Source of the DNA: Rhodobacteraceae bacterium HTCC2150
GTDB taxonomy: Bacteria; Pseudomonadota; Alphaproteobacteria; Rhodobacterales; Rhodobacteraceae
Length of the DNA stretch: 64,000 nucleotides
NCBI GenBank assembly: GCA_000169395.1
Contig: AAXZ01000001.1
Coordinates: 682,001-746,000 of the forward strand
Direction of reading: 5' to 3'
A program made the position numbers and the translations under genes. Shown here one piece after another: positions 1-64,000 of the stretch. The notes beneath the pieces are model-generated. The model saw only the letters and a list, made by a program, of their open reading frames with translations. It was not told where the DNA came from and did not search any database. The stretch's first letter is position 1. Each line of letters starts with the position of its first letter.

Positions 1-967
1 TCATCATGCGTTCGGCTTGTTCGGCCTCAATGGTTTCTTGGGCTTTTTCAACAAGACTGACGATGTCGCCCATGCCAAGGATACGGCCAGCAACGCGTTC
101 TGGGTGGAATTCTTCCAGCGCGTCCATCTTTTCGCCAAGACCAACAAACTTGATCGGCTTGCCAGTGACCGCGCGCATTGAAAGCGCAGCACCACCACGA
201 CCGTCGCCATCCATACGTGTAAGGACAACGCCAGAAACACCAATCTTGCCGTCAAATTCTTCGGCAACATTCACCGCATCTTGGCCAGTCAGACCATCAA
301 CAACCAACAAAGTCTCGCGTGGTTTTGTTACGTCACGAACGGTTTCGACTTCTTCCATCAACACTTCGTCGATGTGCAGGCGACCGGCAGTATCCAGCAT
401 GTAAACGTCATAGCCGCCAAGTGTGGCTTGCTGTTTGGCGCGTTTCGCGATGTCGACCGGTTTTTGGCCGGCAACGATTGGCAATGTATCAACGCCAATT
501 TGGTTGCCCAAAATGGCAAGCTGTTCCATCGCGGCAGGGCGGTTAACGTCGAGCGACGCCATCAAGACGCGTTTGCCGTTCTTTTCAGTCAGGCGTTTTG
601 CCAGCTTGGCAGTGGTCGTTGTTTTACCAGAACCCTGCAAACCAACCATTAGGATCGGGGCAGGGGCATTGTCGATTTTCAATTCACCCGGAACGGCATT
701 GTCGCCCGCCAGAACATGAACCAATTCGTCATGAACGATTTTGACGACTTGCTGGCCTGGTGTCACAGATTTTGTAACGGCTTGACCAGATGCTTTGTCT
801 TGAACTGCTTTTACGAAATCTCGTGCGACAGCCAGTGAAACGTCAGCTTCCAACAAGGCAACACGCACTTCGCGAAGGGCGGTTTTTACATCCTCATCCG
901 AGAGGGCACCTTGTTTGGTGAGCCGATCAAAAACGCCAGATAAGCGGTCAGATAGATTTTCAAACAT
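1..967 (-). CDS. ffh: Signal recognition particle protein Ffh (3' end outside window)
   Basis: This is the SRP54-type GTPase that binds SRP RNA and signal sequences and delivers ribosomes to FtsY at the inner membrane. Only the first 322 codons are present. Translation from the ATG at 965-967 gives the helical N domain (about 1-95), then the G domain. The P-loop GLQGSGKTT is at 109-117, DTAGR at 192-196, and the TRMD guanine-specificity motif at about 250-253. The sequence leaves the window just after the G domain, so the methionine-rich M domain is not seen. A structured leader lies upstream (1031-1121). The family call is secure. Confidence 0.97.
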   Translation of the reverse strand, partial: MFENLSDRLSGVFDRLTKQGALSDEDVKTALREVRVALLEADVSLAVARDFVKAVQDKASGQAVTKSVTPGQQVVKIVHDELVHVLAGDNAVPGELKIDNAPAPILMVGLQGSGKTTTTAKLAKRLTEKNGKRVLMASLDVNRPAAMEQLAILGNQIGVDTLPIVAGQKPVDIAKRAKQQATLGGYDVYMLDTAGRLHIDEVLMEEVETVRDVTKPRETLLVVDGLTGQDAVNVAEEFDGKIGVSGVVLTRMDGDGRGGAALSMRAVTGKPIKFVGLGEKMDALEEFHPERVAGRILGMGDIVSLVEKAQETIEAEQAERMM

Positions 968-1030
968 TCGCTCGGCCCTTTCGCCGTTTCAACAATAGTC
1001 CGTATATAGGAACGGACCGCACAAACCACA

Positions 1031-1121
1031 AACGCCCCCACGGGCGTAACACGCTGGTGGAGGGCGATCCCAAGCATCACTTGGGACCGGAAGTTATAGC
1101 ACTTCCGGAATAGGGGGCGTT
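1031..1121 (-). promoter_or_regulatory. Structured RNA element upstream of ffh, attenuator-like
   Basis: Reading the minus strand toward ffh, a 9-bp outer pairing (1113-1121 with 1031-1039) encloses two perfect hairpins. The first is 8 bp (1087-1094/1101-1108) and the second 7 bp (1068-1074/1080-1086). The 3' arm of the outer stem can instead form a local 6-bp GC-rich hairpin (1032-1037/1042-1047, four-base loop). That hairpin is followed by a T-rich tract, like a weak intrinsic terminator. Two mutually exclusive folds of this kind are typical of attenuators and riboswitches. The SRP RNA core motif is absent, so this is not 4.5S RNA. I do not recognise the family, and the promoter is uncertain. 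Confidence 0.5.
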
Positions 1122-1236
1122 TACATTGCTATGTGTATAAGAGTCAACAACCCAGATTGGTGACGTTCAAAGACCTGTATCGGAATTTAGTCAAAGAAGT
1201 GCCCAATGGAAAATCTCGCTGGGCACTAAAAGAAAA

Positions 1237-1587
1237 TTACAAAACTTGATCTTTGTGTTTGAAGAGGATGTAGGCGGACAGCACACCCAAAACGGCGGCA
1301 GGCATGGCGCTTGGTCCAATGACAAAAATGTGTGCTACAACGGCGCCGATCATTGTGCATGTTAATAGGCCAGCGCCGATTGCTTGACGGCCATTAACCC
1401 ACAACAAAAGGGCACCGCCCACTTCAATGATGCCTGTGACATACCGAAACCATTGCCCGACACCGACAGCGTCAAACGTGGCGACCATCATTTCTGCGCC
1501 CATAATCTTGGCAATCCCTGCGGCCCCGAATGCCAGTGTCAACAGCACCTTGATTAGGATGATGATATTGCTTTGAATTTTTTCCAT
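1237..1587 (-). CDS. DoxX-like small membrane protein
   Basis: This 116-residue protein is almost entirely hydrophobic, with four predicted membrane helices at roughly 7-27, 45-62, 70-88 and 92-110. Length and helix pattern match the DoxX/DoxX-like family. The early helix carries the family's typical Phe-x3-Gly-x2-Lys pattern (FGAAGIAKI). It lies 22 bp downstream of azoR on the same strand, so the two are probably co-transcribed. DoxX-like proteins often accompany flavin-dependent reductases and are thought to support redox or stress functions at the membrane, but no reaction can be assigned here. Confidence 0.8.
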   Translation of the reverse strand: MEKIQSNIIILIKVLLTLAFGAAGIAKIMGAEMMVATFDAVGVGQWFRYVTGIIEVGGALLLWVNGRQAIGAGLLTCTMIGAVVAHIFVIGPSAMPAAVLGVLSAYILFKHKDQVL

Positions 1588-1609
1588 GGTTCTTCCTTAA
1601 CGTATTCAA

Positions 1610-2197
1610 TCAAGCGGCAATGGCATTGATCTTCGTTGTTGCTGCCTCAAGCTTTTCTTTGGCGCCTGCACCCAGTTGATCAGCGTTTACAAACGTGACG
1701 TCTGTAATGCCAACAAAACCAAGCATATGCTCTAGATAACGCCCTGCAAAATCGATGTCACTGCCAATTTCGGTGCCCCCCGATGCAATCGCCACAATTG
1801 CGCGTTTTCCAGTAAGTAATCCAACTGGCCCGTTTTCAGTGTACTTAAAGGTAACGCCAGCACGCGCAATTTGATCGATCCATGCCTTCAGGGTTGATGG
1901 AACGGAAAAATTGTAAACGGGTGTACCGATAACGATTACATCCGCTGCCTGAAGTTCTGCGACCAATCGATCGGATAATCCAAGTGTATCGATTTGGGTC
2001 GCGGTGCGATCATTTGCAGGGGTGAAGTTGGCCCCAACCCAATTGGTGTCAATAAGTGGCAAAGCGGTTGCAACATCACGTGTTACAACTTTTGCATCTT
2101 TGAAATGCGCGATGATTTGATCGGTAAGTTGGCGGGAAACAGATCCCTCGCGGCGCGCTGAGGCATCGATGCGAAGAAGTCTAAGTTGTGTGCTCAT
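1610..2197 (-). CDS. azoR: FMN-dependent NADH:quinone/azo reductase
   Basis: This 195-residue flavodoxin-fold protein is of the AzoR type. Such enzymes use NADH and FMN for two-electron reduction of quinones and azo compounds in the cytosol. The FMN phosphate-binding loop is the Ser/Arg-rich stretch at about 13-24. PVYNFS (93-98) and ASGGTE (138-143) match the conserved flavin-contact loops. It is the first gene of a probable azoR-doxX operon and is divergent from a LysR regulator whose gene starts 122 bp away. That arrangement suggests direct control by the regulator, perhaps in response to quinones or electrophiles. The physiological substrate is unknown. Confidence 0.92.
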   Translation of the reverse strand: MSTQLRLLRIDASARREGSVSRQLTDQIIAHFKDAKVVTRDVATALPLIDTNWVGANFTPANDRTATQIDTLGLSDRLVAELQAADVIVIGTPVYNFSVPSTLKAWIDQIARAGVTFKYTENGPVGLLTGKRAIVAIASGGTEIGSDIDFAGRYLEHMLGFVGITDVTFVNADQLGAGAKEKLEAATTKINAIAA

Positions 2198-2278
2198 GGT
2201 GTAGATTCCTGATTTCTGAATAAAGATAGCATTGAAATAAGCTGTGCATAGAATGTATAAAGGTCAGGAATGGCCAGT

Positions 2279-2300
2279 ATTGTGTGCGTGATTGCACAAT
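2279..2300. promoter_or_regulatory. Candidate LysR operator between azoR and the LysR gene
   Basis: The intergenic region contains the dyad ATTGTG-N10-CACAAT, which fits the T-N11-A core expected for LysR-type regulators. It lies 20 bp before the LysR start and about 80 bp before azoR, so one site could serve both divergent promoters. The assignment rests on position and symmetry only. Confidence 0.45.
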
Positions 2301-2319
2301 GAAATTTGAAAAATAGGGG

Positions 2320-3198
2320 ATGCACTTGGCTTTTGATGATTGGGATCAGGTTCGTACTGCGTATCACGTGGCGCGATTAGGCACTGTTTCGGCAGCGGCT
2401 GAGGTTATGGGCGTACATCATGCAACTATTATTCGGCATATTGATGCGCTTGAACTGCAACTTGGAACGAAACTCTTCCAACGGCACGCGCGAGGGTACA
2501 CAGCCACAGAGGCGGGAAATGACCTTCTTCGTGTGGCGGATGCGACGCAAGATCAACTTAGCCAACTTGCTGGCCGCCTAAAAGGACAAGGCGAGGCGAT
2601 CAAAGGTGATTTGATCGTGACCTCATTGGAATTCATGTCGCCTTATATCTCGCCGATATTGGCAAGGTTTCAGCAAAAACACCCAGATGTGGAAATTCGC
2701 TTCTTAACAGATGAACGCCTTTTCCGAATGGAATACGGCGAGGCGCATCTTGCCATTCGCGTAGGTCAAAAACCAAGTGACCCCGATTATGTCGTTCAAC
2801 CCTTACGCCAGTTTTCCATGGGTCTGTTTGGCGCAAAATCATATATTGAAAAATTTGGTCAGCCCAAAGGCTTTGCCGATCTTAAAGATCATCGGTTTGT
2901 GGGGTTTGAAGGCGGTGGATCACGGGCGCCAACCCAGACGTGGTTGATTGAAAATGCATTGGCGGAAAACGTTACCTATAAAGTTACCTCAACGATGTCA
3001 GCTTTTGACGCAATTCAAGCTGGCGTGGGGCTTGGTTTTGTCAGTCATGACATTGGCGAACGCGATTCAAACTTAGTACAATGTTTGGAACCAAAAGCAG
3101 AATGGGAGGTTGCCAGTTGGCTGGTGACACATGTTGATTTGCATCGAACGCCAAAAGTTCAGCGCATACTTCGGATGATGAAGGAAAACTTGACGTAG
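2320..3198 (+). CDS. LysR-family transcriptional regulator
   Basis: This 292-residue protein has the standard LysR layout. A winged helix-turn-helix occupies about 5-65 (TVSAAAEVMGVHHATIIRHI, with the usual Leu-Gly-x-Lys-Leu-Phe pattern after it). A linker helix and a periplasmic-binding-protein-like effector domain follow from about residue 93 to the end. It is transcribed away from azoR-doxX, the usual arrangement for a LysR regulator and its target. The inducer cannot be read from the sequence; a quinone, azo or electrophile signal is a guess from the neighbour. Confidence 0.93.
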   Translation: MHLAFDDWDQVRTAYHVARLGTVSAAAEVMGVHHATIIRHIDALELQLGTKLFQRHARGYTATEAGNDLLRVADATQDQLSQLAGRLKGQGEAIKGDLIVTSLEFMSPYISPILARFQQKHPDVEIRFLTDERLFRMEYGEAHLAIRVGQKPSDPDYVVQPLRQFSMGLFGAKSYIEKFGQPKGFADLKDHRFVGFEGGGSRAPTQTWLIENALAENVTYKVTSTMSAFDAIQAGVGLGFVSHDIGERDSNLVQCLEPKAEWEVASWLVTHVDLHRTPKVQRILRMMKENLT

Positions 3199-3351
3199 CG
3201 TTTTCGCAGGTTTGGGCGGGATTGGTGATGCTCAAATGCTGCAAGCGAAAGATTGATCAAGGTTCACAAATATTTGTGTTTCAATTGTTGAATTAATTTG
3301 TCACTTCGCAGTCAGCTTTGCTCGGATGTGAATTTGAGCGACCAAGCAAAA

Positions 3352-3412
3352 CACCGGCGGTTGTTGTTGTTGTGATCGCTGTACCTCGAAAACAGCATGC
3401 AACCGCCCGGTG
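3352..3412. repeat. Imperfect inverted repeat between lysR and arsR genes
   Basis: The arms 3352-3363 and 3400-3412 are complementary over 12 positions with one bulged base. A smaller GCTGT/ACAGC stem nests inside, giving a long two-part stem-loop in the 223-bp gap between the convergent LysR and ArsR genes. It may be a bidirectional terminator, since a T-run follows the right arm on the plus strand. The central bulges are large for that role. Confidence 0.35.
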
Positions 3413-3421
3413 CGTTTTTGG

Positions 3422-3766
3422 CTATCCCGCTATTTCATCCGTACCCTGCGACAACTGTTGGGATAAGAAGCTTTCGAATTCATCCAGATTGACGGATTCA
3501 AATTGGCCAAAACTTTCCATCCATAATGATGCACCACGCATGGCCATTGGTTCCAACTTGCACCACTTTACCCGCCCCCGTTTTTCTTGCGTGATTAAAC
3601 CAGCGCGGGTCAAAATCATCAAATGTTTTGAAATTGCAGCCAGTGACATTTCAAACGGTTCAGCGACATCAGTGACGGCCATGTCATCTTCTAACAGCAA
3701 AGTTAAGATATCCCGCCGTGTGGGGTCGGCGAGTGCTTGAAATGTCATGTCTAACGCGTTGGTCAT
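3422..3766 (-). CDS. ArsR/SmtB-family repressor (SdpR-like, no metal-binding cysteines)
   Basis: This 114-residue single-domain winged-helix regulator carries the family signature LADPTRRDIL near the N-terminus. Its recognition helix is in the segment MSLAAISKHLMILTRAGLI. The ELCVCDL-type metal-binding cysteine motif of classical ArsR/SmtB sensors is absent, which places it with the SdpR-like subgroup. In that subgroup the partner is often an SRPBCC/AHSA1 protein, but none is adjacent here, so it may act on distant genes. A perfect dyad at 3819-3834 upstream of its start is a likely autoregulatory operator. Confidence 0.9.
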   Translation of the reverse strand: MTNALDMTFQALADPTRRDILTLLLEDDMAVTDVAEPFEMSLAAISKHLMILTRAGLITQEKRGRVKWCKLEPMAMRGASLWMESFGQFESVNLDEFESFLSQQLSQGTDEIAG

Positions 3767-3818
3767 GAATTCTGACTATGGGCTGCAGAATGACCCGTCA
3801 ACCAGCATGCGATAAAGA

Positions 3819-3834
3819 TCAACCAAATGGTTGA
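3819..3834. promoter_or_regulatory. 16-bp palindrome, likely ArsR operator
   Basis: The sequence TCAACCA-AA-TGGTTGA is a dyad with 7-bp arms, 53 bp upstream of the ArsR start codon. A further half-site TCAACCA lies at 3798-3804. Placement in the promoter region of a small winged-helix repressor makes autorepression the simplest reading. Confidence 0.5.
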
Positions 3835-3958
3835 ATGTCAGTTTCTATGGAAATGTTGAGTTTTGTTGTGGTGGTACAAGCTGTCGCAGGTAAATGCACA
3901 GAAATAAAAGGTATTTAAAACATATGTTTAAAGAATTTTTTGAGTCTCCAACCATTCG

Positions 3959-3987
3959 TTGACTCTGTGGCGGTGACTGCCTAGAAA
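3959..3987 (+). promoter_or_regulatory. Candidate sigma-70 promoter for the atp operon
   Basis: TTGACT (3959-3964) and TAGAAA (3982-3987) are separated by exactly 17 bp and lie about 30 bp before the chosen atpI start. This is the best match in the 250-bp gap between the divergent ArsR gene and atpI. The rest of that gap holds the ArsR palindrome and AT-rich sequence only. Confidence 0.45.
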
Positions 3988-4017
3988 CGCCCAAACGCAA
4001 ATCACACGGTGTATTTG

Positions 4018-4347
4018 ATGTCCCAAGGTCCTGATCCGGAACGGCTTAAACAGCTAGAAGAAAAGATCGCCAAGGCTAAAGGGGTTGAAGAAGGCACCAG
4101 ATTTGTGGACGAGCATCACGCGCAGGTCCAACATGGATGGCGGATGGTGACCGAGTTAGTGGCCGGTTTGTTGATCGGTTTCGGAATTGGATTTGGATTG
4201 GATAAGGTCTTTGGAACCTTGCCGCTATTTTTGGTTCTTTTTACATTGCTGGGCTTTGTTGCCGGTATACGCGTTATGATGCGAACCGCAGCCGAGATGC
4301 AGCGCGAACAAGATACGCCCCAAGCGGGCACGAACGAAAAGGACTGA
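4018..4347 (+). CDS. atpI: ATP synthase protein I
   Basis: This 109-residue protein has a charged N-terminal half ([13 protein letters not shown]) and two membrane helices at roughly 47-66 and 70-90, as in AtpI. AtpI is an accessory protein thought to help assemble the c-ring and possibly to handle magnesium. It opens the operon atpI-atpB-atpE-atpF'-atpF, with 4 bp to atpB. I chose the ATG at 4018, where the protein begins MSQGPD. A GTG at 4009 would add three residues (MYL) and has no better ribosome-binding site. Confidence 0.9.
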
Positions 4348-4351
4348 CATC

Positions 4352-5107
4352 GTGGCAAGCGAAGCAGCAGCACCAAGTGGCCTACAGATCCATCCAATGG
4401 ATCAGTTTGTTGTACATCCTCTATTCGGCGATGGCCCGATTCACTGGTATACGCCAACAAACGCAAGTCTATGGATGTTGCTAACTGTTGTTGCGGTTGT
4501 CCTTTTGTTGGTTATCGGCACACGCGGCCGTGCAATCGTTCCAAGCCGTTCGCAATCAATTGCGGAAATGGCATACGGTTTCATCTATAAAATGGTAGAA
4601 GACGTCGCCGGCAAAGACGCTGTTGGCTACTTCCCATATATCATGACACTGTTCATGTTCATCGTTATGGCGAACTTCTTGGGCCTTATCCCTATGTCAT
4701 TCGCGACAACATCGCATATCGCCGTAACAGCGATCATGGCGATGGCGGTGTTCCTATTCGTTACATTGCTGGGCATATTTAAACATGGTTTTGGCTTCCT
4801 TCACCTGTTTTGGATCGGCTCTGCACCCCTTATCTTGCGCCCAATCTTGGCCTTGATCGAGGTTATCTCTTACTTCGTGCGCCCTGTTAGCCACTCCATT
4901 CGTTTGGCGGGTAACATGATGGCTGGCCACGCGGTTATCAAAGTTTTTGCTGGCTTTGCTGGTGTACTAGGTGTGGGGGCGGTTGCGCCTATCGCGGCAA
5001 TCACTGCCGTATACGCGCTAGAAACACTGGTGGCTTTCATCCAAGCATATGTGTTTGCAATCTTGACCTGCGTTTATCTGAAAGACGCACTGCATCCACA
5101 TCACTAA
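4352..5107 (+). CDS. atpB: F0F1 ATP synthase subunit a
   Basis: This 251-residue integral membrane protein forms the stator half-channels through which protons reach the c-ring. The essential arginine lies in [16 protein letters not shown] (Arg184), with the conserved Asn and His residues around it. Several hydrophobic helices run through the chain (about 40-58, 97-113, 122-142, 195-219 and 220-242). The start is the GTG at 4352, four bases after the atpI stop. No catalytic residue is missing. Confidence 0.98.
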
Positions 5108-5161
5108 GAACACTACGAAACTAATCTATCAAACTAATTCCAAGTCGTAAGGAGACTGATC

Positions 5162-5398
5162 ATGGAAGGCGATATCGTACAAATGGGCGCATACATTGGT
5201 GCCGGACTAGCATGTACTGGCATGGGCGGCGCAGCCGTTGGCGTGGGTACTGTAGTTGGTAACTTCATCTCGGGTGCCCTACGTAACCCATCAGCTGCTG
5301 CTAGCCAGACAGCGACAATGTTTATCGGTATTGCGTTTGCCGAAGCGCTAGGGATCTTCTCGTTCCTTGTAGCACTTCTGCTTATGTTTGCTGTTTAA
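5162..5398 (+). CDS. atpE: F0F1 ATP synthase subunit c
   Basis: This 78-residue hairpin of two membrane helices forms the rotating proton ring. The glycine-rich first helix, the polar Arg-Asn-Pro loop (41-43) and the proton-carrying Glu61 in FAEALGIF are all present. The Glu lacks the polar neighbours of sodium-binding c subunits, so proton coupling is expected. A strong ribosome-binding site (AAGGAG) precedes the ATG. A stem-loop follows the gene (5428-5449), fitting the need for many c copies per complex. Confidence 0.98.
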
Positions 5399-5427
5399 TT
5401 TCTGACGAACCACCCTTACGTGCTGGG

Positions 5428-5449
5428 CGGGTCTGTTAGGATCCGCCTT
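5428..5449 (+). promoter_or_regulatory. Intercistronic stem-loop between atpE and atpF'
   Basis: An 8-bp stem with one G-U pair (5428-5435 with 5442-5449) and a six-base loop follows the atpE stop by about 30 bases. It has no long T-run, so it looks like a 3' stabiliser or partial attenuator, not a full terminator. Such a hairpin would let the c-subunit message outlast the rest. Confidence 0.45.
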
Positions 5450-5478
5450 TGGCATCATCCGGTTCCAGGAGTTTAGAC

Positions 5479-6033
5479 ATGGCGACTACAACGCATACTA
5501 ACACAGAGGCGGCACATGGTGCCGATCACGCAGCAGAAGCCGTAGGCATGCCGCAGCTTGATTTTTCCTCGTTTCCCAACCAGATTTTCTGGCTGATTGT
5601 CACACTTGTGGCGATCTATCTTGTGCTGTCGCGTGTGGCCTTGCCACGTATCGCGTCTGTTTTGGCTGAACGCCAAGGCACAATCACAAAAGACATCGCG
5701 CGTGCCGAAGAGCTTAAGCAAGCTGCGGTTGATGCCGAAGCTGCCTATAACAAGGCGCTGGCTGATGCCCGTTCTGAAGCGCAAGAAATCATCGCTGCTG
5801 CGAAGGCTGATATCCAAAAAGAACTGGATGCTGCCGTTGCTGTTGCAGACGCTGAAATTTCTGCGAAAGCCGCTGAATCTGAAAAAGCGATCACTGCCAT
5901 CCGCGACAGCGCGATGACCAGTGTAACTGATGTTGCTAATGATATTGCCAAAGACATTGTCTCAGCAGTTTCTACAGCAAAAATCGACGCTAAATCGCTA
6001 AAGGCCGCTGTTAGCAGCCGGTTGAAAGGGTAA
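5479..6033 (+). CDS. atpF': F0F1 ATP synthase subunit b'
   Basis: This 184-residue b-type stalk protein has one membrane helix at about 37-58 and then a long alanine- and glutamate-rich helix that dimerises with subunit b and holds F1 in place. I place the start at the ATG at 5479, preceded by AGGAG at seven bases. An in-frame upstream start at 5449 overlaps the hairpin and has no such site. The extra b-like subunit next to b is typical of alphaproteobacteria and phototrophs. The N-terminus is His/Ala-rich and probably unstructured. Confidence 0.93.
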
Positions 6034-6037
6034 GACA

Positions 6038-6595
6038 ATGAAAAAACTGACCCTTCTCATTCTCGCCGCTAGCGCAACACCTGCTTTTGCCGCTTCTGGT
6101 CCTTTCTTTAGCCTTTTCAACACCAACTTCGTTGTTTGGCTGGCTTTCATCGCGTTTATCGCCGTGTTGGTTTACCTGAAGGTTCCTGGCAAACTTGGTG
6201 GCGCACTTGATGCGCGTGCAAATGACATTCGTTCCGAGTTGGACGAAGCCAAAGCACTGCGTGAAGAAGCACAAACTTTGTTGGCATCTTACGAGCGCAA
6301 ACAGCGCGAAGTTGCGGAACAATCCGAACGGATTATCGTCACAGCTAAAGAAGAAGCCGCGGTTGCTGCTGCAAAAGCTAAAGATGAATTGAAAACTTCT
6401 ATCGAACGCCGTCTGGCTGCCGCCGAAGATCAAATTACTTCTGCTGAAGCGAAAGCGATCCAACAAGTGCGCGACTCGGCTGTTTCAGTTGCAATTGGCG
6501 CCGCTGGCGATGCGATTGCTGCAAAAATGACAGCCGCAGACAGCAACGCGTTGATCGACGAAGCAATTGCTAACGCAGGTTCAAAACTGCACTAA
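6038..6595 (+). CDS. atpF: F0F1 ATP synthase subunit b
   Basis: This 185-residue stalk subunit has a hydrophobic N-terminus resembling a signal sequence (ending near AFAAS), a membrane helix at about 27-48, and then a continuous charged helix to the C-terminus. It starts 4 bp after atpF' and closes the operon, and an intrinsic terminator follows at once. The F1 genes atpHAGDC are not in the window; their separation from the F0 genes is normal in alphaproteobacteria. Confidence 0.95.
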   Translation: MKKLTLLILAASATPAFAASGPFFSLFNTNFVVWLAFIAFIAVLVYLKVPGKLGGALDARANDIRSELDEAKALREEAQTLLASYERKQREVAEQSERIIVTAKEEAAVAAAKAKDELKTSIERRLAAAEDQITSAEAKAIQQVRDSAVSVAIGAAGDAIAAKMTAADSNALIDEAIANAGSKLH

Positions 6596-6615
6596 AGCGA
6601 TTTCAATAAATTCGA

Positions 6616-6648
6616 AAAAACCCGGCCATTGCGTCGGGTTTTTTTGTG
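6616..6648 (+). terminator. Intrinsic terminator of the atp operon
   Basis: A stem built on AAACCCGGC and its near-complement GTCGGGTTT with a short loop is followed by an unbroken run of T residues. It begins about 20 bases after the atpF stop. Confidence 0.85.
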
Positions 6649-6697
6649 CCTCTTAGCAACTAGTGCGGATCAAGCTTATGACAGAGCGGGCTATAGG

Positions 6698-7465
6698 CTA
6701 ACTCTCGTTGATATGGGCTAGCCTTAGGCGCGAAATTTTTTCATTTCTATCGGCTTTCTGTCCCTGATAAAGAGCGTTTTCAACGAAGCTTAGATGATCA
6801 CTTACGGCCATTCTGGCGGCCGCTGGATCGCGTTTCTGCAATGCGTCATTTATTGCACGATGCTGATCTAAAAGCGTGCCACGCGTTGTGCGTTGTTTGA
6901 AGATGACCTGCCGATTGTAAAATACGCCTTGTTGCAGCAAATCAAACATTGAACGCATCATATGCAGCATGATGACGTTATGGCTGGCCTCAATGATTGC
7001 CATATGAAATTCAGCGTCAAGTTTTGCCTCAATGGCTGCATCGCGTTTTTCATGTGCGATTTCCATCTTCAAAAATATAGCATTTACAATTTGGAGATCG
7101 GTTTCAGAACCCATAGCCGCGGCGCGTTCAACCGCGAGGCATTCTAGGTCGCGACGAAAAGCGATGTAATCGGTGACCGCGGCATCATGGCGTTCAAACA
7201 ACCGGATCAAAGCAGGTGAAAAGGCCGACCCCAAAACATCAGCGACAAAAATCCCGGAACCAGCCTTGCTTGAAAGAAGACCGTCATTTTGCAGCTGGGC
7301 AATGGCATCACGCAAAGAAGGCCGAGAAACACCCAATCTTTCAGCGAGTTCACGTTCAGCGGGCAAGCGTTCACCTGGGCGTAGAATGCCACGAAGGATC
7401 AAATTTTCGATTTGATCCACTACCGCATGAGATAGTTTTTCAGATTGGATGGGTTGAAATGGCAC
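6698..7465 (-). CDS. FadR-type GntR regulator, proposed GlcC/LldR-like repressor of glcDEF
   Basis: This 255-residue regulator has an N-terminal GntR winged helix (about 8-75, with GERLPAERELAERLGVSRPS) and a C-terminal all-helical FCD domain. FCD domains of this class (PdhR, LldR, GlcC) bind small carboxylates, often through a metal site. The family is firm but the ligand is not shown by sequence alone. Its own promoter carries the palindrome at 7481-7505. A palindrome of identical spacing sits on the glcDEF promoter at 27571-27595, from which I infer a role in glycolate or lactate control. No metabolic gene is directly adjacent. Confidence 0.9.
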   Translation of the reverse strand: MPFQPIQSEKLSHAVVDQIENLILRGILRPGERLPAERELAERLGVSRPSLRDAIAQLQNDGLLSSKAGSGIFVADVLGSAFSPALIRLFERHDAAVTDYIAFRRDLECLAVERAAAMGSETDLQIVNAIFLKMEIAHEKRDAAIEAKLDAEFHMAIIEASHNVIMLHMMRSMFDLLQQGVFYNRQVIFKQRTTRGTLLDQHRAINDALQKRDPAAARMAVSDHLSFVENALYQGQKADRNEKISRLRLAHINES

Positions 7466-7480
7466 AGTATTCCCCTGTTG

Positions 7481-7519
7481 AAGTGGTCAGTTTATATGAC
7501 CACTTCCCAATTCTATCAA
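7481..7519 (-). promoter_or_regulatory. Autoregulated promoter with GntR operator TGGT-N11-ACCA
   Basis: A perfect dyad with 9-bp arms occupies 7481-7489 and 7497-7505 (AAGTGGTCA and TGACCACTT). On the minus strand a -35 box TTGATA (7514-7519) and a -10 box TATAAA (7491-7496) are exactly 17 bp apart. The -10 box lies in the centre of the dyad, so a bound dimer would block RNA polymerase. The regulator's start codon lies 15 bp downstream. Confidence 0.75.
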
Positions 7520-7536
7520 GATTTTTAGCGTGACAC

Positions 7537-8193
7537 CTAGCCAGTTGGCAGGATAATAATTTCTACCCTGCGGTTTTCCGCGCGACCTTCTGCAGTCAGA
7601 TTGGTGGCAACAGGTTGATCTTCGCCACGGCCAAATGAAACCACACGACCTGCAGCAACCCCGCCGTCAATCAGAATGCCGCTGACGGATCCTGCGCGTC
7701 TGGCAGATAGGTCTTGGTTGTGGGCCGCGGAACCAGAGTTGTCGGTGTGGCCAATGATTTGGATGGTTGAGTTAGGATAGCTGTTCAGGTTGTTTGCAAC
7801 TTTGTACAAATCTCCGCGCAAAGAGGACGATACAAAATCGCTGTCTACGTCAAAAAGGATATCTTGGGGTAGGGTTACCACCAATCTATCGCCTTCGTTT
7901 ACAATTGAAACATCATCATTATCCAAGGATTTTTCTAGATCGGCAGCTTGACGATCAAGGCTTTGACCAATCGCACCACCAATGGCAGCCCCAATGCCCG
8001 CGCCCACGACGCCTTTTAACAATTTATTGTCGTCGGACTTTAGACCAACAAACCCACCTAGCATGCCACCAATCGCGGCACCTACGTTTGCATTGGCATT
8101 GGGTCCGTTACGTTCGTTATTTGCGGCCGTGTCGCAGCCTGCCAAAACTAGGGTGCTAGCTAGGGCCAAAGCCATTTTTGATTTCATGTTCAT
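7537..8193 (-). CDS. OmpA-family outer-membrane lipoprotein with glycine-zipper segment
   Basis: This 218-residue protein begins with a lipoprotein signal peptide ending in the lipobox LAGC (Cys near 20). Glycine-rich zipper segments follow (AAIGGMLGGFVG and GAGIGAAIGGAIG). The C-terminal OmpA domain (about 105-215) contains the peptidoglycan-binding pattern GHTDNSGS and the usual LSARRA segment. It probably tethers the outer membrane to peptidoglycan, as Pal and YiaD-like proteins do. It is on the same strand as the GntR regulator, with a 71-bp gap. The next gene upstream on that strand is the Ada-like gene. Confidence 0.92.
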   Translation of the reverse strand: MNMKSKMALALASTLVLAGCDTAANNERNGPNANANVGAAIGGMLGGFVGLKSDDNKLLKGVVGAGIGAAIGGAIGQSLDRQAADLEKSLDNDDVSIVNEGDRLVVTLPQDILFDVDSDFVSSSLRGDLYKVANNLNSYPNSTIQIIGHTDNSGSAAHNQDLSARRAGSVSGILIDGGVAAGRVVSFGRGEDQPVATNLTAEGRAENRRVEIIILPTG

Positions 8194-8302
8194 CGTTTAC
8201 TGCCTCATTGTTGTTGTTTTGCCGCTTTCGCGATTGGGGACAGTATATGATCTTTCTGACCTGATTTAACAGCTTCTTCATTTTTCGGCGACGTTTTGCC
8301 GA

Positions 8303-9142
8303 TTAGCTTTCAATTCTTGCTGCTTCGTAGGCCAACATGGCGCGTTTCACGGGCAATCCCCAGTGGTATCCGCCCAAACCACCGGATTTTCGCATCGCAC
8401 GATGACAAGGGATCAACCAGCCAATGGGATTTCGACCAACGGCGGTTCCAACAGCGCGCACAGCTTTTGGATTTCCAATGCTATTGGCAATTTCACCATA
8501 GGTTGTCACACTGCCGGAGGGGATTGATAACAATGCCTCCCAAACCTTGATTTGAAACGGTGCGCCAATCAAATTTAGGGGTGTTTCCGATCGATTGGTT
8601 CCGCGATCAAATATCGATTGAACCCAACTATCTAGGGCCTTGGGATTTTCGACGTAATTTGCATTTGGCCATCGTTTGCACATGTCAGCGAATGTAACGT
8701 CTTTGCTTAATTCGGCTCCAAACGCCAATCCACAAATGCCGCGACTTGTTCCGATGACAAGCATTGGCCCAAACGGCCCCTCAAACCAGCCAAAATTCAG
8801 AGTCAACCCGGCGCCACCTGCCGCAAATTCGCCCGGACTCATGGCTTCCCATCGGATGAAAAGATCATGCAGCCTGCCGCCACCAGAAAGGCCTACATTG
8901 CCCGCCGTTTCAAAGGTAGAATAATGATCACGCAAAAGGGTTTTTGCATGCCCTAGTGTCAGATATTGTTGATAGCGTTTTGGGGAAACGCCAACCCATT
9001 GGCTAAATGTGCGTTGAAAATGGGCAGGGCTCATCTGCATTTGTGCAGCTAATTCATCCAGCGACAGTTCTTGGCCTTCGGCGGCGTCGATCAAATCGAT
9101 TGCGCGACGCATGACGCCATAATGGTAATGAGTTTCTGACAT
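8303..9142 (-). CDS. AraC-HTH / O6-alkylguanine-DNA alkyltransferase fusion (short Ada)
   Basis: This 279-residue protein couples an AraC-type DNA-binding region (about 8-105) to a C-terminal suicide alkyltransferase. The acceptor cysteine is Cys246 in LIPCHRAM; the AVRAVGTAVGRNP helix contacts DNA just before it. The N-terminal zinc phosphotriester domain of E. coli Ada is absent. It should therefore repair O6-alkylguanine and bind DNA but cannot sense phosphotriester methylation in the classical way. The start at 9142 has GAGGG upstream; an in-frame start at 9280 would run into the nth gene on the other strand. Confidence 0.93.
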   Translation of the reverse strand: MSETHYHYGVMRRAIDLIDAAEGQELSLDELAAQMQMSPAHFQRTFSQWVGVSPKRYQQYLTLGHAKTLLRDHYSTFETAGNVGLSGGGRLHDLFIRWEAMSPGEFAAGGAGLTLNFGWFEGPFGPMLVIGTSRGICGLAFGAELSKDVTFADMCKRWPNANYVENPKALDSWVQSIFDRGTNRSETPLNLIGAPFQIKVWEALLSIPSGSVTTYGEIANSIGNPKAVRAVGTAVGRNPIGWLIPCHRAMRKSGGLGGYHWGLPVKRAMLAYEAARIES

Positions 9143-9247
9143 TGCTTGCCCTCGTTGTAGCTTCCTCAAACTTACGCAAATGCAACAGTTACGTCGATCC
9201 GATTCCTGCGGCTTGCGGTAGATGAAACCCCACGCCATAAGGCGGCT

Positions 9248-9892
9248 ATGATCAAACAGATGCCCTACCAAACTCTTCATGAGATATTCTCAAGGTTCCA
9301 AACCCAAGAGGCGGAACCAAAGGGTGAATTGGATCATGTCAACGTTTACACATTGGTCGTTGCGGTGGCGCTGTCTGCCCAAGCAACCGACGTTGGCGTG
9401 AATAAGGCTACGAAAGAACTGTTCAAAATCGCCGACACGCCAGAAAAAATGCTGGCTCTTGGTGAGGCTGGTGTCATCGAGCACATCAAAACCATTGGTC
9501 TGTTTCGTAATAAAGCAAAAAACGTGATCAAGCTAAGCCAAAAACTGGTTGATGAATTTGGCGGTAAAGTCCCCTCATCACGCGCGGCGCTTGAAAGTCT
9601 GCCTGGCGTTGGGCGTAAGACGGCCAATGTCGTGTTGAATATGTGGTTTCATCACCCCGCCCAAGCCGTCGATACGCATATCTTTCGCATCGGCAATCGA
9701 ACCGGTATTTGCCCCGGTAAGGACGTGGTTGCCGTTGAACGTGCCATTGAAGACAACATCCCCGTAGAATTTCAACATCATGCGCATCACTGGTTGATCT
9801 TGCATGGTCGTTATGTGTGTAAGGCGCGTGCGCCAGTTTGTGGCAATTGTATCATTCGTGATCTATGCCCCTTTGAGGAGAAGAACCTATGA
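9248..9892 (+). CDS. nth: Endonuclease III (DNA glycosylase/AP lyase)
   Basis: This 214-residue base-excision repair enzyme removes oxidised pyrimidines and cleaves the abasic site. The helix-hairpin-helix LPGVGRKTANVV contains the catalytic lysine (Lys124), and the catalytic aspartate is Asp142 in VDTHIFR. The C-terminal 4Fe-4S cluster has the canonical C-x6-C-x2-C-x5-C spacing (Cys191, 198, 201, 207). It is divergent from the Ada-like gene, placing two DNA repair genes back to back. It overlaps the next gene by four bases (ATGA), so the two are translationally coupled. Confidence 0.98.
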   Translation: MIKQMPYQTLHEIFSRFQTQEAEPKGELDHVNVYTLVVAVALSAQATDVGVNKATKELFKIADTPEKMLALGEAGVIEHIKTIGLFRNKAKNVIKLSQKLVDEFGGKVPSSRAALESLPGVGRKTANVVLNMWFHHPAQAVDTHIFRIGNRTGICPGKDVVAVERAIEDNIPVEFQHHAHHWLILHGRYVCKARAPVCGNCIIRDLCPFEEKNL

Positions 9893-10884
9893 AGAAGAAT
9901 TTTCAAGTTGTTGGCATTGGTAATGCCATGGTGGATATTCTTGCCACTGAGGATGATTTGTTTTTGGAGCGCTACGGCGTTGAAAAAGGTATCATGCAAC
10001 TGATTGATATGGATCGTGCGGTTTCGCTGTATTCCCACATCGGTCCTGCCAAGGAAATCAGTGGGGGTTCTGCCGCTAACACGATTGCTGGGATTGCGCA
10101 TTTTGGTGGCCGAACAGCCTATGTTGGTAAAGTAAAAGACGATCAACTAGGTGCGATCTTTGCGCATGATTTGCGCGCGCAGGGTGCAGTTTATGAAACG
10201 CAAATGGCCCCACATGATGCAGCCGATGAAACTGGTCGTTGCATTGTCGTTGTAACGCCCGATGGCGAGCGCTCGATGAATACCTATTTGGGGGTGACAG
10301 AATTCTTAAGCCCAGATGATATTGATCCCGTTCAAATGGCCGATGCCGAATGGATTTATCTTGAGGGATACCGTTTTGATGGTCCTGCCAGCCACGAAGC
10401 CTTTGCCAAGGCCATTAAGGCCTGTAAGGGCGCCGGCGGCAAAGTTTCTTTAACTTTGTCGGACCCGTTCTGCGTTGAACGTCACCGCGATGCGTTTCGT
10501 GAGGTGATCCGTAAGGATGTTGATCTGCTTTTCTGTAATCGTGCTGAAATGTTGTCGATGTACCAAACTGATGATTTTGATGCCGCATTGAAAATGGCCG
10601 CATCAGAAGTAGAAATCGTGGCCTGTACTGATGCTGAAAATGGTGCGCATATTTTGCAAGGCAAAAAGCGTTGGCATGTTTTGGCGACGCCTGTGAAAGT
10701 TGTTGATGCAACAGGTGCTGGTGACATGTTTGCTGGTGGTTTCTTGTGGGCCTTGGTTAATGGTTACGACTTGGAAACCTGTGGTAACGTTGGCTGTGTT
10801 TCAGCTGCTGAAATCATCAGCCACATTGGCGCGCGGCCAGAAACCAACTTGCGGATTTTGTGTGAAAAACAGGGCGCTTTGTAA
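9889..10884 (+). CDS. PfkB-family sugar kinase, adenosine-kinase-like
   Basis: This 331-residue ribokinase-family enzyme has the N-terminal Gly-Gly signature (ISGGSAANTIAGIAHFGG, 57-74) and the C-terminal signature DATGAGD (273-279). Asp279 is the catalytic base. Overall it resembles the adenosine kinase branch found widely in alphaproteobacteria, although nucleoside specificity cannot be proved by sequence. It overlaps nth by 4 bp, and an intrinsic terminator ends the pair. Confidence 0.92.
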   Translation: MKKNFQVVGIGNAMVDILATEDDLFLERYGVEKGIMQLIDMDRAVSLYSHIGPAKEISGGSAANTIAGIAHFGGRTAYVGKVKDDQLGAIFAHDLRAQGAVYETQMAPHDAADETGRCIVVVTPDGERSMNTYLGVTEFLSPDDIDPVQMADAEWIYLEGYRFDGPASHEAFAKAIKACKGAGGKVSLTLSDPFCVERHRDAFREVIRKDVDLLFCNRAEMLSMYQTDDFDAALKMAASEVEIVACTDAENGAHILQGKKRWHVLATPVKVVDATGAGDMFAGGFLWALVNGYDLETCGNVGCVSAAEIISHIGARPETNLRILCEKQGAL

Positions 10885-10904
10885 GCCCAGCTTGATCCAA
10901 CTGA

Positions 10905-10935
10905 ATGGGCCTCGTCGGCCCATACTCTATTTTTG
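10905..10935 (+). terminator. Intrinsic terminator after the PfkB kinase gene
   Basis: A perfect 7-bp stem (ATGGGCC/GGCCCAT at 10905-10911 and 10917-10923) with a five-base loop is followed shortly by five T residues. It lies between the kinase gene and the convergent sulfotransferase gene. Confidence 0.75.
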
Positions 10936-10987
10936 GCATTATATTGAAAGGCTGTTCATTTTTCGTGAGCAGCATTAATACTTGGGA

Positions 10988-11806
10988 TCAGTCACCCAAT
11001 TTGGCGTGCACTTCGTCAAGATCGATTTCGCCAATTTGAAATTTATTTGCCGGATCAAAGAAATCATATTTGAATAAATCAAAGTCGCGTTTGTACATCT
11101 CGTAGACAAGGTGCATTGAAAGATCATCAAAATAATCCTCAACTGGGTGCGCCCTTTTTGGACCGTGACCTTCGGATTCGTTGAACCGTGGAATATTGGC
11201 CAAATCGACTTCGTGCGGCATGTGAATTTTGTCTAATACTTCTTGCATCCCGTCATTGAAGCTCTCGGTTGCAATGATCTTATTGTAGTGCCCACCGTTT
11301 GCCACGAACGTTGCAACATGGCTGGACATGGCTGACCAGTGAATGTCGGGTTCCATTGGACGGCGCCAGCGAATGGTGTCGCGCGCGAAAAGTAAAAATC
11401 GGCGGAATGATTGAATTTGGTCAAATTCCTCTTTGCCGTCGTCGCCCCCGACCTCTATCCCGTATTGTTGGATCAAAAGGGGTACCAGTTTGCCTCTATA
11501 GCGATTGCCATTGCGTTGAATGCCGCAAATCTTATCAAAGAAAGAGGACAAGATGCGGGTGTAAGGGTTCCGAACACAGGTAAACGAATAGGATTTGTGC
11601 GCTTGAACATTCTTTTCGATTTTGGGTTGGCTTTTGTCGATGGCCCATTTGTGCAAGCCGCTTGTAGCATCATGAATATCGCCGTCAAAAAACTGGCCAT
11701 TGTCAGAATAATACATGATTTGGCCAATGGTCGAGCAGGCACATTTAGGCACAACACGATAAACCACGCTTTCGCTTTCGGTCATCCAGGTTCCGGGAAA
11801 TCCCAT
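10988..11806 (-). CDS. Sulfotransferase family protein (carbohydrate type)
   Basis: This 272-residue protein has both PAPS-binding elements of the sulfotransfer_2 family. The 5'-phosphosulfate loop is PKCACST (20-26) and the 3'-phosphate loop RNPYTRILSSF (79-89). Such enzymes move a sulfo group from PAPS to sugar hydroxyls of glycans; the eukaryotic relatives act on heparan, chondroitin or dermatan chains. No membrane helix is apparent, so it is probably cytoplasmic here. It is divergent from the GT14 glycosyltransferase 195 bp away, suggesting that both act on one glycan. Confidence 0.88.
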   Translation of the reverse strand: MGFPGTWMTESESVVYRVVPKCACSTIGQIMYYSDNGQFFDGDIHDATSGLHKWAIDKSQPKIEKNVQAHKSYSFTCVRNPYTRILSSFFDKICGIQRNGNRYRGKLVPLLIQQYGIEVGGDDGKEEFDQIQSFRRFLLFARDTIRWRRPMEPDIHWSAMSSHVATFVANGGHYNKIIATESFNDGMQEVLDKIHMPHEVDLANIPRFNESEGHGPKRAHPVEDYFDDLSMHLVYEMYKRDFDLFKYDFFDPANKFQIGEIDLDEVHAKLGD

Positions 11807-12001
11807 TTTAGCTTGCCTCCGCCGACTATTTACTTTTTGCCACTACTCAAATTGGCCTGTTTTACAGGGTTTAGCGCAAGATATTCGCAATGTCTTTATA
11901 GTTTACTGCGAAAAATTCACTTGAACAGATGCCTTGCGACTTTTTATGTATTGTTATCTAAGTCGCAACAATAAGAAAGAGAAGGGGTTTAGGTTTCCAA
12001 A
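11807..12001. promoter_or_regulatory. Intergenic region between divergent sulfotransferase and GT14 genes
   Basis: This 195-bp AT-rich gap separates two divergent start codons and must hold both promoters. I see no strong dyad or terminator in it. AAGGGG at about 11983 is a distant purine-rich stretch before the GT14 ATG. Confidence 0.4.
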
Positions 12002-13579
12002 ATGGCGCGAATTGCCTTCATTCTTCTATGTCACAAAGATCCAGAGTCGATCATCCAACAGGCAAACCAGCTGACTGGGTCCGGCGACTTTATGGCGATT
12101 CACTTCGATAAAAGTGCAAAAAAGGAACACTATCAGGCATTGCGCGATGCGTTGGATGACAATCCGAACGTAGTTTTTGCCAAGAAACGTGTGAAATGTG
12201 GCTGGGGGAAATGGTCGCTTGTGCAGGCGACGATACACGCATTGACCGCTGCGGTAGATGAATTTCCCAAAGCAACGCATTTTTATATGTTGTCTGGTGA
12301 CTGTATGGCGATCAAATCCGCCAGCTATTCCCACCGTTTCCTTGATAACAATGAAAAAGACTTTATCGAATCCTTCGATTTTTTCGAGAGTGATTGGATA
12401 AAAACGGGAATGAAAGAAGATCGATTAGTCCTGCGTCATTTTTTCAACGAGCGAAATCACAAAAACCTTTTCTATTGGTCTGCTCAGGTTCAGCGCAAGT
12501 TAAGATTGCAACGTAAAATTCCAAACGACATTCAGATGATGATTGGATCGCAGTGGTGGTGTTTGCGTCGGCGAACCGCCGAATGGGTGCTGAATTACTG
12601 CAAAGAGCGCAAAGATGTGATGACGTTTTTCCGCACGACGTGGATTCCGGATGAAACGTTTTTTCAAACCATCGTTCGTCATTTGGTGCCTGAACGGGAA
12701 ATCGAGACACGAACTTTAACATTCTTAATGTTTTCTGATTATGGCATGCCGGTAACGTTCTTTAATGACCATTATGAAATGCTGCTAAGCCAAGATTTTC
12801 TATTTGCGCGAAAAGTTTCACCACAGGCCAACGAGTTAAAGGCGCGATTGGGGGATTTGTACAATTCACGCCAATCCGAATTTTCGATTTCAAACGAAGG
12901 GCGGCGGCTGCACAAGTTCTTAACCGAACGCGGCCGAATAGGGCGGCGTTTTGCGCCAAGGTTCTGGGAAACAGAAGCAACGCTGGGCCGCGAACGGGAA
13001 TTGATGATTATCACGTGCAAAAAATGGCACGTGGCCAAGCGATTGTTGTGGCAGATCAAGCGTGTGACAGGCGTGCCCGTAATTGAATACTTGTTTGACG
13101 AAGAATCCACGCCGATGCCAAATTTGGGTGGGATTCAAACGACGCTGGATAAGCGTGCGCGCCATCGCCGTGCATTGTTGCGGATGCTATTTGACTTTCA
13201 TCAAACGGACCGAATGGTTATTTGTTTGGATCCTAAAAACCTGTTTATGCTTCAGGATTTTTATGCAGATCGCTGTACAACACGTTTACTGGAATTGAAT
13301 TGCAACTTTACCGATGACTATTTGATTGGGCACGCAACACGCGTTGGCTTGGCGTCAGAAACAACGCCCGAAGAAACCATACAACGTCTCTTACCAACCG
13401 TGCGTTACGACGTAGCGTTTGAAAGTGACCAAATTCGAGATGCTAATTTCACTAACCTTTTCCGAGTAAGCGAAGAATTAGACAGCGAAGAAAATGTTGT
13501 GCCATTGGCAAATTTCTTGGAAATACCTTCCCACCAAGCGCAGGATATTTTATCGCTTGATCATCTGTTTGCCGATTAA
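12002..13579 (+). CDS. GT14 (core-2/I-branching type) glycosyltransferase with extra C-terminal domain
   Basis: The first 290 or so of 525 residues match the GT14 family, which in animals includes beta-1,6-GlcNAc-transferases and peptide O-xylosyltransferases. Key motifs are HFYMLSGDC (about 93-101), SQWWCL (183-188) and PDETFFQT (216-223), the last carrying the catalytic acid. The remaining C-terminal part, from about 300, is unrelated to the catalytic fold; I recall a DUF5928 label for similar regions but cannot confirm it. No signal or membrane segment is seen. Donor and acceptor are unknown. The neighbouring sulfotransferase suggests a sulfated surface glycan. Confidence 0.88.
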   Translation: MARIAFILLCHKDPESIIQQANQLTGSGDFMAIHFDKSAKKEHYQALRDALDDNPNVVFAKKRVKCGWGKWSLVQATIHALTAAVDEFPKATHFYMLSGDCMAIKSASYSHRFLDNNEKDFIESFDFFESDWIKTGMKEDRLVLRHFFNERNHKNLFYWSAQVQRKLRLQRKIPNDIQMMIGSQWWCLRRRTAEWVLNYCKERKDVMTFFRTTWIPDETFFQTIVRHLVPEREIETRTLTFLMFSDYGMPVTFFNDHYEMLLSQDFLFARKVSPQANELKARLGDLYNSRQSEFSISNEGRRLHKFLTERGRIGRRFAPRFWETEATLGRERELMIITCKKWHVAKRLLWQIKRVTGVPVIEYLFDEESTPMPNLGGIQTTLDKRARHRRALLRMLFDFHQTDRMVICLDPKNLFMLQDFYADRCTTRLLELNCNFTDDYLIGHATRVGLASETTPEETIQRLLPTVRYDVAFESDQIRDANFTNLFRVSEELDSEENVVPLANFLEIPSHQAQDILSLDHLFAD

Positions 13580-13588
13580 AGGACGACC

Positions 13589-13963
13589 ATGAGCTATACT
13601 TACGATTCCCAAAATATTTTTGCGAAAATATTGCGTGGTGAAATTCCAAATTCAACCGTCGCTGAAACGGATCACTCATTGGCGTTTAAGGACATCAACC
13701 CAGGTGCGCCGCATCATGTCTTGGTGATCCCAAAAGGCGCATATGTGAATTTTGATCATTTTTCGGGTGCTGCGAGTGACACAGAAATTCTTGATTTTTA
13801 CCGCTTAGCTGGCAAAATCACGAATGATTTAGGCATTAGCCCTGACGGTGGTTTAGGGTATCGCGTTATTGGTAACTCGGGCGAGCACGGCGTTCAGGAT
13901 GTGCCGCATTTTCACCTGCATATCCTTGGTGGCCATTCCATGGGGCGGATGTTGCCAAAATAG
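13589..13963 (+). CDS. HIT-family nucleotide hydrolase (Hint/HinT-like)
   Basis: This 124-residue protein has the histidine-triad motif HFHLHILGG near the C-terminus and the FAKILRGEIP start typical of HinT-like purine nucleoside phosphoramidases. The middle histidine of the triad forms the nucleotidyl intermediate. It starts 9 bp after the GT14 gene and may share its message, but it is a housekeeping family and functional linkage is not implied. The length is normal. Confidence 0.95.
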   Translation: MSYTYDSQNIFAKILRGEIPNSTVAETDHSLAFKDINPGAPHHVLVIPKGAYVNFDHFSGAASDTEILDFYRLAGKITNDLGISPDGGLGYRVIGNSGEHGVQDVPHFHLHILGGHSMGRMLPK

Positions 13964-14058
13964 ACGTAGAGTACAGGGACTGAAATCAGCATTTTCGGTT
14001 GCTCGTTCTTGCTGGATCGCGTATTTAACAGCATTCGAAAAAAACGGAACCAAAGCCT

Positions 14059-14235
14059 ATGACAACGCAAGCGCCTGAAATCCAAGTGACCGATAAATGG
14101 CGTGTTGCCTGTGATGGTGGTGATGGTGCCTTGGGGCATCCTCGTGTTTGGCTTTCATTGGATGAAAAAACCGGCCAAGCGGTATGTCCGTATTGCGACA
14201 AACAAATCGTTCACGAAAGTGTCGCCAAGGGCTAA
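14059..14235 (+). CDS. CHCC zinc-finger domain protein (NDUFS6-like)
   Basis: This 58-residue gene is read directly from the ATG at 14059 to the TAA at 14233-14235. It has the pattern Cys18-x8-His27-x15-Cys43-x2-Cys46, ending AVCPYCDKQIVH, which matches the zf-CHCC family. In mitochondria this domain is complex I subunit NDUFS6, and many alphaproteobacteria keep it as a separate small protein associated with complex I. No nuo genes are nearby. It lies between the HIT gene and polA. Confidence 0.9.
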   Translation: MTTQAPEIQVTDKWRVACDGGDGALGHPRVWLSLDEKTGQAVCPYCDKQIVHESVAKG

Positions 14236-14323
14236 CAAAGCCAAACTCGGTTTATTTGTTTGCTGGTGATTTCGATGCATATAGGGCATCAATGATTAAG
14301 CAAAATAAACTGGGGAATCTCAC

Positions 14324-17119
14324 ATGAGCACGCAAAATTTTGGCGAAGGTTGTCATCTGCATCTTATTGATGGGTCCGCCTTTATTTTCCGTGCGTATCA
14401 TGCGCTTCCACCTTTAACACGAAAATCTGACGGGTTGCCAGTTGGGGCGGTAAGCGGCTTTTGTAATATGCTATATCGCTATTTGGGTGGTCTGTCTGGG
14501 TCAGATGCACCAACACATGTGGCGGTGATCTTTGATTATTCTGGCAAAAGTTTTCGCAACCAAATTTATGATAAGTATAAAGCGAACCGTCCACCTGCAC
14601 CCGAAGATTTAGTACCGCAGTTTCCGCTTACCCGTGATGCGACCCGCGCTTTTAATATCGCGTGCTATGAGGTTGAAGGATTTGAGGCCGACGACATCAT
14701 CGCCACTTTGGCCAAACAAGTGCGCGATTCCGAGGGGCGTTGCACGATCATTTCATCTGACAAGGATTTGATGCAGTTGGTTGGCGATGGCGTTCAAATG
14801 CTGGACCCAATGAAAAATCGCATTATCGACACAGATGGTGTTCGTGAAAAATTTGGTGTCGCGCCGGATCGTGTTGTTGATGTTCAGGCACTAGCAGGCG
14901 ATTCCGTTGACAATGTGCCAGGTGCGCCGGGCATTGGTATCAAGACGGCGGCCTTGTTGATCAATGAATATGGTGATCTAGACAGCCTGCTGGAACGTGC
15001 TGGTGAAATCAAACAACCCAAACGCCGCGAAAGTTTGATTGATAATGCCGATCTTATCCGAATTTCACGTGATTTGGTTCAGCTTGACGAAAAAATGGCG
15101 CTGGATTTCACACTCGATGATCTAGAGGTTAAGCCAGCCGATCCAGAGGCCTTGTTGGGGTTTCTTGGGGAAATGGAATTTCGCACCATGTCAAAACGTG
15201 TGGCGGATGCTCTTGGGGTTGAGGCACCAGTTGTGGCGGAAACCGAAGCTGCGGCAAACCCTGTTGAAACGGTGCCAATTGACCCCGATAAATATGAATG
15301 CGTTTCGGATGTTGCCGCACTTCAGAAATGGATCGACCACATTCGTGCGATTGGCCACGTGGCGGTTGATACAGAAACGACATCGCTCAATGAAATGCGG
15401 GCCGAACTTGTGGGTATTTCGTTATGTGTCGAGGCGGGAATTGCTTGTTACATTCCGCTAATTCATAAAGCGGCCGCCAGTGATGATTTGTTTGGTTCCG
15501 CTGACTTGGCCGAAGGGCAATTGGACACAAATGTGGTCCTTGACCTGTTGAAACCGGTTCTAGAGGATCCTGCTGTCCTAAAAATCGGGCAAAACATGAA
15601 ATACGACGCCAAAATTTTTGCGCGTTATGGCGTGAAGGTCGCGCCATTTGATGACACCATGCTGATGTCCTATGCGCAGAACGCCGGCAAGCATAACCAT
15701 TCAATGGACAGTCTCTCAGAACGTTACCTGGGTCATTCCCCGATTTCGATCAAAACGTTGCTAGGAACGGGTAAATCCGCGATCACTTTTGACAAAGTGC
15801 CAGTTGCAGATGCCGTCAAATACGCCGCCGAAGATGCAGATGTCACGCTGCGTCTTTGGCAGTTCCTTGGGCCTTTGTTGCACATTGAAAAAGTTACCAA
15901 AGTCTATGAACGTATGGAACGCCCATTAGTGCCTGTACTGGCCGAAATGGAAATGCATGGCATCAAAGTTGATCGTGATACCCTAAGCCGAATGTCTAAC
16001 GCATTCGCCCAGAAAATGGCGGGGCTTGAGGCGGAAATTCACGAAAAAGCGGGGCAAAGTTTCAATGTAGGTTCGCCCAAACAATTGGGTGAAATCCTTT
16101 TTGACAAACTAGAGTTACCAGGTGGCAAAAAGGGTAAAACGGGTGCCTATTCAACTGGTGCCGACATCTTGGAAGACTTGGCAACAGAACACGAATTGCC
16201 TGCACTCGTTTTGGATTGGCGGCAACTATCCAAACTAAAATCCACCTACACCGATGCATTGCAAGATCACATCAACGCTGAAACGGGGCGCGTGCACACA
16301 TCCTATTCGATTGCAGGGGCCAACACTGGGCGCTTGGCGTCAACCGATCCAAATCTGCAAAACATCCCGATCAGATCAGAAGAGGGCCGTCGTATTCGCG
16401 AGGCATTTGTCGCCGAAGAGGGCAACGTTCTGTTGGCATTGGATTACAGCCAGATCGAGTTGCGAATTTTGGCCCATGTCGCGAAAATCGATGCCTTGAA
16501 AGAGGCGTTTTATAATGGTGTTGATATTCACGCGCTCACCGCCAGCCAGATGTTTAATGTACCACTTGAAGGCATGGACCCGATGGTTCGTCGTCAGGCA
16601 AAAGCCATTAACTTTGGAGTGATTTATGGCATTTCAGGTTTTGGGCTTGCGAGAAACCTGCGCATTCCACGTGCCGAGGCTCAGGCATTCATCAACACAT
16701 ATTTTGAACGGTTCCCTGGCATTCGGACATACATGGACGAAACCGTGGAATTTGCCAAAGAACACAATTTCGTTCAAACACTGTTTGGCCGCAAAATTCA
16801 CACACCTGACATTAACGCCAAGGGGCCCGGTGCAGGATTTGCCAAACGTGCTGCGATCAATGCACCGATCCAAGGCACCGCAGCAGATGTCATCCGCCGC
16901 GCTATGATCCGAATGCCCGCAGCGATAAAGGATTTACCAGCAAAGATGCTGTTGCAAGTTCATGATGAATTGGTTTTTGAGGTTGCCGAAGATGCGGTAG
17001 AAGACGTGACCAATGCTGTTCGTAAGGTAATGGAAAACGCTGCTGAGCCCGCAATCAAATTGACAGTTCCGCTAACTGTGGATGCAGGACAAGGGGCCAA
17101 TTGGGCCGAAGCGCACTAA
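14324..17119 (+). CDS. polA: DNA polymerase I
   Basis: This 931-residue enzyme contains all three classical parts. The 5'-nuclease is at about 1-300 (LIDGSAFIFRAYHA, FEADDIIATLA). The 3'-5' exonuclease at about 325-520 retains its acidic motif (VAVDTETTSL), so proofreading should be active. The polymerase domain to the C-terminus has motif A (DYSQIELRILAH), motif B (RRQAKAINFGVIYG) and motif C (VHDELVFE). It fills gaps in excision repair and removes Okazaki primers. It is monocistronic as far as can be seen. Confidence 0.98.
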   Translation: MSTQNFGEGCHLHLIDGSAFIFRAYHALPPLTRKSDGLPVGAVSGFCNMLYRYLGGLSGSDAPTHVAVIFDYSGKSFRNQIYDKYKANRPPAPEDLVPQFPLTRDATRAFNIACYEVEGFEADDIIATLAKQVRDSEGRCTIISSDKDLMQLVGDGVQMLDPMKNRIIDTDGVREKFGVAPDRVVDVQALAGDSVDNVPGAPGIGIKTAALLINEYGDLDSLLERAGEIKQPKRRESLIDNADLIRISRDLVQLDEKMALDFTLDDLEVKPADPEALLGFLGEMEFRTMSKRVADALGVEAPVVAETEAAANPVETVPIDPDKYECVSDVAALQKWIDHIRAIGHVAVDTETTSLNEMRAELVGISLCVEAGIACYIPLIHKAAASDDLFGSADLAEGQLDTNVVLDLLKPVLEDPAVLKIGQNMKYDAKIFARYGVKVAPFDDTMLMSYAQNAGKHNHSMDSLSERYLGHSPISIKTLLGTGKSAITFDKVPVADAVKYAAEDADVTLRLWQFLGPLLHIEKVTKVYERMERPLVPVLAEMEMHGIKVDRDTLSRMSNAFAQKMAGLEAEIHEKAGQSFNVGSPKQLGEILFDKLELPGGKKGKTGAYSTGADILEDLATEHELPALVLDWRQLSKLKSTYTDALQDHINAETGRVHTSYSIAGANTGRLASTDPNLQNIPIRSEEGRRIREAFVAEEGNVLLALDYSQIELRILAHVAKIDALKEAFYNGVDIHALTASQMFNVPLEGMDPMVRRQAKAINFGVIYGISGFGLARNLRIPRAEAQAFINTYFERFPGIRTYMDETVEFAKEHNFVQTLFGRKIHTPDINAKGPGAGFAKRAAINAPIQGTAADVIRRAMIRMPAAIKDLPAKMLLQVHDELVFEVAEDAVEDVTNAVRKVMENAAEPAIKLTVPLTVDAGQGANWAEAH

Positions 17120-17216
17120 AATCGGACGGCATATTTGCCCAACGCTTTACGCGACGCCTTCCTTGTAAAGGTGTAAAACTTGTTTCATGTTGCACGCTAC
17201 AAATGAGGGAACAGTT

Positions 17217-18014
17217 ATGAATGACATTGTCACGCTTTCAACTGATGACTTGGGCATTGCCACTGTCACGTTAAACAGGCCCGAAAAAAAGAATGCTTGG
17301 GCGCTGGATACATTTCGCATGCTTGGCGAAATTGGTGACGGCTTGAAATCCCAAGATGGCCTGCGTGCAGTAATTCTAACGGGTGCTGACGGATGTTTTT
17401 CCTCTGGCATTGATTTGGCTGTTTTTGGTGAATTTTCCCGTCGCATGGAAGATATTCGCGCCCAAATGCGAAACCCCCCTCCAGGTGAGGTTGCCAATCA
17501 TTTTCAAAAACCTGTGACGGTTTGGTCAGAACTGTCCGTTCCTGTAATTGCAGCGATCCAAGGGGTTTGTTTTGGGGCAGGCATGCAATTGGCACTGGGT
17601 GCCGATTTTCGCCTTGCCGCGCCGGACACAAAATTTTCAATCATGGAATCGCGTTGGGGGTTAATTCCAGACATGGGTATCACGCGTAGTTTGCCCAAGT
17701 TATTGCGCGCAGATCAGGCCAAAGAGTTGATGATGACGGGGCGCATTTTTTCAGGTCCCGAGGCACATGAAATGGGATTGGTGACACGTTTAACCGATGA
17801 CCCACTGGCTGCTGCACAAGAAATGGCAAAAGGTTTGGTTGGGCAAAGTCCAGATGCTTTGTCGGGTGCTAAGGCGCTTGTGGATCAGGCGTGGCTGATG
17901 GATGCACCACAATCCTTATCACTTGAGGCTTTGTTGCAATCCGAAATTTTAGGTTCGCCAAATCAGGCAGAGGCTGTCGCAGCGTCTTTGCAAAAACGCC
18001 CGGGAAAATACTGA
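17217..18014 (+). CDS. Enoyl-CoA hydratase/isomerase (crotonase) family protein
   Basis: This 265-residue crotonase-fold protein has the oxyanion-hole segments CFSSGIDL (about 60) and AAIQGVCFGAGMQLALGADFRLA (about 113-135). The usual second catalytic Glu region reads MESRWGLIPDMG. Members hydrate or isomerise acyl-CoAs, and some act as dehydratases or hydrolases; the exact substrate is open. I start at the ATG at 17217 because GAGGGA lies just upstream; an upstream in-frame ATG at 17187 lacks such a site. A stem-loop follows. Confidence 0.9.
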   Translation: MNDIVTLSTDDLGIATVTLNRPEKKNAWALDTFRMLGEIGDGLKSQDGLRAVILTGADGCFSSGIDLAVFGEFSRRMEDIRAQMRNPPPGEVANHFQKPVTVWSELSVPVIAAIQGVCFGAGMQLALGADFRLAAPDTKFSIMESRWGLIPDMGITRSLPKLLRADQAKELMMTGRIFSGPEAHEMGLVTRLTDDPLAAAQEMAKGLVGQSPDALSGAKALVDQAWLMDAPQSLSLEALLQSEILGSPNQAEAVAASLQKRPGKY

Positions 18015-18030
18015 AAGAAAGAAAACTAGC

Positions 18031-18061
18031 TCAAACACGACATATGTTGGGTCGAGTTTGA
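18031..18061 (+). terminator. Stem-loop after the crotonase gene
   Basis: Arms 18031-18041 and 18051-18061 pair at ten of eleven positions around a nine-base loop. No T-run follows, so it may act as a weak terminator or 3' stabiliser. Confidence 0.4.
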
Positions 18062-18124
18062 AACAGCGTGCCTCATTGATTTTTGTTTAGGTGGCCAAAA
18101 ACCCACCTATTTAAAGTTAATCTA

Positions 18125-19081
18125 ATGCGCCTACCTCAAAAACGCCCGATTCCAAAACGTTTTCGCAAGCCTTCGATTGGCATGCAGGCCAGTTCCAACC
18201 TGCTGTTGGTGCTTTCGATGATTATGTTTGCAGCGGGCTTCCCTGCGGCTGAGTATTTATTGGATGAATGGTCGCCAATTGCCCTGTCATTTGCACGTCT
18301 TTGTATTGCCGCCGCTGGAATGGTTGCAGTTTGGATCATTGTCGATGGTTGGCGCCGTGTTGTTGGGGCCCCATGGATGCGGGCAATGTTTGTTGGGGGA
18401 GTGGGCTTTGGTTTTGGCAGCCATTTGCTGTTGATTGCGCAGTCTATCTCTGATCCTGTCACCGCCGCGATCATGGTGACGACAATGCCCATAATGGGTA
18501 TGATCATGGAGGTGTTTCTGGATGGGCGACGGATAACATTACGCCTCATGCTCGGCGTTAGTGCTACGTTCGTTGGGGGTGTCTTTGCCACTGGCGGCAA
18601 TCCACAAATGATTGATGCAGGCGCTGGTGCACTCATAGCCTTACTCGCAACCATCCTGTTCACATGGGGATCACGCGCAACGGTCAAAAGTTTTCCTGAC
18701 CTCACATCAATTGGCAGATCAAGTATTACAATTGTGGGGGCCATGATGGCGATCGCAATGATTTTTGCGATCAGTCTTTTTACAGGCACGACCACGTTGC
18801 CGCCAGTCCAATCCGCCCAAAACTGGGCGTTACTTGTATACTACGCGCTTGGCGCGCTGGGTCTTTCACAGGTGTTTTGGATCATGGGTGTTGGTCGCAT
18901 GGGCATTGGAATGGCCTCACTTCACATGAACCTGACACCGTTTTATGTCATGTTGTTGATGTTGGCACTGGGTGGTTCATGGCAATGGGGCCAAGCATTT
19001 GGGGCGGGGATCGTGGCTGTTGGGGTGTTCGTGGCGCAGTTGAAAAATCCGCTTAGACGTTCAGTTCCACAGACGGAATAA
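18125..19081 (+). CDS. EamA/DMT-family transporter
   Basis: This 318-residue membrane protein has ten predicted helices in two EamA repeats, the layout of drug/metabolite exporters such as RhaT- and YdcZ-like permeases. The N-terminus before the first helix is basic (PKRFRKP), consistent with the inside-positive rule. I chose the ATG at 18125; a TTG at 18083 in the same frame is possible but weak. The substrate is unknown. Its 3' end overlaps the convergent DUF1285 gene by 29 bp. Confidence 0.88.
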   Translation: MRLPQKRPIPKRFRKPSIGMQASSNLLLVLSMIMFAAGFPAAEYLLDEWSPIALSFARLCIAAAGMVAVWIIVDGWRRVVGAPWMRAMFVGGVGFGFGSHLLLIAQSISDPVTAAIMVTTMPIMGMIMEVFLDGRRITLRLMLGVSATFVGGVFATGGNPQMIDAGAGALIALLATILFTWGSRATVKSFPDLTSIGRSSITIVGAMMAIAMIFAISLFTGTTTLPPVQSAQNWALLVYYALGALGLSQVFWIMGVGRMGIGMASLHMNLTPFYVMLLMLALGGSWQWGQAFGAGIVAVGVFVAQLKNPLRRSVPQTE

Positions 19082-19634
19082 TTGGAAAGAAAACCCCACC
19101 TGAATAAACACCAAACCAATCTTGACCATCGTGATTTGCGTGCGTGCCTATATCAACCAGACGATAAAAACTTTTGCGATCAATCAACGCCTCCAAATTG
19201 GTGCGAACCAAAACATAGGGAGATGGCTCACCAGTTTCATGGTCTCGCACAACTCGGATTGGATGATCCGACCCAGCAGGCGCAAAATCGCCAGTCTGCG
19301 TTTCAAAGGTTAGGGTTTGATTGATCCCTTCACCAGAAACTTCAAAGTCCACTGCGACAAAAGGGGCGTCATCAACTGTGATGCCAACCTTTTCGACAGG
19401 CGTGACAAGGAAATACTTTCCGTCTTCGTATTTCAAAATCGTGGAAAAAAGACGAACCAGTTCAGGACGCCCAATCGGGGTCCCCAAATAATACCACAGA
19501 CCGTCGCGTGCGATACGAATATCCAAGTCTCCACAAAACGGCGGGTTCCATAGATGCACAGGCGGTAAACCCTTTTTACCCGCAGCTCGGGCAGCGTCAG
19601 CCAATCCTTCAGCGCTTGGTGTCGGCGTTTTCAC
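19053..19634 (-). CDS. DUF1285 domain protein
   Basis: This 193-residue soluble protein has the hallmark N-terminal pattern of DUF1285 (LPPVHLWNPPFCGDLDIRI, then RDGLWYYLGTPI). It continues with two beta-rich halves. The family is common in alpha- and gammaproteobacteria, has a known fold, and has no settled biochemical role. The gene is convergent with the EamA gene and divergent from the MoxR operon, 89 bp from the moxR start. Confidence 0.9.
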   Translation of the reverse strand: MKTPTPSAEGLADAARAAGKKGLPPVHLWNPPFCGDLDIRIARDGLWYYLGTPIGRPELVRLFSTILKYEDGKYFLVTPVEKVGITVDDAPFVAVDFEVSGEGINQTLTFETQTGDFAPAGSDHPIRVVRDHETGEPSPYVLVRTNLEALIDRKSFYRLVDIGTHANHDGQDWFGVYSGGVFFPIIPSVELNV

Positions 19635-19723
19635 GATCTTTTGTCTCCCATGTCAGTTCGTATTTGTGTTAGCTATAATAAGCCCCTTTAATAGCAATTA
19701 CCGCACCACGAAAAGGAAGCAAT

Positions 19724-20731
19724 ATGGCAAAACCCGAATCTTTGGTCGCCGAGATCGAAAATCTTTCTGTAAAACTGGCAGAAGCACGTGCGAGTTTGGG
19801 CAAAAGGATCATCGGACAAGATCGCGTGATTGATCTGTCAATGGCAGCCTTGCTTTGTGGTGGGCATGGTCTTTTGATCGGTTTGCCAGGTTTGGGGAAA
19901 ACTCGTTTGGTGACCACGTTGGCGACTGTGATGGGGCTAGATGGATCAAGGGTGCAATTTACGCCTGATTTGATGCCGTCCGATATTTTGGGGTCAGAGG
20001 TGTTAGAAACCGACAAAGACGGTGGACGTTCGTTTCGTTTTATTGAAGGTCCAATATTTTGCCAGTTGTTAATGGCGGATGAAATCAACCGCGCCAGCCC
20101 TCGTACACAGTCCGCGTTGTTGCAAGCGATGCAAGAACGCGAGGTGACAGTGGCCGGACAAACACGCCCTCTTGATGTACCTTTTCACGTGTTGGCGACG
20201 CAGAACCCGTTGGAACAAGAGGGCACCTATCCTTTGCCCGAGGCGCAGTTGGATCGCTTTTTGGTGCAGATTGACGTGCCTTATCCCGAAATTGATGACG
20301 AGCGCGCCATATTATTGGCAACGACCGGTAACAATGACGCGCAAAGCGAACAGGTGTTTACGGCTGCTGAACTGATCCGTGCCCAAGAAGTGATCCGCCA
20401 AATGCCAGTAGGGGAAGGAGTGGTTGAGATGATTTTGGAATTGGTACGTTCTTGTCGGCCGGAGGATGCCAATGCATCCGAGCGGGTGCGAGAATCCGTA
20501 AGTTGGGGGCCGGGGCCACGTGCGGCACAGGCCTTGATGTTGACGGTGCGGGCCAATGCGATGCTGGCCGGGCGTCTTGTTCCCTCTGCCGAGGATGTGG
20601 CCGAGATGGCGCTGCCAGTTTTGACACACCGTATGGCTTTGTCTTTTGGTGCACGTGCCCGTGGCGAAAACTTGGCTGATCTGATTGCAGAAGTAGTGGC
20701 AACCGTAACAACACGGAAAGCAGCGGCTTGA
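19724..20731 (+). CDS. MoxR-family AAA+ ATPase
   Basis: This 335-residue ATPase has Walker A GLPGLGKT (53-60) and Walker B LLMADEINR (115-123), plus the sensor and lid segments of MoxR proteins. MoxR ATPases act as chaperones that, with a VWA-type partner, mature or activate protein complexes. It opens a four-gene operon. Its stop codon overlaps the TTG start of the next gene, a DUF58 protein, which is the standard MoxR partner. No methanol dehydrogenase genes are present, so the name is historical. Confidence 0.95.
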   Translation: MAKPESLVAEIENLSVKLAEARASLGKRIIGQDRVIDLSMAALLCGGHGLLIGLPGLGKTRLVTTLATVMGLDGSRVQFTPDLMPSDILGSEVLETDKDGGRSFRFIEGPIFCQLLMADEINRASPRTQSALLQAMQEREVTVAGQTRPLDVPFHVLATQNPLEQEGTYPLPEAQLDRFLVQIDVPYPEIDDERAILLATTGNNDAQSEQVFTAAELIRAQEVIRQMPVGEGVVEMILELVRSCRPEDANASERVRESVSWGPGPRAAQALMLTVRANAMLAGRLVPSAEDVAEMALPVLTHRMALSFGARARGENLADLIAEVVATVTTRKAAA

Positions 20732-21615
20732 ACCAAGAAAGCCTAGAAAAAAAGGTGCAAACCCGTGCGGCTGGGGCGACCCTAGCTAGCACGTTGCCGC
20801 CTTTACTTGCCGCTGCTGAGAAATTGGCGGCAACGGCACAGATGGGCGAACATGGAAGACGGCGTACTGGTCTTGGCGATGAGTTTTGGCAATATAGACC
20901 TGCCCAATCGGGTGACAGCCGTCGGCATATCGATTGGCGGCGCTCGGCCCGAGGCGATGTGCATTTCGTTCAAGAAAAAGAATGGAAAGCGGCGCAATCG
21001 GTTTTGTTCTGGGTTGATACAGCCCAATCAATGGGTTTTTCAGGTGCAAAAGAGCGCGGGACCAAACGCGATCGTGCGCAAGTGTTGGGTTTGGCGTTGG
21101 CCAGCTTGTTGATCGATGGGGGCGAGCGTGTGGCACTTGATGGTCTTGATGGACCACCGAGATCTGGGCGTGCACATATGTTACGCATTGCCGAGGCAAT
21201 GCTCGTGCAACATTCCGCAGATTACGGTGCCCCCCAAATGACGCGATTGCCAAGTGGGGCGCAGGCGGTTTTCCTGTCTGATTTCTTGGGTGATTGGGAT
21301 ACGATTTTACGCACACTTTCCCGCGCTGCCGATCAGGGCGTGAAGGGTATATTGGGGCAAATCTTGGACCCTATTGAAGAGGTGTTTCCTTTTGATGGGC
21401 GCACAGTGTTTGAAAGCATGGGCAACCAAATTCGCCATGAAACGCTTAAGGCAGGGGGGCTTCGGGATCGTTACCTTGAACGTTTAGCGGCCCGAAAGGA
21501 TGCTTTGCGTGAATTGGCGGCGCGAACGGGATGGCAGTATCATTGTCATCATACCGATCAGTCGGCTCAATCCACATTGTTGTGGTTTTATTCTGCCTTG
21601 CGGCGAGGGCGTTAA
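20728..21615 (+). CDS. DUF58 domain protein (MoxR partner)
   Basis: This 295-residue protein carries the DUF58 core YRPAQSGDSRRHIDWRRSAR (about 55-75) followed by a degenerate von Willebrand factor A-like domain (VLFWVDTAQSMGFS at about 92-105). The start is a TTG overlapping the moxR stop, giving tight translational coupling. DUF58 proteins occur next to MoxR ATPases almost universally and are thought to be part of the chaperone complex. It ends directly against the next gene without a gap. Confidence 0.92.
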   Translation: MNQESLEKKVQTRAAGATLASTLPPLLAAAEKLAATAQMGEHGRRRTGLGDEFWQYRPAQSGDSRRHIDWRRSARGDVHFVQEKEWKAAQSVLFWVDTAQSMGFSGAKERGTKRDRAQVLGLALASLLIDGGERVALDGLDGPPRSGRAHMLRIAEAMLVQHSADYGAPQMTRLPSGAQAVFLSDFLGDWDTILRTLSRAADQGVKGILGQILDPIEEVFPFDGRTVFESMGNQIRHETLKAGGLRDRYLERLAARKDALRELAARTGWQYHCHHTDQSAQSTLLWFYSALRRGR

Positions 21616-24369
21616 ATGCAATTTGGTGCACTCGCCTTTTCCACACCGTGGTTGCTAATTGCGCTAATAGCGTTGCCGATTTTGTGGTTGCTATTGCGCG
21701 CTGTACCGCCTGCGCCGATCCGTCGAATGTTCCCGGGTGTCATTTTACTGTTGGGTCTGAAAGATGATGAAAATCAGTCCGACAAGACACCGTGGTGGTT
21801 GCTGTTGCTGCGCAGTTTGATGATTGGCGCGCTGATTTTGGCCTTTGCTGGCCCTGTATTGAACCCCCAACAAAAACGCGCTGGTAGCGGACCGTTGTTG
21901 ATCCTTTTAGATGGAACTTGGGCCGATGCGCAGGCATGGTCTGCGCGGCTGGATCGTGTCGGGGCATTGCTGGATGAGGCGGGGCAATCTGGGCGTCCTG
22001 TAAATGTGACTTTGCTAACTGATCCACCGCAAGCCATCACTTTTAGATCTGCTGATAGTTGGGCAAGTGGGTTGGCAGGATTTACGCCTAAATCATGGAC
22101 CATTCCGCGTGAAAAAGATTGGATTACCAGTGCAGAAACTGGTTTTGACACCTATTGGTTGTCAGATGGCCTTGCGCGTGATGATCGTATGGATACGCTT
22201 AATGCACTTGAAACTCGGGGAACCGTAACGGTTTTTGAAGGGGGTGTGCCGCCCGTAGCACTAACAGCTGTGCGTTATTCAGATGGCGGGGTTTTGATCG
22301 ATGTTATTCGATTGGCGGTTGGATCAGCACAAGAAATTACCCTTTCCGGTTATGGTCTTGATCCTCAGGGTCAAGAACGGGTGTTGGTCCGTGGAACAGC
22401 GAATTTTGCAGCCGGCGAAAACCAATTTGAGGTCAAAATGGTTTTGCCTGCGGAATTGAGAAATCGGATCACACGTTTTCAAATTGATGGGGTACGTTCC
22501 GCTGGGGCTGTGACGTTGACTGATGATGCATTGAAGCGTCGCGAAGTGGCGCTAATTGCCGGACGAGATGATCGCGAAGGGTTGGAATTACTGGCCCCCT
22601 TGCACTACTTGCGTAAAGCATTGGCCCCTACCGCTGATTTGTTAGAGGTGCCACTGAATGATGCGTTGTTAAGTAATCCTGATGTGATCATTATGGCTGA
22701 CGTTGCCAAAATTCCAGAAACGCAAGCATTGGAACAATGGGTAAACGATGGCGGTATGCTGGTACGGTTTGCGGGTCCTCGGCTTGCGGCAAGTGATGTT
22801 GCGCGCGATGCAATTGATCCCTTGATGCCAGTGCGTTTGCGCCAAGGCGGGCGTAACATCGGTGGCGCGATGAGTTGGGGAGAGCCAAAATCGCTGAGGC
22901 CTTTTGCCAAAACGTCGCCGTTTTATGGTTTGCCAGAATACCCAGAGGTTACCGTTTCCGCCCAAGTTGTGGCGCAACCTGATCCGGAACTGTCATCACG
23001 TTCAATCGCTACTCTTGCTGATGGTACGCCTTTGGTTACGCGTAAGGCGTTAGGGCAGGGACAAGTCATTCTGTTTCATGTCACCGCAAATGCGGAATGG
23101 TCTACTTTGCCGCTGTCAGGGCTGTTTGTTCAGATGCTGGAACGCCTTGCAATCACCACACGCGCAACGACACCGAGTGAGGCTGATCTTAGTGGAACGG
23201 TTTGGGCAGTGGAACACATGTTAGATGGCTTCGGCGATCTTGGGAACGGTGACAATATTGCAGGTGTTTCTGGTAAGGTGTTGGCAGATGTCCTGTCTAC
23301 TGGTGCTGCAACGGCCCAAGTTCCCCCAGGGATTTATGCAACCGATGATCGCCGGATCGCCTTGAATGTGTTGAAAGCAGACGCCGAATTGAAATCAACT
23401 GCTTGGCCCGTACGCATCAGGGTCGAGGGTCTTTCTGTATTGCCAGAAGTAAAATTCATGGGCTGGTTGTTGTTGGGGGCAATGGTTTTGTTGATGTTGG
23501 ATGTCATTGCATCACTTCTGTTATCAGGTCGGCTGCGGGGTGGCATGGCGACCGCGATGTCTGTTTTGATATTTAGCGTTTTCAGCATTCCAGATGCGGC
23601 CAAGGCGCAAGATGACATTCGTGCGATCGAGGCGACAGCCGAGGTTGTGATGGCCTATGTTTTAACAGGCGACACAACACAGGATAATTTGTCCGCAGCA
23701 GGATTGCGTGGGCTTGGTGATAATCTGTTCCGCCGTACATCAATTGAACCAGCAACGGCCATTGGCGTGGATTTAGAAACAGATGAATTGGCGTTCTATC
23801 CGTTGATTTATTGGCCCATCGTAGCAACCCAAAAAATGCCCAGCAACGCGGCATACATCAAGCTTAACAGCTACCTGCGAACAGGCGGCATGATCTTGTT
23901 TGACACTCGTGATGCCGATATTGGCGGATTTGGCGCAGCAACAGCCGAAGGACGACAATTACAACGCTTTGCTGCGCCTCTTGATATTCCCGCACTTGAA
24001 CCTTTGCCAGAAGACCACGTTTTGACTCGTAGTTTTTATTTGTTGCAGGATTTCCCTGGGCGCTATCAAGGACGCGATATTTGGGTCGAGGCATCCCCGC
24101 CTGTAGCCGACGCGGCCGAAGGGATGCCATTTCGCAATCTGAACGATGGTGTGACGCCTGTGGTGATCGGTGGCAATGATTGGGCCGCTGCCTGGGCCAC
24201 TGATCAGGCCGGTAATTGGATGTTACCCGTTGGGCGCGGATTTGCAGGCGAGCGACAGCGTGAAATTGCGCTGCGGTTTGGGGTGAATTTGATGATGTAC
24301 GTCCTGACCGGCAACTATAAATCCGACCAAGTGCATGTACCGGCCTTGCTAGATCGTTTGGGGCAATAG
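21616..24369 (+). CDS. BatA-like N-terminal / DUF4159 C-terminal membrane protein
   Basis: This 917-residue protein begins with a BatA-type segment of two membrane helices (about 10-27 and 57-77) joined by a short basic region. A large VWA-like or GATase-like extracytoplasmic region follows, with a further helix near 617-640. After an apparent signal-like segment (SVFSIPDAAKAQ, about 655) comes a C-terminal DUF4159 domain from about 665 to 910. The internal cleavage-like segment is odd and might mean that two ancestral proteins were fused. It belongs to the MoxR operon. The role is unknown, possibly envelope protein maturation. Confidence 0.85.
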   Translation: MQFGALAFSTPWLLIALIALPILWLLLRAVPPAPIRRMFPGVILLLGLKDDENQSDKTPWWLLLLRSLMIGALILAFAGPVLNPQQKRAGSGPLLILLDGTWADAQAWSARLDRVGALLDEAGQSGRPVNVTLLTDPPQAITFRSADSWASGLAGFTPKSWTIPREKDWITSAETGFDTYWLSDGLARDDRMDTLNALETRGTVTVFEGGVPPVALTAVRYSDGGVLIDVIRLAVGSAQEITLSGYGLDPQGQERVLVRGTANFAAGENQFEVKMVLPAELRNRITRFQIDGVRSAGAVTLTDDALKRREVALIAGRDDREGLELLAPLHYLRKALAPTADLLEVPLNDALLSNPDVIIMADVAKIPETQALEQWVNDGGMLVRFAGPRLAASDVARDAIDPLMPVRLRQGGRNIGGAMSWGEPKSLRPFAKTSPFYGLPEYPEVTVSAQVVAQPDPELSSRSIATLADGTPLVTRKALGQGQVILFHVTANAEWSTLPLSGLFVQMLERLAITTRATTPSEADLSGTVWAVEHMLDGFGDLGNGDNIAGVSGKVLADVLSTGAATAQVPPGIYATDDRRIALNVLKADAELKSTAWPVRIRVEGLSVLPEVKFMGWLLLGAMVLLMLDVIASLLLSGRLRGGMATAMSVLIFSVFSIPDAAKAQDDIRAIEATAEVVMAYVLTGDTTQDNLSAAGLRGLGDNLFRRTSIEPATAIGVDLETDELAFYPLIYWPIVATQKMPSNAAYIKLNSYLRTGGMILFDTRDADIGGFGAATAEGRQLQRFAAPLDIPALEPLPEDHVLTRSFYLLQDFPGRYQGRDIWVEASPPVADAAEGMPFRNLNDGVTPVVIGGNDWAAAWATDQAGNWMLPVGRGFAGERQREIALRFGVNLMMYVLTGNYKSDQVHVPALLDRLGQ

Positions 24370-26439
24370 ATGACTCGCGAAATATTATTTGATCCATTGT
24401 TTTCATGGCCCATTTTGGCGGGTTTAATGATTGTCACGATGGTCGTCGTGATTTGGGCAAAATCACGGGGCTTGTCTGGTTGGGGCCTTCGTGGGCTTGG
24501 TGTTTTGGTGGTGTTGCTGGCCTTGGCAAACCCTTCCTTAAAAGAAGAAGATCGAAACCCGCTGAGCGACATAGTCGTTGTGGTTAGCGATGAAACAGCC
24601 TCACAATCGGTGGCAAAGCGTCCTGAACAAATGGCGGCTGCGCGAACTGCCTTGTTGGCAAAACTTAACGCCATGGAAAACGTTGAGATCAAGGAAACCA
24701 CTTTGCGCGACGGCGAAGGGGATCAAGGCAGTTTGTTAATAGGTGCCTTGCGAGAAACGATGGCTACAACACCTAAGGGGCGTTTGGCAGGGGCATTTTT
24801 GCTAAGCGATGGTCAAGTTCATGATGCAGATATTGCCCCTGAATTTCCGGCACCCGTGCATGTGTTGTTAAGCGGTGAACCCAATGATTGGGATCGTCGA
24901 TTGGTGATCAAAAACGCACCGGCTTTTGCGATCTTGGGCGAAGAAATTTCGCTAACGCTGTTGATCGAGGATCAAGGAGATGCGCCAGATTTGGGAATTA
25001 CCGCGCCCTTGCAGGTTTCTATCGATGGCGCTGAGCCGTTGAATTTCAACGTAGAAATTGGCCGTGAAATCAGAGTGCCGCTCGTTCTAAGTCATGCGGG
25101 TATGAATATTTTACAGTTCACCGTTAAAACAGAAGATGGCGAGTTGACTGATCGAAACAACACAACCGTTGTTCAAATAAATGGCGTACGGGATCGGTTA
25201 CGTGTTTTGCTTGTTTCGGGGCAACCACATGCCGGAGAGCGTACTTGGCGCAATCTTTTAAAGTCGGACAGCGCGGTCGATTTGGTCCATTTCACCATTC
25301 TTAGGCCACCTGAAAAACAAGACGGGGTGCCGATCTCAGAATTGTCCTTAATCGCTTTCCCCACACAAGAGTTATTCATGGAGAAAATCCATGAATTCGA
25401 TTTAATCATCTTTGACAGGTATCGTCGGCGCGGCCTTTTGCCCAGCATCTACCTGAATAATGTACGAAACTATATTGAATCTGGTGGCGCGGTGTTGATC
25501 GCTGCGGGCCCGGATTTTGCTACGGCAGAAAGTCTTTATCGCAGCCCGCTTGGCGATGTTTTGCCTGGTGAACCGACATCAATCATAATTGAAGAGGGTT
25601 ACAAGCCTCAAATTTCTGAACTGGGCGCGCGCCATCCGGTTACTGCCGGATTGGAAAAATTTTCACCTAATCCAACAACTGATGACGGTCCGGGTTGGGG
25701 GCGTTGGTTTCGCTTAATTGAATTGGGAAACACCCGTGGCCACACCGTCATGACAGGGCCTGACGAAAAGCCATTACTCGTGCTTGATCGTGTTGGCGAA
25801 GGGCGCGTTGCATTGTTGGCGTCTGATCACGCGTGGCTTTGGGGCCGCGGGTATGAAGGCGGCGGCCCACAGTTGGAATTGTTGCGCCGATTGGCGCACT
25901 GGATGATGAAAGAACCAGAACTAGAAGAGGATGTTTTGACGGCCATAGCAGATGGGCAAAACATCACGATTACACGTCGAATGATCGAAGGGTCACCCAG
26001 TGACGTGACCATCACAGCGCCTAATGGCGCAACCGCAACAATCACCCTGTCAGAAACCGCACCTGGTGTGTTCAGTTCGGAATACCGAGGTTCGGAAATG
26101 GGTTTGTTTCGAGTTGTCGAGGGCGACAAAGAAACCGTCATTGCGTTGGGTCCTGCTGCACCTAAAGAATTTGAACAAACCATCGCAACTGGCGATGTGC
26201 TTGCCCCGATTGCTGATGCAACAAATGGCGGTGTGCGTTCCGTAAGTGACGGCGTGCCAAATATTCGCAAGGTACGCGCTGGGCGCGTGGGTGAAGGGCG
26301 TGGATGGTTGGGAATTACACCGCGCGGGGCATATGAAACCGCTGATGTACGGATCAAAGCATTGTTGCCAATGTGGTTGATGTTGCTTGCCGCGGCGGGA
26401 TTGTTTGTTGCTGGTTGGCTGCGCGAGGGGCGACGTTAG
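24370..26439 (+). CDS. Large membrane protein with VWA/GATase-like extracytoplasmic domain
   Basis: This 689-residue protein has two N-terminal helices (about 14-30 and 38-53), a long extracytoplasmic region and a final helix near the C-terminus (WLMLLAAAGLFVAGWL). The middle part contains a class I glutamine-amidotransferase-like fold (FDLIIFDRYRRRGLLP, then GAVLIAAGPDFA). The nucleophile cysteine of active amidotransferases is not seen. It abuts the previous gene with no gap and closes the MoxR operon. It resembles hypothetical proteins found at this place in alphaproteobacterial MoxR clusters. Confidence 0.8.
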   Translation: MTREILFDPLFSWPILAGLMIVTMVVVIWAKSRGLSGWGLRGLGVLVVLLALANPSLKEEDRNPLSDIVVVVSDETASQSVAKRPEQMAAARTALLAKLNAMENVEIKETTLRDGEGDQGSLLIGALRETMATTPKGRLAGAFLLSDGQVHDADIAPEFPAPVHVLLSGEPNDWDRRLVIKNAPAFAILGEEISLTLLIEDQGDAPDLGITAPLQVSIDGAEPLNFNVEIGREIRVPLVLSHAGMNILQFTVKTEDGELTDRNNTTVVQINGVRDRLRVLLVSGQPHAGERTWRNLLKSDSAVDLVHFTILRPPEKQDGVPISELSLIAFPTQELFMEKIHEFDLIIFDRYRRRGLLPSIYLNNVRNYIESGGAVLIAAGPDFATAESLYRSPLGDVLPGEPTSIIIEEGYKPQISELGARHPVTAGLEKFSPNPTTDDGPGWGRWFRLIELGNTRGHTVMTGPDEKPLLVLDRVGEGRVALLASDHAWLWGRGYEGGGPQLELLRRLAHWMMKEPELEEDVLTAIADGQNITITRRMIEGSPSDVTITAPNGATATITLSETAPGVFSSEYRGSEMGLFRVVEGDKETVIALGPAAPKEFEQTIATGDVLAPIADATNGGVRSVSDGVPNIRKVRAGRVGEGRGWLGITPRGAYETADVRIKALLPMWLMLLAAAGLFVAGWLREGRR

Positions 26440-26442
26440 AAA

Positions 26443-26808
26443 CTACTCCCCAAGATCCAAAAGGAAAAGCTCTTTGCCAAATCCAGTTAAATCACGCGTA
26501 CGGATGAAAACCTGTTTTAATTCTTCTGGAATTTCAACATTGCTAAGACTGCGTGTGAAAGGTTGCTCATTCACATGCGGGTGCGCCAACAGGCGAAAGC
26601 CTAGCTCATTTCCAGCGGCATCCTCAATCGCCCATCCATCAGCATAATCTTCCCATCCTGTGTCGCCGTGGCGGATAGTGACTGAAAAAGACCAAGTTCC
26701 GCGCGCGGTTTCTGTGGCGGATGCACGAACAACCACCGGCTCATCGGCGGTTGCTTGATTTGCGGCCAAGGTCAAAAGGACAGCAAAAAGAGGTGGGGTT
26801 AGTTTCAT
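26443..26808 (-). CDS. Secreted protein of unknown function
   Basis: This 121-residue protein has a Sec signal peptide (about 1-21, cleavage near ATADEP). A mature part of about 100 residues follows, rich in beta strands, with the patterns GTWSFSVTIRHGDTGWEDYADGW and RLLAHPHVNEQPF. I do not recognise a named family. It overlaps the upstream DUF599 gene by four bases, so the two are translationally coupled. It is probably periplasmic. Confidence 0.75.
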   Translation of the reverse strand: MKLTPPLFAVLLTLAANQATADEPVVVRASATETARGTWSFSVTIRHGDTGWEDYADGWAIEDAAGNELGFRLLAHPHVNEQPFTRSLSNVEIPEELKQVFIRTRDLTGFGKELFLLDLGE

Positions 26809-27527
26809 GTTAATCCTTCGATCGGCTTTTTCGCCATATCGGCCAACAGAATGTCGCGGCTGCGCGATTTGAACTCGCGGCGATAGAGCACAAGAAAACT
26901 TAGCGTTGCGGCTGCAAGAAGGGCGATTGGGTCAATTAACCAAGCGAGGCCCGCAAGTGCAAAATACAAAGATCGTAACCCTCTGTTAAAACTGCGCGAT
27001 GCAGTTGTGCAAATCTCTGCGGTCTTTGCAGCCATTGGATAAGCGTTTGGGTCGTCTTCCTTATTCGGAACAGATGCCATCAATACGGCGCAATATCCGA
27101 ACAAACGATGCGCCCAGACGAATTTTAAAAATGCATTACTGATGATTGCGATGACCATCAGTATTTTGACCTCCCAAACAAAGGGCGATGTGTTTTGCAG
27201 GGCAAAATCCTCTGCCACACCAGACAATTGTTCGGTGTTGCCCAACATGGCAAGGCCGCCACCAATGACCAGCAACGTCGTTGACGCAAAAAATGTACTT
27301 CCTTGTCGCAGAAAACCCAGAACGGCTGTGTCAACGATCCGAGGGTCCCGCGTTACCATCACCCGCATCCAATCGCGACGAAAAGTGGCCATAATCTGCG
27401 TCATTGATTGGCGATGTTTTGGGGCATTTTCGATGATGTAGTTCGTGGACACCCACAAACACAAAAATGCAACGACGGCCGCCACGTCAACAAGGGAAAA
27501 CCCGCTAAATTTGTCTAAGAATGTCAT
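26805..27527 (-). CDS. DUF599 membrane protein
   Basis: This 240-residue protein has about four membrane helices (14-31, 77-95, 117-138, 192-218). The family signature region RSFNRGLRSLYFALAGL lies before the last helix. DUF599 proteins are common in proteobacteria and have no established role. It is divergent from glcD, with start codons 89 bp apart, and heads a two-gene unit with the small secreted protein. Confidence 0.85.
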   Translation of the reverse strand: MTFLDKFSGFSLVDVAAVVAFLCLWVSTNYIIENAPKHRQSMTQIMATFRRDWMRVMVTRDPRIVDTAVLGFLRQGSTFFASTTLLVIGGGLAMLGNTEQLSGVAEDFALQNTSPFVWEVKILMVIAIISNAFLKFVWAHRLFGYCAVLMASVPNKEDDPNAYPMAAKTAEICTTASRSFNRGLRSLYFALAGLAWLIDPIALLAAATLSFLVLYRREFKSRSRDILLADMAKKPIEGLT

Positions 27528-27556
27528 AGAGGGATCATAACTGGTTTATGGTGGTC

Positions 27557-27595
27557 TTGCCAGTTCTGAAAATTGGTTATAATATTTTACCAATT
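27557..27595 (+). promoter_or_regulatory. glcDEF promoter overlapped by a TGGT-N11-ACCA operator
   Basis: A dyad with 7-bp arms (AATTGGT at 27571-27577 and ACCAATT at 27589-27595) surrounds a perfect -10 box TATAAT (27578-27583). A possible -35 is TTGCCA at 27557-27562, 15 bp upstream. The half-sites and 11-bp spacing equal those of the operator at 7481-7505. This supports repression by the FadR-type regulator encoded at 6698-7465. Confidence 0.65.
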
Positions 27596-27616
27596 CAACC
27601 GCCGAGGATCGACTCC

Positions 27617-29050
27617 ATGGAAATGCCTATACCGAATGCTGATATTTTGGCCAAAAAATCCCGTTTGGTAGAACGCCTTTTACAGGTTCTGCCCAATGAA
27701 GCGGTCATTCACAGTGAAAATGAGACGAAAGTATACGAATGCGATGGGCTGACGGCCTATCGTTGCCCGCCTCTTTGTGCCGTTCTTCCCGCCAGTACTG
27801 AAGAAGTGGCCGCGGTTTTGAAAATTTGCCACGAGATGAATGTGCCCGTTGTGCCGCGTGGGTCAGGCACATCCTTGGCAGGCGGTGCACTGCCCACTGC
27901 CGATAGTGTGATTTTGGGCGTTGCGCGTATGAGCGAGGTTCTTGAAACCGATTATGAAAATCGTTTTGTGCGCGTGCAGACAGGTCGCACCAATCTAAGT
28001 GTGACTGGTGCCGTTGAAGAGGACGGATTTTTCTATGCACCCGATCCATCCAGCCAGCTGGCTTGCGCAATTGCAGGGAATATCGCGATGAATTCTGGCG
28101 GTGCGCATTGTCTGAAATATGGTGTCACGACGAACAATTTGATGGGTGTTCGTATGGTGATGATGGATGGCAGTGTTGTTGATATTGGTGGCGCGCATTT
28201 AGATGCGTCTGGGCTGGATTTGCTTGGTGTTATTTGTGGCTCCGAAGGGCAATTGGGCGTGGTTACCGAAGCAACTCTGCGCATTTTACATAAGCCAGAA
28301 GGCGCGCGACCTGTTTTGATGGGCTTTGATAGCAATGAGGTGGCAGGCGCTTGTGTGTCTGACATTATTAAAGCAGGCGTTTTGCCTGTTGCGATCGAAT
28401 TCATGGACCGCCCCGTGATTGAAGCGACCGAGGCATTTGCCGGTGCGGGTTATCCCGATTGTGAGGCTTTGCTGATTGTCGAAGTCGAGGGATCAGACCA
28501 AGAAATCGATGATCAACTTGATCTGATCTGTTCAATCGCAGAACGTCATAATCCGGTTGAATTGCGGCAAAGTAAATCCGCAGACGAAAGTGCACGCATT
28601 TGGTTGGGACGAAAGTCAGCCTTTGGCGCGATGGGGCAGATCAACGATTACATGTGTTTGGACGGGACAATCCCTGTTTCCGAACTTCCTCATGTTTTGC
28701 GGCGAATTGGCGAGCTGTCGGATCAATACGGCCTTAAGGTCGGCAATGTTTTTCACGCGGGCGACGGAAATATGCACCCGCTCATTCTGTTTGATGCCAA
28801 CAAAGAGGGTGATCTTGAATTATGCGAGGCCATGGGCGCTGATATCTTACGTTTGTGTGTTGAGGTTGGCGGGTGTTTAACTGGCGAACATGGAGTGGGC
28901 GTTGAAAAACGCGATCTGATGTTTGATCAATTCACAGCAACAGATCTTGAGGCGCAAATGGTGGTCAAAGACGTGTTTGACCCAAAGTGGTTGCTTAATC
29001 CGTCCAAAGTTTTTCCATTGTCTGCCAGCGAAGAACGTATGGCCAGTTAA
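27617..29050 (+). CDS. glcD: Glycolate oxidase FAD-binding subunit
   Basis: This 477-residue flavoprotein oxidises glycolate (and often D-lactate) to glyoxylate. The PCMH-type FAD domain contains VVPRGSGTSLAGGA (about 76-89), and the C-terminal FAD-oxidase lobe contains FHAGDGNMHP and GCLTGEHGVG. I start at the ATG at 27617 with a GAGGA-type site upstream. A longer reading from 27548 would place the start inside the promoter. It is followed by glcE and glcF in one operon, the standard membrane-linked complex. It lets the cell use phytoplankton glycolate. Confidence 0.96.
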   Translation: MEMPIPNADILAKKSRLVERLLQVLPNEAVIHSENETKVYECDGLTAYRCPPLCAVLPASTEEVAAVLKICHEMNVPVVPRGSGTSLAGGALPTADSVILGVARMSEVLETDYENRFVRVQTGRTNLSVTGAVEEDGFFYAPDPSSQLACAIAGNIAMNSGGAHCLKYGVTTNNLMGVRMVMMDGSVVDIGGAHLDASGLDLLGVICGSEGQLGVVTEATLRILHKPEGARPVLMGFDSNEVAGACVSDIIKAGVLPVAIEFMDRPVIEATEAFAGAGYPDCEALLIVEVEGSDQEIDDQLDLICSIAERHNPVELRQSKSADESARIWLGRKSAFGAMGQINDYMCLDGTIPVSELPHVLRRIGELSDQYGLKVGNVFHAGDGNMHPLILFDANKEGDLELCEAMGADILRLCVEVGGCLTGEHGVGVEKRDLMFDQFTATDLEAQMVVKDVFDPKWLLNPSKVFPLSASEERMAS

Positions 29051-29105
29051 AGAAATTGCCCAACCATATGCATGACAATTTGATACCCGCAAGAAAGCTA
29101 AAGCG

Positions 29106-30218
29106 ATGTTAATACCAACCGACGAAAAAGAATTGGCAGACGCAATTTCTAGTGCAAAGGGCCCTCTGTCTATTCGGGGCGGTAACACCCGTGGTTTTGC
29201 TGCGGATGGCACACCACTTGCGACCACTGGTTTGTCAGGTATTTCACTTTATGAACCCGGTGCACTTACACTGGTGGCGGCCGCTGGCACACCAATTGAC
29301 GATATTCAGGATGCATTGGCTGCCGAAGGTCAACGGTTGCCTTTTGAACCAATTGATCATCGTCCCATATTGAACAGTCAAGGCACCCCAACAATCGGTG
29401 GTGTGGTTGCGGCAAATGTTTCTGGGCCGCGTCGCATCCAAGCGGGCGCTTGTCGCGACAGTTTGATCGGTGTGCGGTTTGTTGATGGACAGGGCACGAT
29501 TATCAAAAATGGCGGTCGCGTGATGAAGAATGTGACAGGCTATGATTTGGTGAAACTTATGGCAGGCTCATATGGCACGCTGGGTGTTATTAGTGAGGTT
29601 GCATTTAAGGTGCTACCAGCGGCCAGTTCTGCTGCTTGTGTATTGATCGAAGGTTTGACAGACGCAAATGCCATCAAAGCCATGTCGCGCGCATTGGGAT
29701 CACCCTTTGACGTATCAGGTGCAGCCCACGTGCCAGTAGGTTTGGATGGGACCCCTGTGACCATGATCCGTCTTGAAGGGTTCGAAAAATCGGTTCAATA
29801 CCGAGCAAACGAGCTGAAAAACATCTTGGACGAATTCGGTGACATCAATATTGAACTTGACCCTGCTAACGTCGCCAAAGGTTGGGCATGGGTACGCGAT
29901 GCAACGCCTTTTGTCGGCACGAACGGGGATATTTGGCGTATTTCGGTAAAGCCAAGTGATGCACCAGAATTGGTGGCCAAGATTGCCCCCCAAAGTCATC
30001 TTTATGATTGGGGCGGTGGGTTGATTTGGGTTGAGGTCGCATCAGGCACCGACGTACGCGCGGCTATGCGCAATATCCAAGGTCACACCACGCGTATTCG
30101 CGGTGATGGGCACGCGCCAAAGTTTCATCCCGAGGCGCCGTTGTTGGCGAAAATCAATCGCGAGTTACGACAAAAGTTTGATCCGCGCGGCATTCTAAAC
30201 CCCAGTTTGATGGGCTGA
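29106..30218 (+). CDS. glcE: Glycolate oxidase subunit GlcE
   Basis: This 370-residue second FAD-domain subunit of glycolate oxidase has a PCMH-type fold with GPLSIRGGNTRGF (about 19-31) and GGVVAANVSGPRR in the FAD site. The shortened C-terminal half lacks the catalytic cap of GlcD, as expected for GlcE. Its gene lies 55 bp after glcD and 11 bp before glcF. All three subunits are required in E. coli. Confidence 0.95.
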   Translation: MLIPTDEKELADAISSAKGPLSIRGGNTRGFAADGTPLATTGLSGISLYEPGALTLVAAAGTPIDDIQDALAAEGQRLPFEPIDHRPILNSQGTPTIGGVVAANVSGPRRIQAGACRDSLIGVRFVDGQGTIIKNGGRVMKNVTGYDLVKLMAGSYGTLGVISEVAFKVLPAASSAACVLIEGLTDANAIKAMSRALGSPFDVSGAAHVPVGLDGTPVTMIRLEGFEKSVQYRANELKNILDEFGDINIELDPANVAKGWAWVRDATPFVGTNGDIWRISVKPSDAPELVAKIAPQSHLYDWGGGLIWVEVASGTDVRAAMRNIQGHTTRIRGDGHAPKFHPEAPLLAKINRELRQKFDPRGILNPSLMG

Positions 30219-30229
30219 AAGACAAGACA

Positions 30230-31522
30230 ATGCAAACAAACTTCACCCCAGAACAACTAAAGTCATCTGCTATTCAACGCTCGAATGAGGTGCTGCGAGC
30301 CTGCGTTCATTGTGGTTTTTGCACGGCGACCTGTCCAACTTATCAAGTACTTGGTGATGAACTCGACAGTCCGCGCGGCCGAATTTACATGATCAAAGAT
30401 ATGCTTGAAACGGGGCGACCTGCGGATGAGCAAACGGTCAAACACGTGGATCGCTGTTTGTCTTGCCTTGCCTGCATGAGTACGTGCCCGTCTGGCGTGC
30501 ATTACATGCATCTTGTTGATCATGCCCGAGAATATATCGAACAAACCTATAAACGCCCCTTTACGGATCGCGCATTGCGATGGATTCTGGCGCGTGTTTT
30601 ACCCCATCCAATGCGGTTTCGCGTTGCCTTGCTTGGGGCGAAAATTGCGTATCCTTTTCGTGCACTGATGCCTGATGCTCGCCTTCGGGCGATGCTTGAA
30701 ATGGCACCTAAAACCATTCCCCCCGTCAATCGAAACGATGATCCACAAACATTTGAAACACCCGCACCTAAAAAGATGCGCGTGGCATTGATGACGGGCT
30801 GCGCGCAAAAGGCCTTGAACACAGATATTAACGACGCAACCATCCGTTTACTTAACCGCAGTGGGGCCGAGGTGGTGGTTGCAAAGGGGCAAGGGTGTTG
30901 TGGTGCGTTAACTCATCATATGGGCAAAACTGCTGAAAGCCATGCAGCGGCGCGCGCTAACATTCGCGCATGGATCGCCGAAATGGACGGTGACGGGTTG
31001 GATGCAATTGTTATCAATACCTCGGGATGTGGCACTACGATCAAAGACTATGGTCACATGTTTCGTGATGATCCCATGGCCAAAGATGCAGCCCGCGTTG
31101 CGGCAATTGCAAAGGATGTATCCGAGGTTCTGATGGATCTGGAGTTGCCGATTGGGGCCGATCAAGACTTGAAGGTTGCCTATCACTCGGCCTGTTCCTT
31201 GCAGCATGGTCAGCAAATTAAAACACACCCTAAAACCTTGTTGAAAAATGCAGGGTTTACTGTGGTTGAACCGGCTGACCCGCATCTTTGTTGTGGCTCG
31301 GCTGGAACCTATAATTTGATGCAACCGGAAATATCAAGCCAACTAAAAACTCGGAAAGTGAAAACCCTTGAGGCCAAGAACCCAGATGTAATTGCGGCGG
31401 GCAATATTGGGTGCATGATGCAAATCGGTTCTGCCAGCCGTGTACCGATTGTACATACAGTTGAATTGCTTGATTGGGCTACCGGTGGACCAAAGCCGCC
31501 GGCCTTAAATAACGCGTCATAA
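30230..31522 (+). CDS. glcF: Glycolate oxidase iron-sulfur subunit
   Basis: This 430-residue protein has two 4Fe-4S ferredoxin motifs near the N-terminus (CVHCGFCTATCPTY and CLSCLACMSTCPSGV). Two CCG domains (GCAQKAL..., GCCGALTHHMG and CCGSAGTYNL) follow, which bind further cofactors and pass electrons to the quinone pool at the membrane. It completes glcDEF. A 51-bp gap follows before an unrelated protease gene. Confidence 0.96.
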   Translation: MQTNFTPEQLKSSAIQRSNEVLRACVHCGFCTATCPTYQVLGDELDSPRGRIYMIKDMLETGRPADEQTVKHVDRCLSCLACMSTCPSGVHYMHLVDHAREYIEQTYKRPFTDRALRWILARVLPHPMRFRVALLGAKIAYPFRALMPDARLRAMLEMAPKTIPPVNRNDDPQTFETPAPKKMRVALMTGCAQKALNTDINDATIRLLNRSGAEVVVAKGQGCCGALTHHMGKTAESHAAARANIRAWIAEMDGDGLDAIVINTSGCGTTIKDYGHMFRDDPMAKDAARVAAIAKDVSEVLMDLELPIGADQDLKVAYHSACSLQHGQQIKTHPKTLLKNAGFTVVEPADPHLCCGSAGTYNLMQPEISSQLKTRKVKTLEAKNPDVIAAGNIGCMMQIGSASRVPIVHTVELLDWATGGPKPPALNNAS

Positions 31523-31573
31523 TCTTGCCGCAAGCTTTGGTTAATCTGTTTTTTCGTTAACAACGGGAAACCA

Positions 31574-32407
31574 ATGCGCCAATTATTTATTCTTGTGACT
31601 TGTTTGATGGGATTTGCCACCGCAGTAGGTGCGCAACAGGCGAATTCGTTAGTGGCCAGCCCACTTGCGGCACTCAACAGCATGAACGAAGGCGCCGAAT
31701 GGGATGCTGTCGGTCGATTACACATGGGGCAGAGAAGTTTTTGCACTGCGTCGTTGATTACAGAAGATTTGGTTTTGACAGCAGCGCATTGCCTTTTTGA
31801 AAAACATTCTGGCCAACGAATTGCAGACAGCGACTTACAGTTTCAAGCGGGCGTTCGATTAGGGCGCGCAGCAGCCTATCGCAACGTACGGCGCAGCGTC
31901 GTATACGAAGGATATGATTATGGATCACCCAGTGATGCCAACCGCGTAGCAGCAGATTTGGCATTGATTGAACTGGATAAACCAATCCGTACCAAAACGA
32001 TAAAACCATTTTACCAGATGTCCCGCGCAAACCCCGGTGATGCGGTTCAAGTGGTATCTTACGCCGTTGAACGCGAACGCGCGCCAAGTTTGCAAAAACT
32101 ATGCCATGTCTTAGGCGCAATGAAAGCATCACAGGTGCTGTCATGTGATGTAGATTATGGCGCCTCAGGTGCACCGATATTCTTGATGAAAAATGGAGAG
32201 CCTACAATTGTTGCGGTGGTTTCTGCTGGTGCCAAGATGGATGGAAAATCTGTGGCCCTTGTTGCGCCTGTGGCCGACAAGTTGGTTTTGATGCAAGCAG
32301 AATTGGCGGCCTCTGATGGGGTGTTCCGTCGCCCTGTTGCTAAGGTACGTCGCCTAAGCCGCGATGAAGATGCAGCCAGCACAGGCGCAAAATTTCTCAA
32401 ACCGTAA
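31574..32407 (+). CDS. Secreted trypsin-like (S1) serine protease
   Basis: This 277-residue protein has a signal peptide (about 1-20) and a chymotrypsin-fold domain with an intact triad: His72 in TAAHC, Asp128 in DLALIEL and Ser198 in DYGASGAP. Cys57 and Cys73 could form the disulfide near the active site. S1 proteases of this type are frequent in Rhodobacterales and are exported to the periplasm or medium. The C-terminal 30 residues are basic and Ser-rich with no clear domain. The natural substrate is unknown. Confidence 0.92.
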   Translation: MRQLFILVTCLMGFATAVGAQQANSLVASPLAALNSMNEGAEWDAVGRLHMGQRSFCTASLITEDLVLTAAHCLFEKHSGQRIADSDLQFQAGVRLGRAAAYRNVRRSVVYEGYDYGSPSDANRVAADLALIELDKPIRTKTIKPFYQMSRANPGDAVQVVSYAVERERAPSLQKLCHVLGAMKASQVLSCDVDYGASGAPIFLMKNGEPTIVAVVSAGAKMDGKSVALVAPVADKLVLMQAELAASDGVFRRPVAKVRRLSRDEDAASTGAKFLKP

Positions 32408-32419
32408 TTTTATCTACCC

Positions 32420-32450
32420 CTTGAACCCCCAAAAATCATCCCTAGCTTAG
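32420..32450 (+). promoter_or_regulatory. Possible heat-shock (RpoH-type) promoter of hsp20
   Basis: CTTGAA at 32420-32425 fits the RpoH -35 consensus. The C-rich sequence CATCCCTAG downstream is only a loose match to the RpoH -10. It lies about 100 bp before the Hsp20 start, inside the 137-bp gap after the protease gene. Confidence 0.35.
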
Positions 32451-32544
32451 TAGTACCAGACGCCGAAAAGGGTTTGGTACAACTGATGAGGGCCTGTCCA
32501 AAACGGAAGGCTCAACCAACCATCGCTTTGAAAAGGATGACAAA

Positions 32545-33012
32545 ATGAGAAACTTTGATTTTACCCCAATGCACCGTGCAACTGTTGGCTTTGACCAAAT
32601 TACGGATCTTTTGGGACGTGTAATGAGCAATGACGTGGCCCAGCCCGCATACCCCCCATATAACATCGAAAAGACCAGTGAAGAGGGCTATCGCATTTCT
32701 TTGGCGGTTGCCGGATTCGCCGATGAGGATCTTTCGATTGAAGTGCGTGAAAATGCATTGATCGTCTCTGCGAAAAAAGCTGATGAAGCGGAAACCTCAT
32801 ATTTACATCGTGGCATTGCCACACGCGCATTTGAACGTCGTTTCCAGCTGGCGGATCACGTCAAGGTAACGGGCGCTGTTAATGTGAACGGAATTTTGCA
32901 GATTGAACTGATGCGCGAAGTGCCAGAGGCGTTGCGCCCACGTCAAATCGCGATTTCCAAGGCGCCTAAATCGGGCATGAAGGCTGTAACAAAGGCCGCT
33001 AAAGCCGCCTAA
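32545..33012 (+). CDS. Hsp20/alpha-crystallin-family small heat-shock protein
   Basis: This 155-residue IbpA-type chaperone holds unfolding proteins until ATP-dependent chaperones act. The alpha-crystallin domain lies at about 38-130, with YRISLAVAGFADEDLSIEV and the terminal-strand segment GILQIELMREVPE. The C-terminal tail is basic and Lys/Ala-rich (KAVTKAAKAA). The usual Ile-x-Ile tail motif may be RQIAIS just before it. A purine-rich site (AAAAGGATGAC) precedes the ATG. Confidence 0.95.
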   Translation: MRNFDFTPMHRATVGFDQITDLLGRVMSNDVAQPAYPPYNIEKTSEEGYRISLAVAGFADEDLSIEVRENALIVSAKKADEAETSYLHRGIATRAFERRFQLADHVKVTGAVNVNGILQIELMREVPEALRPRQIAISKAPKSGMKAVTKAAKAA

Positions 33013-33034
33013 CCAATGCTAGTTTAAATTCATG

Positions 33035-33064
33035 CGCCCCGGCCACGTGTCGGGGCGTTTTCGT
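33035..33064. terminator. Bidirectional terminator between hsp20 and ilvE
   Basis: A 7-bp GC stem (CGCCCCG/CGGGGCG at 33035-33041 and 33051-33057) is followed on the plus strand by a T-rich tract. It separates the convergent hsp20 and aminotransferase genes. Confidence 0.75.
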
Positions 33065-33079
33065 TTTGTAACGGCGGTT

Positions 33080-33940
33080 TTATCGGCTGAGGGCGAAATC
33101 CCAATACATTTCACGGACACGTTTGGTGATAGGGCCCATCTGGTAATGTGTACCGTCAAACTCGCTGACGGCGGTAACTTTTGCCATATTGCCTGACATG
33201 AACACTTCGTCTGCGGCGCGAAAATCGTCAAAACTCAGCACGCTTTCATGGACTTGGAAACCATCGGCCCTAAGGTTTTTGATGTGTCTTGCGCGTGTGA
33301 TGCCTGACAAAAATGTGCCATTGGGAACGGGTGTGAAAATCTCGCCGTCTTTTACCATAAACACGTTTGCCGTTGCACTTTCAGCAACATTTCCAAGTGC
33401 ATCAGCCACCAATGCATTGTTGTATCCTTTTTGACGAACTTCGGCCAACATACGGGCGTTGTTCGGATAAAGGCAGCCCGCTTTGGCGTTAACGACACTG
33501 CTTTCTAATACTGGGCGACAAAACTGGGTTGTGGTCAGCGTGACTGAAGCCGTGGGTGCCGCCATGGGAAATTCTTCAAGACATATGGCGAAACCAGTAG
33601 AGTTTTCTTTGGGAACGATGGCTGTGGTATCCCCATCAAGACCCCAGTACATCGGGCGAATATAGACGGCAGATGTCGCGGCAAAATCTGCAAGTCCTTC
33701 TTGCATTAGGGCGACCATGTCGTCGGTTTTCATGGTCGGCGTCAGCATCAATGCCTCGGCGGATCGGTTCACACGATCACAATGCGCCCAAAGGTCTGGT
33801 GAAACACCTTCAAAAAACCGCGCTCCGTCAAATACCGAACTGCCCAGCCAAGCCCCATGATCGGCAGCGCGCATAATAGGTTCGTCGCCCATGTGCCATT
33901 TTCCGTTGAAATACGTGCGAATTGTGCTGCCAAATGCCAT
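33080..33940 (-). CDS. ilvE: Branched-chain amino acid aminotransferase (class IV)
   Basis: This 286-residue PLP enzyme of the fold-type IV family transfers the amino group of Leu, Ile or Val to 2-oxoglutarate. The PLP lysine is Lys153 in NAKAGCLYPNNAR, and Glu187 in NVAESATANVF contacts the cofactor. The length agrees with short bacterial BCATs. D-amino-acid transaminases and ADC lyases share this fold, so the exact specificity is likely but not proved. It is expressed alone, downstream of trpS on the same strand but past a terminator. Confidence 0.88.
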   Translation of the reverse strand: MAFGSTIRTYFNGKWHMGDEPIMRAADHGAWLGSSVFDGARFFEGVSPDLWAHCDRVNRSAEALMLTPTMKTDDMVALMQEGLADFAATSAVYIRPMYWGLDGDTTAIVPKENSTGFAICLEEFPMAAPTASVTLTTTQFCRPVLESSVVNAKAGCLYPNNARMLAEVRQKGYNNALVADALGNVAESATANVFMVKDGEIFTPVPNGTFLSGITRARHIKNLRADGFQVHESVLSFDDFRAADEVFMSGNMAKVTAVSEFDGTHYQMGPITKRVREMYWDFALSR

Positions 33941-34039
33941 GATGAATCCCTTCGTTTAAGGAAAAGTTATGCCTAGATAGGTCATAAGTCCAGACATATT
34001 TACGCAAGGCGAAGCTCGCGCGTTTTGTGATTAGAATCG

Positions 34040-34082
34040 TATTTTTTTAAAATGCCGTGGGCATCATTCACAAAATGCCCAC
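34040..34082 (-). terminator. Intrinsic terminator of trpS
   Basis: On the minus strand an 8-bp stem (34075-34082 with 34057-34064) and a ten-base loop are followed after a few bases by a run of A/T ending in seven T-equivalents (34042-34048 region). It lies about 20 bases after the trpS stop. Confidence 0.65.
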
Positions 34083-34103
34083 AGCCAAATCATTGCGTTG
34101 GAA

Positions 34104-35120
34104 CTAGCGTACCATTCCTACTATCTCATAGGTTTTTTCTAAAATCGGCGCGGCAATGGCACGGGCGCGATCGGCACCAGCACGCAATACAGCGTCAATT
34201 TCATCTGGTGCCTGCATTAGACGTGCCATTTCACTGGAAATTGGCGAAAGTTTTGACACCGCCATTTCAGCCAGCATTGGCTTGAATTCAGAAAACTGAC
34301 GACCGCCAACATCTGCGAGAACTTGTTCAACGCTCATGTCGGCAAGACCTGCATAGATGTTCACCAAATTGCGTGCCTCAGGGCGATCTTTCAGGCCCGC
34401 GGCCTCGCTTGGCAACGCATCAGCATCTGATTTTGCTTTGCGGATTTTCTTTGCAATGGCATCAGCATCATCCGTCATGTTGATACGGCTGGCGTCTGAT
34501 GGATCAGACTTTGACATCTTTTTGGATCCATCGCGCAAAGACATCACGCGCGTGCCGGCACCCTCAATAACTGGTTCTGTCATTGGGAAAAAATCGACGC
34601 CGTAATCGTGGTTAAACTTTGCCGCAATATCGCGGGTCAGTTCGATGTGTTGTTTCTGATCTTCGCCAACCGGAACATGTGTTGCGTGGTAAAGTAAAAT
34701 ATCAGCCGCCATCAACGTAGGATAGCTAAACAGACCAACGGAAACTTTTTCGCGATCTTTGCCGGCCTTATCTTTGAACTGGGTCATTCGGTTCATCCAA
34801 CCCATGCGGGCGACACAATTGAATATCCAACCCAATTGCGCGTGTTCGGCAACTTGGCTTTGATTAAACAAAATGGATTTATGCGGATCAAGACCGGCGG
34901 CAATATAGCCAGCCGCCAGTTCACGCGTTTGACGACGCAAGGCAGCAGGGTCTTGCCAGACAGTGATGGCATGTAAATCAACCATGCAATAAACGGTTTC
35001 AATGCCGTTTTCCTGCATTTCAACAAAGCGTTTGATGGCGCCTAAATAGTTGCCAAGTGTCAGGCCGCCGGATGGTTGGATGCCTGAAAAGACGCGGGGT
35101 GTGTGGACCACCTCGGACAT
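34104..35120 (-). CDS. trpS: Tryptophanyl-tRNA synthetase
   Basis: This 338-residue class I aminoacyl-tRNA synthetase charges tRNA-Trp. The HIGH-equivalent is [11 protein letters not shown] (18-28) and the KMSKS loop is at 201-205. The anticodon-binding helical C-terminal part is present. The gene reads away from the rhomboid-like gene, and the two start codons are close (79 bp). Tryptophan-specific residues cannot be told from tyrosine-type ones by eye alone, but the overall match to bacterial TrpS is clear. Confidence 0.97.
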
Positions 35121-35199
35121 ATGCGTAACTCCTGTCTGGTATATCGCTGGCCGTTGGCTTACCCATGCGTTTGATGTTGGTCAACCGAAAGCCGAAAAA

Positions 35200-35886
35200 A
35201 TGTCCTTTGAACCTGATGCCGCGCCGTTTAATCCATTGCCGCCTGTCGTGGTGGCATTGGTTCTTTTTATTCTGGGTATTGAGGCGGTTTTTAGTCTTGG
35301 CGCGCGGGGGATACTGGGTGGTGCCGACGCCATTGGCTGGCGCATTGAGGCAATGCAGGAATACGGATTTTTTACGCAAATTTTTGATTGGATGGTTCAA
35401 AATACAGCGGCACCGTTTGAATTTTCAAAACGCTTTTTGTCCTATGCCTTCGTGCATCCAAGTTTTGCCAGTGCGATTTTCGCCAGTGTGATCATCTTGG
35501 CCATGGGGAATATGGCAGGTCGCGTATTCAGTGGTTTTTCAATTTTGATAATTTTCGTGGTTTCTATCGTGCTTGGTGCCGTGATGTTCGGCTTGTTTGC
35601 ACCGGATGGGTCAGTGTTGTTTGGATCATTTCCCGGGGCATACGGGCTGATTGGTGCGTATTCATTTTTGATGTGGGTGTCTTTGGTTCATACTGGTGGC
35701 CCGCAAATGCGAGCGTTTCGCCTCATCGGTGTCTTGATGGCTATTCAATTGGTATTTGGTTTGATTTTCGGTTCACGGCCAGATTGGATCGCTGATTTAT
35801 CCGGTTTTATTGGTGGGTTTGCGGCATCAATGGTTTTGGCACCTGGTGGATTTGCACGGGTAATGGCAATGATCAAACGCGATTGA
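35200..35886 (+). CDS. Rhomboid-fold membrane protein lacking catalytic residues
   Basis: This 228-residue protein has about six membrane helices in the rhomboid pattern. The active-site loop that normally reads Gly-x-Ser-Gly is Gly-Ala-Tyr-Gly (146-149), so the serine nucleophile is Tyr148. The usual Ala-His-x-x-Gly of helix 6 is Ala-Asp-Leu-Ser-Gly, so the histidine is Asp199. The His-x3-Asn pair of helix 2 is also missing. It is therefore an inactive rhomboid homologue, like iRhoms or derlins. I begin at the ATG at 35200; an in-frame start at 35050 lies inside trpS. Confidence 0.8.
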   Translation: MSFEPDAAPFNPLPPVVVALVLFILGIEAVFSLGARGILGGADAIGWRIEAMQEYGFFTQIFDWMVQNTAAPFEFSKRFLSYAFVHPSFASAIFASVIILAMGNMAGRVFSGFSILIIFVVSIVLGAVMFGLFAPDGSVLFGSFPGAYGLIGAYSFLMWVSLVHTGGPQMRAFRLIGVLMAIQLVFGLIFGSRPDWIADLSGFIGGFAASMVLAPGGFARVMAMIKRD

Positions 35887-35887
35887 T

Positions 35888-37426
35888 TTAGCGGCGTAAA
35901 CTTGATTTTAACTCGGCAAACTTGATCGCACCGATCCAGCCGCCAACGACAAAATAAACGATACTGCCGCCAATCACTAAAATGGCTAATGCGATATATC
36001 GCAAACCTGCCGTGCCCAGCATTGGTCCCAAGACCAAAGTCATCCCAAAAAGAGCAGCTCCCATGATGACGGCTGCGGCGCTGATTTTCCAAAGGCGTGT
36101 TTTGAACCGTCTGTCAAAACGCGCTGCCTGACCCATACTGCGCGATCCGATCCATAACAGAATGACCATAACCCAGGCCGAAAGGCTGGTTGCCAATGCG
36201 GCTGCCATAAATCCAATCCAAGGCATAAGACCAATCGCGATCCCCGCATTCACGATCATTGCAACGAGCGCATAGCAAAAGGGGCGCTTTGTGTCTTCGC
36301 GGGCGAAAAATAGCGGCTGCATTACCTTTTGCATGACAAATGCAGGCAAGCCCAAAGCATAGACCATTACGGCCAGCGCGGTGGCCGCACTGTCGTCGGC
36401 ACCAAAGGCACCGCGTTCAAATAATACGGTAACCAGCGGCAATGGGATCACGATCAATGCCACGGCAGACGGCAAAGCAAGCGCCAGAGCAACCTCGCCC
36501 GCGCGACTGAGGGCCAACTGGCCACCTTCGGTATCACTTGCCGCTAAACGGCGTGAAAGATCAGGCAACAGGACAACGCCAATGGCGATACCGACGACCC
36601 CTAAAGGTAACTGGTAAAGACGATCAGCGTAGTTTAGCCAAGCAATAGCACCGTCATAAAAACTGGCGACTTGCCGACCCACCAACAAATTTACCTGCAT
36701 AACCCCACCCGCTAGCGCAGCAGGAGCCGCGATAAGCGCAAGTCGCTTTAACTCAGGCGTTATTTTGGGGCGCCTTAGGCTTATTGGATAACCCGCCCGG
36801 GCCGCAGCAACCCACAGTAACGCAAGCTGGCCGATGCCCGCAAATGGAACAGTCCATGCAAGGGTTAAACCAATCGGCCAACCAGCAACATAAGCCAGAT
36901 AGAGTGCTGCAATGAAAAATACGTTTAGCAAAACGGGCGCGGCTGCGGCGGCCATAAAGCGGCCCGTGGCATTCAGAACACCTGACAGCAGTGCGGCAAG
37001 TGAAATGAACAAAATATAGGGGAATGCAATGCGCCCAAATTGGGTCGCCATTTCAAATCTCTCGTCAGCAAGAAAGCCCGATGCCATCGCCCAAACCAAC
37101 CATGGCATAAAAAACTGTGCAACCAATGTGAAAATGACCAAAACCATGCCAAGGCCCATAAAGGCAGTGTTGGCAAAATCCTGCGCGCCTTCATCTGCCT
37201 GCACTCGTTTTGAAAACATCGGCACAAAGGCCATGTTGAATGCGCCTTCGGCAAAGAAACGTCGAAACATATTTGGCAAGGAGAAAGCGACAAGGAAAGC
37301 CTCGGCAACGGGGCCTGCGCCGAGAAAACCCGCGATCATCACATCACGGACAAACCCTAAAATGCGGCTGGCCAATGTCCACAAACCAACGGTCGCAAAG
37401 GCGCGACCCATGCGAATTTTGCTCAT
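35888..37426 (-). CDS. murJ: Lipid II flippase MurJ
   Basis: This 512-residue MOP-superfamily transporter has 14 predicted helices and moves lipid II across the inner membrane for peptidoglycan synthesis. The N-terminal segment ASRILGFVRDVMIAGFLG and the early arginines of the central cavity are as in MurJ. It overlaps glnD by four bases (ATGA), a pairing frequent in alphaproteobacteria. Its 3' end abuts the convergent rhomboid-like gene by one base. Confidence 0.95.
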   Translation of the reverse strand: MSKIRMGRAFATVGLWTLASRILGFVRDVMIAGFLGAGPVAEAFLVAFSLPNMFRRFFAEGAFNMAFVPMFSKRVQADEGAQDFANTAFMGLGMVLVIFTLVAQFFMPWLVWAMASGFLADERFEMATQFGRIAFPYILFISLAALLSGVLNATGRFMAAAAAPVLLNVFFIAALYLAYVAGWPIGLTLAWTVPFAGIGQLALLWVAAARAGYPISLRRPKITPELKRLALIAAPAALAGGVMQVNLLVGRQVASFYDGAIAWLNYADRLYQLPLGVVGIAIGVVLLPDLSRRLAASDTEGGQLALSRAGEVALALALPSAVALIVIPLPLVTVLFERGAFGADDSAATALAVMVYALGLPAFVMQKVMQPLFFAREDTKRPFCYALVAMIVNAGIAIGLMPWIGFMAAALATSLSAWVMVILLWIGSRSMGQAARFDRRFKTRLWKISAAAVIMGAALFGMTLVLGPMLGTAGLRYIALAILVIGGSIVYFVVGGWIGAIKFAELKSSLRR

Positions 37427-40185
37427 CCCTTGGCCCTTTCGGCGCCTTGTTTGATCGCGTTTATCAATCGTTTTTCCAGCGTTCGTTGCTTGCCTTCGTT
37501 GTGAAATTTCAGGCCAAACATGTCTTTGACATAAAACGTATCCACCACCTGCACACCATAAGTCGCAATAACAGCAGAAGCGATATAGATATTTGAATTT
37601 GCCAACGTACGTGCCAGATCGTGCAATAAGCCAGTGCGATCGCGGGTATCAACCTCGATGATCGTGTAGATGTCAGAACCCTCATTATCAAAGGTGATCG
37701 TGGTCGGAACCCGAAAGTCTTTTTCGCGTTTTTTGATTTTGTCGCGATCTACCAAGGCATCGCGTGCAACGACTTCGCCCTTCATGGTTTTGTCGATCAT
37801 TTGTGTCATGCGTTTATAACGGGTTTCGTCATATGGCTTGCCGTCATGATCTTGGATCCAAAAAACAGCCGTCACCAAGCCGTCTTTGGTGGTATATGAC
37901 TTGGCATCAACGACATTGGCACCTGCAAGTGCCAGGGCACCAGCCATGCGAGAAAAAATGCCGGGATGGTCGTATGATGCAAAACAAGCACGCGTTGCAT
38001 CGCGATCTTGGTCCAAGTGTAAATCAATATGGATTTCATCGTCAGATAAGTCCCGCAGTAGGCTGGCAAACACGATATGTTCGCTGGTTTGCATGCCTTG
38101 CCAATAGGGGCCGTAATGGCGCGAGGTTTCATCGCGCAATTGCTTTTTGTCCCATCCTGTTAAGGCATCACGCAACGCTTTCTTCGCAACACTTTCACGG
38201 CTTGAACGATTGATTGCCTCTAGCCCATTTTCCAAGGCATCCGCTGTGGCTGCATAAAGTTCGCGGATCAACATTGCCTTCCAATTGTTCCAGACACCCG
38301 GCCCAACACCGCGGATGTCACAAACAGTTAGAACCGTCAGCAAATCCAAACGTTCGACGCTTTTCACCGCCTTAGCAAAATCGCGAATTGTCCGTGGATC
38401 AGCTAGATCGCGTTTTTGTGCCATGTCAGACATCAAAAGGTGGTACCGAACAAGCCATTCAACGGTTTTCGCGTCCTTAGCTGACAGGCCCAATCGTGGT
38501 GCCACAACCCTTGAAATCCGTGCGCCAACAATTGAATGATCCTCGCCTGAACCTTTGCCAATGTCATGCAGCAAAAGTGCCACGTAAAGAACTTTGCGGT
38601 TAACGCCTTTTTTCAAAATTCCCGTTGCAACTGGCAACTCTTCTATCAAATCACCACGTTCGATTTTGTTCAAAATCGAGATGCACTGAATTGTGTGCTC
38701 ATCCACCGTATAATGGTGGTATAAATCAAACTGCATCATGGCAACGATGCGTTGGAATTCGGGAATATATGCACCCAGAACGCCTAATTCGTTCAACCGA
38801 CGAAGGGCGCGTTCTGGGTTGCCATGTTTCAGCAACAGATCAAGAAAGATGCGTTTTGCCTCAGGCGTTTCACGCATTTCAGTATCAATTAAGTCCAAAT
38901 TTGCAACGACAAGACGCATGGCGTCAGGGTGGATCAATAATCCCGTCCGTAGCCCTTCTTCAAAAATACGCAAGATATTTAACGGATCATTTAGCGCCGT
39001 ATCTTCGTTCTTAAATGTCAGTCGGTTTTGGGCAACCGCAAAGTCTGGCTTTAACTTGCGCAATCGACGCAGAATACCCGAAAGAGATCGGGGTTGTTTG
39101 ATGTGCGTGGCTTCAAGGGCCGTCAAGAAAATGCGCGTTAATTCACCCACCTTCGTGGCGTAAAGATAAAAATCTTGCATGAAGTACTCAACAGCGCGAC
39201 GACCGTCCTTCCCCTCATATCCCAAGGCGTGTGCACACTCGACTTGTAAATCAAAGGTTAATTGATCCTGCGCGCGACCCGTGATCAGGTGCAAATGCCC
39301 ACGCACTGCCCATAAGAAGTTTTCTGCCTCGGCAAAATCTTTAAGCTCACTTTCGCGAAACAGATTTTGGGCCAGAAGATCGTCAATACTGTCGACGTTA
39401 TGCGCATATTTTGCGATCCAGAACAGCGATTGAAGATCACGCAAACAACCTTTGCCCTCTTTGACATTTGGTTCCAAAACATAACGTTGTCCGCCTTGTT
39501 TGATATGGCGTGCCGCGCGTTCTTCTAGCTTGGCTTCAATGAATTCGGGTGTGGTATTTTGAAATAAATCGCGTTGAAGGCGGGTTTTCAATTCCTCGGC
39601 CATCAGGGTTTCCCCGATCAAGGGGCGCAGCTCCAATAGGGCGGTGCGAACTGTGTAGTCTTCGCGCCCAATACGAATGCAATCTTTGATGGTACGGCTG
39701 GCGTGGCCGATTTTCATCTTTAGATCCCAGAAGATGTAAAGCATCTGTTCGATCACGCTTTCGGCCCAAGCGGTGATTTTGTACGGTGTCAAAAACAGCA
39801 AATCGACATCTGATCCCGGGGCCATTTCTGCGCGCCCATATCCGCCAACCGCGAAAAGCGTTAGTTTTTCACCTTCAGTTGGGTTGGGGTTGGGATGAAA
39901 ATGTGTCGTTGCCGTATGAAAAACAACCTCGACAAGGCAGTCGGTTAGATAGGAATACGACCTTGTCATAGGACGGGCGTTCAAAGGGTCTGCACGGAAG
40001 GCATCAGCAATGACCTTGCGACTTTGTTTGTTAACGTCTTTCAAAGCGTCAACGACCGCGGCACGGCCAGTGCGCCCATCCATATCGTCGTTTAATGCTG
40101 CCAAAACGCGTTTGGCAACATCCTGTCGATTGAAAATTTCAGCCGCCGGACAAATTAAGTTGTCGGGATCCGTAAAGGTGAACAT
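37423..40185 (-). CDS. glnD: [Protein-PII] uridylyltransferase/uridylyl-removing enzyme
   Basis: This 920-residue nitrogen sensor modifies PII protein in response to glutamine. It has a nucleotidyltransferase domain with GGYGRAEMAPGSDVDLLFL (catalytic Asp-x-Asp), an HD domain with LLLHDIGKGSGEDHS that removes UMP, and two C-terminal ACT domains that bind glutamine. The start is uncertain. The ATG at 40185 lies 13 bases beyond the upstream stop codon; a TTG at 40239 would add 18 residues and overlap that gene. It is translationally coupled to murJ. Confidence 0.95.
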   Translation of the reverse strand: MFTFTDPDNLICPAAEIFNRQDVAKRVLAALNDDMDGRTGRAAVVDALKDVNKQSRKVIADAFRADPLNARPMTRSYSYLTDCLVEVVFHTATTHFHPNPNPTEGEKLTLFAVGGYGRAEMAPGSDVDLLFLTPYKITAWAESVIEQMLYIFWDLKMKIGHASRTIKDCIRIGREDYTVRTALLELRPLIGETLMAEELKTRLQRDLFQNTTPEFIEAKLEERAARHIKQGGQRYVLEPNVKEGKGCLRDLQSLFWIAKYAHNVDSIDDLLAQNLFRESELKDFAEAENFLWAVRGHLHLITGRAQDQLTFDLQVECAHALGYEGKDGRRAVEYFMQDFYLYATKVGELTRIFLTALEATHIKQPRSLSGILRRLRKLKPDFAVAQNRLTFKNEDTALNDPLNILRIFEEGLRTGLLIHPDAMRLVVANLDLIDTEMRETPEAKRIFLDLLLKHGNPERALRRLNELGVLGAYIPEFQRIVAMMQFDLYHHYTVDEHTIQCISILNKIERGDLIEELPVATGILKKGVNRKVLYVALLLHDIGKGSGEDHSIVGARISRVVAPRLGLSAKDAKTVEWLVRYHLLMSDMAQKRDLADPRTIRDFAKAVKSVERLDLLTVLTVCDIRGVGPGVWNNWKAMLIRELYAATADALENGLEAINRSSRESVAKKALRDALTGWDKKQLRDETSRHYGPYWQGMQTSEHIVFASLLRDLSDDEIHIDLHLDQDRDATRACFASYDHPGIFSRMAGALALAGANVVDAKSYTTKDGLVTAVFWIQDHDGKPYDETRYKRMTQMIDKTMKGEVVARDALVDRDKIKKREKDFRVPTTITFDNEGSDIYTIIEVDTRDRTGLLHDLARTLANSNIYIASAVIATYGVQVVDTFYVKDMFGLKFHNEGKQRTLEKRLINAIKQGAERAKG

Positions 40186-40198
40186 GTCTTGGGCAGTA

Positions 40199-41368
40199 TT
40201 AGAAGCCTGCACCACCAAAGCTGCTTGGGGCTGGGTCAATGATTTTCACCAATTTGTTTTCGATGGTAGCAATAGCCAACGCACGTTGATTGGTGCCATT
40301 GCTGCGGAAACGGAATGTGCCATTAACACCTGCAAAACCGGATCCTTGCGTCAATTTTACTGTTGTCAAAGCATCATTGGCCCCTGTTCCCGCAAGCGCG
40401 CCGATAGCCGCAATGCCATCATATGCCAAGCCCGCCAATGGGTGGGGATTGCCACCGTACACGGCCTTGTACCGACTGGAAAACTGGTTGTAACGGTTTA
40501 GGTCTGGCATTGTGAACCAGCCGTTGTTCAAGCCCGCCATTGCATGCAATTGAGGCGCTAAATCCCAACGGGTTAGACCCATGTATTGATAGTCAGGAAA
40601 GCGAAGACCGTTTTCAGGTAACAGTTGCCCAACGAATGGCAAATCAGAATCAACACCCGCAGTTAGGAATACCGTGTCAGCAGAATTTGATTTTGCTGAT
40701 TGTGATGCGGTTGCCATCGCCGAGATGATGCCTTGTTGCGAAAAGTCGTAAGAAACGCTTGAAACCACGGATGCGCCACTGCGAGCGGCGGCTTTGCGCA
40801 CGGCGTCTGCGCCCAAATTGCCAGCTGCATTATTTGCGTGCACGACGGTGATCTTACGTTTGCCGTTTTTTGCACCATAGCTAACAAGGCGATCAGCGGT
40901 GTTTGCAAAGGTGTTACCCAAAAGGAAAACATTGCCCCCCGCGATTTCGGTGTTGTTAGAAAACGTCAAAACATTCACGTTTCGCGCACGCGCGGCAACG
41001 CCAGCGGCGTTCGCAGCACTTGCATATAATGGCCCGATGATGATCTTGGCACCCTCATTTACAGCCTTGGTTGCTGCGTTTGTTGCACCGGCCTCAGTGC
41101 CAGCCGTTGAATAAACACGAAGGTCAATTTTTACACCTGCCAAATCGCTGATCGCCAGCTTGGCAGCATTTTCCAAACCACGGGCGACAACCTGGTCTGT
41201 CGGCTGGGCTGAACCATAGGGAACCAACAAGGCGACAGGAATTGGGGCGCTTGTGTTGATTTTCTGACCAGAGCCGCTTGTTTCAGTACAGGCAGCGAGG
41301 GTTAGACATCCCAATCCAAAAAGGATAGGCCGCATAGACTTGTGAATTTTAGACAAAAAACTAAACAT
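40199..41368 (-). CDS. LpoA-like penicillin-binding-protein activator, lipoprotein
   Basis: This 389-residue protein has a lipoprotein signal with the lipobox LTLAAC (Cys near 27) and a periplasmic-binding-protein-like fold (type 1). It resembles the C-terminal domain of LpoA, which activates PBP1A in gammaproteobacteria. Related alphaproteobacterial proteins carry the same annotation. I start at the ATG at 41368, which has AAGGAG upstream; the longer reading to 41419 has none. Placed before glnD-murJ, it links two envelope genes around a nitrogen regulator. Confidence 0.85.
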   Translation of the reverse strand: MFSFLSKIHKSMRPILFGLGCLTLAACTETSGSGQKINTSAPIPVALLVPYGSAQPTDQVVARGLENAAKLAISDLAGVKIDLRVYSTAGTEAGATNAATKAVNEGAKIIIGPLYASAANAAGVAARARNVNVLTFSNNTEIAGGNVFLLGNTFANTADRLVSYGAKNGKRKITVVHANNAAGNLGADAVRKAAARSGASVVSSVSYDFSQQGIISAMATASQSAKSNSADTVFLTAGVDSDLPFVGQLLPENGLRFPDYQYMGLTRWDLAPQLHAMAGLNNGWFTMPDLNRYNQFSSRYKAVYGGNPHPLAGLAYDGIAAIGALAGTGANDALTTVKLTQGSGFAGVNGTFRFRSNGTNQRALAIATIENKLVKIIDPAPSSFGGAGF

Positions 41369-41461
41369 GGTGAAACGGGCTCCTTGGCGCTGGGATGCTT
41401 TTAGTCGAAAAATACGCAATGCGCCGCCTTAAGTAAACGACAGAAAGTAGAATTAACCGCG

Positions 41462-42319
41462 ATGGTTGCAAAACACACACCCCTAGACGCTGGATTGTAC
41501 TTTGTATCGACCCCAATTGGTGCGGCACGCGATATTACACTGAAGGCGTTGGATATTTTGGCGTCGGCCGATGTATTGGCCGCTGAGGACACGCGCACCG
41601 CGCGACATCTGATGGATATTCATGGCATTGCGCTTGGTGGCCGTCCGCTGATTTCGTATCACGATCACAACGGTGATTACGCACGGCCCAAATTGATTGG
41701 TGCTATCAAGGATGGCAAATCGGTCGCCTATGTCAGTGAAGCAGGCACGCCCCTTGTGGCTGATCCCGGTTATGGGCTGGGTGTGGCTGCGATCCAAGAG
41801 GGTTTTGAAGTTTACAGCGCGCCGGGTGCCTCGGCCGTATTGTCTGCCCTGACCGTTTCAGGTTTGGCGTCAGATCGGTTTTTGTTTGCCGGATTTGCCC
41901 CAACGACCCAATCAGCTCGCCAGACATTTTTAAGGGATTTTGCCGAAGTTCCTGCAACGCTGGTGTTTTATGAATCCCCTAAACGTTTATCAAAACTATT
42001 GGCGGATATGAGTACGGTTTTTGGCGATGATCGCCAAGCGGTGGTTTGTAGAGAATTGACCAAGAAATTTGAGGAAAAAAGACGGGGAAATTTGGCCGAA
42101 TTAAACGAAGAACTGGCCGACATTACCTTGAAAGGCGAATGTGTCGTACTTGTCGCGCGTGGTGAAAAGAAAGCCGTAGAAGAGGGCGATGTTTTGGATC
42201 AGTTACGCGAAGCACTGAAAACCCACCGCGTGAAGGATGCAGCTGCACTAGTTGCGGCTAATCTGGGCATGGCGCGCCGCGATGTATATCAAATTGCACT
42301 GAAATTGGGTCGCGATTAA
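41462..42319 (+). CDS. rsmI: 16S rRNA 2'-O-ribose C1402 methyltransferase
   Basis: This 285-residue SAM enzyme of the tetrapyrrole-methylase fold methylates C1402 in the ribosomal P site. The family's N-terminal GAARDITLKALDIL and the SAM-contact region SEAGTPLVADPGYG are present, as is the FYESPKRL motif. It is divergent from the LpoA-like gene, with the start codons 93 bp apart. It is followed by yraN, the standard neighbour, 35 bp on. Confidence 0.96.
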   Translation: MVAKHTPLDAGLYFVSTPIGAARDITLKALDILASADVLAAEDTRTARHLMDIHGIALGGRPLISYHDHNGDYARPKLIGAIKDGKSVAYVSEAGTPLVADPGYGLGVAAIQEGFEVYSAPGASAVLSALTVSGLASDRFLFAGFAPTTQSARQTFLRDFAEVPATLVFYESPKRLSKLLADMSTVFGDDRQAVVCRELTKKFEEKRRGNLAELNEELADITLKGECVVLVARGEKKAVEEGDVLDQLREALKTHRVKDAAALVAANLGMARRDVYQIALKLGRD

Positions 42320-42354
42320 CATTATTGAAACAGTTGGCCTCCTAATTTTGCGGT

Positions 42355-42708
42355 ATGACTGGAAAAACATCTTACCTTGCGGGCTTGTCCGCTGAAGAGG
42401 CCGTTGAGCGGCACTGCAAACGACGCGGCAAAACAATTTTGCACAGACGATGGCGGGGCTCAGTTGGCGAAATTGATATCATTGCCCGTGAACAGGATCA
42501 GGTAATCTTTATTGAAGTTAAGAAAAGCAAAAGCTTTTATGACGCAATTTCACATCTTAGCGTGGCACAGCAGCAAAGAATTTATGCTACTGGATCAGAG
42601 TATTTGGCAAACGAGGAATTGGGGCAAAACACACCTGTGCGTTTCGATGTCGCCTTAGTTGACTCAATGGGGCAAATAAAAGTGATAGAAAACGCGATTG
42701 GCTTTTAA
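42355..42708 (+). CDS. yraN: YraN/UPF0102 family nuclease-like protein
   Basis: This 117-residue protein has the Holliday-junction-resolvase-like fold of UPF0102. The PD-(D/E)xK-type core [19 protein letters not shown] carries the acidic and lysine residues of a metal-dependent nuclease. In many bacteria it follows rsmI, as here. The nuclease role is inferred from the fold, not demonstrated for the family as a whole. Confidence 0.93.
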
Positions 42709-42770
42709 CGTTTCGGCGTTGCAAGAAACCGCCGCATCCGGCACTAAGGGGCAACAACCGGAGAATAATC

Positions 42771-43712
42771 ATGGCCCTAAAAATCGCCCTGCAAATGGAT
42801 CCTTTGGGACCAATCGACATCAACGCTGACAGTAGTTTTCGAATTGCCGAAGAAGCTCAGGCGCGCGGCCATTCTTTATTTTACTATACGCCTGACAAAA
42901 TCAGCTTTCAATCGGGTAAGATCATGGCGCGTGGCCAAGACATCACATTGCGCCGCGAAGTTGGCAATCATTTTACAGCAGGTGAAATGCGTGAGGTGAA
43001 TTTGGCCGATTGGGATGTGATTTGGCTGCGCCAAGATCCACCATTTGACATGGGCTATATCACGACGACGCATTTGTTGGATTTTTTAGAAGGCGAAACG
43101 CTTGTCGTGAACGACCCATTTTGGGTGCGCAATTATCCTGAAAAGCTGCTGGTTTTACATTTTCCAGATCTAACACCGCCGACAACAATCGCGCGCGATC
43201 TTGATACCTTGAAGGCATTTAAAGAGGAACATGGCGACATCATTCTAAAACCGCTTTATGGGAACGGTGGCGCTGGCGTATTCCGCCTTGGACCGGATGA
43301 TCGCAATCTAAATTCGTTGCACGAACTATTCACCAGCATCAACAACGAGCCATTGATTGCCCAAAAATTCCTGCCGGATGTTTCAAAAGGCGACAAAAGG
43401 GTGATTTTGATCGATGGGGAACCTGTTGGTGCGATTAATCGCGTGCCGGCCGCTGGTGAAACACGATCCAACATGCACGTTGGTGGGCGGCCTGAAAAAG
43501 TTGACCTGACAGAGCGCGATCTTGAAATTTGCGCGGCTATCGGACCCTTGTTGCGCGAAAAAGGTCAAGTTTTCGTAGGAATTGACGTGATTGGCGGATG
43601 GTTGACGGAAATCAACGTAACATCGCCTACAGGCATCCAAGAATTAGAACGCTTTGATGGGATCAACGTTGCAGCCACAATTTGGGACGCGATAGAAGCT
43701 AAACTCGCTTAG
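42771..43712 (+). CDS. gshB: Glutathione synthetase
   Basis: This 313-residue ATP-grasp enzyme joins gamma-glutamylcysteine and glycine. It has the prokaryotic GshB layout: an N-terminal substrate domain, an ATP-binding part with [15 protein letters not shown], and a C-terminal metal-binding segment [17 protein letters not shown]. The ATG is preceded by GGAGAAT. Its 3' end overlaps the convergent yifB gene by four bases. Confidence 0.97.
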
Positions 43713-45250
43713 GACGCTTTGCGTGGTTTTTCGGCTGTTATTCTATCAGATTGTACCAGCCGGAAACTAATTGCTTCGGCGATATGGTCGCGTTGGATTG
43801 TTTCGCATCCTTCAAGATCGGCAATGGTGCGCGCAACACGCAAGACGCGATGATATCCCCGCGCCGAAAGCCCCATGCGTTCTGCGACTTTCAACAATAA
43901 CTTAAGGCCTGCAGGTTCTGGCGTGGCGATCTCTTCTAGAATGTTACCCTCAGCATCGGCATTCACTCGATGGCCTTTGATCCCCTCAAACCTTTGCGTT
44001 TGCACATCGCGTGCCTTTTGAATGCGGGCGGCAATTGTGGGTGAACTGTCGCCCGGATCTGGAATGTTTAAATCTGAAAAGGCAACCGGCGGCACCTCGA
44101 TACGCAAATCAAATCGGTCCATAAGCGGCCCAGAAATGCGGCCCAAATAATCCTCGCCACAAATGGGAGCACGCGCACAGGCTCGCGCCGGATCAGCCAG
44201 ATACCCACATTTGCAGGGATTGGCCGCAGCCACCAACATGAAACGGCATGGATAGCGCACATGCGCATTTGCCCGAGCCACGATTACTTCGCCGGTTTCA
44301 ATCGGTTGGCGTAAGGTTTCTAAAACGTTTCTGGGAAATTCTGGAAATTCATCCATGAATAAAACACCATTGTGAGCCAAAGATATTTCGCCGGGTTTCG
44401 CTGTTCTTCCGCCGCCAACAATCGCAGCCATGGATGCGGTGTGGTGTGGTTCTTGAAAGGGGCGCGTGCGGGATATTCCACCTTCATCCAGCAATCCCGA
44501 CAGCGAATGGATCATTGAGGTTTCCAATGCCTCGGTTGGTGTCATGGGCGGTAATATTCCAGACAAGCGTTTCGCCAACATCGATTTTCCTGACCCCGGC
44601 GAGCCAACCATCATGACGTGATGTCGACCGGCGGCGGCAATTTCTAAGGCGCGTTTAGCACGTTCTTGACCTTTGACGTCACGCATATCCCGATGATTGG
44701 TTTCCCTTGTCACTTCGCCTGCGCTTGCTGGTTCAATCAAACGCTGCCCTGTGAAATGCTGAATTACCTGCGTCAGATCATTGGCCCCAAGAACAGAGGT
44801 TGCATCAACCCATGCGGCCTCGGCGGCACATAGTTTTGGACAAACCAATGACAAATCATTTTCCGCAGCCGCCATAGCCGAAGGCAATGCGCCATTGACT
44901 GCGATCAATCCACCATCAAGAGACATTTCGCCAAGGGACATGATGCCTGCAACGGCATCCTTTGGCAAAATTTCGAGCGCCGCCAACAAAGCCAATGCAA
45001 TCGGCAGATCAAAATGTGACCCCTCTTTGGGCAAATCGGCAGGCGACATGTTGATGGTCACGCGTTTTGACGGCAAAGCAATAGCCATAGCCGTCAACGC
45101 CGCGCGTACACGTTCGCGCGCCTCGCTGACGGCTTTGTCTGGCAGGCCGACGACCGAAAACGCAGGCATGCCCGCGGTTACGGCGCATTGCACCTCGACC
45201 AAACGGGCATCAACGCCTTCAAATGCCACGGTAAAGGTACGGGCAACCAT
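43709..45250 (-). CDS. YifB/ComM-family Mg-chelatase-like AAA+ ATPase
   Basis: This 513-residue protein has an N-terminal Lon-protease-like domain, an AAA+ core with Walker [14 protein letters not shown] (about 217-229) and a Mg-chelatase-type C-terminal part. In naturally competent bacteria the ComM homologue is a hexameric branch-migration helicase for integrating transformed DNA. Whether this organism is competent cannot be seen here. A zinc-like cysteine cluster ([24 protein letters not shown]) is conserved in the family. A perfect hairpin lies nine bases before its start. Confidence 0.93.
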
Positions 45251-45258
45251 CGCGTGAT

Positions 45259-45286
45259 TCCTTGGTTAATAAAAATTAACCAAGGA
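45259..45286. repeat. Perfect 12-bp palindromic hairpin upstream of yifB
   Basis: Arms TCCTTGGTTAAT and ATTAACCAAGGA pair perfectly around AAAA. The element occupies most of the 51-bp gap between the yifB start and the end of the GST gene on the same strand. It could be a terminator of the GST gene (weak, no T-run after it), a leader hairpin or a protein-binding dyad. Confidence 0.6.
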
Positions 45287-45301
45287 TGCGCGCCAGAGTG
45301 T

Positions 45302-46174
45302 TTAAGATTGGTAAATTTCCATAAATGCCGGCCAAGCCGCAGGATCGGGGCGGGTTTTATCGCGACAGAATTCATTGCAAAACCCGAAAACGCACCCATC
45401 AATTGACAGGAAATGTGTAACAGGCAGTCGTGAATAAGGGCACAGTGTATTTTCGCTTGGCCCTTCTGCATTTGTGGCCAAAATTGGGGTTGGGCCAGGC
45501 CAATTCACTTGCGGATAGTCACGTTCATACCACGGCAAATGTGCGCCTTTGATCATTCCCATTGCACGCCAGCGACGAAAGGCCGGATCAGCAAGATGTG
45601 CTTTCACATAAGCAGCGGCATCAGGCCCGACGGTTAAACCATAACCGGCTATCCGCGCCGCAACGGGTGCAAAAAATGCATCAACAGCGCCGTACTCACC
45701 ACAAAGCCAAGGACCTTCGGAGCCGACAGTTTTTCGCGCATAAGCCCAGATTTTCTCCAAACGAGCTAAATCTTTCTTAACTTCATCCGAAGGAGAGGTT
45801 TCGCTGTAAGCCACACGCAAATTCATCGGGCAATCATTGCGCAAGTCACCAAAGCCTGAATGCATTTCGGACATCAAGAAACGTGCAACAGCCCGAGCAG
45901 CAGGATCTTTTGGCAGAATACCCGCGTCTGGGTAACGGCTTGCCAGTTCTTCGGCTATGGCAAGGCTGTCGCCGACAATCACCCCCTCGGGTGTACGAAC
46001 CGTTGGCACGGTTTTGGCCGGTGCGAATTCTGGCATTTGTTCTTCGACCAATCGATCATCAATGAAAGACACATGGTGAAGTTTGTGTTCAATATTGAAT
46101 TTTTCAAATAACAACCATCCTCGTAATGACCAACTGGATGGATAGCGATCGCCAATAACTAAATCAAAACTCAT
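45302..46174 (-). CDS. Glutathione S-transferase with C-terminal TRASH-like metal-binding tail
   Basis: Residues 1-215 form a GST with a thioredoxin-like N-terminal half (RYPSSWSLRGWL, then SLAIAEELASRYP) and a helical C-terminal half. The 75-residue extension has Cys245-x20-Cys266-x3-Cys270, the exact spacing of the TRASH metallochaperone/sensor motif, plus His254 and Cys261. TRASH domains bind copper or other soft metals. The two genes before it on this strand are a phosphatase and cobU, 78 bp away. I know no characterised GST with this tail. Confidence 0.85.
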   Translation of the reverse strand: MSFDLVIGDRYPSSWSLRGWLLFEKFNIEHKLHHVSFIDDRLVEEQMPEFAPAKTVPTVRTPEGVIVGDSLAIAEELASRYPDAGILPKDPAARAVARFLMSEMHSGFGDLRNDCPMNLRVAYSETSPSDEVKKDLARLEKIWAYARKTVGSEGPWLCGEYGAVDAFFAPVAARIAGYGLTVGPDAAAYVKAHLADPAFRRWRAMGMIKGAHLPWYERDYPQVNWPGPTPILATNAEGPSENTLCPYSRLPVTHFLSIDGCVFGFCNEFCRDKTRPDPAAWPAFMEIYQS

Positions 46175-46251
46175 AGACTTGTTCCTTTATATTTTCTTAA
46201 GCTTAGGCCCGTTACCCAAAAGATGGAAATTCAAATTTGTGGGCTAATGGA

Positions 46252-46815
46252 TCAAGCGATGTGATTGATAAAGGCAGGCTTTGCTGGCGTAGGATAGGTA
46301 ATTTTCGTGACAGACAGGTTGTCGATTTTATGGGCAAAAGCTTGATAGGGACTGACATCCAAGGCTCGAGCGATTTGTGAAACAATAACGCCAAAATGTG
46401 CCACAATGATCAAATCCTCATGCGGTTGTTTAATCAGCTGATCCACCGCGCCGTTGATGCGTTCCGCGAAGGCATTCCAACTTTCGCCATTAGGTGGGGC
46501 AATATCGCCGGGTTGTTCCCAAAAGGCGCGAATAAGTTCTGGCGATTCCGCCTCAATTTCATTGAATGCGCGTAATTCCCAATCGCCAAAGTGAATTTCG
46601 CGAAGTTTGGCATTTTCACCCAGCCGCGTGCGCGGTGCAATTGCGTCGCCGGTTTGGATTGTACGGACAAGATCAGAGGTGAAAATTGGGGCTTGAGGCA
46701 GGAATTTGTCTAATCGCGAAACAGCGTCGTGATCAGAAAGATCTGCGTCGACATCAGACCAGCCAACCATCGTTTTACGATGGGTTGGGCCATGACGCAC
46801 CCACCAGATGTTCAT
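46252..46815 (-). CDS. Histidine phosphatase family protein, alpha-ribazole phosphatase-like
   Basis: This 187-residue enzyme has the RHG motif (WWVRHGPTH, residues 4-12) of the phosphoglycerate-mutase-like superfamily and a second histidine in HFGVI. It overlaps cobU by four bases, so a role as CobC (alpha-ribazole phosphatase) in cobalamin nucleotide-loop assembly is likely. The superfamily is broad, and the substrate is inferred from the neighbour only. Confidence 0.85.
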   Translation of the reverse strand: MNIWWVRHGPTHRKTMVGWSDVDADLSDHDAVSRLDKFLPQAPIFTSDLVRTIQTGDAIAPRTRLGENAKLREIHFGDWELRAFNEIEAESPELIRAFWEQPGDIAPPNGESWNAFAERINGAVDQLIKQPHEDLIIVAHFGVIVSQIARALDVSPYQAFAHKIDNLSVTKITYPTPAKPAFINHIA

Positions 46816-47345
46816 GCCAGTTTATCCGGCAATTGACCCTTTAAAACCATTGGCAGGCCTGAAATGACGACTGCGACCGTTGATGCCTTAGCCGACAATT
46901 GTTGATTAAGTTCGCCTTGGGCCTGTCGAAATTTTCGTGAAAGTGCATCTTGCGGCACAATTCCACTGCCGACTTCATTTGTCACCACAACGATGCTTGC
47001 TGAACTATCAGAAATGGCCGCCAACAGGGTCGATGTCGCCGCAGAAATATCGCGATTATCCAAAAGCAAATTAGTTAGCCAAAGCGTGGCGCAATCCAAC
47101 AGCAAAATGTCATTTTCTCCTAAATTTGCGATAATCAAAGCTGGATTAAATGGTTCTTCGTATGTGATCCAATCTTGGCCACGCATGTTTTGGTGTTTCT
47201 TTACCTTTTCGCGCATTTCATCATCAAATGCCTGTGCTGTAGCCAAATAATGCTTTTGCCCCCCATTGGTACGAACAAGTCGTTCAGCAAAGGCTGATTT
47301 GCCAGACGCGGCACCGCCGGTGATCAATGTTAAATTGGACGTCAT
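46812..47345 (-). CDS. cobU: Adenosylcobinamide kinase/guanylyltransferase
   Basis: This 177-residue bifunctional enzyme (also called CobP) phosphorylates cobinamide and attaches GMP in cobalamin synthesis. The P-loop is GGAASGKSAFAE and the guanylate-accepting region is VTNEVGSGIVP. I start at the ATG at 47345; a GTG at 47354 in frame is less likely because its GGA site lies within the coding region. The downstream phosphatase supports the pathway. No other cob genes are adjacent. Confidence 0.95.
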   Translation of the reverse strand: MTSNLTLITGGAASGKSAFAERLVRTNGGQKHYLATAQAFDDEMREKVKKHQNMRGQDWITYEEPFNPALIIANLGENDILLLDCATLWLTNLLLDNRDISAATSTLLAAISDSSASIVVVTNEVGSGIVPQDALSRKFRQAQGELNQQLSAKASTVAVVISGLPMVLKGQLPDKLA

Positions 47346-47478
47346 GTTTTCCACGTGCTTAAAACTGCATTCGCGTCTTTATAGGGTGAGAGTTTCCAGA
47401 TCAAAAGCATGTGCTTTACCTTGAATGCCTAAGATTTCGTCACTACTGTTTCTCGTAACGCGAATAGGGGACATCGTA

Positions 47479-48684
47479 ATGTTGCATGGCAAACGCATTT
47501 TATTGATCATTGGTGGCGGAATAGCAGCTTTCAAATCATTGGAATTGATCCGAAAGTTACGTGAGGACGGTGCCAAAGTGACACCAGTTTTAACAAAAGC
47601 GGGCGAGCAGTTTGCAACCCCACTTACAGTTTCCTCATTGTGTGTGGACAAAGTTTATCGTGATCTTTTCGATCTGACTGACGAAGCGGAAATGGGTCAT
47701 ATTGAGTTGTCTCGCGCCGCAGATTTGGTTGTGGTTGTGCCCGCAACGGCTGATCTATTGGCGAAAATGGCAAACGGCATGGCGAATGATCTTGCCAGCA
47801 CGGTATTATTGGCGACGGATAAGCCAGTATTGGTCGCCCCTGCTATGAATGTACGTATGTGGCTACATCCAGCGACCCAGCGCAACGTTGCAACATTGCG
47901 TGAGGATGGCGTTTCCTTTGTTGGGCCAGTTGAGGGTGCGATGGCCTGTGGTGAATATGGCCCAGGACGCATGGTTGAGGCGCGTGATATTCAAGATGCG
48001 ATCACCGTTGCATTGGCGGATAAAGCGCTAAAAGGAAAACGAGTTTTAGTGACGTCAGGCCCAACCCATGAACCTATTGATCCTGTTCGCTATATTGCGA
48101 ACCGATCATCTGGAACACAAGGAACGGCGATTGCCAAAGCATTACAAGGGCAAGGGGCCGAGGTTGTTTTTGTAACGGGCCCAACCAACATCGCACCACC
48201 CGCAGGCGTCGAGGTTGTGAATGTAGAAACAGCGGCCGAAATGCTGTCGGCTGTGGAAGATGCCCTGCCTGCTGATGCCGCAATTTTTGCTGCAGCAGTT
48301 GCGGATTGGCACGTAACCAGTGCGAGTGATTCAAAAATTAAGAAAGACATAAACGGCATTCCCGCGCTTGTGTTGGCCGAAAATTCAGACATCCTGGCAA
48401 CCGTTTCTCAATTGAAAGAAGGGCGGCCAGGTTTGGTTATTGGCTTTGCTGCGGAAACGGATGACGTCATTGCGAATGCAACGTCAAAACGCGAACGCAA
48501 AGGATGTGATTGGATTGTTGCCAACGATGTCAGTCCGCAAACTGGCATTATGGGGGGTGACGAAAACGAGGTGGTTTTGATTTCCGCAGAGGGGGCTGAT
48601 GCTTGGCCCAGAATGGGTAAGACCGCCGTTGCCGAATTGCTTGCCTCACGAATTTCCCTTGCATTGGGCGGGGAAGAAACATGA
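47479..48684 (+). CDS. coaBC: Phosphopantothenoylcysteine decarboxylase/phosphopantothenate-cysteine ligase
   Basis: This 401-residue fusion carries two consecutive steps of coenzyme A synthesis. The CoaC part (about 1-185) is a flavoprotein with the substrate motif APAMNVRMW and the catalytic cysteine in [13 protein letters not shown]. The CoaB part has the [12 protein letters not shown] segment and a nucleotide-binding fold. The ATG at 47479 has AGGGGA upstream; an earlier in-frame start at 47425 does not. It overlaps dut by four bases. Confidence 0.97.
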
Positions 48685-49148
48685 GCACGACAATATATTT
48701 TCGTTTTCTTGATGGTGCTGATCAAGCCGTGGGTTTGCCCTCGTACGAAACGAGTGGCGCCGCTGGGGCCGATCTACGTGCAAATCTACCGGCAGAAAAT
48801 AGGGCAGGCGGCGTTGTTGTTCCGTCGGGCGCACGTGCCTTGATTCCTACTGGATTTGCCATGGAGATACCGCAAGGATTTGAGGTTCAAATTCGCCCCC
48901 GCTCAGGGCTGGCCCTAAAACAGGGCATAACCTGCCTTAATACGCCGGGCACGATTGATAGCGATTATCGCGGGCCTGTTGGTGTCATTTTGATCAACCA
49001 TTCAAGTGCGGATTTTGTGATTTCGCACGGCGACCGCATTGCCCAAATGGTTGTGGCCCCTGTCGTACAAGCCAAGTTTAAGCAAGTTGATGAATTGGAT
49101 GAAACTGATCGCGGTGCAGGCGGTTTTGGTTCAACTGGCTCTAACTAA
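48681..49148 (+). CDS. dut: dUTP diphosphatase
   Basis: This 155-residue trimeric dUTPase has the family's motifs in order: [36 protein letters not shown] with the catalytic Asp, RIAQMV and the C-terminal P-loop-like [10 protein letters not shown]. It prevents uracil entering DNA. It follows coaBC with a four-base overlap, a common gene pair, and its last base overlaps the next start. Confidence 0.97.
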
Positions 49149-50188
49149 TGCTTTGGGTGATTGCTTTTGCCTGTGGTCTTTGGCTGCTGGGATTTTTCTT
49201 AAAGGTACCAAAACAACAGCGATGGCTATTGATCGCCATTCTGTTTTTGGCCGTCATTTTGATACAGCTAACGTTACCATCAGAAAATTCGCTGCGTGTT
49301 GCGACGGGTGATTTACGGTCATGGGCATTATTCGCCGGCTTTGTCGGTCTAATCGTCGCCTATCGATACGCTCTAAACAAATTAAAGAAACGCGCGGGAC
49401 CAAATAACGAAGATGCCCCAAAATCGGATAAGTTTTCCGACGCCGAGCTGGCCCGTTATGCAAGGCACATCATGTTGCGAGAGGTCGGTGGGCCCGGCCA
49501 AAAACAGCTAAAGAACGCTCGCGTTTTGGTGGTTGGGGCAGGTGGGCTTGGTTCACCTGCGTTATTGTATCTGGCGGCGTCAGGTGTTGGAACGATTGGG
49601 GTGATTGATGGGGATGATGTTGACGACAGTAACTTGCAACGCCAAGTCATTCACACCGAAGAACGCGTAGAAATGGCCAAGGTTTTTTCTGCTGAAATCG
49701 CGATGAAAGCGATTAACCAACACATCAACATTAAGCCATATTATCGCAATCTGGATGAGGATTTTGCAAAAGAATTGCTTGCCGAGTATGATTTGGTTTT
49801 GGATGGAACGGACAATTTTGAAACGCGCTATTTGGTAAATCGCGCAGCCTGTGCCACACAAACACCCTTAATTTCTGCGGCGATAACCCAATGGGAAGGT
49901 CAGATAAGTTTGTTTGATCCGGCCAATGATGGCCCATGTTATCAATGCGTGTTTCCGAAATCACCTGCCCCAGGCATGGTGCCCAGTTGTGCCGAAGCAG
50001 GAGTGATTTCACCCTTGCCGGGCGTTTTGGGTACGATGATGGCGCTTGAGGCGGTTAAACACATAACAGGTGCGGGTCAGGGTCTTTCAGGGCGATTGAT
50101 GATGTATGATGCTTTGTTTGCAGAAACCCGTGTGATTAAAGTTGCGCGTCGCACAAATTGTGAAATTTGCGGCTCCACTCAGGGATAA
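49148..50188 (+). CDS. Membrane-anchored MoeB/ThiF/HesA-family adenylyltransferase
   Basis: This 346-residue E1-like protein has two or three hydrophobic segments at the N-terminus (about 3-18, 25-41 and 57-75) and then a full ThiF/MoeB domain. The nucleotide-binding GAGGLGS is at 130-136. The zinc pairs are CYQC (about 252) and CEIC (about 339). Such enzymes adenylate sulfur-carrier proteins such as MoaD or ThiS. The usual soluble MoeB has no membrane part, so this copy would tether sulfur-carrier activation to the membrane. No rhodanese domain is seen. Confidence 0.88.
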   Translation: MLWVIAFACGLWLLGFFLKVPKQQRWLLIAILFLAVILIQLTLPSENSLRVATGDLRSWALFAGFVGLIVAYRYALNKLKKRAGPNNEDAPKSDKFSDAELARYARHIMLREVGGPGQKQLKNARVLVVGAGGLGSPALLYLAASGVGTIGVIDGDDVDDSNLQRQVIHTEERVEMAKVFSAEIAMKAINQHINIKPYYRNLDEDFAKELLAEYDLVLDGTDNFETRYLVNRAACATQTPLISAAITQWEGQISLFDPANDGPCYQCVFPKSPAPGMVPSCAEAGVISPLPGVLGTMMALEAVKHITGAGQGLSGRLMMYDALFAETRVIKVARRTNCEICGSTQG

Positions 50189-50550
50189 TCAGCCTGACAT
50201 TGTTGCGCCGCAACTGTTGCGCGTTGGCCTAATTCACGTTCTTTCGTGCGCAGCTCTTTCAGATTTTTGCGCTCGGCGGCAAAATCAATAACAACAGGCT
50301 TATCAACAGTTGTAGTTGTTTGATTTAGGCAAGTCGTCAACGCGCCGTTTTGATTGCAAAAGGACATCGTGAAATTAGGGACAGTATCTTGGCGAATGGC
50401 ATATCCGCGTTCCAAGTTTCCTTCTGTTTCAGAAATCAACGCCCGAACAACGCGCAGATCTTTGCTGGCAACTGCAATGCAACGTTCCTGGGGCGTGGCA
50501 CAAGCGACAAGAAAGGCAAGGGGCAACATAAAAAAGGTAATCTGTCGCAC
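50179..50550 (-). CDS. Small lipoprotein of unknown function
   Basis: This 123-residue protein begins, from a GTG at 50550, with a short hydrophobic segment and lipobox LVACA (Cys near residue 17). An Arg/Lys/Gln-rich helical part with a coiled-coil look (NLKELRTKERELGQR) follows. Earlier in-frame starts would overlap hemF. It overlaps the 3' end of the MoeB-like gene by ten bases. I recognise no family. Four cysteines remain after the lipid anchor. Confidence 0.7.
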   Translation of the reverse strand: MRQITFFMLPLAFLVACATPQERCIAVASKDLRVVRALISETEGNLERGYAIRQDTVPNFTMSFCNQNGALTTCLNQTTTTVDKPVVIDFAAERKNLKELRTKERELGQRATVAAQQCQADYP

Positions 50551-50607
50551 TATCGTTTTCCAATGTGTTGGGTGTAGGTTCTTAGCATCACAGTAGGATG
50601 CTAAGAA

Positions 50608-51489
50608 ATGACAAACAACTTTGATCAGCAAAAATCACAAGCCTCGGCATGGTTTCGCCAGTTGCGAAATGAAATTCGAACAAGCTTTGAGGGGCTAGAA
50701 GATAAATTTGGGGGTGATGCGCCAGCTGGGCGATTTGAGGTCACCGAAACAACACGGACATCTGATGATGGCAGCGATGCAGGCGGCGGAGAAATGTCCG
50801 TGATGCGCGGTGGTCGAGTTTTTGAAAAAATTGGTGTGAATATTTCGACTGTTTACGGCACGTTGGGTGAACGCGCGCAAAAGGCGATGGCGGCGCAGAA
50901 AAACATTCCTGAAATGAGAGATGATCCGCGTTTCTGGGCGGCTGGTATTTCCTTGGTTGCCCATATGCAAAATCCACATGCGCCCGCCGTTCACATGAAT
51001 ACACGCATGTTTTGGACACCCCACGCATGGTGGTTTGGTGGCGGGTCAGATTTGAACCCCTGTATTGAGTATGCAGAAGACACCGAACATTTTCATGCCA
51101 CGCAACGGGCGCACTGTGACCCGCATGACGCGGGCTATTATGACAAGTTTAAAGAATGGGCCGATACGTATTTTTATATCCCCCACCGTCACCGCGCCCG
51201 TGGTGTCGGCGGCATCTTCTATGATGATTTGAATACCGGTGACTGGGACAAGGATTTCGCTTTCACACAGGATGTTGGTCGTGCCTTTTTGCCAGCTTAC
51301 GTGCCGCTGATCCAAAAACGTATGCAACAGCCATGGAATGATGCTGACAAAGATGCGCAACTAATCCACCGTGGCTTATACGCGGAATACAACTTGGTCT
51401 ATGATCGCGGTACCAAATTCGGCTTGGAAACCGGACATGATGCCAATGCCGTTTTGATGAGTCTGCCGCCAATGGCGAAATGGTTTTAA
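50608..51489 (+). CDS. hemF: Oxygen-dependent coproporphyrinogen III oxidase
   Basis: This 293-residue enzyme converts coproporphyrinogen III to protoporphyrinogen IX using oxygen. The HemF core motifs are present: NPHAPAVHMNTRMF, then WWFGGGSDLNPC, and YFYIPHRHRARGVGGIFYDDL. The length is normal. It is divergent from the small lipoprotein gene, and the start codons are 57 bp apart. A second, anaerobic HemN is not in the window. Confidence 0.97.
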   Translation: MTNNFDQQKSQASAWFRQLRNEIRTSFEGLEDKFGGDAPAGRFEVTETTRTSDDGSDAGGGEMSVMRGGRVFEKIGVNISTVYGTLGERAQKAMAAQKNIPEMRDDPRFWAAGISLVAHMQNPHAPAVHMNTRMFWTPHAWWFGGGSDLNPCIEYAEDTEHFHATQRAHCDPHDAGYYDKFKEWADTYFYIPHRHRARGVGGIFYDDLNTGDWDKDFAFTQDVGRAFLPAYVPLIQKRMQQPWNDADKDAQLIHRGLYAEYNLVYDRGTKFGLETGHDANAVLMSLPPMAKWF

Positions 51490-51578
51490 ACTGAATTTTC
51501 CTTTCATGCTGGACTTGTCTTAGCGCTTCACTCAAAACTTGTGAAAAGCAAAGCACGTCTTAGTAGAGAGGATAGATC

Positions 51579-52814
51579 ATGGATTTAGGCATTTCGGATC
51601 GGGTAGCCCCGCTGGTAGATCAAGTGCGCAGGATGATCCGCGATGAGATCGCGCCTCTTGATGTTGAATATCATGCAGAGGTCGGAAAGCATGCCTCTGG
51701 TGATCGCTTTCAACACACTGAACGCCAGCTTGAAATCCTAAACGGGTTGAAAGATCTTGCGAAATCCCGTGGCCTTTGGAACTTTTGGCTGACGGATTCT
51801 GCAAGTGGTTTTGGTCTCAATACCGTTGAATATGCTTATCTGGCAGAAGAGATGGGCAAGGTTTCAATCGCCGCAGAAATCTTTAACTGCAACGCACCCG
51901 ATACAGGCAATATGGAAGTGCTTGAACGGTATGGCACCGTTGATCACAAGGAACGTTGGTTAACCCCTTTGTTGAACGGAGACATCCGATCAGCATACTT
52001 GATGACTGAACCTGATGTGGGCAGTTCAGATCCTACCAACCTTGCCTTGTCAGCCGTGCGTGACGGTGATGATTGGGTTCTTAACGGCGAAAAGTGGTGG
52101 GCAACAGGTGCGGGGGATCCGCGCTGTGAAATGTATATCGTTATGGCGAATACAAATCCTGATGCGGCAAAGCATAGCCGGCACTCGATGTTTTTAATGT
52201 CAGCAAAATCTGATGGCATTGAAATTTTACGCCCCATGCAAGTGTTTCATCACGATGACGCGCCGCATGGCCATATGCATATTCGATTTACGGATGTTCG
52301 TGTCGCCAATGCCGATCTGGTTCTTGGCGAGGGACGGGGATTTGAAGTGGCCCAAGGTCGTTTGGGACCAGGGCGCATTCATCATTGTATGCGGGCAATT
52401 GGACAGGCTGAAATGGCGTTGGAATTAATGTGCCAGCGGGCGTCAAGCCGTCACGCGTTTGGGAAAAAACTTGCTGAACTTGGTGCGAACTATGACATCA
52501 TTGCCAACGCTAGAATGGAAATTGAACAAGCGCGTTTGTTGTGCCTAAAAGCCGCTTGGATGATGGATACAAAAGGTAAACGCGAAGCCGCGCCTTGGAT
52601 TTCTCAAATCAAAGTTGTGGCACCGTTGATGGCACTGAAGGTTATTGATGAAGCCATGCAAATGCACGGCGCAGGTGGAATTTCACAGGATCAACCCCTT
52701 GCCGCAATGTGGACCCATGTGCGTACCTTGCGATTGGCTGATGGCCCTGATGCAGTTCATCGCCGCCAAGTGGCGCGTGCAGAATTGAAACGCTATCAGA
52801 ACGACGGCGCATGA
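51579..52814 (+). CDS. Acyl-CoA dehydrogenase (ACAD10/11-like)
   Basis: This 411-residue flavoprotein has the acyl-CoA dehydrogenase layout: an N-terminal helical domain, a beta domain with LMTEPDVGSSDPTN and a C-terminal helical domain with MHGAGGISQDQPLAAMW. It overlaps the next gene, a phosphotransferase, by four bases. That pairing is the bacterial equivalent of the human ACAD10/ACAD11 fusion. In those proteins the kinase phosphorylates a 4-hydroxyacyl-CoA, and the dehydrogenase part then eliminates phosphate. Whether this pair does the same is inference. Confidence 0.92.
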   Translation: MDLGISDRVAPLVDQVRRMIRDEIAPLDVEYHAEVGKHASGDRFQHTERQLEILNGLKDLAKSRGLWNFWLTDSASGFGLNTVEYAYLAEEMGKVSIAAEIFNCNAPDTGNMEVLERYGTVDHKERWLTPLLNGDIRSAYLMTEPDVGSSDPTNLALSAVRDGDDWVLNGEKWWATGAGDPRCEMYIVMANTNPDAAKHSRHSMFLMSAKSDGIEILRPMQVFHHDDAPHGHMHIRFTDVRVANADLVLGEGRGFEVAQGRLGPGRIHHCMRAIGQAEMALELMCQRASSRHAFGKKLAELGANYDIIANARMEIEQARLLCLKAAWMMDTKGKREAAPWISQIKVVAPLMALKVIDEAMQMHGAGGISQDQPLAAMWTHVRTLRLADGPDAVHRRQVARAELKRYQNDGA

Positions 52815-53839
52815 ACGACGCAAACGAACTTGATTTAGTGGCCGTTAGGGCATTCCTCGGTGATAAATTAGCGGGGTTTGATTCAGAAATTACAGCAACC
52901 AAATTTGCCCATGGTCAAAGCAATCCAACTTTTTTGATCGAAACTAAGGCTGGCAAATATGTTTTGCGACGTAAACCGCCTGGGATTTTGTTGAAATCCG
53001 CACATGCTGTTGATCGCGAGTTCAAGGTGCAGTCCGCTTTGTCGGCAACACCTGTGCCAGTCGCAAAGATGCATTTACTTTGCGAGGATGAAACGATCAT
53101 TGGATCAGCATTTTATGTGATGGACCATGTGATTGGCGACACGTATGACGATCCCTCCATGCCTCAGCTATCTACCACCGCTCGTGGTGCAGTGGTTGCG
53201 GAAATGGGGCGGGTTTTAGCCGCACTTCACAATGTCGATCCTGCACAAGTCGGCTTAGCGGACTATGGCGCACCTGGTGATTACTGCGGTCGTCAAATCA
53301 AACGTTGGTCAAAGCAATATTATGATAGTGAAACAGGCGCAATTTCTGACATGGATCGCTTGATTGTGATGCTAAACGAGCGTCTTCCGCAGGATGATGG
53401 ACAACGAACTTTGGTGCATGGCGACTATCGGTTAGACAATCTGATCATTAAATCTGGCGGCACCAAAATTCGCGCGGTTTTAGATTGGGAACTGTCGACA
53501 TTGGGGCATCCATTTGCAGACTTAGCTTCTGTGATCATGCAATGGCAAATGCCCCACGGTGCCGAGGGGCGTGGCCTTGCTGGGATAGATCGTGCTGCCT
53601 TTGGTTTGCCGAGTGATCAAGAATTTGTTGATCGCTATTGCGGTGCGCGTGGCATAGATCGGATCCAAGATTTCGGGTTTTATCTGGGATTTTGCTTTTT
53701 TCGAATGGCGGCAGTTTTACAAGGTGTAAAAAAACGGGCGCTGGACGGGAACGCGTCAAATCCGAAAAAGGCAATATCACTGGGTGCGCATGTTCCCGCG
53801 TTTGCGGCGGCTGGGCTTCGTGCCCTTAAGCAAGATTAA
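52811..53839 (+). CDS. Aminoglycoside-phosphotransferase-fold kinase (ACAD11-type)
   Basis: This 342-residue APH-fold kinase has Brenner's motif LVHGDYRLDNLI (catalytic Asp about 203) and the metal-binding LDWELSTLGHPFADL. The N-lobe lysine is in KYVLRRKPPG. It overlaps the acyl-CoA dehydrogenase by four bases. It is unlikely to be an antibiotic-resistance enzyme: sequence and neighbours fit the acyl-CoA-associated subgroup fused to a dehydrogenase in animals. Confidence 0.92.
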   Translation: MNDANELDLVAVRAFLGDKLAGFDSEITATKFAHGQSNPTFLIETKAGKYVLRRKPPGILLKSAHAVDREFKVQSALSATPVPVAKMHLLCEDETIIGSAFYVMDHVIGDTYDDPSMPQLSTTARGAVVAEMGRVLAALHNVDPAQVGLADYGAPGDYCGRQIKRWSKQYYDSETGAISDMDRLIVMLNERLPQDDGQRTLVHGDYRLDNLIIKSGGTKIRAVLDWELSTLGHPFADLASVIMQWQMPHGAEGRGLAGIDRAAFGLPSDQEFVDRYCGARGIDRIQDFGFYLGFCFFRMAAVLQGVKKRALDGNASNPKKAISLGAHVPAFAAAGLRALKQD

Positions 53840-53853
53840 AAAGGTCTGACACA

Positions 53854-54279
53854 ATGAATGATGTATCAACCCCAATTGAAGACGAATATGAGTTTCAAAA
53901 ACTGATGGGCTATCAACTGGTTGAATGGGAACAGGATCGGGCCGTGTTAAACTGCCCGATGAAACCCAAACTAACTAACCGTCAAGGTCAGCCGCATGGG
54001 GGAATGTTGGCCACGTTGATGGATACAGCTATGGGTTATTGCGGCTGTTTTGCAGGTGCGGACGAAGTCAGTATTCACTGTATGACCTTGACCCTGACCA
54101 GTAATTATCTTTCTCGGCCCAAAGGCAAAATGTTGATTGCAGAAGGGCGCAAAACGGGCGGTGGAAAACGCGTATTCTTTGCAGAAGCATCCGTGAAAGA
54201 CGAAACAGGTGAACTAATTGCGACCGCCTCTGGCAGCTTTAGGTATCGTCAAACATATCAAGATCCACCCAAAAATTAA
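53854..54279 (+). CDS. PaaI-family hotdog thioesterase
   Basis: This 141-residue hotdog-fold protein has the active-site pattern NRQGQPHGGMLATLMDTAMG, with the catalytic Asp/Asn region in helix 1. It probably hydrolyses an acyl-CoA. It lies 14 bp after the APH-like kinase and is probably the last gene of the acyl-CoA module. It may clear dead-end acyl-CoA from that pathway. Confidence 0.9.
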   Translation: MNDVSTPIEDEYEFQKLMGYQLVEWEQDRAVLNCPMKPKLTNRQGQPHGGMLATLMDTAMGYCGCFAGADEVSIHCMTLTLTSNYLSRPKGKMLIAEGRKTGGGKRVFFAEASVKDETGELIATASGSFRYRQTYQDPPKN

Positions 54280-54301
54280 TACTTTGAGTTCTGTTTAGGC
54301 G

Positions 54302-55327
54302 TTAATCTATAGCCACACAAACTTTGCCAAAGTGGCCAGCGGCGCGTAAGTAGGCGAATGCTTCGGGGGCTTTCTCGAAAGGAAAAACACGATCAATAAC
54401 GGGTTTTATCTTATTCAGTTCAATTGCGCGGTTCATTTCTGCAAATGCTTGTTTATGCCCGACAGAAACCGCCTGCAGATTGATGTAACGGGTCAACATT
54501 AAAGGCAACGGAATAGTGGCCAGTGATCCGGTTACATTGCCAATCGTCACAACAGTGCCGCCAACACGCACGGCACGAATGGATTGTTCCAATGTTTCGG
54601 CCCCACCTAATTCGATCACCCGATCGACACCCTTACCGTTTGTCATGGTTTTGATCATTTTTGACCACTTTGGTGTTGTTTTATAATTTACAACGTCTTG
54701 CGCACCTAGATCATTCAGCATCGCTATCTTTTTATCGCTCGATGTTAAAACAATCGTGTGGGCACCCATTGCCCTGGCAAATGCCAATGCGAACAATGCA
54801 ACACCACCTGTACCGAGAATTAAAACAGTTTCACCTGCGCGGATTGGTGTGGGGTTGGTGAGCGCTGACCATGCAGTCAGGCCAGCACAGGGCAAGCACG
54901 CGGCTTCGGTTGTGGTAAGGTTTGAAGGTGCCTTAATAACGGCACTTGCATCCGTGGTGAAATATTCGGTCAAGACCCCGTCAGCGGGGCCGCCCAGCAT
55001 CCAAGAGTGCATATCTGTCGGTGGTGTGCCAGCGACCCAGTTTGGAAAAAATAACGGACAAACCATATCGCCGAGATTGAATTCGGTTACACCCGCGCCA
55101 ATGGCAACAACATGTCCGGCACCGTCAGAAAGCGGAATTAACGGCGGTTGAACTGATGCCCCGTGCTTGCCATCCATCACCACCAAGTCGCGGTAATTTA
55201 AACTGGCCGCGGCCATTTTGATCGAGATTTGACCAGCTAATGGTGCAACATTTTCTTCGGAGACAACCACAAGGTTGGCGTCACCCAAACCATTTAAATA
55301 TTGCCAAGCAAGTTTTGTTTGTTCCAT
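54302..55327 (-). CDS. MDR-family zinc-independent oxidoreductase (quinone-reductase-like)
   Basis: This 341-residue medium-chain dehydrogenase/reductase has the GroES-like domain and a Rossmann domain with GTGGVALFALAFA. The zinc ligands of alcohol dehydrogenase are absent; the catalytic position reads SLNYRDLVV, as in quinone oxidoreductases and enoyl reductases. NAD(P)H-dependent reduction of an activated double bond is likely. It is convergent with the thioesterase gene. Confidence 0.9.
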   Translation of the reverse strand: MEQTKLAWQYLNGLGDANLVVVSEENVAPLAGQISIKMAAASLNYRDLVVMDGKHGASVQPPLIPLSDGAGHVVAIGAGVTEFNLGDMVCPLFFPNWVAGTPPTDMHSWMLGGPADGVLTEYFTTDASAVIKAPSNLTTTEAACLPCAGLTAWSALTNPTPIRAGETVLILGTGGVALFALAFARAMGAHTIVLTSSDKKIAMLNDLGAQDVVNYKTTPKWSKMIKTMTNGKGVDRVIELGGAETLEQSIRAVRVGGTVVTIGNVTGSLATIPLPLMLTRYINLQAVSVGHKQAFAEMNRAIELNKIKPVIDRVFPFEKAPEAFAYLRAAGHFGKVCVAID

Positions 55328-55457
55328 TTCCCCAAACTCCCATTTCCAATTTCAGCGTCGGGCTCGAAGGGCGTACTGTCAAGATGGCGCACGAAATTCA
55401 TGGGCTTTTTCGTCCAAGTTTTTCTGTTAAAACCAATGTCAAAATTAGGAGTTTGCA

Positions 55458-55895
55458 ATGCGTTTTGTGTTTCTCATCGTGGGTGTAGCAATTATTTTGA
55501 CCGCAGGTGTCGCGTGGTTTGTTTCTCGCGAGGATGGCTCGCGCACTATGGGTAAACCAGAATTGAGCAGCGCTGAGCGCGGTAAATTCGTGTTCCGTAG
55601 GTGTCAGGCATGTCACGCTATTGGTGAGAATAAAAAGCTAACCGGCCCAAGTTTGGCGGGTGTAATCAATCGCCCGTCAGGCAGTATTGAGGGATACCGA
55701 TATTCCAACGCCATGGCGGCGTTGTCAGTCATCTGGGATGAAAAGACATTAACGGAATTCCTAACAAAACCTCGCGCTTTCGTGCCAGGTACAAAAATGG
55801 GTTTTGGTGGCATTAAAAAGCCGCAAGAAATTCAAGATTTGTTGGCCTATCTCGTAGCCGAAGGGGGTCTTCATGATGCTGAGGCCACCCAATAA
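55458..55895 (+). CDS. Membrane-anchored class I cytochrome c
   Basis: This 145-residue protein has an uncleaved N-terminal membrane anchor (about 3-21) and a cytochrome c domain. The haem motif is Cys49-x2-Cys52-His53 (CQACH), and Met114 in PGTKMGF is the likely sixth ligand. The layout resembles the CycM/c552 type that hands electrons to the aa3 oxidase in alphaproteobacteria. It is divergent from the MDR oxidoreductase gene across a 130-bp gap that holds both promoters. Confidence 0.92.
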   Translation: MRFVFLIVGVAIILTAGVAWFVSREDGSRTMGKPELSSAERGKFVFRRCQACHAIGENKKLTGPSLAGVINRPSGSIEGYRYSNAMAALSVIWDEKTLTEFLTKPRAFVPGTKMGFGGIKKPQEIQDLLAYLVAEGGLHDAEATQ

Positions 55896-55917
55896 GCCGA
55901 TGCATTGCTGGGTTTAA

Positions 55918-56712
55918 TCAACTTAGGTGACGGTTTAATCGTTTGTTCGCCCAGCCAAATAACAGGATCAAAAGAATGGTGAACAGAATGAAAAACCCTG
56001 CAATGATTGGGTAAGGCACAAAAGGATTGAACGTTTTGTCCGCAAAATAGCTGGCATAATAGAGTGAATCACCGCGTTGTTGCCATGCAGGAAAACTGGA
56101 AAAGAACACCAAGGCCGTTGCGTGAAACAGAAAGATCGCCTCGTTTGTGTAACTTGGCCACGCAAGGCGCAACATGGTTGGCCAGATAATGCGACGGTTG
56201 ATCTGGACGGTATTCATGCCAATGGCGCGTGCAGCTTCGATATCGCCACGTGGCACTGATTTTAAGGCGCCATAGAATATCTGCGCTGTGTAAGCCGATG
56301 TATTCAAGAACAACACAATCGCGGCACCCAACCAAGCGCGTGTCAACCAACGTGTTTCAATGCCAATTTCGATGAAGCCCAAATTAATGTCCCAGCCGAC
56401 TTTGGGCAGTAAAACGAATGTTTCGTACACAATGAAAAACTGAATGAATAAGGGCGATCCGCGGACCAAGAAAATGAATGTGGCAGCTGGTAACGAAAGC
56501 CACTTTCGATCACTGGCTCGACCAAAGGCAACGAGGGAAGCAAAGAAAAAGCCAAAGCCAAGCGCAACAACCGCAAAATAAACGTTCCAGATCAAACCAG
56601 ACCCAATAAGGACGATCTGTTCGCAAAGGGAAATGTCAGCTTTTGGCAAGGCGCGTTCGCCGTATCCAAGGGCACGAAATGCATAATCCGTGAATGTTTG
56701 AGCGCAACTCAT
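55918..56712 (-). CDS. Polar amino acid ABC transporter permease (HisM type)
   Basis: This 264-residue inner-membrane permease has five or more helices and the HisMQ-type EAA loop (DIEAARAIGMNTVQINRRIIWP) that meets the ATPase. It overlaps the partner permease by four bases and is the last gene of the transporter operon read on the minus strand. The two permeases form the heterodimeric pore. Confidence 0.93.
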   Translation of the reverse strand: MSCAQTFTDYAFRALGYGERALPKADISLCEQIVLIGSGLIWNVYFAVVALGFGFFFASLVAFGRASDRKWLSLPAATFIFLVRGSPLFIQFFIVYETFVLLPKVGWDINLGFIEIGIETRWLTRAWLGAAIVLFLNTSAYTAQIFYGALKSVPRGDIEAARAIGMNTVQINRRIIWPTMLRLAWPSYTNEAIFLFHATALVFFSSFPAWQQRGDSLYYASYFADKTFNPFVPYPIIAGFFILFTILLILLFGWANKRLNRHLS

Positions 56713-57572
56713 ACGGTGCCCCCAATCGTTGTTTGGCCTTTAGAAACGCGGCGCGTTAGATTGTTAAAGAACTTTTCACTGACCCAAGTTAACCCAAGAT
56801 AGAAAACCAACAGCACAAGGAAATAGCCCAAACGCCAATCAGGGTGTGGGTAAGCAAAGCGTGCGGTTTTTGTGCCTCCAAGTTCACGCGCCCAATATAC
56901 GATGTCTTCTACACCAAGTAGGAACAACAACGGTGTGGCTTTGATCAAGATCATCCACAAATTTGATAGGCCGGGCAGGGCATACGCCCACATTTGCGGC
57001 AAATGAATGCGTCGGAAAATTTGTCCACGGCTCATACCGAACGCTGCGGCGGTTTCTAGTTGTGCTTTGGGTACAGCGCCTAGGGCACCATGTAGGGTAT
57101 TTGCCGCAAAAGCCCCGAAAACGATGGCAAAGGCCAAAGTCGCCAGCAAAAACCCATAAGTTTCATGGACCCATTGCGGCGAAATTCCCAATGGCATTTT
57201 GGCAGCCGTACAAACAACAAAATCATTGCCTTGTCGGACGGGTTCTAGCCAATCGCTACACTTCCATTGGTGGCGAAGATATTCAATGCCTTGGTCCATT
57301 GCGATGGGGACGAACAAAAAGAAAATGATGTCAGGGATACCGCGCACCATGGATGTGTACCCAAGGCCAAACCACCGAACTGGCAACATTCGTGATCGGC
57401 GCGCCAATGCACCAGCAAACCCAAACGCCAAGATAATTGGCACGGTCAAAAGCAACAAGGCAAAGACGACCAAGAACGATTGATAAAAATTGATATGTTT
57501 GCCTGTGGTCAGATAACACGACCACCAACTTAGGCCGTCCACCAAACTTGGATCTGCGCAATGATTAAACAT
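56709..57572 (-). CDS. Polar amino acid ABC transporter permease (HisQ type)
   Basis: This 287-residue permease has a HisMQ-family EAA loop (AQLETAAAFGMSRGQIFRRI) and helices near 30-52, 65-85, 149-170 and 250-265. It carries a longer N-terminal periplasmic section than most. It follows the binding-protein gene after a 68-bp gap containing a very stable hairpin, and is coupled to the second permease gene. Confidence 0.92.
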   Translation of the reverse strand: MFNHCADPSLVDGLSWWSCYLTTGKHINFYQSFLVVFALLLLTVPIILAFGFAGALARRSRMLPVRWFGLGYTSMVRGIPDIIFFLFVPIAMDQGIEYLRHQWKCSDWLEPVRQGNDFVVCTAAKMPLGISPQWVHETYGFLLATLAFAIVFGAFAANTLHGALGAVPKAQLETAAAFGMSRGQIFRRIHLPQMWAYALPGLSNLWMILIKATPLLFLLGVEDIVYWARELGGTKTARFAYPHPDWRLGYFLVLLVFYLGLTWVSEKFFNNLTRRVSKGQTTIGGTV

Positions 57573-57607
57573 CGGGGCCTTAACTTTGTTAGATTAGAAG
57601 TGGAAAA

Positions 57608-57627
57608 GGGCCACCCGAAGGTGGCCC
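57608..57627 (-). terminator. UUCG-capped hairpin between binding protein and permeases
   Basis: On the minus strand an 8-bp stem GGGCCACC/GGTGGCCC is closed by a TTCG loop, the especially stable C(UUCG)G type, with TTTT after it. It is in the right place to stop most transcripts after the binding-protein gene and so set a high binding-protein-to-permease ratio. Confidence 0.7.
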
Positions 57628-57640
57628 AAAACCGATAAAC

Positions 57641-58372
57641 TTAGTATTTAACCATGCGGCCGTCGAACCATTTTGCGATCAACGCAGTCAATGTTCCGTC
57701 AGCTTTGATAGACGCGATTGCAGCGTTCATCTTGTCTTTCAGCTCTGTATCAGACTCGCGGATACCCATGCCGATACCACCGCCGATGCTTACAGGCTCG
57801 CCTGTGAAAGCCAATTCGCCGTTTGATGCGTTTACGATGTCGGCCAAGAATGCGTCATCAGCCAAAACTGCGTCAGCTTCGCCATTACGAACAGCTGCAA
57901 CTGTTTCTTCTGGTGTTGCGAATTCAACCAGTGTTGCACCAGATGAAGCAATATATGATGCTTGGATCGTTGAGGTTTGTGCCGCAACAACAGCGCCAGA
58001 AAGGTCGCCGTCATAACCAGCCAAAGCAACATATGTTGAGGGATCTGGCGGGAAATATTCGGATGTGAAATCGATGACTTCGTCGCGCTCGTCTGTGATC
58101 GACATACCCGCAATGATCGTGTCATAGTTGCCAGATACTAGGTTTGGAATGATGCTATCCCAGTCATTCGTTACCCATGTACATTCCAGTTCAGCGCGCT
58201 CACAAAGTGCATCACCAACTTCACGCTCAAATCCATCAACTTCGCCTGCGTCGTTTACGAAGTTATATGGAGGGTAGGCACCTTCAGTACCCATGCGGAT
58301 GGCGTCAGCCATTGATGCAGATGCAATGCCAGTGGCCAAAGCAGCAGTGGTTAGAAGTGTTGTTAGTTTCAT
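57641..58372 (-). CDS. Polar amino acid ABC transporter substrate-binding protein
   Basis: This 243-residue periplasmic protein has a signal peptide (cleavage near SMADA) and the SBP_bac_3 fold (GTEGAYPPYNFVN, VNDWD-like loop, IIAGMSITDERDEVIDFT). The arginine that grips the substrate carboxylate is expected in the ITDERDE segment. Substrates of the family are arginine, histidine, glutamine and opines. I start at the ATG at 58372, with GGGAGA upstream; a start at 58549 would overlap the ATPase gene. Confidence 0.93.
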   Translation of the reverse strand: MKLTTLLTTAALATGIASASMADAIRMGTEGAYPPYNFVNDAGEVDGFEREVGDALCERAELECTWVTNDWDSIIPNLVSGNYDTIIAGMSITDERDEVIDFTSEYFPPDPSTYVALAGYDGDLSGAVVAAQTSTIQASYIASSGATLVEFATPEETVAAVRNGEADAVLADDAFLADIVNASNGELAFTGEPVSIGGGIGMGIRESDTELKDKMNAAIASIKADGTLTALIAKWFDGRMVKY

Positions 58373-58406
58373 TGGTCTCTCCCGTTTCATGGTTTTAGTA
58401 AATTGA

Positions 58407-59180
58407 TCAAAGCGAGCTTGCCAAAAAGGCGCGGCATCGTTCGGATTTCGGATTTTCAAACACGTCGCTTGGCGTGCCTTCTTCTTCGACTTGGCCTTGA
58501 TGAAGGAATATAACACGATCGCTGACTTCGCGGGCGAAACCCATTTCATGGGTGACCACGATCATGGTGCGGCCTTCTTCGGCAAGTTGTTTCATAACGC
58601 GCAAAACTTCGCCCACCAATTCAGGATCGAGGGCAGAGGTCGGCTCGTCAAATAAAAGTGCTTTGGGTTCCATGGCCAGTGCACGCGCAATTGCGACGCG
58701 TTGTTGTTGGCCACCCGAAAGCTGACTTGGATAAGAGGCGGCTTTTTCGGCGATACCAACCTTTTCCAAATAATCCATAGCGCGTTTAACGGCGGTTTCA
58801 CGGTCCAATTTTTGAACCTGAATGGGGCCTTCGATCACATTTTCCAAAACCGTCATGTGAGACCAAAGATTAAAACTTTGGAAAACCATGCCGAGTTGGC
58901 TGCGTAAACGTTGAATTTGCTTGGGATCAGCCCCTAACAGGCGACCCTTACGATCGGTTTGAACCTCGACCTCTTCGCCATCCAAAAAGACACGGCCCTG
59001 ATCTGGGGTTTCAAGAAAGTTGATGCACCGCAAAAATGTACTTTTGCCCGATCCTGAACTGCCAATAATTGAGATTACATCGCCCTTTGAGGCGCGAAGA
59101 GAAATCCCCTTTAGCACGTTTAAATTGCCAAAGCTTTTGTGAATGTCTTCTGCGACAAGTGTATGATTCGTAGTGTTCAT
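58407..59180 (-). CDS. Polar amino acid ABC transporter ATP-binding protein
   Basis: This 257-residue ATPase has Walker [10 protein letters not shown], the signature [15 protein letters not shown], Walker [14 protein letters not shown] and the His switch VVTHEMGFA. It is the HisP/GlnQ type. It heads the operon ATPase, binding protein, HisQ permease, HisM permease. The ATG at 59180 begins MNTTNHT; a longer start at 59231 adds residues with no family match. Confidence 0.94.
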
Positions 59181-59286
59181 GTGGCCCCAAATGCAGTCGC
59201 ATGACGGTAAAGGATTGCGGTGTTCATGCAAGCGCTTAGTTTGCTTTACCTAGGGTTCCCCTCAATAAATGCCATGATCTTACTGG

Positions 59287-60792
59287 TTAAGGTAGCAAAA
59301 TCGGTGCGCGCGCCCAGTCTTTGATGCCCTCAAGATGAATAGAGTTGCCTTTGGCGTCGACTGCCACGGTCACGGGGAAATCAAGGACATCAAATTCGTG
59401 GATTGCCTCCATGCCTAAATCTTCAAATGCAAGGACACGCGACGACTTGATCGATTGCGAAATCAGGAATGCGGCACCGCCTGTTGCAATCAAGGATGCT
59501 GCTTTGTGTTTCTTGATGGCCTCAATGGCCAAAGGGCCGCGTTCGGCCTTACCAATCATCGCAACAAGCCCTGTTTGATCCAGCATTTGTTCGGTGTACG
59601 GATCCATGCGGGTTGCGGTTGTCGGGCCCGCCGGACCCACGATTTCATCTCTGACCGCGTCAACTGGACCAACATAATAGATGACGCGCCCTTTAAGGCT
59701 GACGGGTAATTCTTCGCCTTTATCTAACATCTGACAAATTCGACGATGGGCTGCATCACGACCTGTCAGCATTTTACCCCGCAATAACAGTTGGTCACCG
59801 ATTTTCCATTTGGAAATTTGCTCTTTACTAAGGGTGTTCAGGTCAACATGTCGAATGTTGGCGTCGGTTTTGGCGGTGATTACTTCGGGCCAATCGCTGG
59901 TTTTTGGTGGATCAAACGTCGCCGGCCCGTTGCCTGTAAGGGTAAATCCGATATGACGGTTTGCGGCGCAATTCGGAATAAGCGCAATGGGAAGCGAAGC
60001 AGCATGGGTCGGTGCTGTTTCGATTTTTACGTCTAGTACTGTTGTTATGCCGCCCAATCCTTGTGCGCCAATACCCAAATCATTCACTCGATCCGCAATT
60101 TCAATGCGCAATTTCTCAATTCGATTTTGCGGGCCTTTTGTTCTAAGTTTAGGCATATCAACCGGACCAAGAAGCGATCGTTTGGCCATCAACATGGCGT
60201 GTTCCACACTGCCGCCGACACCGATACCCAAAACCCCCGGTGGGCACCAACCAGCACCCATTTTCGACACCTTATCGACGACCCAATCTGTAATGTTTGC
60301 CTCAGGCAAAAGAACGGCAAATTGGGTTTTGTTTTCGCTTCCACCGCCCTTAGCCGCGACATGAACTTCGATTTGATCACCCGTTACCAATTCGGTGTGG
60401 ACCATCGCAGGTGTGTTATTACCGGAATTTTGGCGCGCACCTAATGGGTCAACAATCATCGATGCCCGCAATGGATTGTCTTGATCTAAATAGGCGTCTG
60501 CCACAGCTTGATTTACCAACGCTGTCAAATCCGGTGGGGTTGTCCATTCAACAGAAATGCCAATTTTTAGGAACACATTGACCACACCGGTATCCTGACA
60601 AATCGGTCGGCGGCCCAGCATTGACATGCGAGAGTTGGTCAGAATTTGGGTGAGTGCCCCCTTGGCGGTGGGGCTTTTCTCAGCAATCCAAGCGTTGTGT
60701 AAGGCTCGGACAAAATCGCTTGGATGGCACCAAGAAATCAATTGAATGGCGCGCCTAAGGCTGAGCTGAAGATCATCTGGATTGTGGGGCAT
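59287..60792 (-). CDS. Fumarate hydratase, class I (iron-sulfur)
   Basis: This 501-residue single-chain class I fumarase reversibly hydrates fumarate to malate in the citric acid cycle. The N-terminal alpha part has PICQDTG and MGAGWCPPGVLGIGVGG, and IPNCAANRH lies mid-chain; these cysteines fit a 4Fe-4S cluster. The C-terminal beta part begins near residue 350 with RDAAHRRI and the KGRVIYYVGPVDA segment. It is oxygen-sensitive, and many alphaproteobacteria also carry class II FumC, which is not in the window. Confidence 0.94.
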   Translation of the reverse strand: MPHNPDDLQLSLRRAIQLISWCHPSDFVRALHNAWIAEKSPTAKGALTQILTNSRMSMLGRRPICQDTGVVNVFLKIGISVEWTTPPDLTALVNQAVADAYLDQDNPLRASMIVDPLGARQNSGNNTPAMVHTELVTGDQIEVHVAAKGGGSENKTQFAVLLPEANITDWVVDKVSKMGAGWCPPGVLGIGVGGSVEHAMLMAKRSLLGPVDMPKLRTKGPQNRIEKLRIEIADRVNDLGIGAQGLGGITTVLDVKIETAPTHAASLPIALIPNCAANRHIGFTLTGNGPATFDPPKTSDWPEVITAKTDANIRHVDLNTLSKEQISKWKIGDQLLLRGKMLTGRDAAHRRICQMLDKGEELPVSLKGRVIYYVGPVDAVRDEIVGPAGPTTATRMDPYTEQMLDQTGLVAMIGKAERGPLAIEAIKKHKAASLIATGGAAFLISQSIKSSRVLAFEDLGMEAIHEFDVLDFPVTVAVDAKGNSIHLEGIKDWARAPILLP

Positions 60793-60851
60793 GAACGGAC
60801 CTTAACAGTGGGGTGTTTCCCCCAAGTTATCAGGCCCGTTCAAATTGTCGA

Positions 60852-61577
60852 TTAGCTATTCGTGTTTGTCCGCGACCAGACATTGGCGAAAACCATACCT
60901 AAAGTAAGCCAAACAGCAGCCCCTACTGCTAGGGATCTAGCTGAAAACAATGCGGCCAGTTCTGGTGGTGCCATGCCGAAGTGTTCATTTAAGTGCGGAG
61001 CGCCGATGATATGTGGCGCTAAGATCAAGACCACGCCAATGGCCATAAGAACGGCGGTTTTGCCATAGGCAAATAAACCAAGTGCGATTGCCGTGGCAAT
61101 GATCGTACCGCCCCACCAAAGTTGTCGTGCAACGATGTCCGCGGCAGGCGTTCCTGGTAATTCAGGTGGTAAACCGACTGATGGCGCCAGATGAGCGGCG
61201 ACAAATCCGGCAATTCCCCACAAAAGACCATCACGTGGCGACAGTGTTTCGTCGTTCTTGCCCAGCGCAGATACAACCGCACCCATTACAAAAGCAAAGC
61301 CAGCATAAACCACAAAGTTCATGAAAAACGTCAGCATGTGACGCTGTGTTTCAAATTCACCCGCAGCCATATCGTGCCCGTCGGTCGCGTGATCGTGGGC
61401 TGAATGATCGTGTTCTGCTGCTGCTTCAGCGGCGCCCCCGAAATGAACGAGTGCGCCAGTTTCATAAAGTTCAGCCTCTTGAATAAGAGGGAAAACCAAC
61501 CAAAGTTGCAGCAGTGTCGCTACGACAGCCGCTGCAAGGCCAGCGAACAACGCGCTGGCAAACAATTTTTTAATCAT
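60852..61577 (-). CDS. cbtA: Cobalt transporter subunit CbtA
   Basis: This 241-residue inner-membrane protein has about five or six helices. A histidine-rich loop (EHDHSAHDHATDGHDM, about 55-70) probably binds cobalt before uptake. CbtA and CbtB form a simple cobalt importer found with cobalamin riboswitches. It follows cbtB after 21 bp, in the same transcription unit. Cobalt would serve cobalamin synthesis, of which cobU is the only nearby gene. Confidence 0.93.
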   Translation of the reverse strand: MIKKLFASALFAGLAAAVVATLLQLWLVFPLIQEAELYETGALVHFGGAAEAAAEHDHSAHDHATDGHDMAAGEFETQRHMLTFFMNFVVYAGFAFVMGAVVSALGKNDETLSPRDGLLWGIAGFVAAHLAPSVGLPPELPGTPAADIVARQLWWGGTIIATAIALGLFAYGKTAVLMAIGVVLILAPHIIGAPHLNEHFGMAPPELAALFSARSLAVGAAVWLTLGMVFANVWSRTNTNS

Positions 61578-61598
61578 GATGTAAAGTTGTGCTGGTGC

Positions 61599-61769
61599 TT
61601 AGTGGCAAGGCGCAACAACAGCATGACGTGTGTCATGTGAGGCGTCGTGCAATACAGCAGCTTGCGAAATTGTGCCAACAAACAAAAGTGCCATGCCAAC
61701 AAAAGCGGCGGCAACAACTGGAAGAACACGTGAGGAAACTGTTGTGTTTGAAAGTGCGATAGTCGTCAT
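61599..61769 (-). CDS. cbtB: Cobalt transporter subunit CbtB
   Basis: This 56-residue protein is read directly from the ATG at 61769. It has one membrane helix (about 15-38) and then a C-terminal HDASHDTRH motif with a further Cys-His at the end, as in CbtB. AGGAG lies nine bases upstream of the start. It is the first gene of the cbtB-cbtA unit controlled by the cobalamin riboswitch. Confidence 0.92.
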   Translation of the reverse strand: MTTIALSNTTVSSRVLPVVAAAFVGMALLFVGTISQAAVLHDASHDTRHAVVAPCH

Positions 61770-61776
61770 ATTTTTT

Positions 61777-61801
61777 CTCCTTACCGTCTACCCCGACGGT
61801 A
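61777..61801 (-). promoter_or_regulatory. Hairpin next to the cbtB ribosome-binding site (expression platform)
   Basis: A perfect 7-bp stem (61795-61801 with 61782-61788) with a six-base loop ends directly at the AGGAG site of cbtB (61777-61781). No T-run follows, which points to control of translation and not of termination. Confidence 0.55.
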
Positions 61802-61809
61802 TTTGATTT

Positions 61810-61985
61810 CGTTCTTCACAGGCTGGTCTCCTGGCTCGCGGCTCAACACGTAACGTTCCCTTCCCAGCCAAAGCCAGTGGATATGAACGCACGCTCGCCG
61901 CTTACAGTCGCGGGGGCGGCCACAGTTTAAAGCCCCTTGTTGGGTAGGCTCGTTCTGTGTTCCCAATTAAATCCCCTGTGCTTTG
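61810..61985 (-). promoter_or_regulatory. Cobalamin (B12) riboswitch
   Basis: The minus strand carries the invariant box GAGCCAGGAGACCAGCCTG (61819-61837) and the upstream core CCACTGGC-type segment with the surrounding paired regions, as in the cobalamin riboswitch family. It precedes cbtB-cbtA, whose cobalt uptake feeds the cobalamin pathway. High cobalamin is expected to switch the operon off. The exact outer boundaries are estimated. Confidence 0.92.
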
Positions 61986-62076
61986 CACAATAAGGATACC
62001 TATGAATCACTCGTGCAAGTTTTGGTGCAATGAGTCAAGAGATTTGCATCGCCCAAAAATGCGAAAACTGCGCGGT

Positions 62077-62943
62077 CTATTCCGACAAAACATGTGCCTC
62101 ACGCAGGGCATTCCGACTAGGAATCCAAATTTCCGAAGGTGGCGTGCTGAAAATTTGGTCGGTAAAATCTGAAGTTACGCCCTTTGATTTAAAATATTCG
62201 CGATCTTTGTTTTCTTGTTCAGTCAAATCCACAAATCGAACCTGATTGGTGCCGTTTGACCGCTCAATGCCCTTAAATTTGTATCCATGAAAACCCAATT
62301 CACCCTCGGGTCCAAGTGTATGTTCGCTGCCTGCCATAAAAACGAGCGTGCAAGATGAAAAACATTGTTCGCTTACTTGCGTATCCAATCCATGTTTCGC
62401 GATGTCTAAAACCAATGCGCGCGCTGCGAAAACATTGCCGCCTAAACTGTTCAAATCAACAGTGACGATGTCCGGATTGTTTGAAAGCGTAAAAAGTAAA
62501 CGCTTGCGCAATGGGTAATCCAGCGCACCCGTCAGTCGCACAGTTTGGCCATCAGGCGAAATCGACAAGGGAATGATGGGCGCCACCAATGGTTTGATCG
62601 GTTGAACCATGGAACTGTGCCGTAAAACGGCTTGAAATGTTACGATGCTGGCGCCAAATGGGCCAAGGATCGAGAGGAAAAAAGCGGCCCAAACTAACAT
62701 CATACTGCCGCTATCGTGGGTGATGCGATCACCTGTTCGAAACGCACCAACAGCTAACCAAATTGCCGCGGAAAATGAAATAAACCCAAGGCTAAAAATC
62801 GACCAAACCGCCCATTCGCGATTGGTGCTTGCGAATGGAAAATAGAGACATGTACAAAGAAACAACAAACCAAGACTGGCAACAACGCGAAAATCACATG
62901 ATCCTCGCCAGTATTTGCCAATGAAATTTGTTATTCCTTTCAA
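62077..62943 (-). CDS. Membrane-anchored ClpP-like (COG3904-type) protein
   Basis: This 288-residue protein has four hydrophobic segments at about 18-38, 45-66, 82-104 and 114-125. The domain from about 130 is ClpP/crotonase-like. It shows the oxyanion pattern NSLGG (165-169), a Ser motif CFSSCTLVFMAG (194-205) and His219 in LGFHGYK, in the order of a Ser-His pair. COG3904-type ClpP-like proteins are usually single-domain and periplasmic; the four-helix anchor is unusual. Function and substrates are unknown. The next gene on this strand, 15 bp upstream, is a carboxymuconolactone-decarboxylase-family protein. Confidence 0.8.
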   Translation of the reverse strand: MKGITNFIGKYWRGSCDFRVVASLGLLFLCTCLYFPFASTNREWAVWSIFSLGFISFSAAIWLAVGAFRTGDRITHDSGSMMLVWAAFFLSILGPFGASIVTFQAVLRHSSMVQPIKPLVAPIIPLSISPDGQTVRLTGALDYPLRKRLLFTLSNNPDIVTVDLNSLGGNVFAARALVLDIAKHGLDTQVSEQCFSSCTLVFMAGSEHTLGPEGELGFHGYKFKGIERSNGTNQVRFVDLTEQENKDREYFKSKGVTSDFTDQIFSTPPSEIWIPSRNALREAHVLSE

Positions 62944-62958
62944 TGCGAACCCTCTTAT

Positions 62959-63342
62959 TTATTCCTCATCCAAAACCTTCTTGGCCACGCGAAAGCATTC
63001 CAATGCCTGTGGTACACCACAGTAAATGCCTATTACATGAATGATTGCACGGATTTCTTCACGACTAACACCATTTGTGATCGCCCCGCGGCAATGGATT
63101 TCCCATTCGTGCATCTTGCCCAAAGCGCCAATCATTGAAAGATTCATCATTGAACGCGTTTTGGCCGGAATAACATCGTCACCCCAACCAAACCCCCAAC
63201 ACCATGCGGTCATCGCCTCTTGAAACGGGCGCGTGAAATCATCGGCGGCGGCCAAATTTTTTTCAACATATTCGGCGCCTAGTGTCGCTTTGCGTTGCTC
63301 TAAGCCTTTCAAAAACAAGTCTTCATCGAACGTATCAGCCAT
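62959..63342 (-). CDS. Carboxymuconolactone decarboxylase (CMD) family protein
   Basis: This 127-residue all-helical protein belongs to the AhpD-like/CMD superfamily. The family core segment MHEWEIHCRGAITNGVSREEIRAIIHV is followed by IGIYCGVPQALECF. I start at the ATG at 63342 with AAGGAAG upstream; an in-frame start at 63504 overlaps the next gene. The AhpD Cys-x2-Cys redox motif is not present, so decarboxylase-like or unknown chemistry is more likely. Confidence 0.88.
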   Translation of the reverse strand: MADTFDEDLFLKGLEQRKATLGAEYVEKNLAAADDFTRPFQEAMTAWCWGFGWGDDVIPAKTRSMMNLSMIGALGKMHEWEIHCRGAITNGVSREEIRAIIHVIGIYCGVPQALECFRVAKKVLDEE

Positions 63343-63507
63343 CGTGTCTTCCTTTTTGATTGAGGTTTTAAAAATAGTGGCAAATTGCGCTGTAAATGTA
63401 CACGTCGATAAACGACATGAATTGGCGCAAAGTTGCATTCGTGTGCTTGCAATTTCTGCAAAAAAGAGTGGAACTCGGCGCATCCCGTGAACACAAGGAA
63501 TCAACTA

Positions 63508-64000
63508 ATGAATTTCGGCATGACAGAAGAACAGACAATGATCGTGGATACCGTTCGCGCCTTTGTTGAAAACGAAATTTATCCGCACGAGGCCGAGGTT
63601 GAACGTACGGGTATCGTACCAGAAGAAGTTGCGGCAACGATCAAGCAAAAAACCATTGATCTAGGGTTTTACGCCTGCAATTTTCCAGAAAGTGTCGGTG
63701 GCGCGGGGCTAAACCATTTGGAATTCGCGTTAGTTGAGCGTGAACTTGGTCGTGGCAGCATGGCCTTGAACCATTTCTTTGGGCGTCCGCAGGGAATTTT
63801 GATGGCGTGCGAAGGTGAACAGATTGAACGTTATCTTTTGCCAGCCGTGCAAGGTAAACGCATGGACGCTTTGGCCATGACCGAACCGGGCGCTGGTTCT
63901 GATGTGCGTGGCATGAAGTGTAACGCTGTGCGAGATGGTGGTGATTGGGTTATAAACGGCACCAAGCATTTCATTTCAGGGGCAGACCACGCTGATTTCA
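63508..64000 (+). CDS. Acyl-CoA dehydrogenase (5' part only)
   Basis: The first 164 codons of an acyl-CoA dehydrogenase run off the window edge. The N-terminal domain starts MNFGMTEEQTMIVDTVRAF, and the FAD/acyl-CoA contact region AMTEPGAGSDVRGMK follows at about 127-141. The ATG at 63508 has AAGGA upstream. It is divergent from the CMD gene. Its substrate cannot be judged from this half. Confidence 0.95.
   Translation, partial: MNFGMTEEQTMIVDTVRAFVENEIYPHEAEVERTGIVPEEVAATIKQKTIDLGFYACNFPESVGGAGLNHLEFALVERELGRGSMALNHFFGRPQGILMACEGEQIERYLLPAVQGKRMDALAMTEPGAGSDVRGMKCNAVRDGGDWVINGTKHFISGADHADF

Follow-up and report, generated by a model that had tools for sequence, protein, structure and literature searches.

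Which protein controls the glycolate oxidase genes glcDEF in Rhodobacteraceae bacterium HTCC2150? The window (the whole 64-kb stretch of DNA that we analysed) holds a palindrome over the glcD promoter and a similar one in front of the gene for an FCD-type GntR regulator 20 kb away, and the original prediction was that this regulator is the glycolate-responsive repressor of glcDEF. A large flux of carbon passes through algal glycolate, and its consumers include members of the Rhodobacteraceae. From comparisons across the family, the regulator very probably controls both glcDEF and lldD, and it most likely represses α-hydroxy-acid oxidation beyond glycolate oxidase, together with its own gene.

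A perfect dyad overlies the glcD promoter

The glcDEF genes and the features of their promoter are listed below.

26805–27527, minus strand: DUF599 gene (Pfam PF04654), divergent from glcD
27557–27562, plus strand: −35-like TTGCCA of the glcD promoter, 17 bp ahead of TGGT
27571–27595, no strand assigned: predicted glcDEF operator AATTGGT-N11-ACCAATT, overlapping the −10, conserved across genera and ranked 1 in its own genome
27578–27583, plus strand: −10-like TATAAT within the operator, with TAATAT at 27580–27585 as an alternative
27617–29050, plus strand: glcD, glycolate oxidase FAD subunit (NCBIfam PRK11230, E = 1.8e-158, under the curated equivalog cut-off)
29106–30218, plus strand: glcE (NCBIfam PRK11282, E = 2.5e-81, 273 bits, narrowly missing the cut-off of 284)
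30230–31522, plus strand: glcF (NCBIfam PRK11274, 462 bits, exceeding the cut-off of 333)

The glcD product matches the Pfam families FAD_binding_4 and FAD-oxidase_C. We replaced the start given by the ORF caller (27548) with ATG 27617, which lies 22 bp 3′ of the dyad; relatives have the same start codon. As originally described, an AATTGGT-N11-ACCAATT sequence encloses TATAAT upstream of glcD. The sequence at 27571–27595, AATTGGTTATAATATTTTACCAATT, is a perfect dyad with 7-bp arms and 11 bp between TGGT and ACCA. The two −10 candidates overlap, and either fits the promoter, TATAAT with a 15-bp spacer and TAATAT with a 17-bp spacer. The DUF599 gene and glcD share the 89-bp intergenic region that contains the operator, and their co-regulation is possible.

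The regulator gene has a dyad with the same core in the same register

The corresponding features at the regulator gene are as follows.

6698–7465, minus strand: FCD/GntR regulator, proposed to repress its own gene, glcDEF and lldD (GTG start at 7465; Pfam GntR and FCD)
7481–7505, no strand assigned: predicted autoregulatory operator AAGTGGTCA-N7-TGACCACTT, with a TGGT-N11-ACCA core, ranked 2 in its own genome
7514–7519, minus strand: −35-like TTGATA of the regulator promoter, with a 17-bp spacer to TATAAA at 7496–7491

The protein combines an N-terminal GntR winged helix-turn-helix (HTH) domain (PF00392, 76.5 bits) with a C-terminal FCD domain (PF07729, 82.1 bits), both above cut-off. Its best NCBIfam matches are PdhR, LldR and GlcC, each well under the equivalog cut-off (NF007001, 190.4 bits with a cut-off of 330; NF007741, 181.8 with 311; and the E. 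coli GlcC equivalog NF007442, 137.8 with 301). A search of the genome with the regulator gave six other GntR-type matches, the best at E = 2.5e-11, and no other close member of the group. The regulator gene adjoins atpF, encoding the F-type ATP synthase b subunit (window 6038–7465), and atpF-like sequence apparently lies beside the regulator in several relatives too.

At 7481–7505, 16 bp ahead of the GTG start, the sequence AAGTGGTCAGTTTATATGACCACTT forms a perfect palindrome whose arms are 9 bp long. Its TGGT/ACCA half-sites and N11 spacing are identical to those of the glcD dyad, as had been claimed. The further claim that both dyads take the same position over the −10 also holds, with a −35-like TTG on the coding strand starting exactly 17 bp before TGGT at each promoter. 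This offset recurs in 19 of 27 glcD promoters and 13 of 22 regulator promoters among the genera compared. Because the TTG-to-TGGT offset is fixed at 17 bp, the dyad lies over the −10 in one register at both genes, a placement that fits repression.

The two sites rank highest in the genome

The original argument was that two coincidences of this form are unlikely. On one genome this argument is weak, because the bare core is common. TGGT-N11-ACCA occurs three times in the window, with about one expected and at least three found in 7 of 100 shuffles, and 94 times in the 3.58-Mb genome as compared with 72 occurrences of a reversed control pattern. Since the core barely exceeds this control, we dropped it as evidence. 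The third copy in the window (57506–57524) lies within an amino-acid ABC permease gene (56709–57572); it is intragenic and without promoter context, and we take it as chance.

A motif model built from 47 training sites, with the two sites of this genome excluded, was scanned over the 3.58 Mb. The glcD site came top with 24.7 bits, followed by the regulator site with 21.1 bits. This leave-one-out ranking, together with the conservation described below, places the pair beyond chance. Ranks 3 and 4 (14.2 and 13.7 bits) fell to the following sites.

C14:56367–56389: further N11 site upstream of lldD
C25:436872–436896: further N11 site upstream of a TRAP-transporter substrate-binding protein gene

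The TRAP-transporter protein is a candidate glycolate or lactate importer.

Site and regulator occur together across the family

We compared the sequences ahead of glcD and the regulator gene, first in relatives and then in a family sample of one genome per genus, counting as orthologs of the regulator proteins with 57% identity or more; about 97 of the 130 genera encode one. All 93 genera with a regulator ortholog carry the dyad at glcD, and none of the 29 without one does (122 genera). Because the site is kept in every regulator-bearing genus and absent from all the others, the regulator very probably controls glcDEF, and the proposal that it does so through the operator type found on its own gene is supported by these comparisons. 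Loss of the site in relatives that keep both genes, which would have spoken against the proposal, was looked for and found in none of the 93 genera. Nor did any of the 29 regulator-less genera show, in the regions searched, a related FCD gene in the 1.3 kb ahead of glcD. One regulator-less genus (G085, L243) has an apparent decayed operator, TTGGTTGTATTTTAGTCCCAA (TGGT-N11-CCCA), upstream of glcD, perhaps reflecting recent loss of the regulator.

On the best glcD tree, which covers 82 genera, the regulator is gained or lost 17 times; site and regulator agree in all 82, and well-supported branches force only 3 of the 17 changes. An independent-pairs test on strongly supported branches gave three pairs, all concordant; the number is small because support in the glcD tree is modest. 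At the regulator's own promoter, a site was found in 22 of 28 orthologs, and about 6 of the 28 have no recognisable site.

The regulator had been described as unlinked to glcDEF, as opposed to E. coli, where glcC adjoins glcDEF. The E. coli arrangement is confirmed, and the genes here do form separate operons 20 kb apart. However, they share a neighbourhood: in 37 genera a single contig carries both genes, and in 26 of these the distance is at most 50 kb, mostly 10–45 kb.

Additional predicted targets point to α-hydroxy-acid oxidation

Regions upstream of lldD and glcB (malate synthase G) were scored with a leave-one-genome-out matrix. A random null for these scores was set aside, as its loci also contained genuine sites and its 99% value was thereby inflated. 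Of 25 genera with the regulator, 22 have a site ahead of lldD; of five without it, none does. For glcB the counts within the family are about 13 of 23 and zero of four. No site was found upstream of glcB in the HTCC2150 genome. Sites at glcB were seen in genera G003, G009, G006 and G011 (L136, L138, L143 and L149), and in the first three an aminopeptidase-like gene lies divergently to glcB. The site is also found at lactate-utilisation (lut) genes and TRAP genes in some genera, and at a lutAB-like operon in G015.

In G011 (L139, L149, L203) the regulator is kept although glcD is absent, and sites lie on the regulator gene, an α-hydroxy-acid dehydrogenase gene and glcB. It follows that glcDEF cannot be the regulator's only target. 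To judge from the sites that lie at lldD here and, in relatives, at glcB, lut and TRAP genes, the regulator does not serve glcDEF alone. With these sites and those of G011, it looks like a switch for α-hydroxy-acid oxidation of which glcDEF is the constant member: no other target is kept in all the genera examined (93 of 93 for glcDEF), and the glcDEF sites score best.

A proposed model for regulation

Operators of the FadR subfamily usually have 3 bp, and sometimes 2, between GT and AC, with exceptions (PMC4494728). This typical spacing is not seen here; all sites of the regulon are N11, with unchanged half-sites. The protein can still belong to the FCD/FadR subfamily despite the wide spacing, because such exceptions exist and the predicted alphaproteobacterial 'GlcC' motif has a changed spacer too. 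The N11 spacing would need another dimer geometry or two dimers.

In our proposal the 6698–7465 protein acts as a dimer and belongs with the FCD-type GntR regulators of the PdhR/LldR/GlcC/GlcR group. When inducer is absent, the dimer would occupy the 25-bp dyad over the glcDEF −10 and block RNA polymerase; binding in the same register at its own promoter would give autoregulation. A TRAP-transporter gene and lldD are probably further targets of the regulator in its own genome. An α-hydroxy acid (glycolate, perhaps L-lactate too) would bind the FCD domain and release the regulator, so that glycolate and lactate oxidation would be switched on together. Direct binding to the dyad is suggested by the sequence comparisons, and we infer the glycolate response and repression from the position of the site and from the precedent of Paracoccus GlcR. 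L-Lactate, as an alternative or additional inducer, is a live alternative.

That both dyads are chance AT-rich palindromes is a negligible prospect: TGGT-N11-ACCA is indeed common, but this reading is refuted by the pattern across genera (site in 93 of 93 with the regulator, none in 29 of 29 without), and the dyads hold the first two ranks in the leave-one-out model. A different regulator, of FCD type or from another family, could bind the glcD dyad and merely track the 6698–7465 protein, given the six other GntR-type matches in the genome and given that cross-genome correlation is not binding. We consider this improbable, since those matches have E-values of 2.5e-11 or weaker, 22 of 28 genera have the motif at the regulator's own promoter in matching register, and co-loss is complete in 122 genera. 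In addition, Paracoccus denitrificans and Sinorhizobium meliloti, with a related regulator near glcD, show an N11 dyad there. It would be equally surprising if the regulator activated glcDEF. E. coli GlcC, from the same protein group, is an activator of these genes, whereas the Paracoccus homolog is a repressor (both as given in PMC11323563) and a dyad over the −10, at a fixed distance from the −35 in both promoters, occupies a repressor position.

A more serious question is whether the protein is mainly an L-lactate (LldR-like) regulator, with glcDEF a secondary target answering to lactate or a shared metabolite. This possibility is compatible with the binding claim, and we regard it as unlikely while giving it real weight. 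It is favored by the site at lldD in 22 of 25 genera, by the sites at the lutAB-like operon of G015 and at TRAP genes, and by 43–45% identity to LldR-like regulators encoded beside lactate genes, which is as close as to any group. Yet glcDEF alone is kept as a target in all 93 genera and has the highest-scoring sites, and glcB, which encodes the next step after glyoxylate, is targeted in many genera. The explanation that we favor, in which an FCD regulator represses glcDEF and itself, probably also lldD and the TRAP gene, and is released by an α-hydroxy acid, appears highly probable as a whole.

Significance

We put forward, tentatively and as somewhat short of an even prospect, the broader proposal that an FCD clade distinct from GlcR, present in about three-quarters of sampled genera, controls both glycolate and L-lactate oxidation through a PdhR half-site at N11 rather than N3 spacing. 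If true, a PdhR half-site at N11 instead of N3 would imply the same recognition helix with a different dimer geometry on DNA, and a shift in spacing with half-sites unchanged poses a clean question in GntR protein–DNA recognition. A defined operator and a single regulator that apparently tie L-lactate dehydrogenase and, in many genera, malate synthase G to glycolate oxidase would make glycolate use predictable from sequence family-wide, and the operator/regulator pair would yield parts for glycolate or lactate sensors.

Comparison with known systems

A close precedent is GlcR (Pden_4400) of P. denitrificans, a glcDEF repressor that binds a 156-bp Pglc fragment; glycolate releases it, whereas glyoxylate does not (mBio 2024, PMC11323563). 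The abstract, GlcR results and discussion of that paper define no operator sequence; in a P. denitrificans strain, we find TGGT-N11-ACCA in the glcR–glcD region. N11-like dyads at glcD also occur in S. meliloti, Shinella and a Sulfitobacter plasmid. On S. meliloti pSymB (L094 3392–3607), a one-mismatch N11 dyad, TGGTCAAATTGATTGTCCA, lies between a glc-linked FCD regulator gene and a DUF3422 gene.

Both GlcR and the window protein are FCD/GntR proteins of the PdhR/LldR/GlcC group, and both are linked to glcDEF, here by prediction. They differ in sequence, with only 39% identity, and the window protein belongs to another clade. We rejected the name GlcR for it: a single clade is rejected (AU p = 2.9e-6), and the two fall on opposite sides of a 99/98 branch, around which intermediate clades are thinly sampled. 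In Paracoccus the regulator gene adjoins glcD divergently, whereas here it is 20 kb away, and lldD, a predicted target of the window regulator, is not reported among GlcR targets in the sections of PMC11323563 named above. Identity of the window protein to rhizobial regulators, both glc-linked and lactate-linked, is 42–45%.

Leyn et al. 2016 and RegPrecise predicted for alphaproteobacteria a 'GlcC' motif whose spacer is unlike that of beta- and gammaproteobacteria (PMC5343134). Like the window regulon, it describes a glycolate regulon with a palindromic GntR motif of altered spacer, and the two regulons probably overlap; the text of PMC5343134 does not give the motif, spacer or genomes. A literature search for work on glycolate regulation in roseobacters returned nothing relevant by title and abstract.

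Among the E. coli proteins, GlcC is likewise an FCD regulator of glcDEF, but it is 32% identical to the window protein, adjoins glcDEF, uses an N3-type site (PMC4494728) and activates its target. PdhR, whose NCBIfam model gives the window protein its best match, has AATTGGT/ACCAATT half-sites at pdhR, and its HTH stretch ERELA..VSRPSLR matches that of the window protein; it differs in its N3 spacing, in controlling pyruvate dehydrogenase and in being 37% identical. LldR regulates lldD, also a predicted target here, but is 34% identical and is encoded inside lldPRD. Regulators of this type are thus already known, and what is added here is the N11 operator, the distinct clade, the co-loss evidence and the predicted link to lldD.
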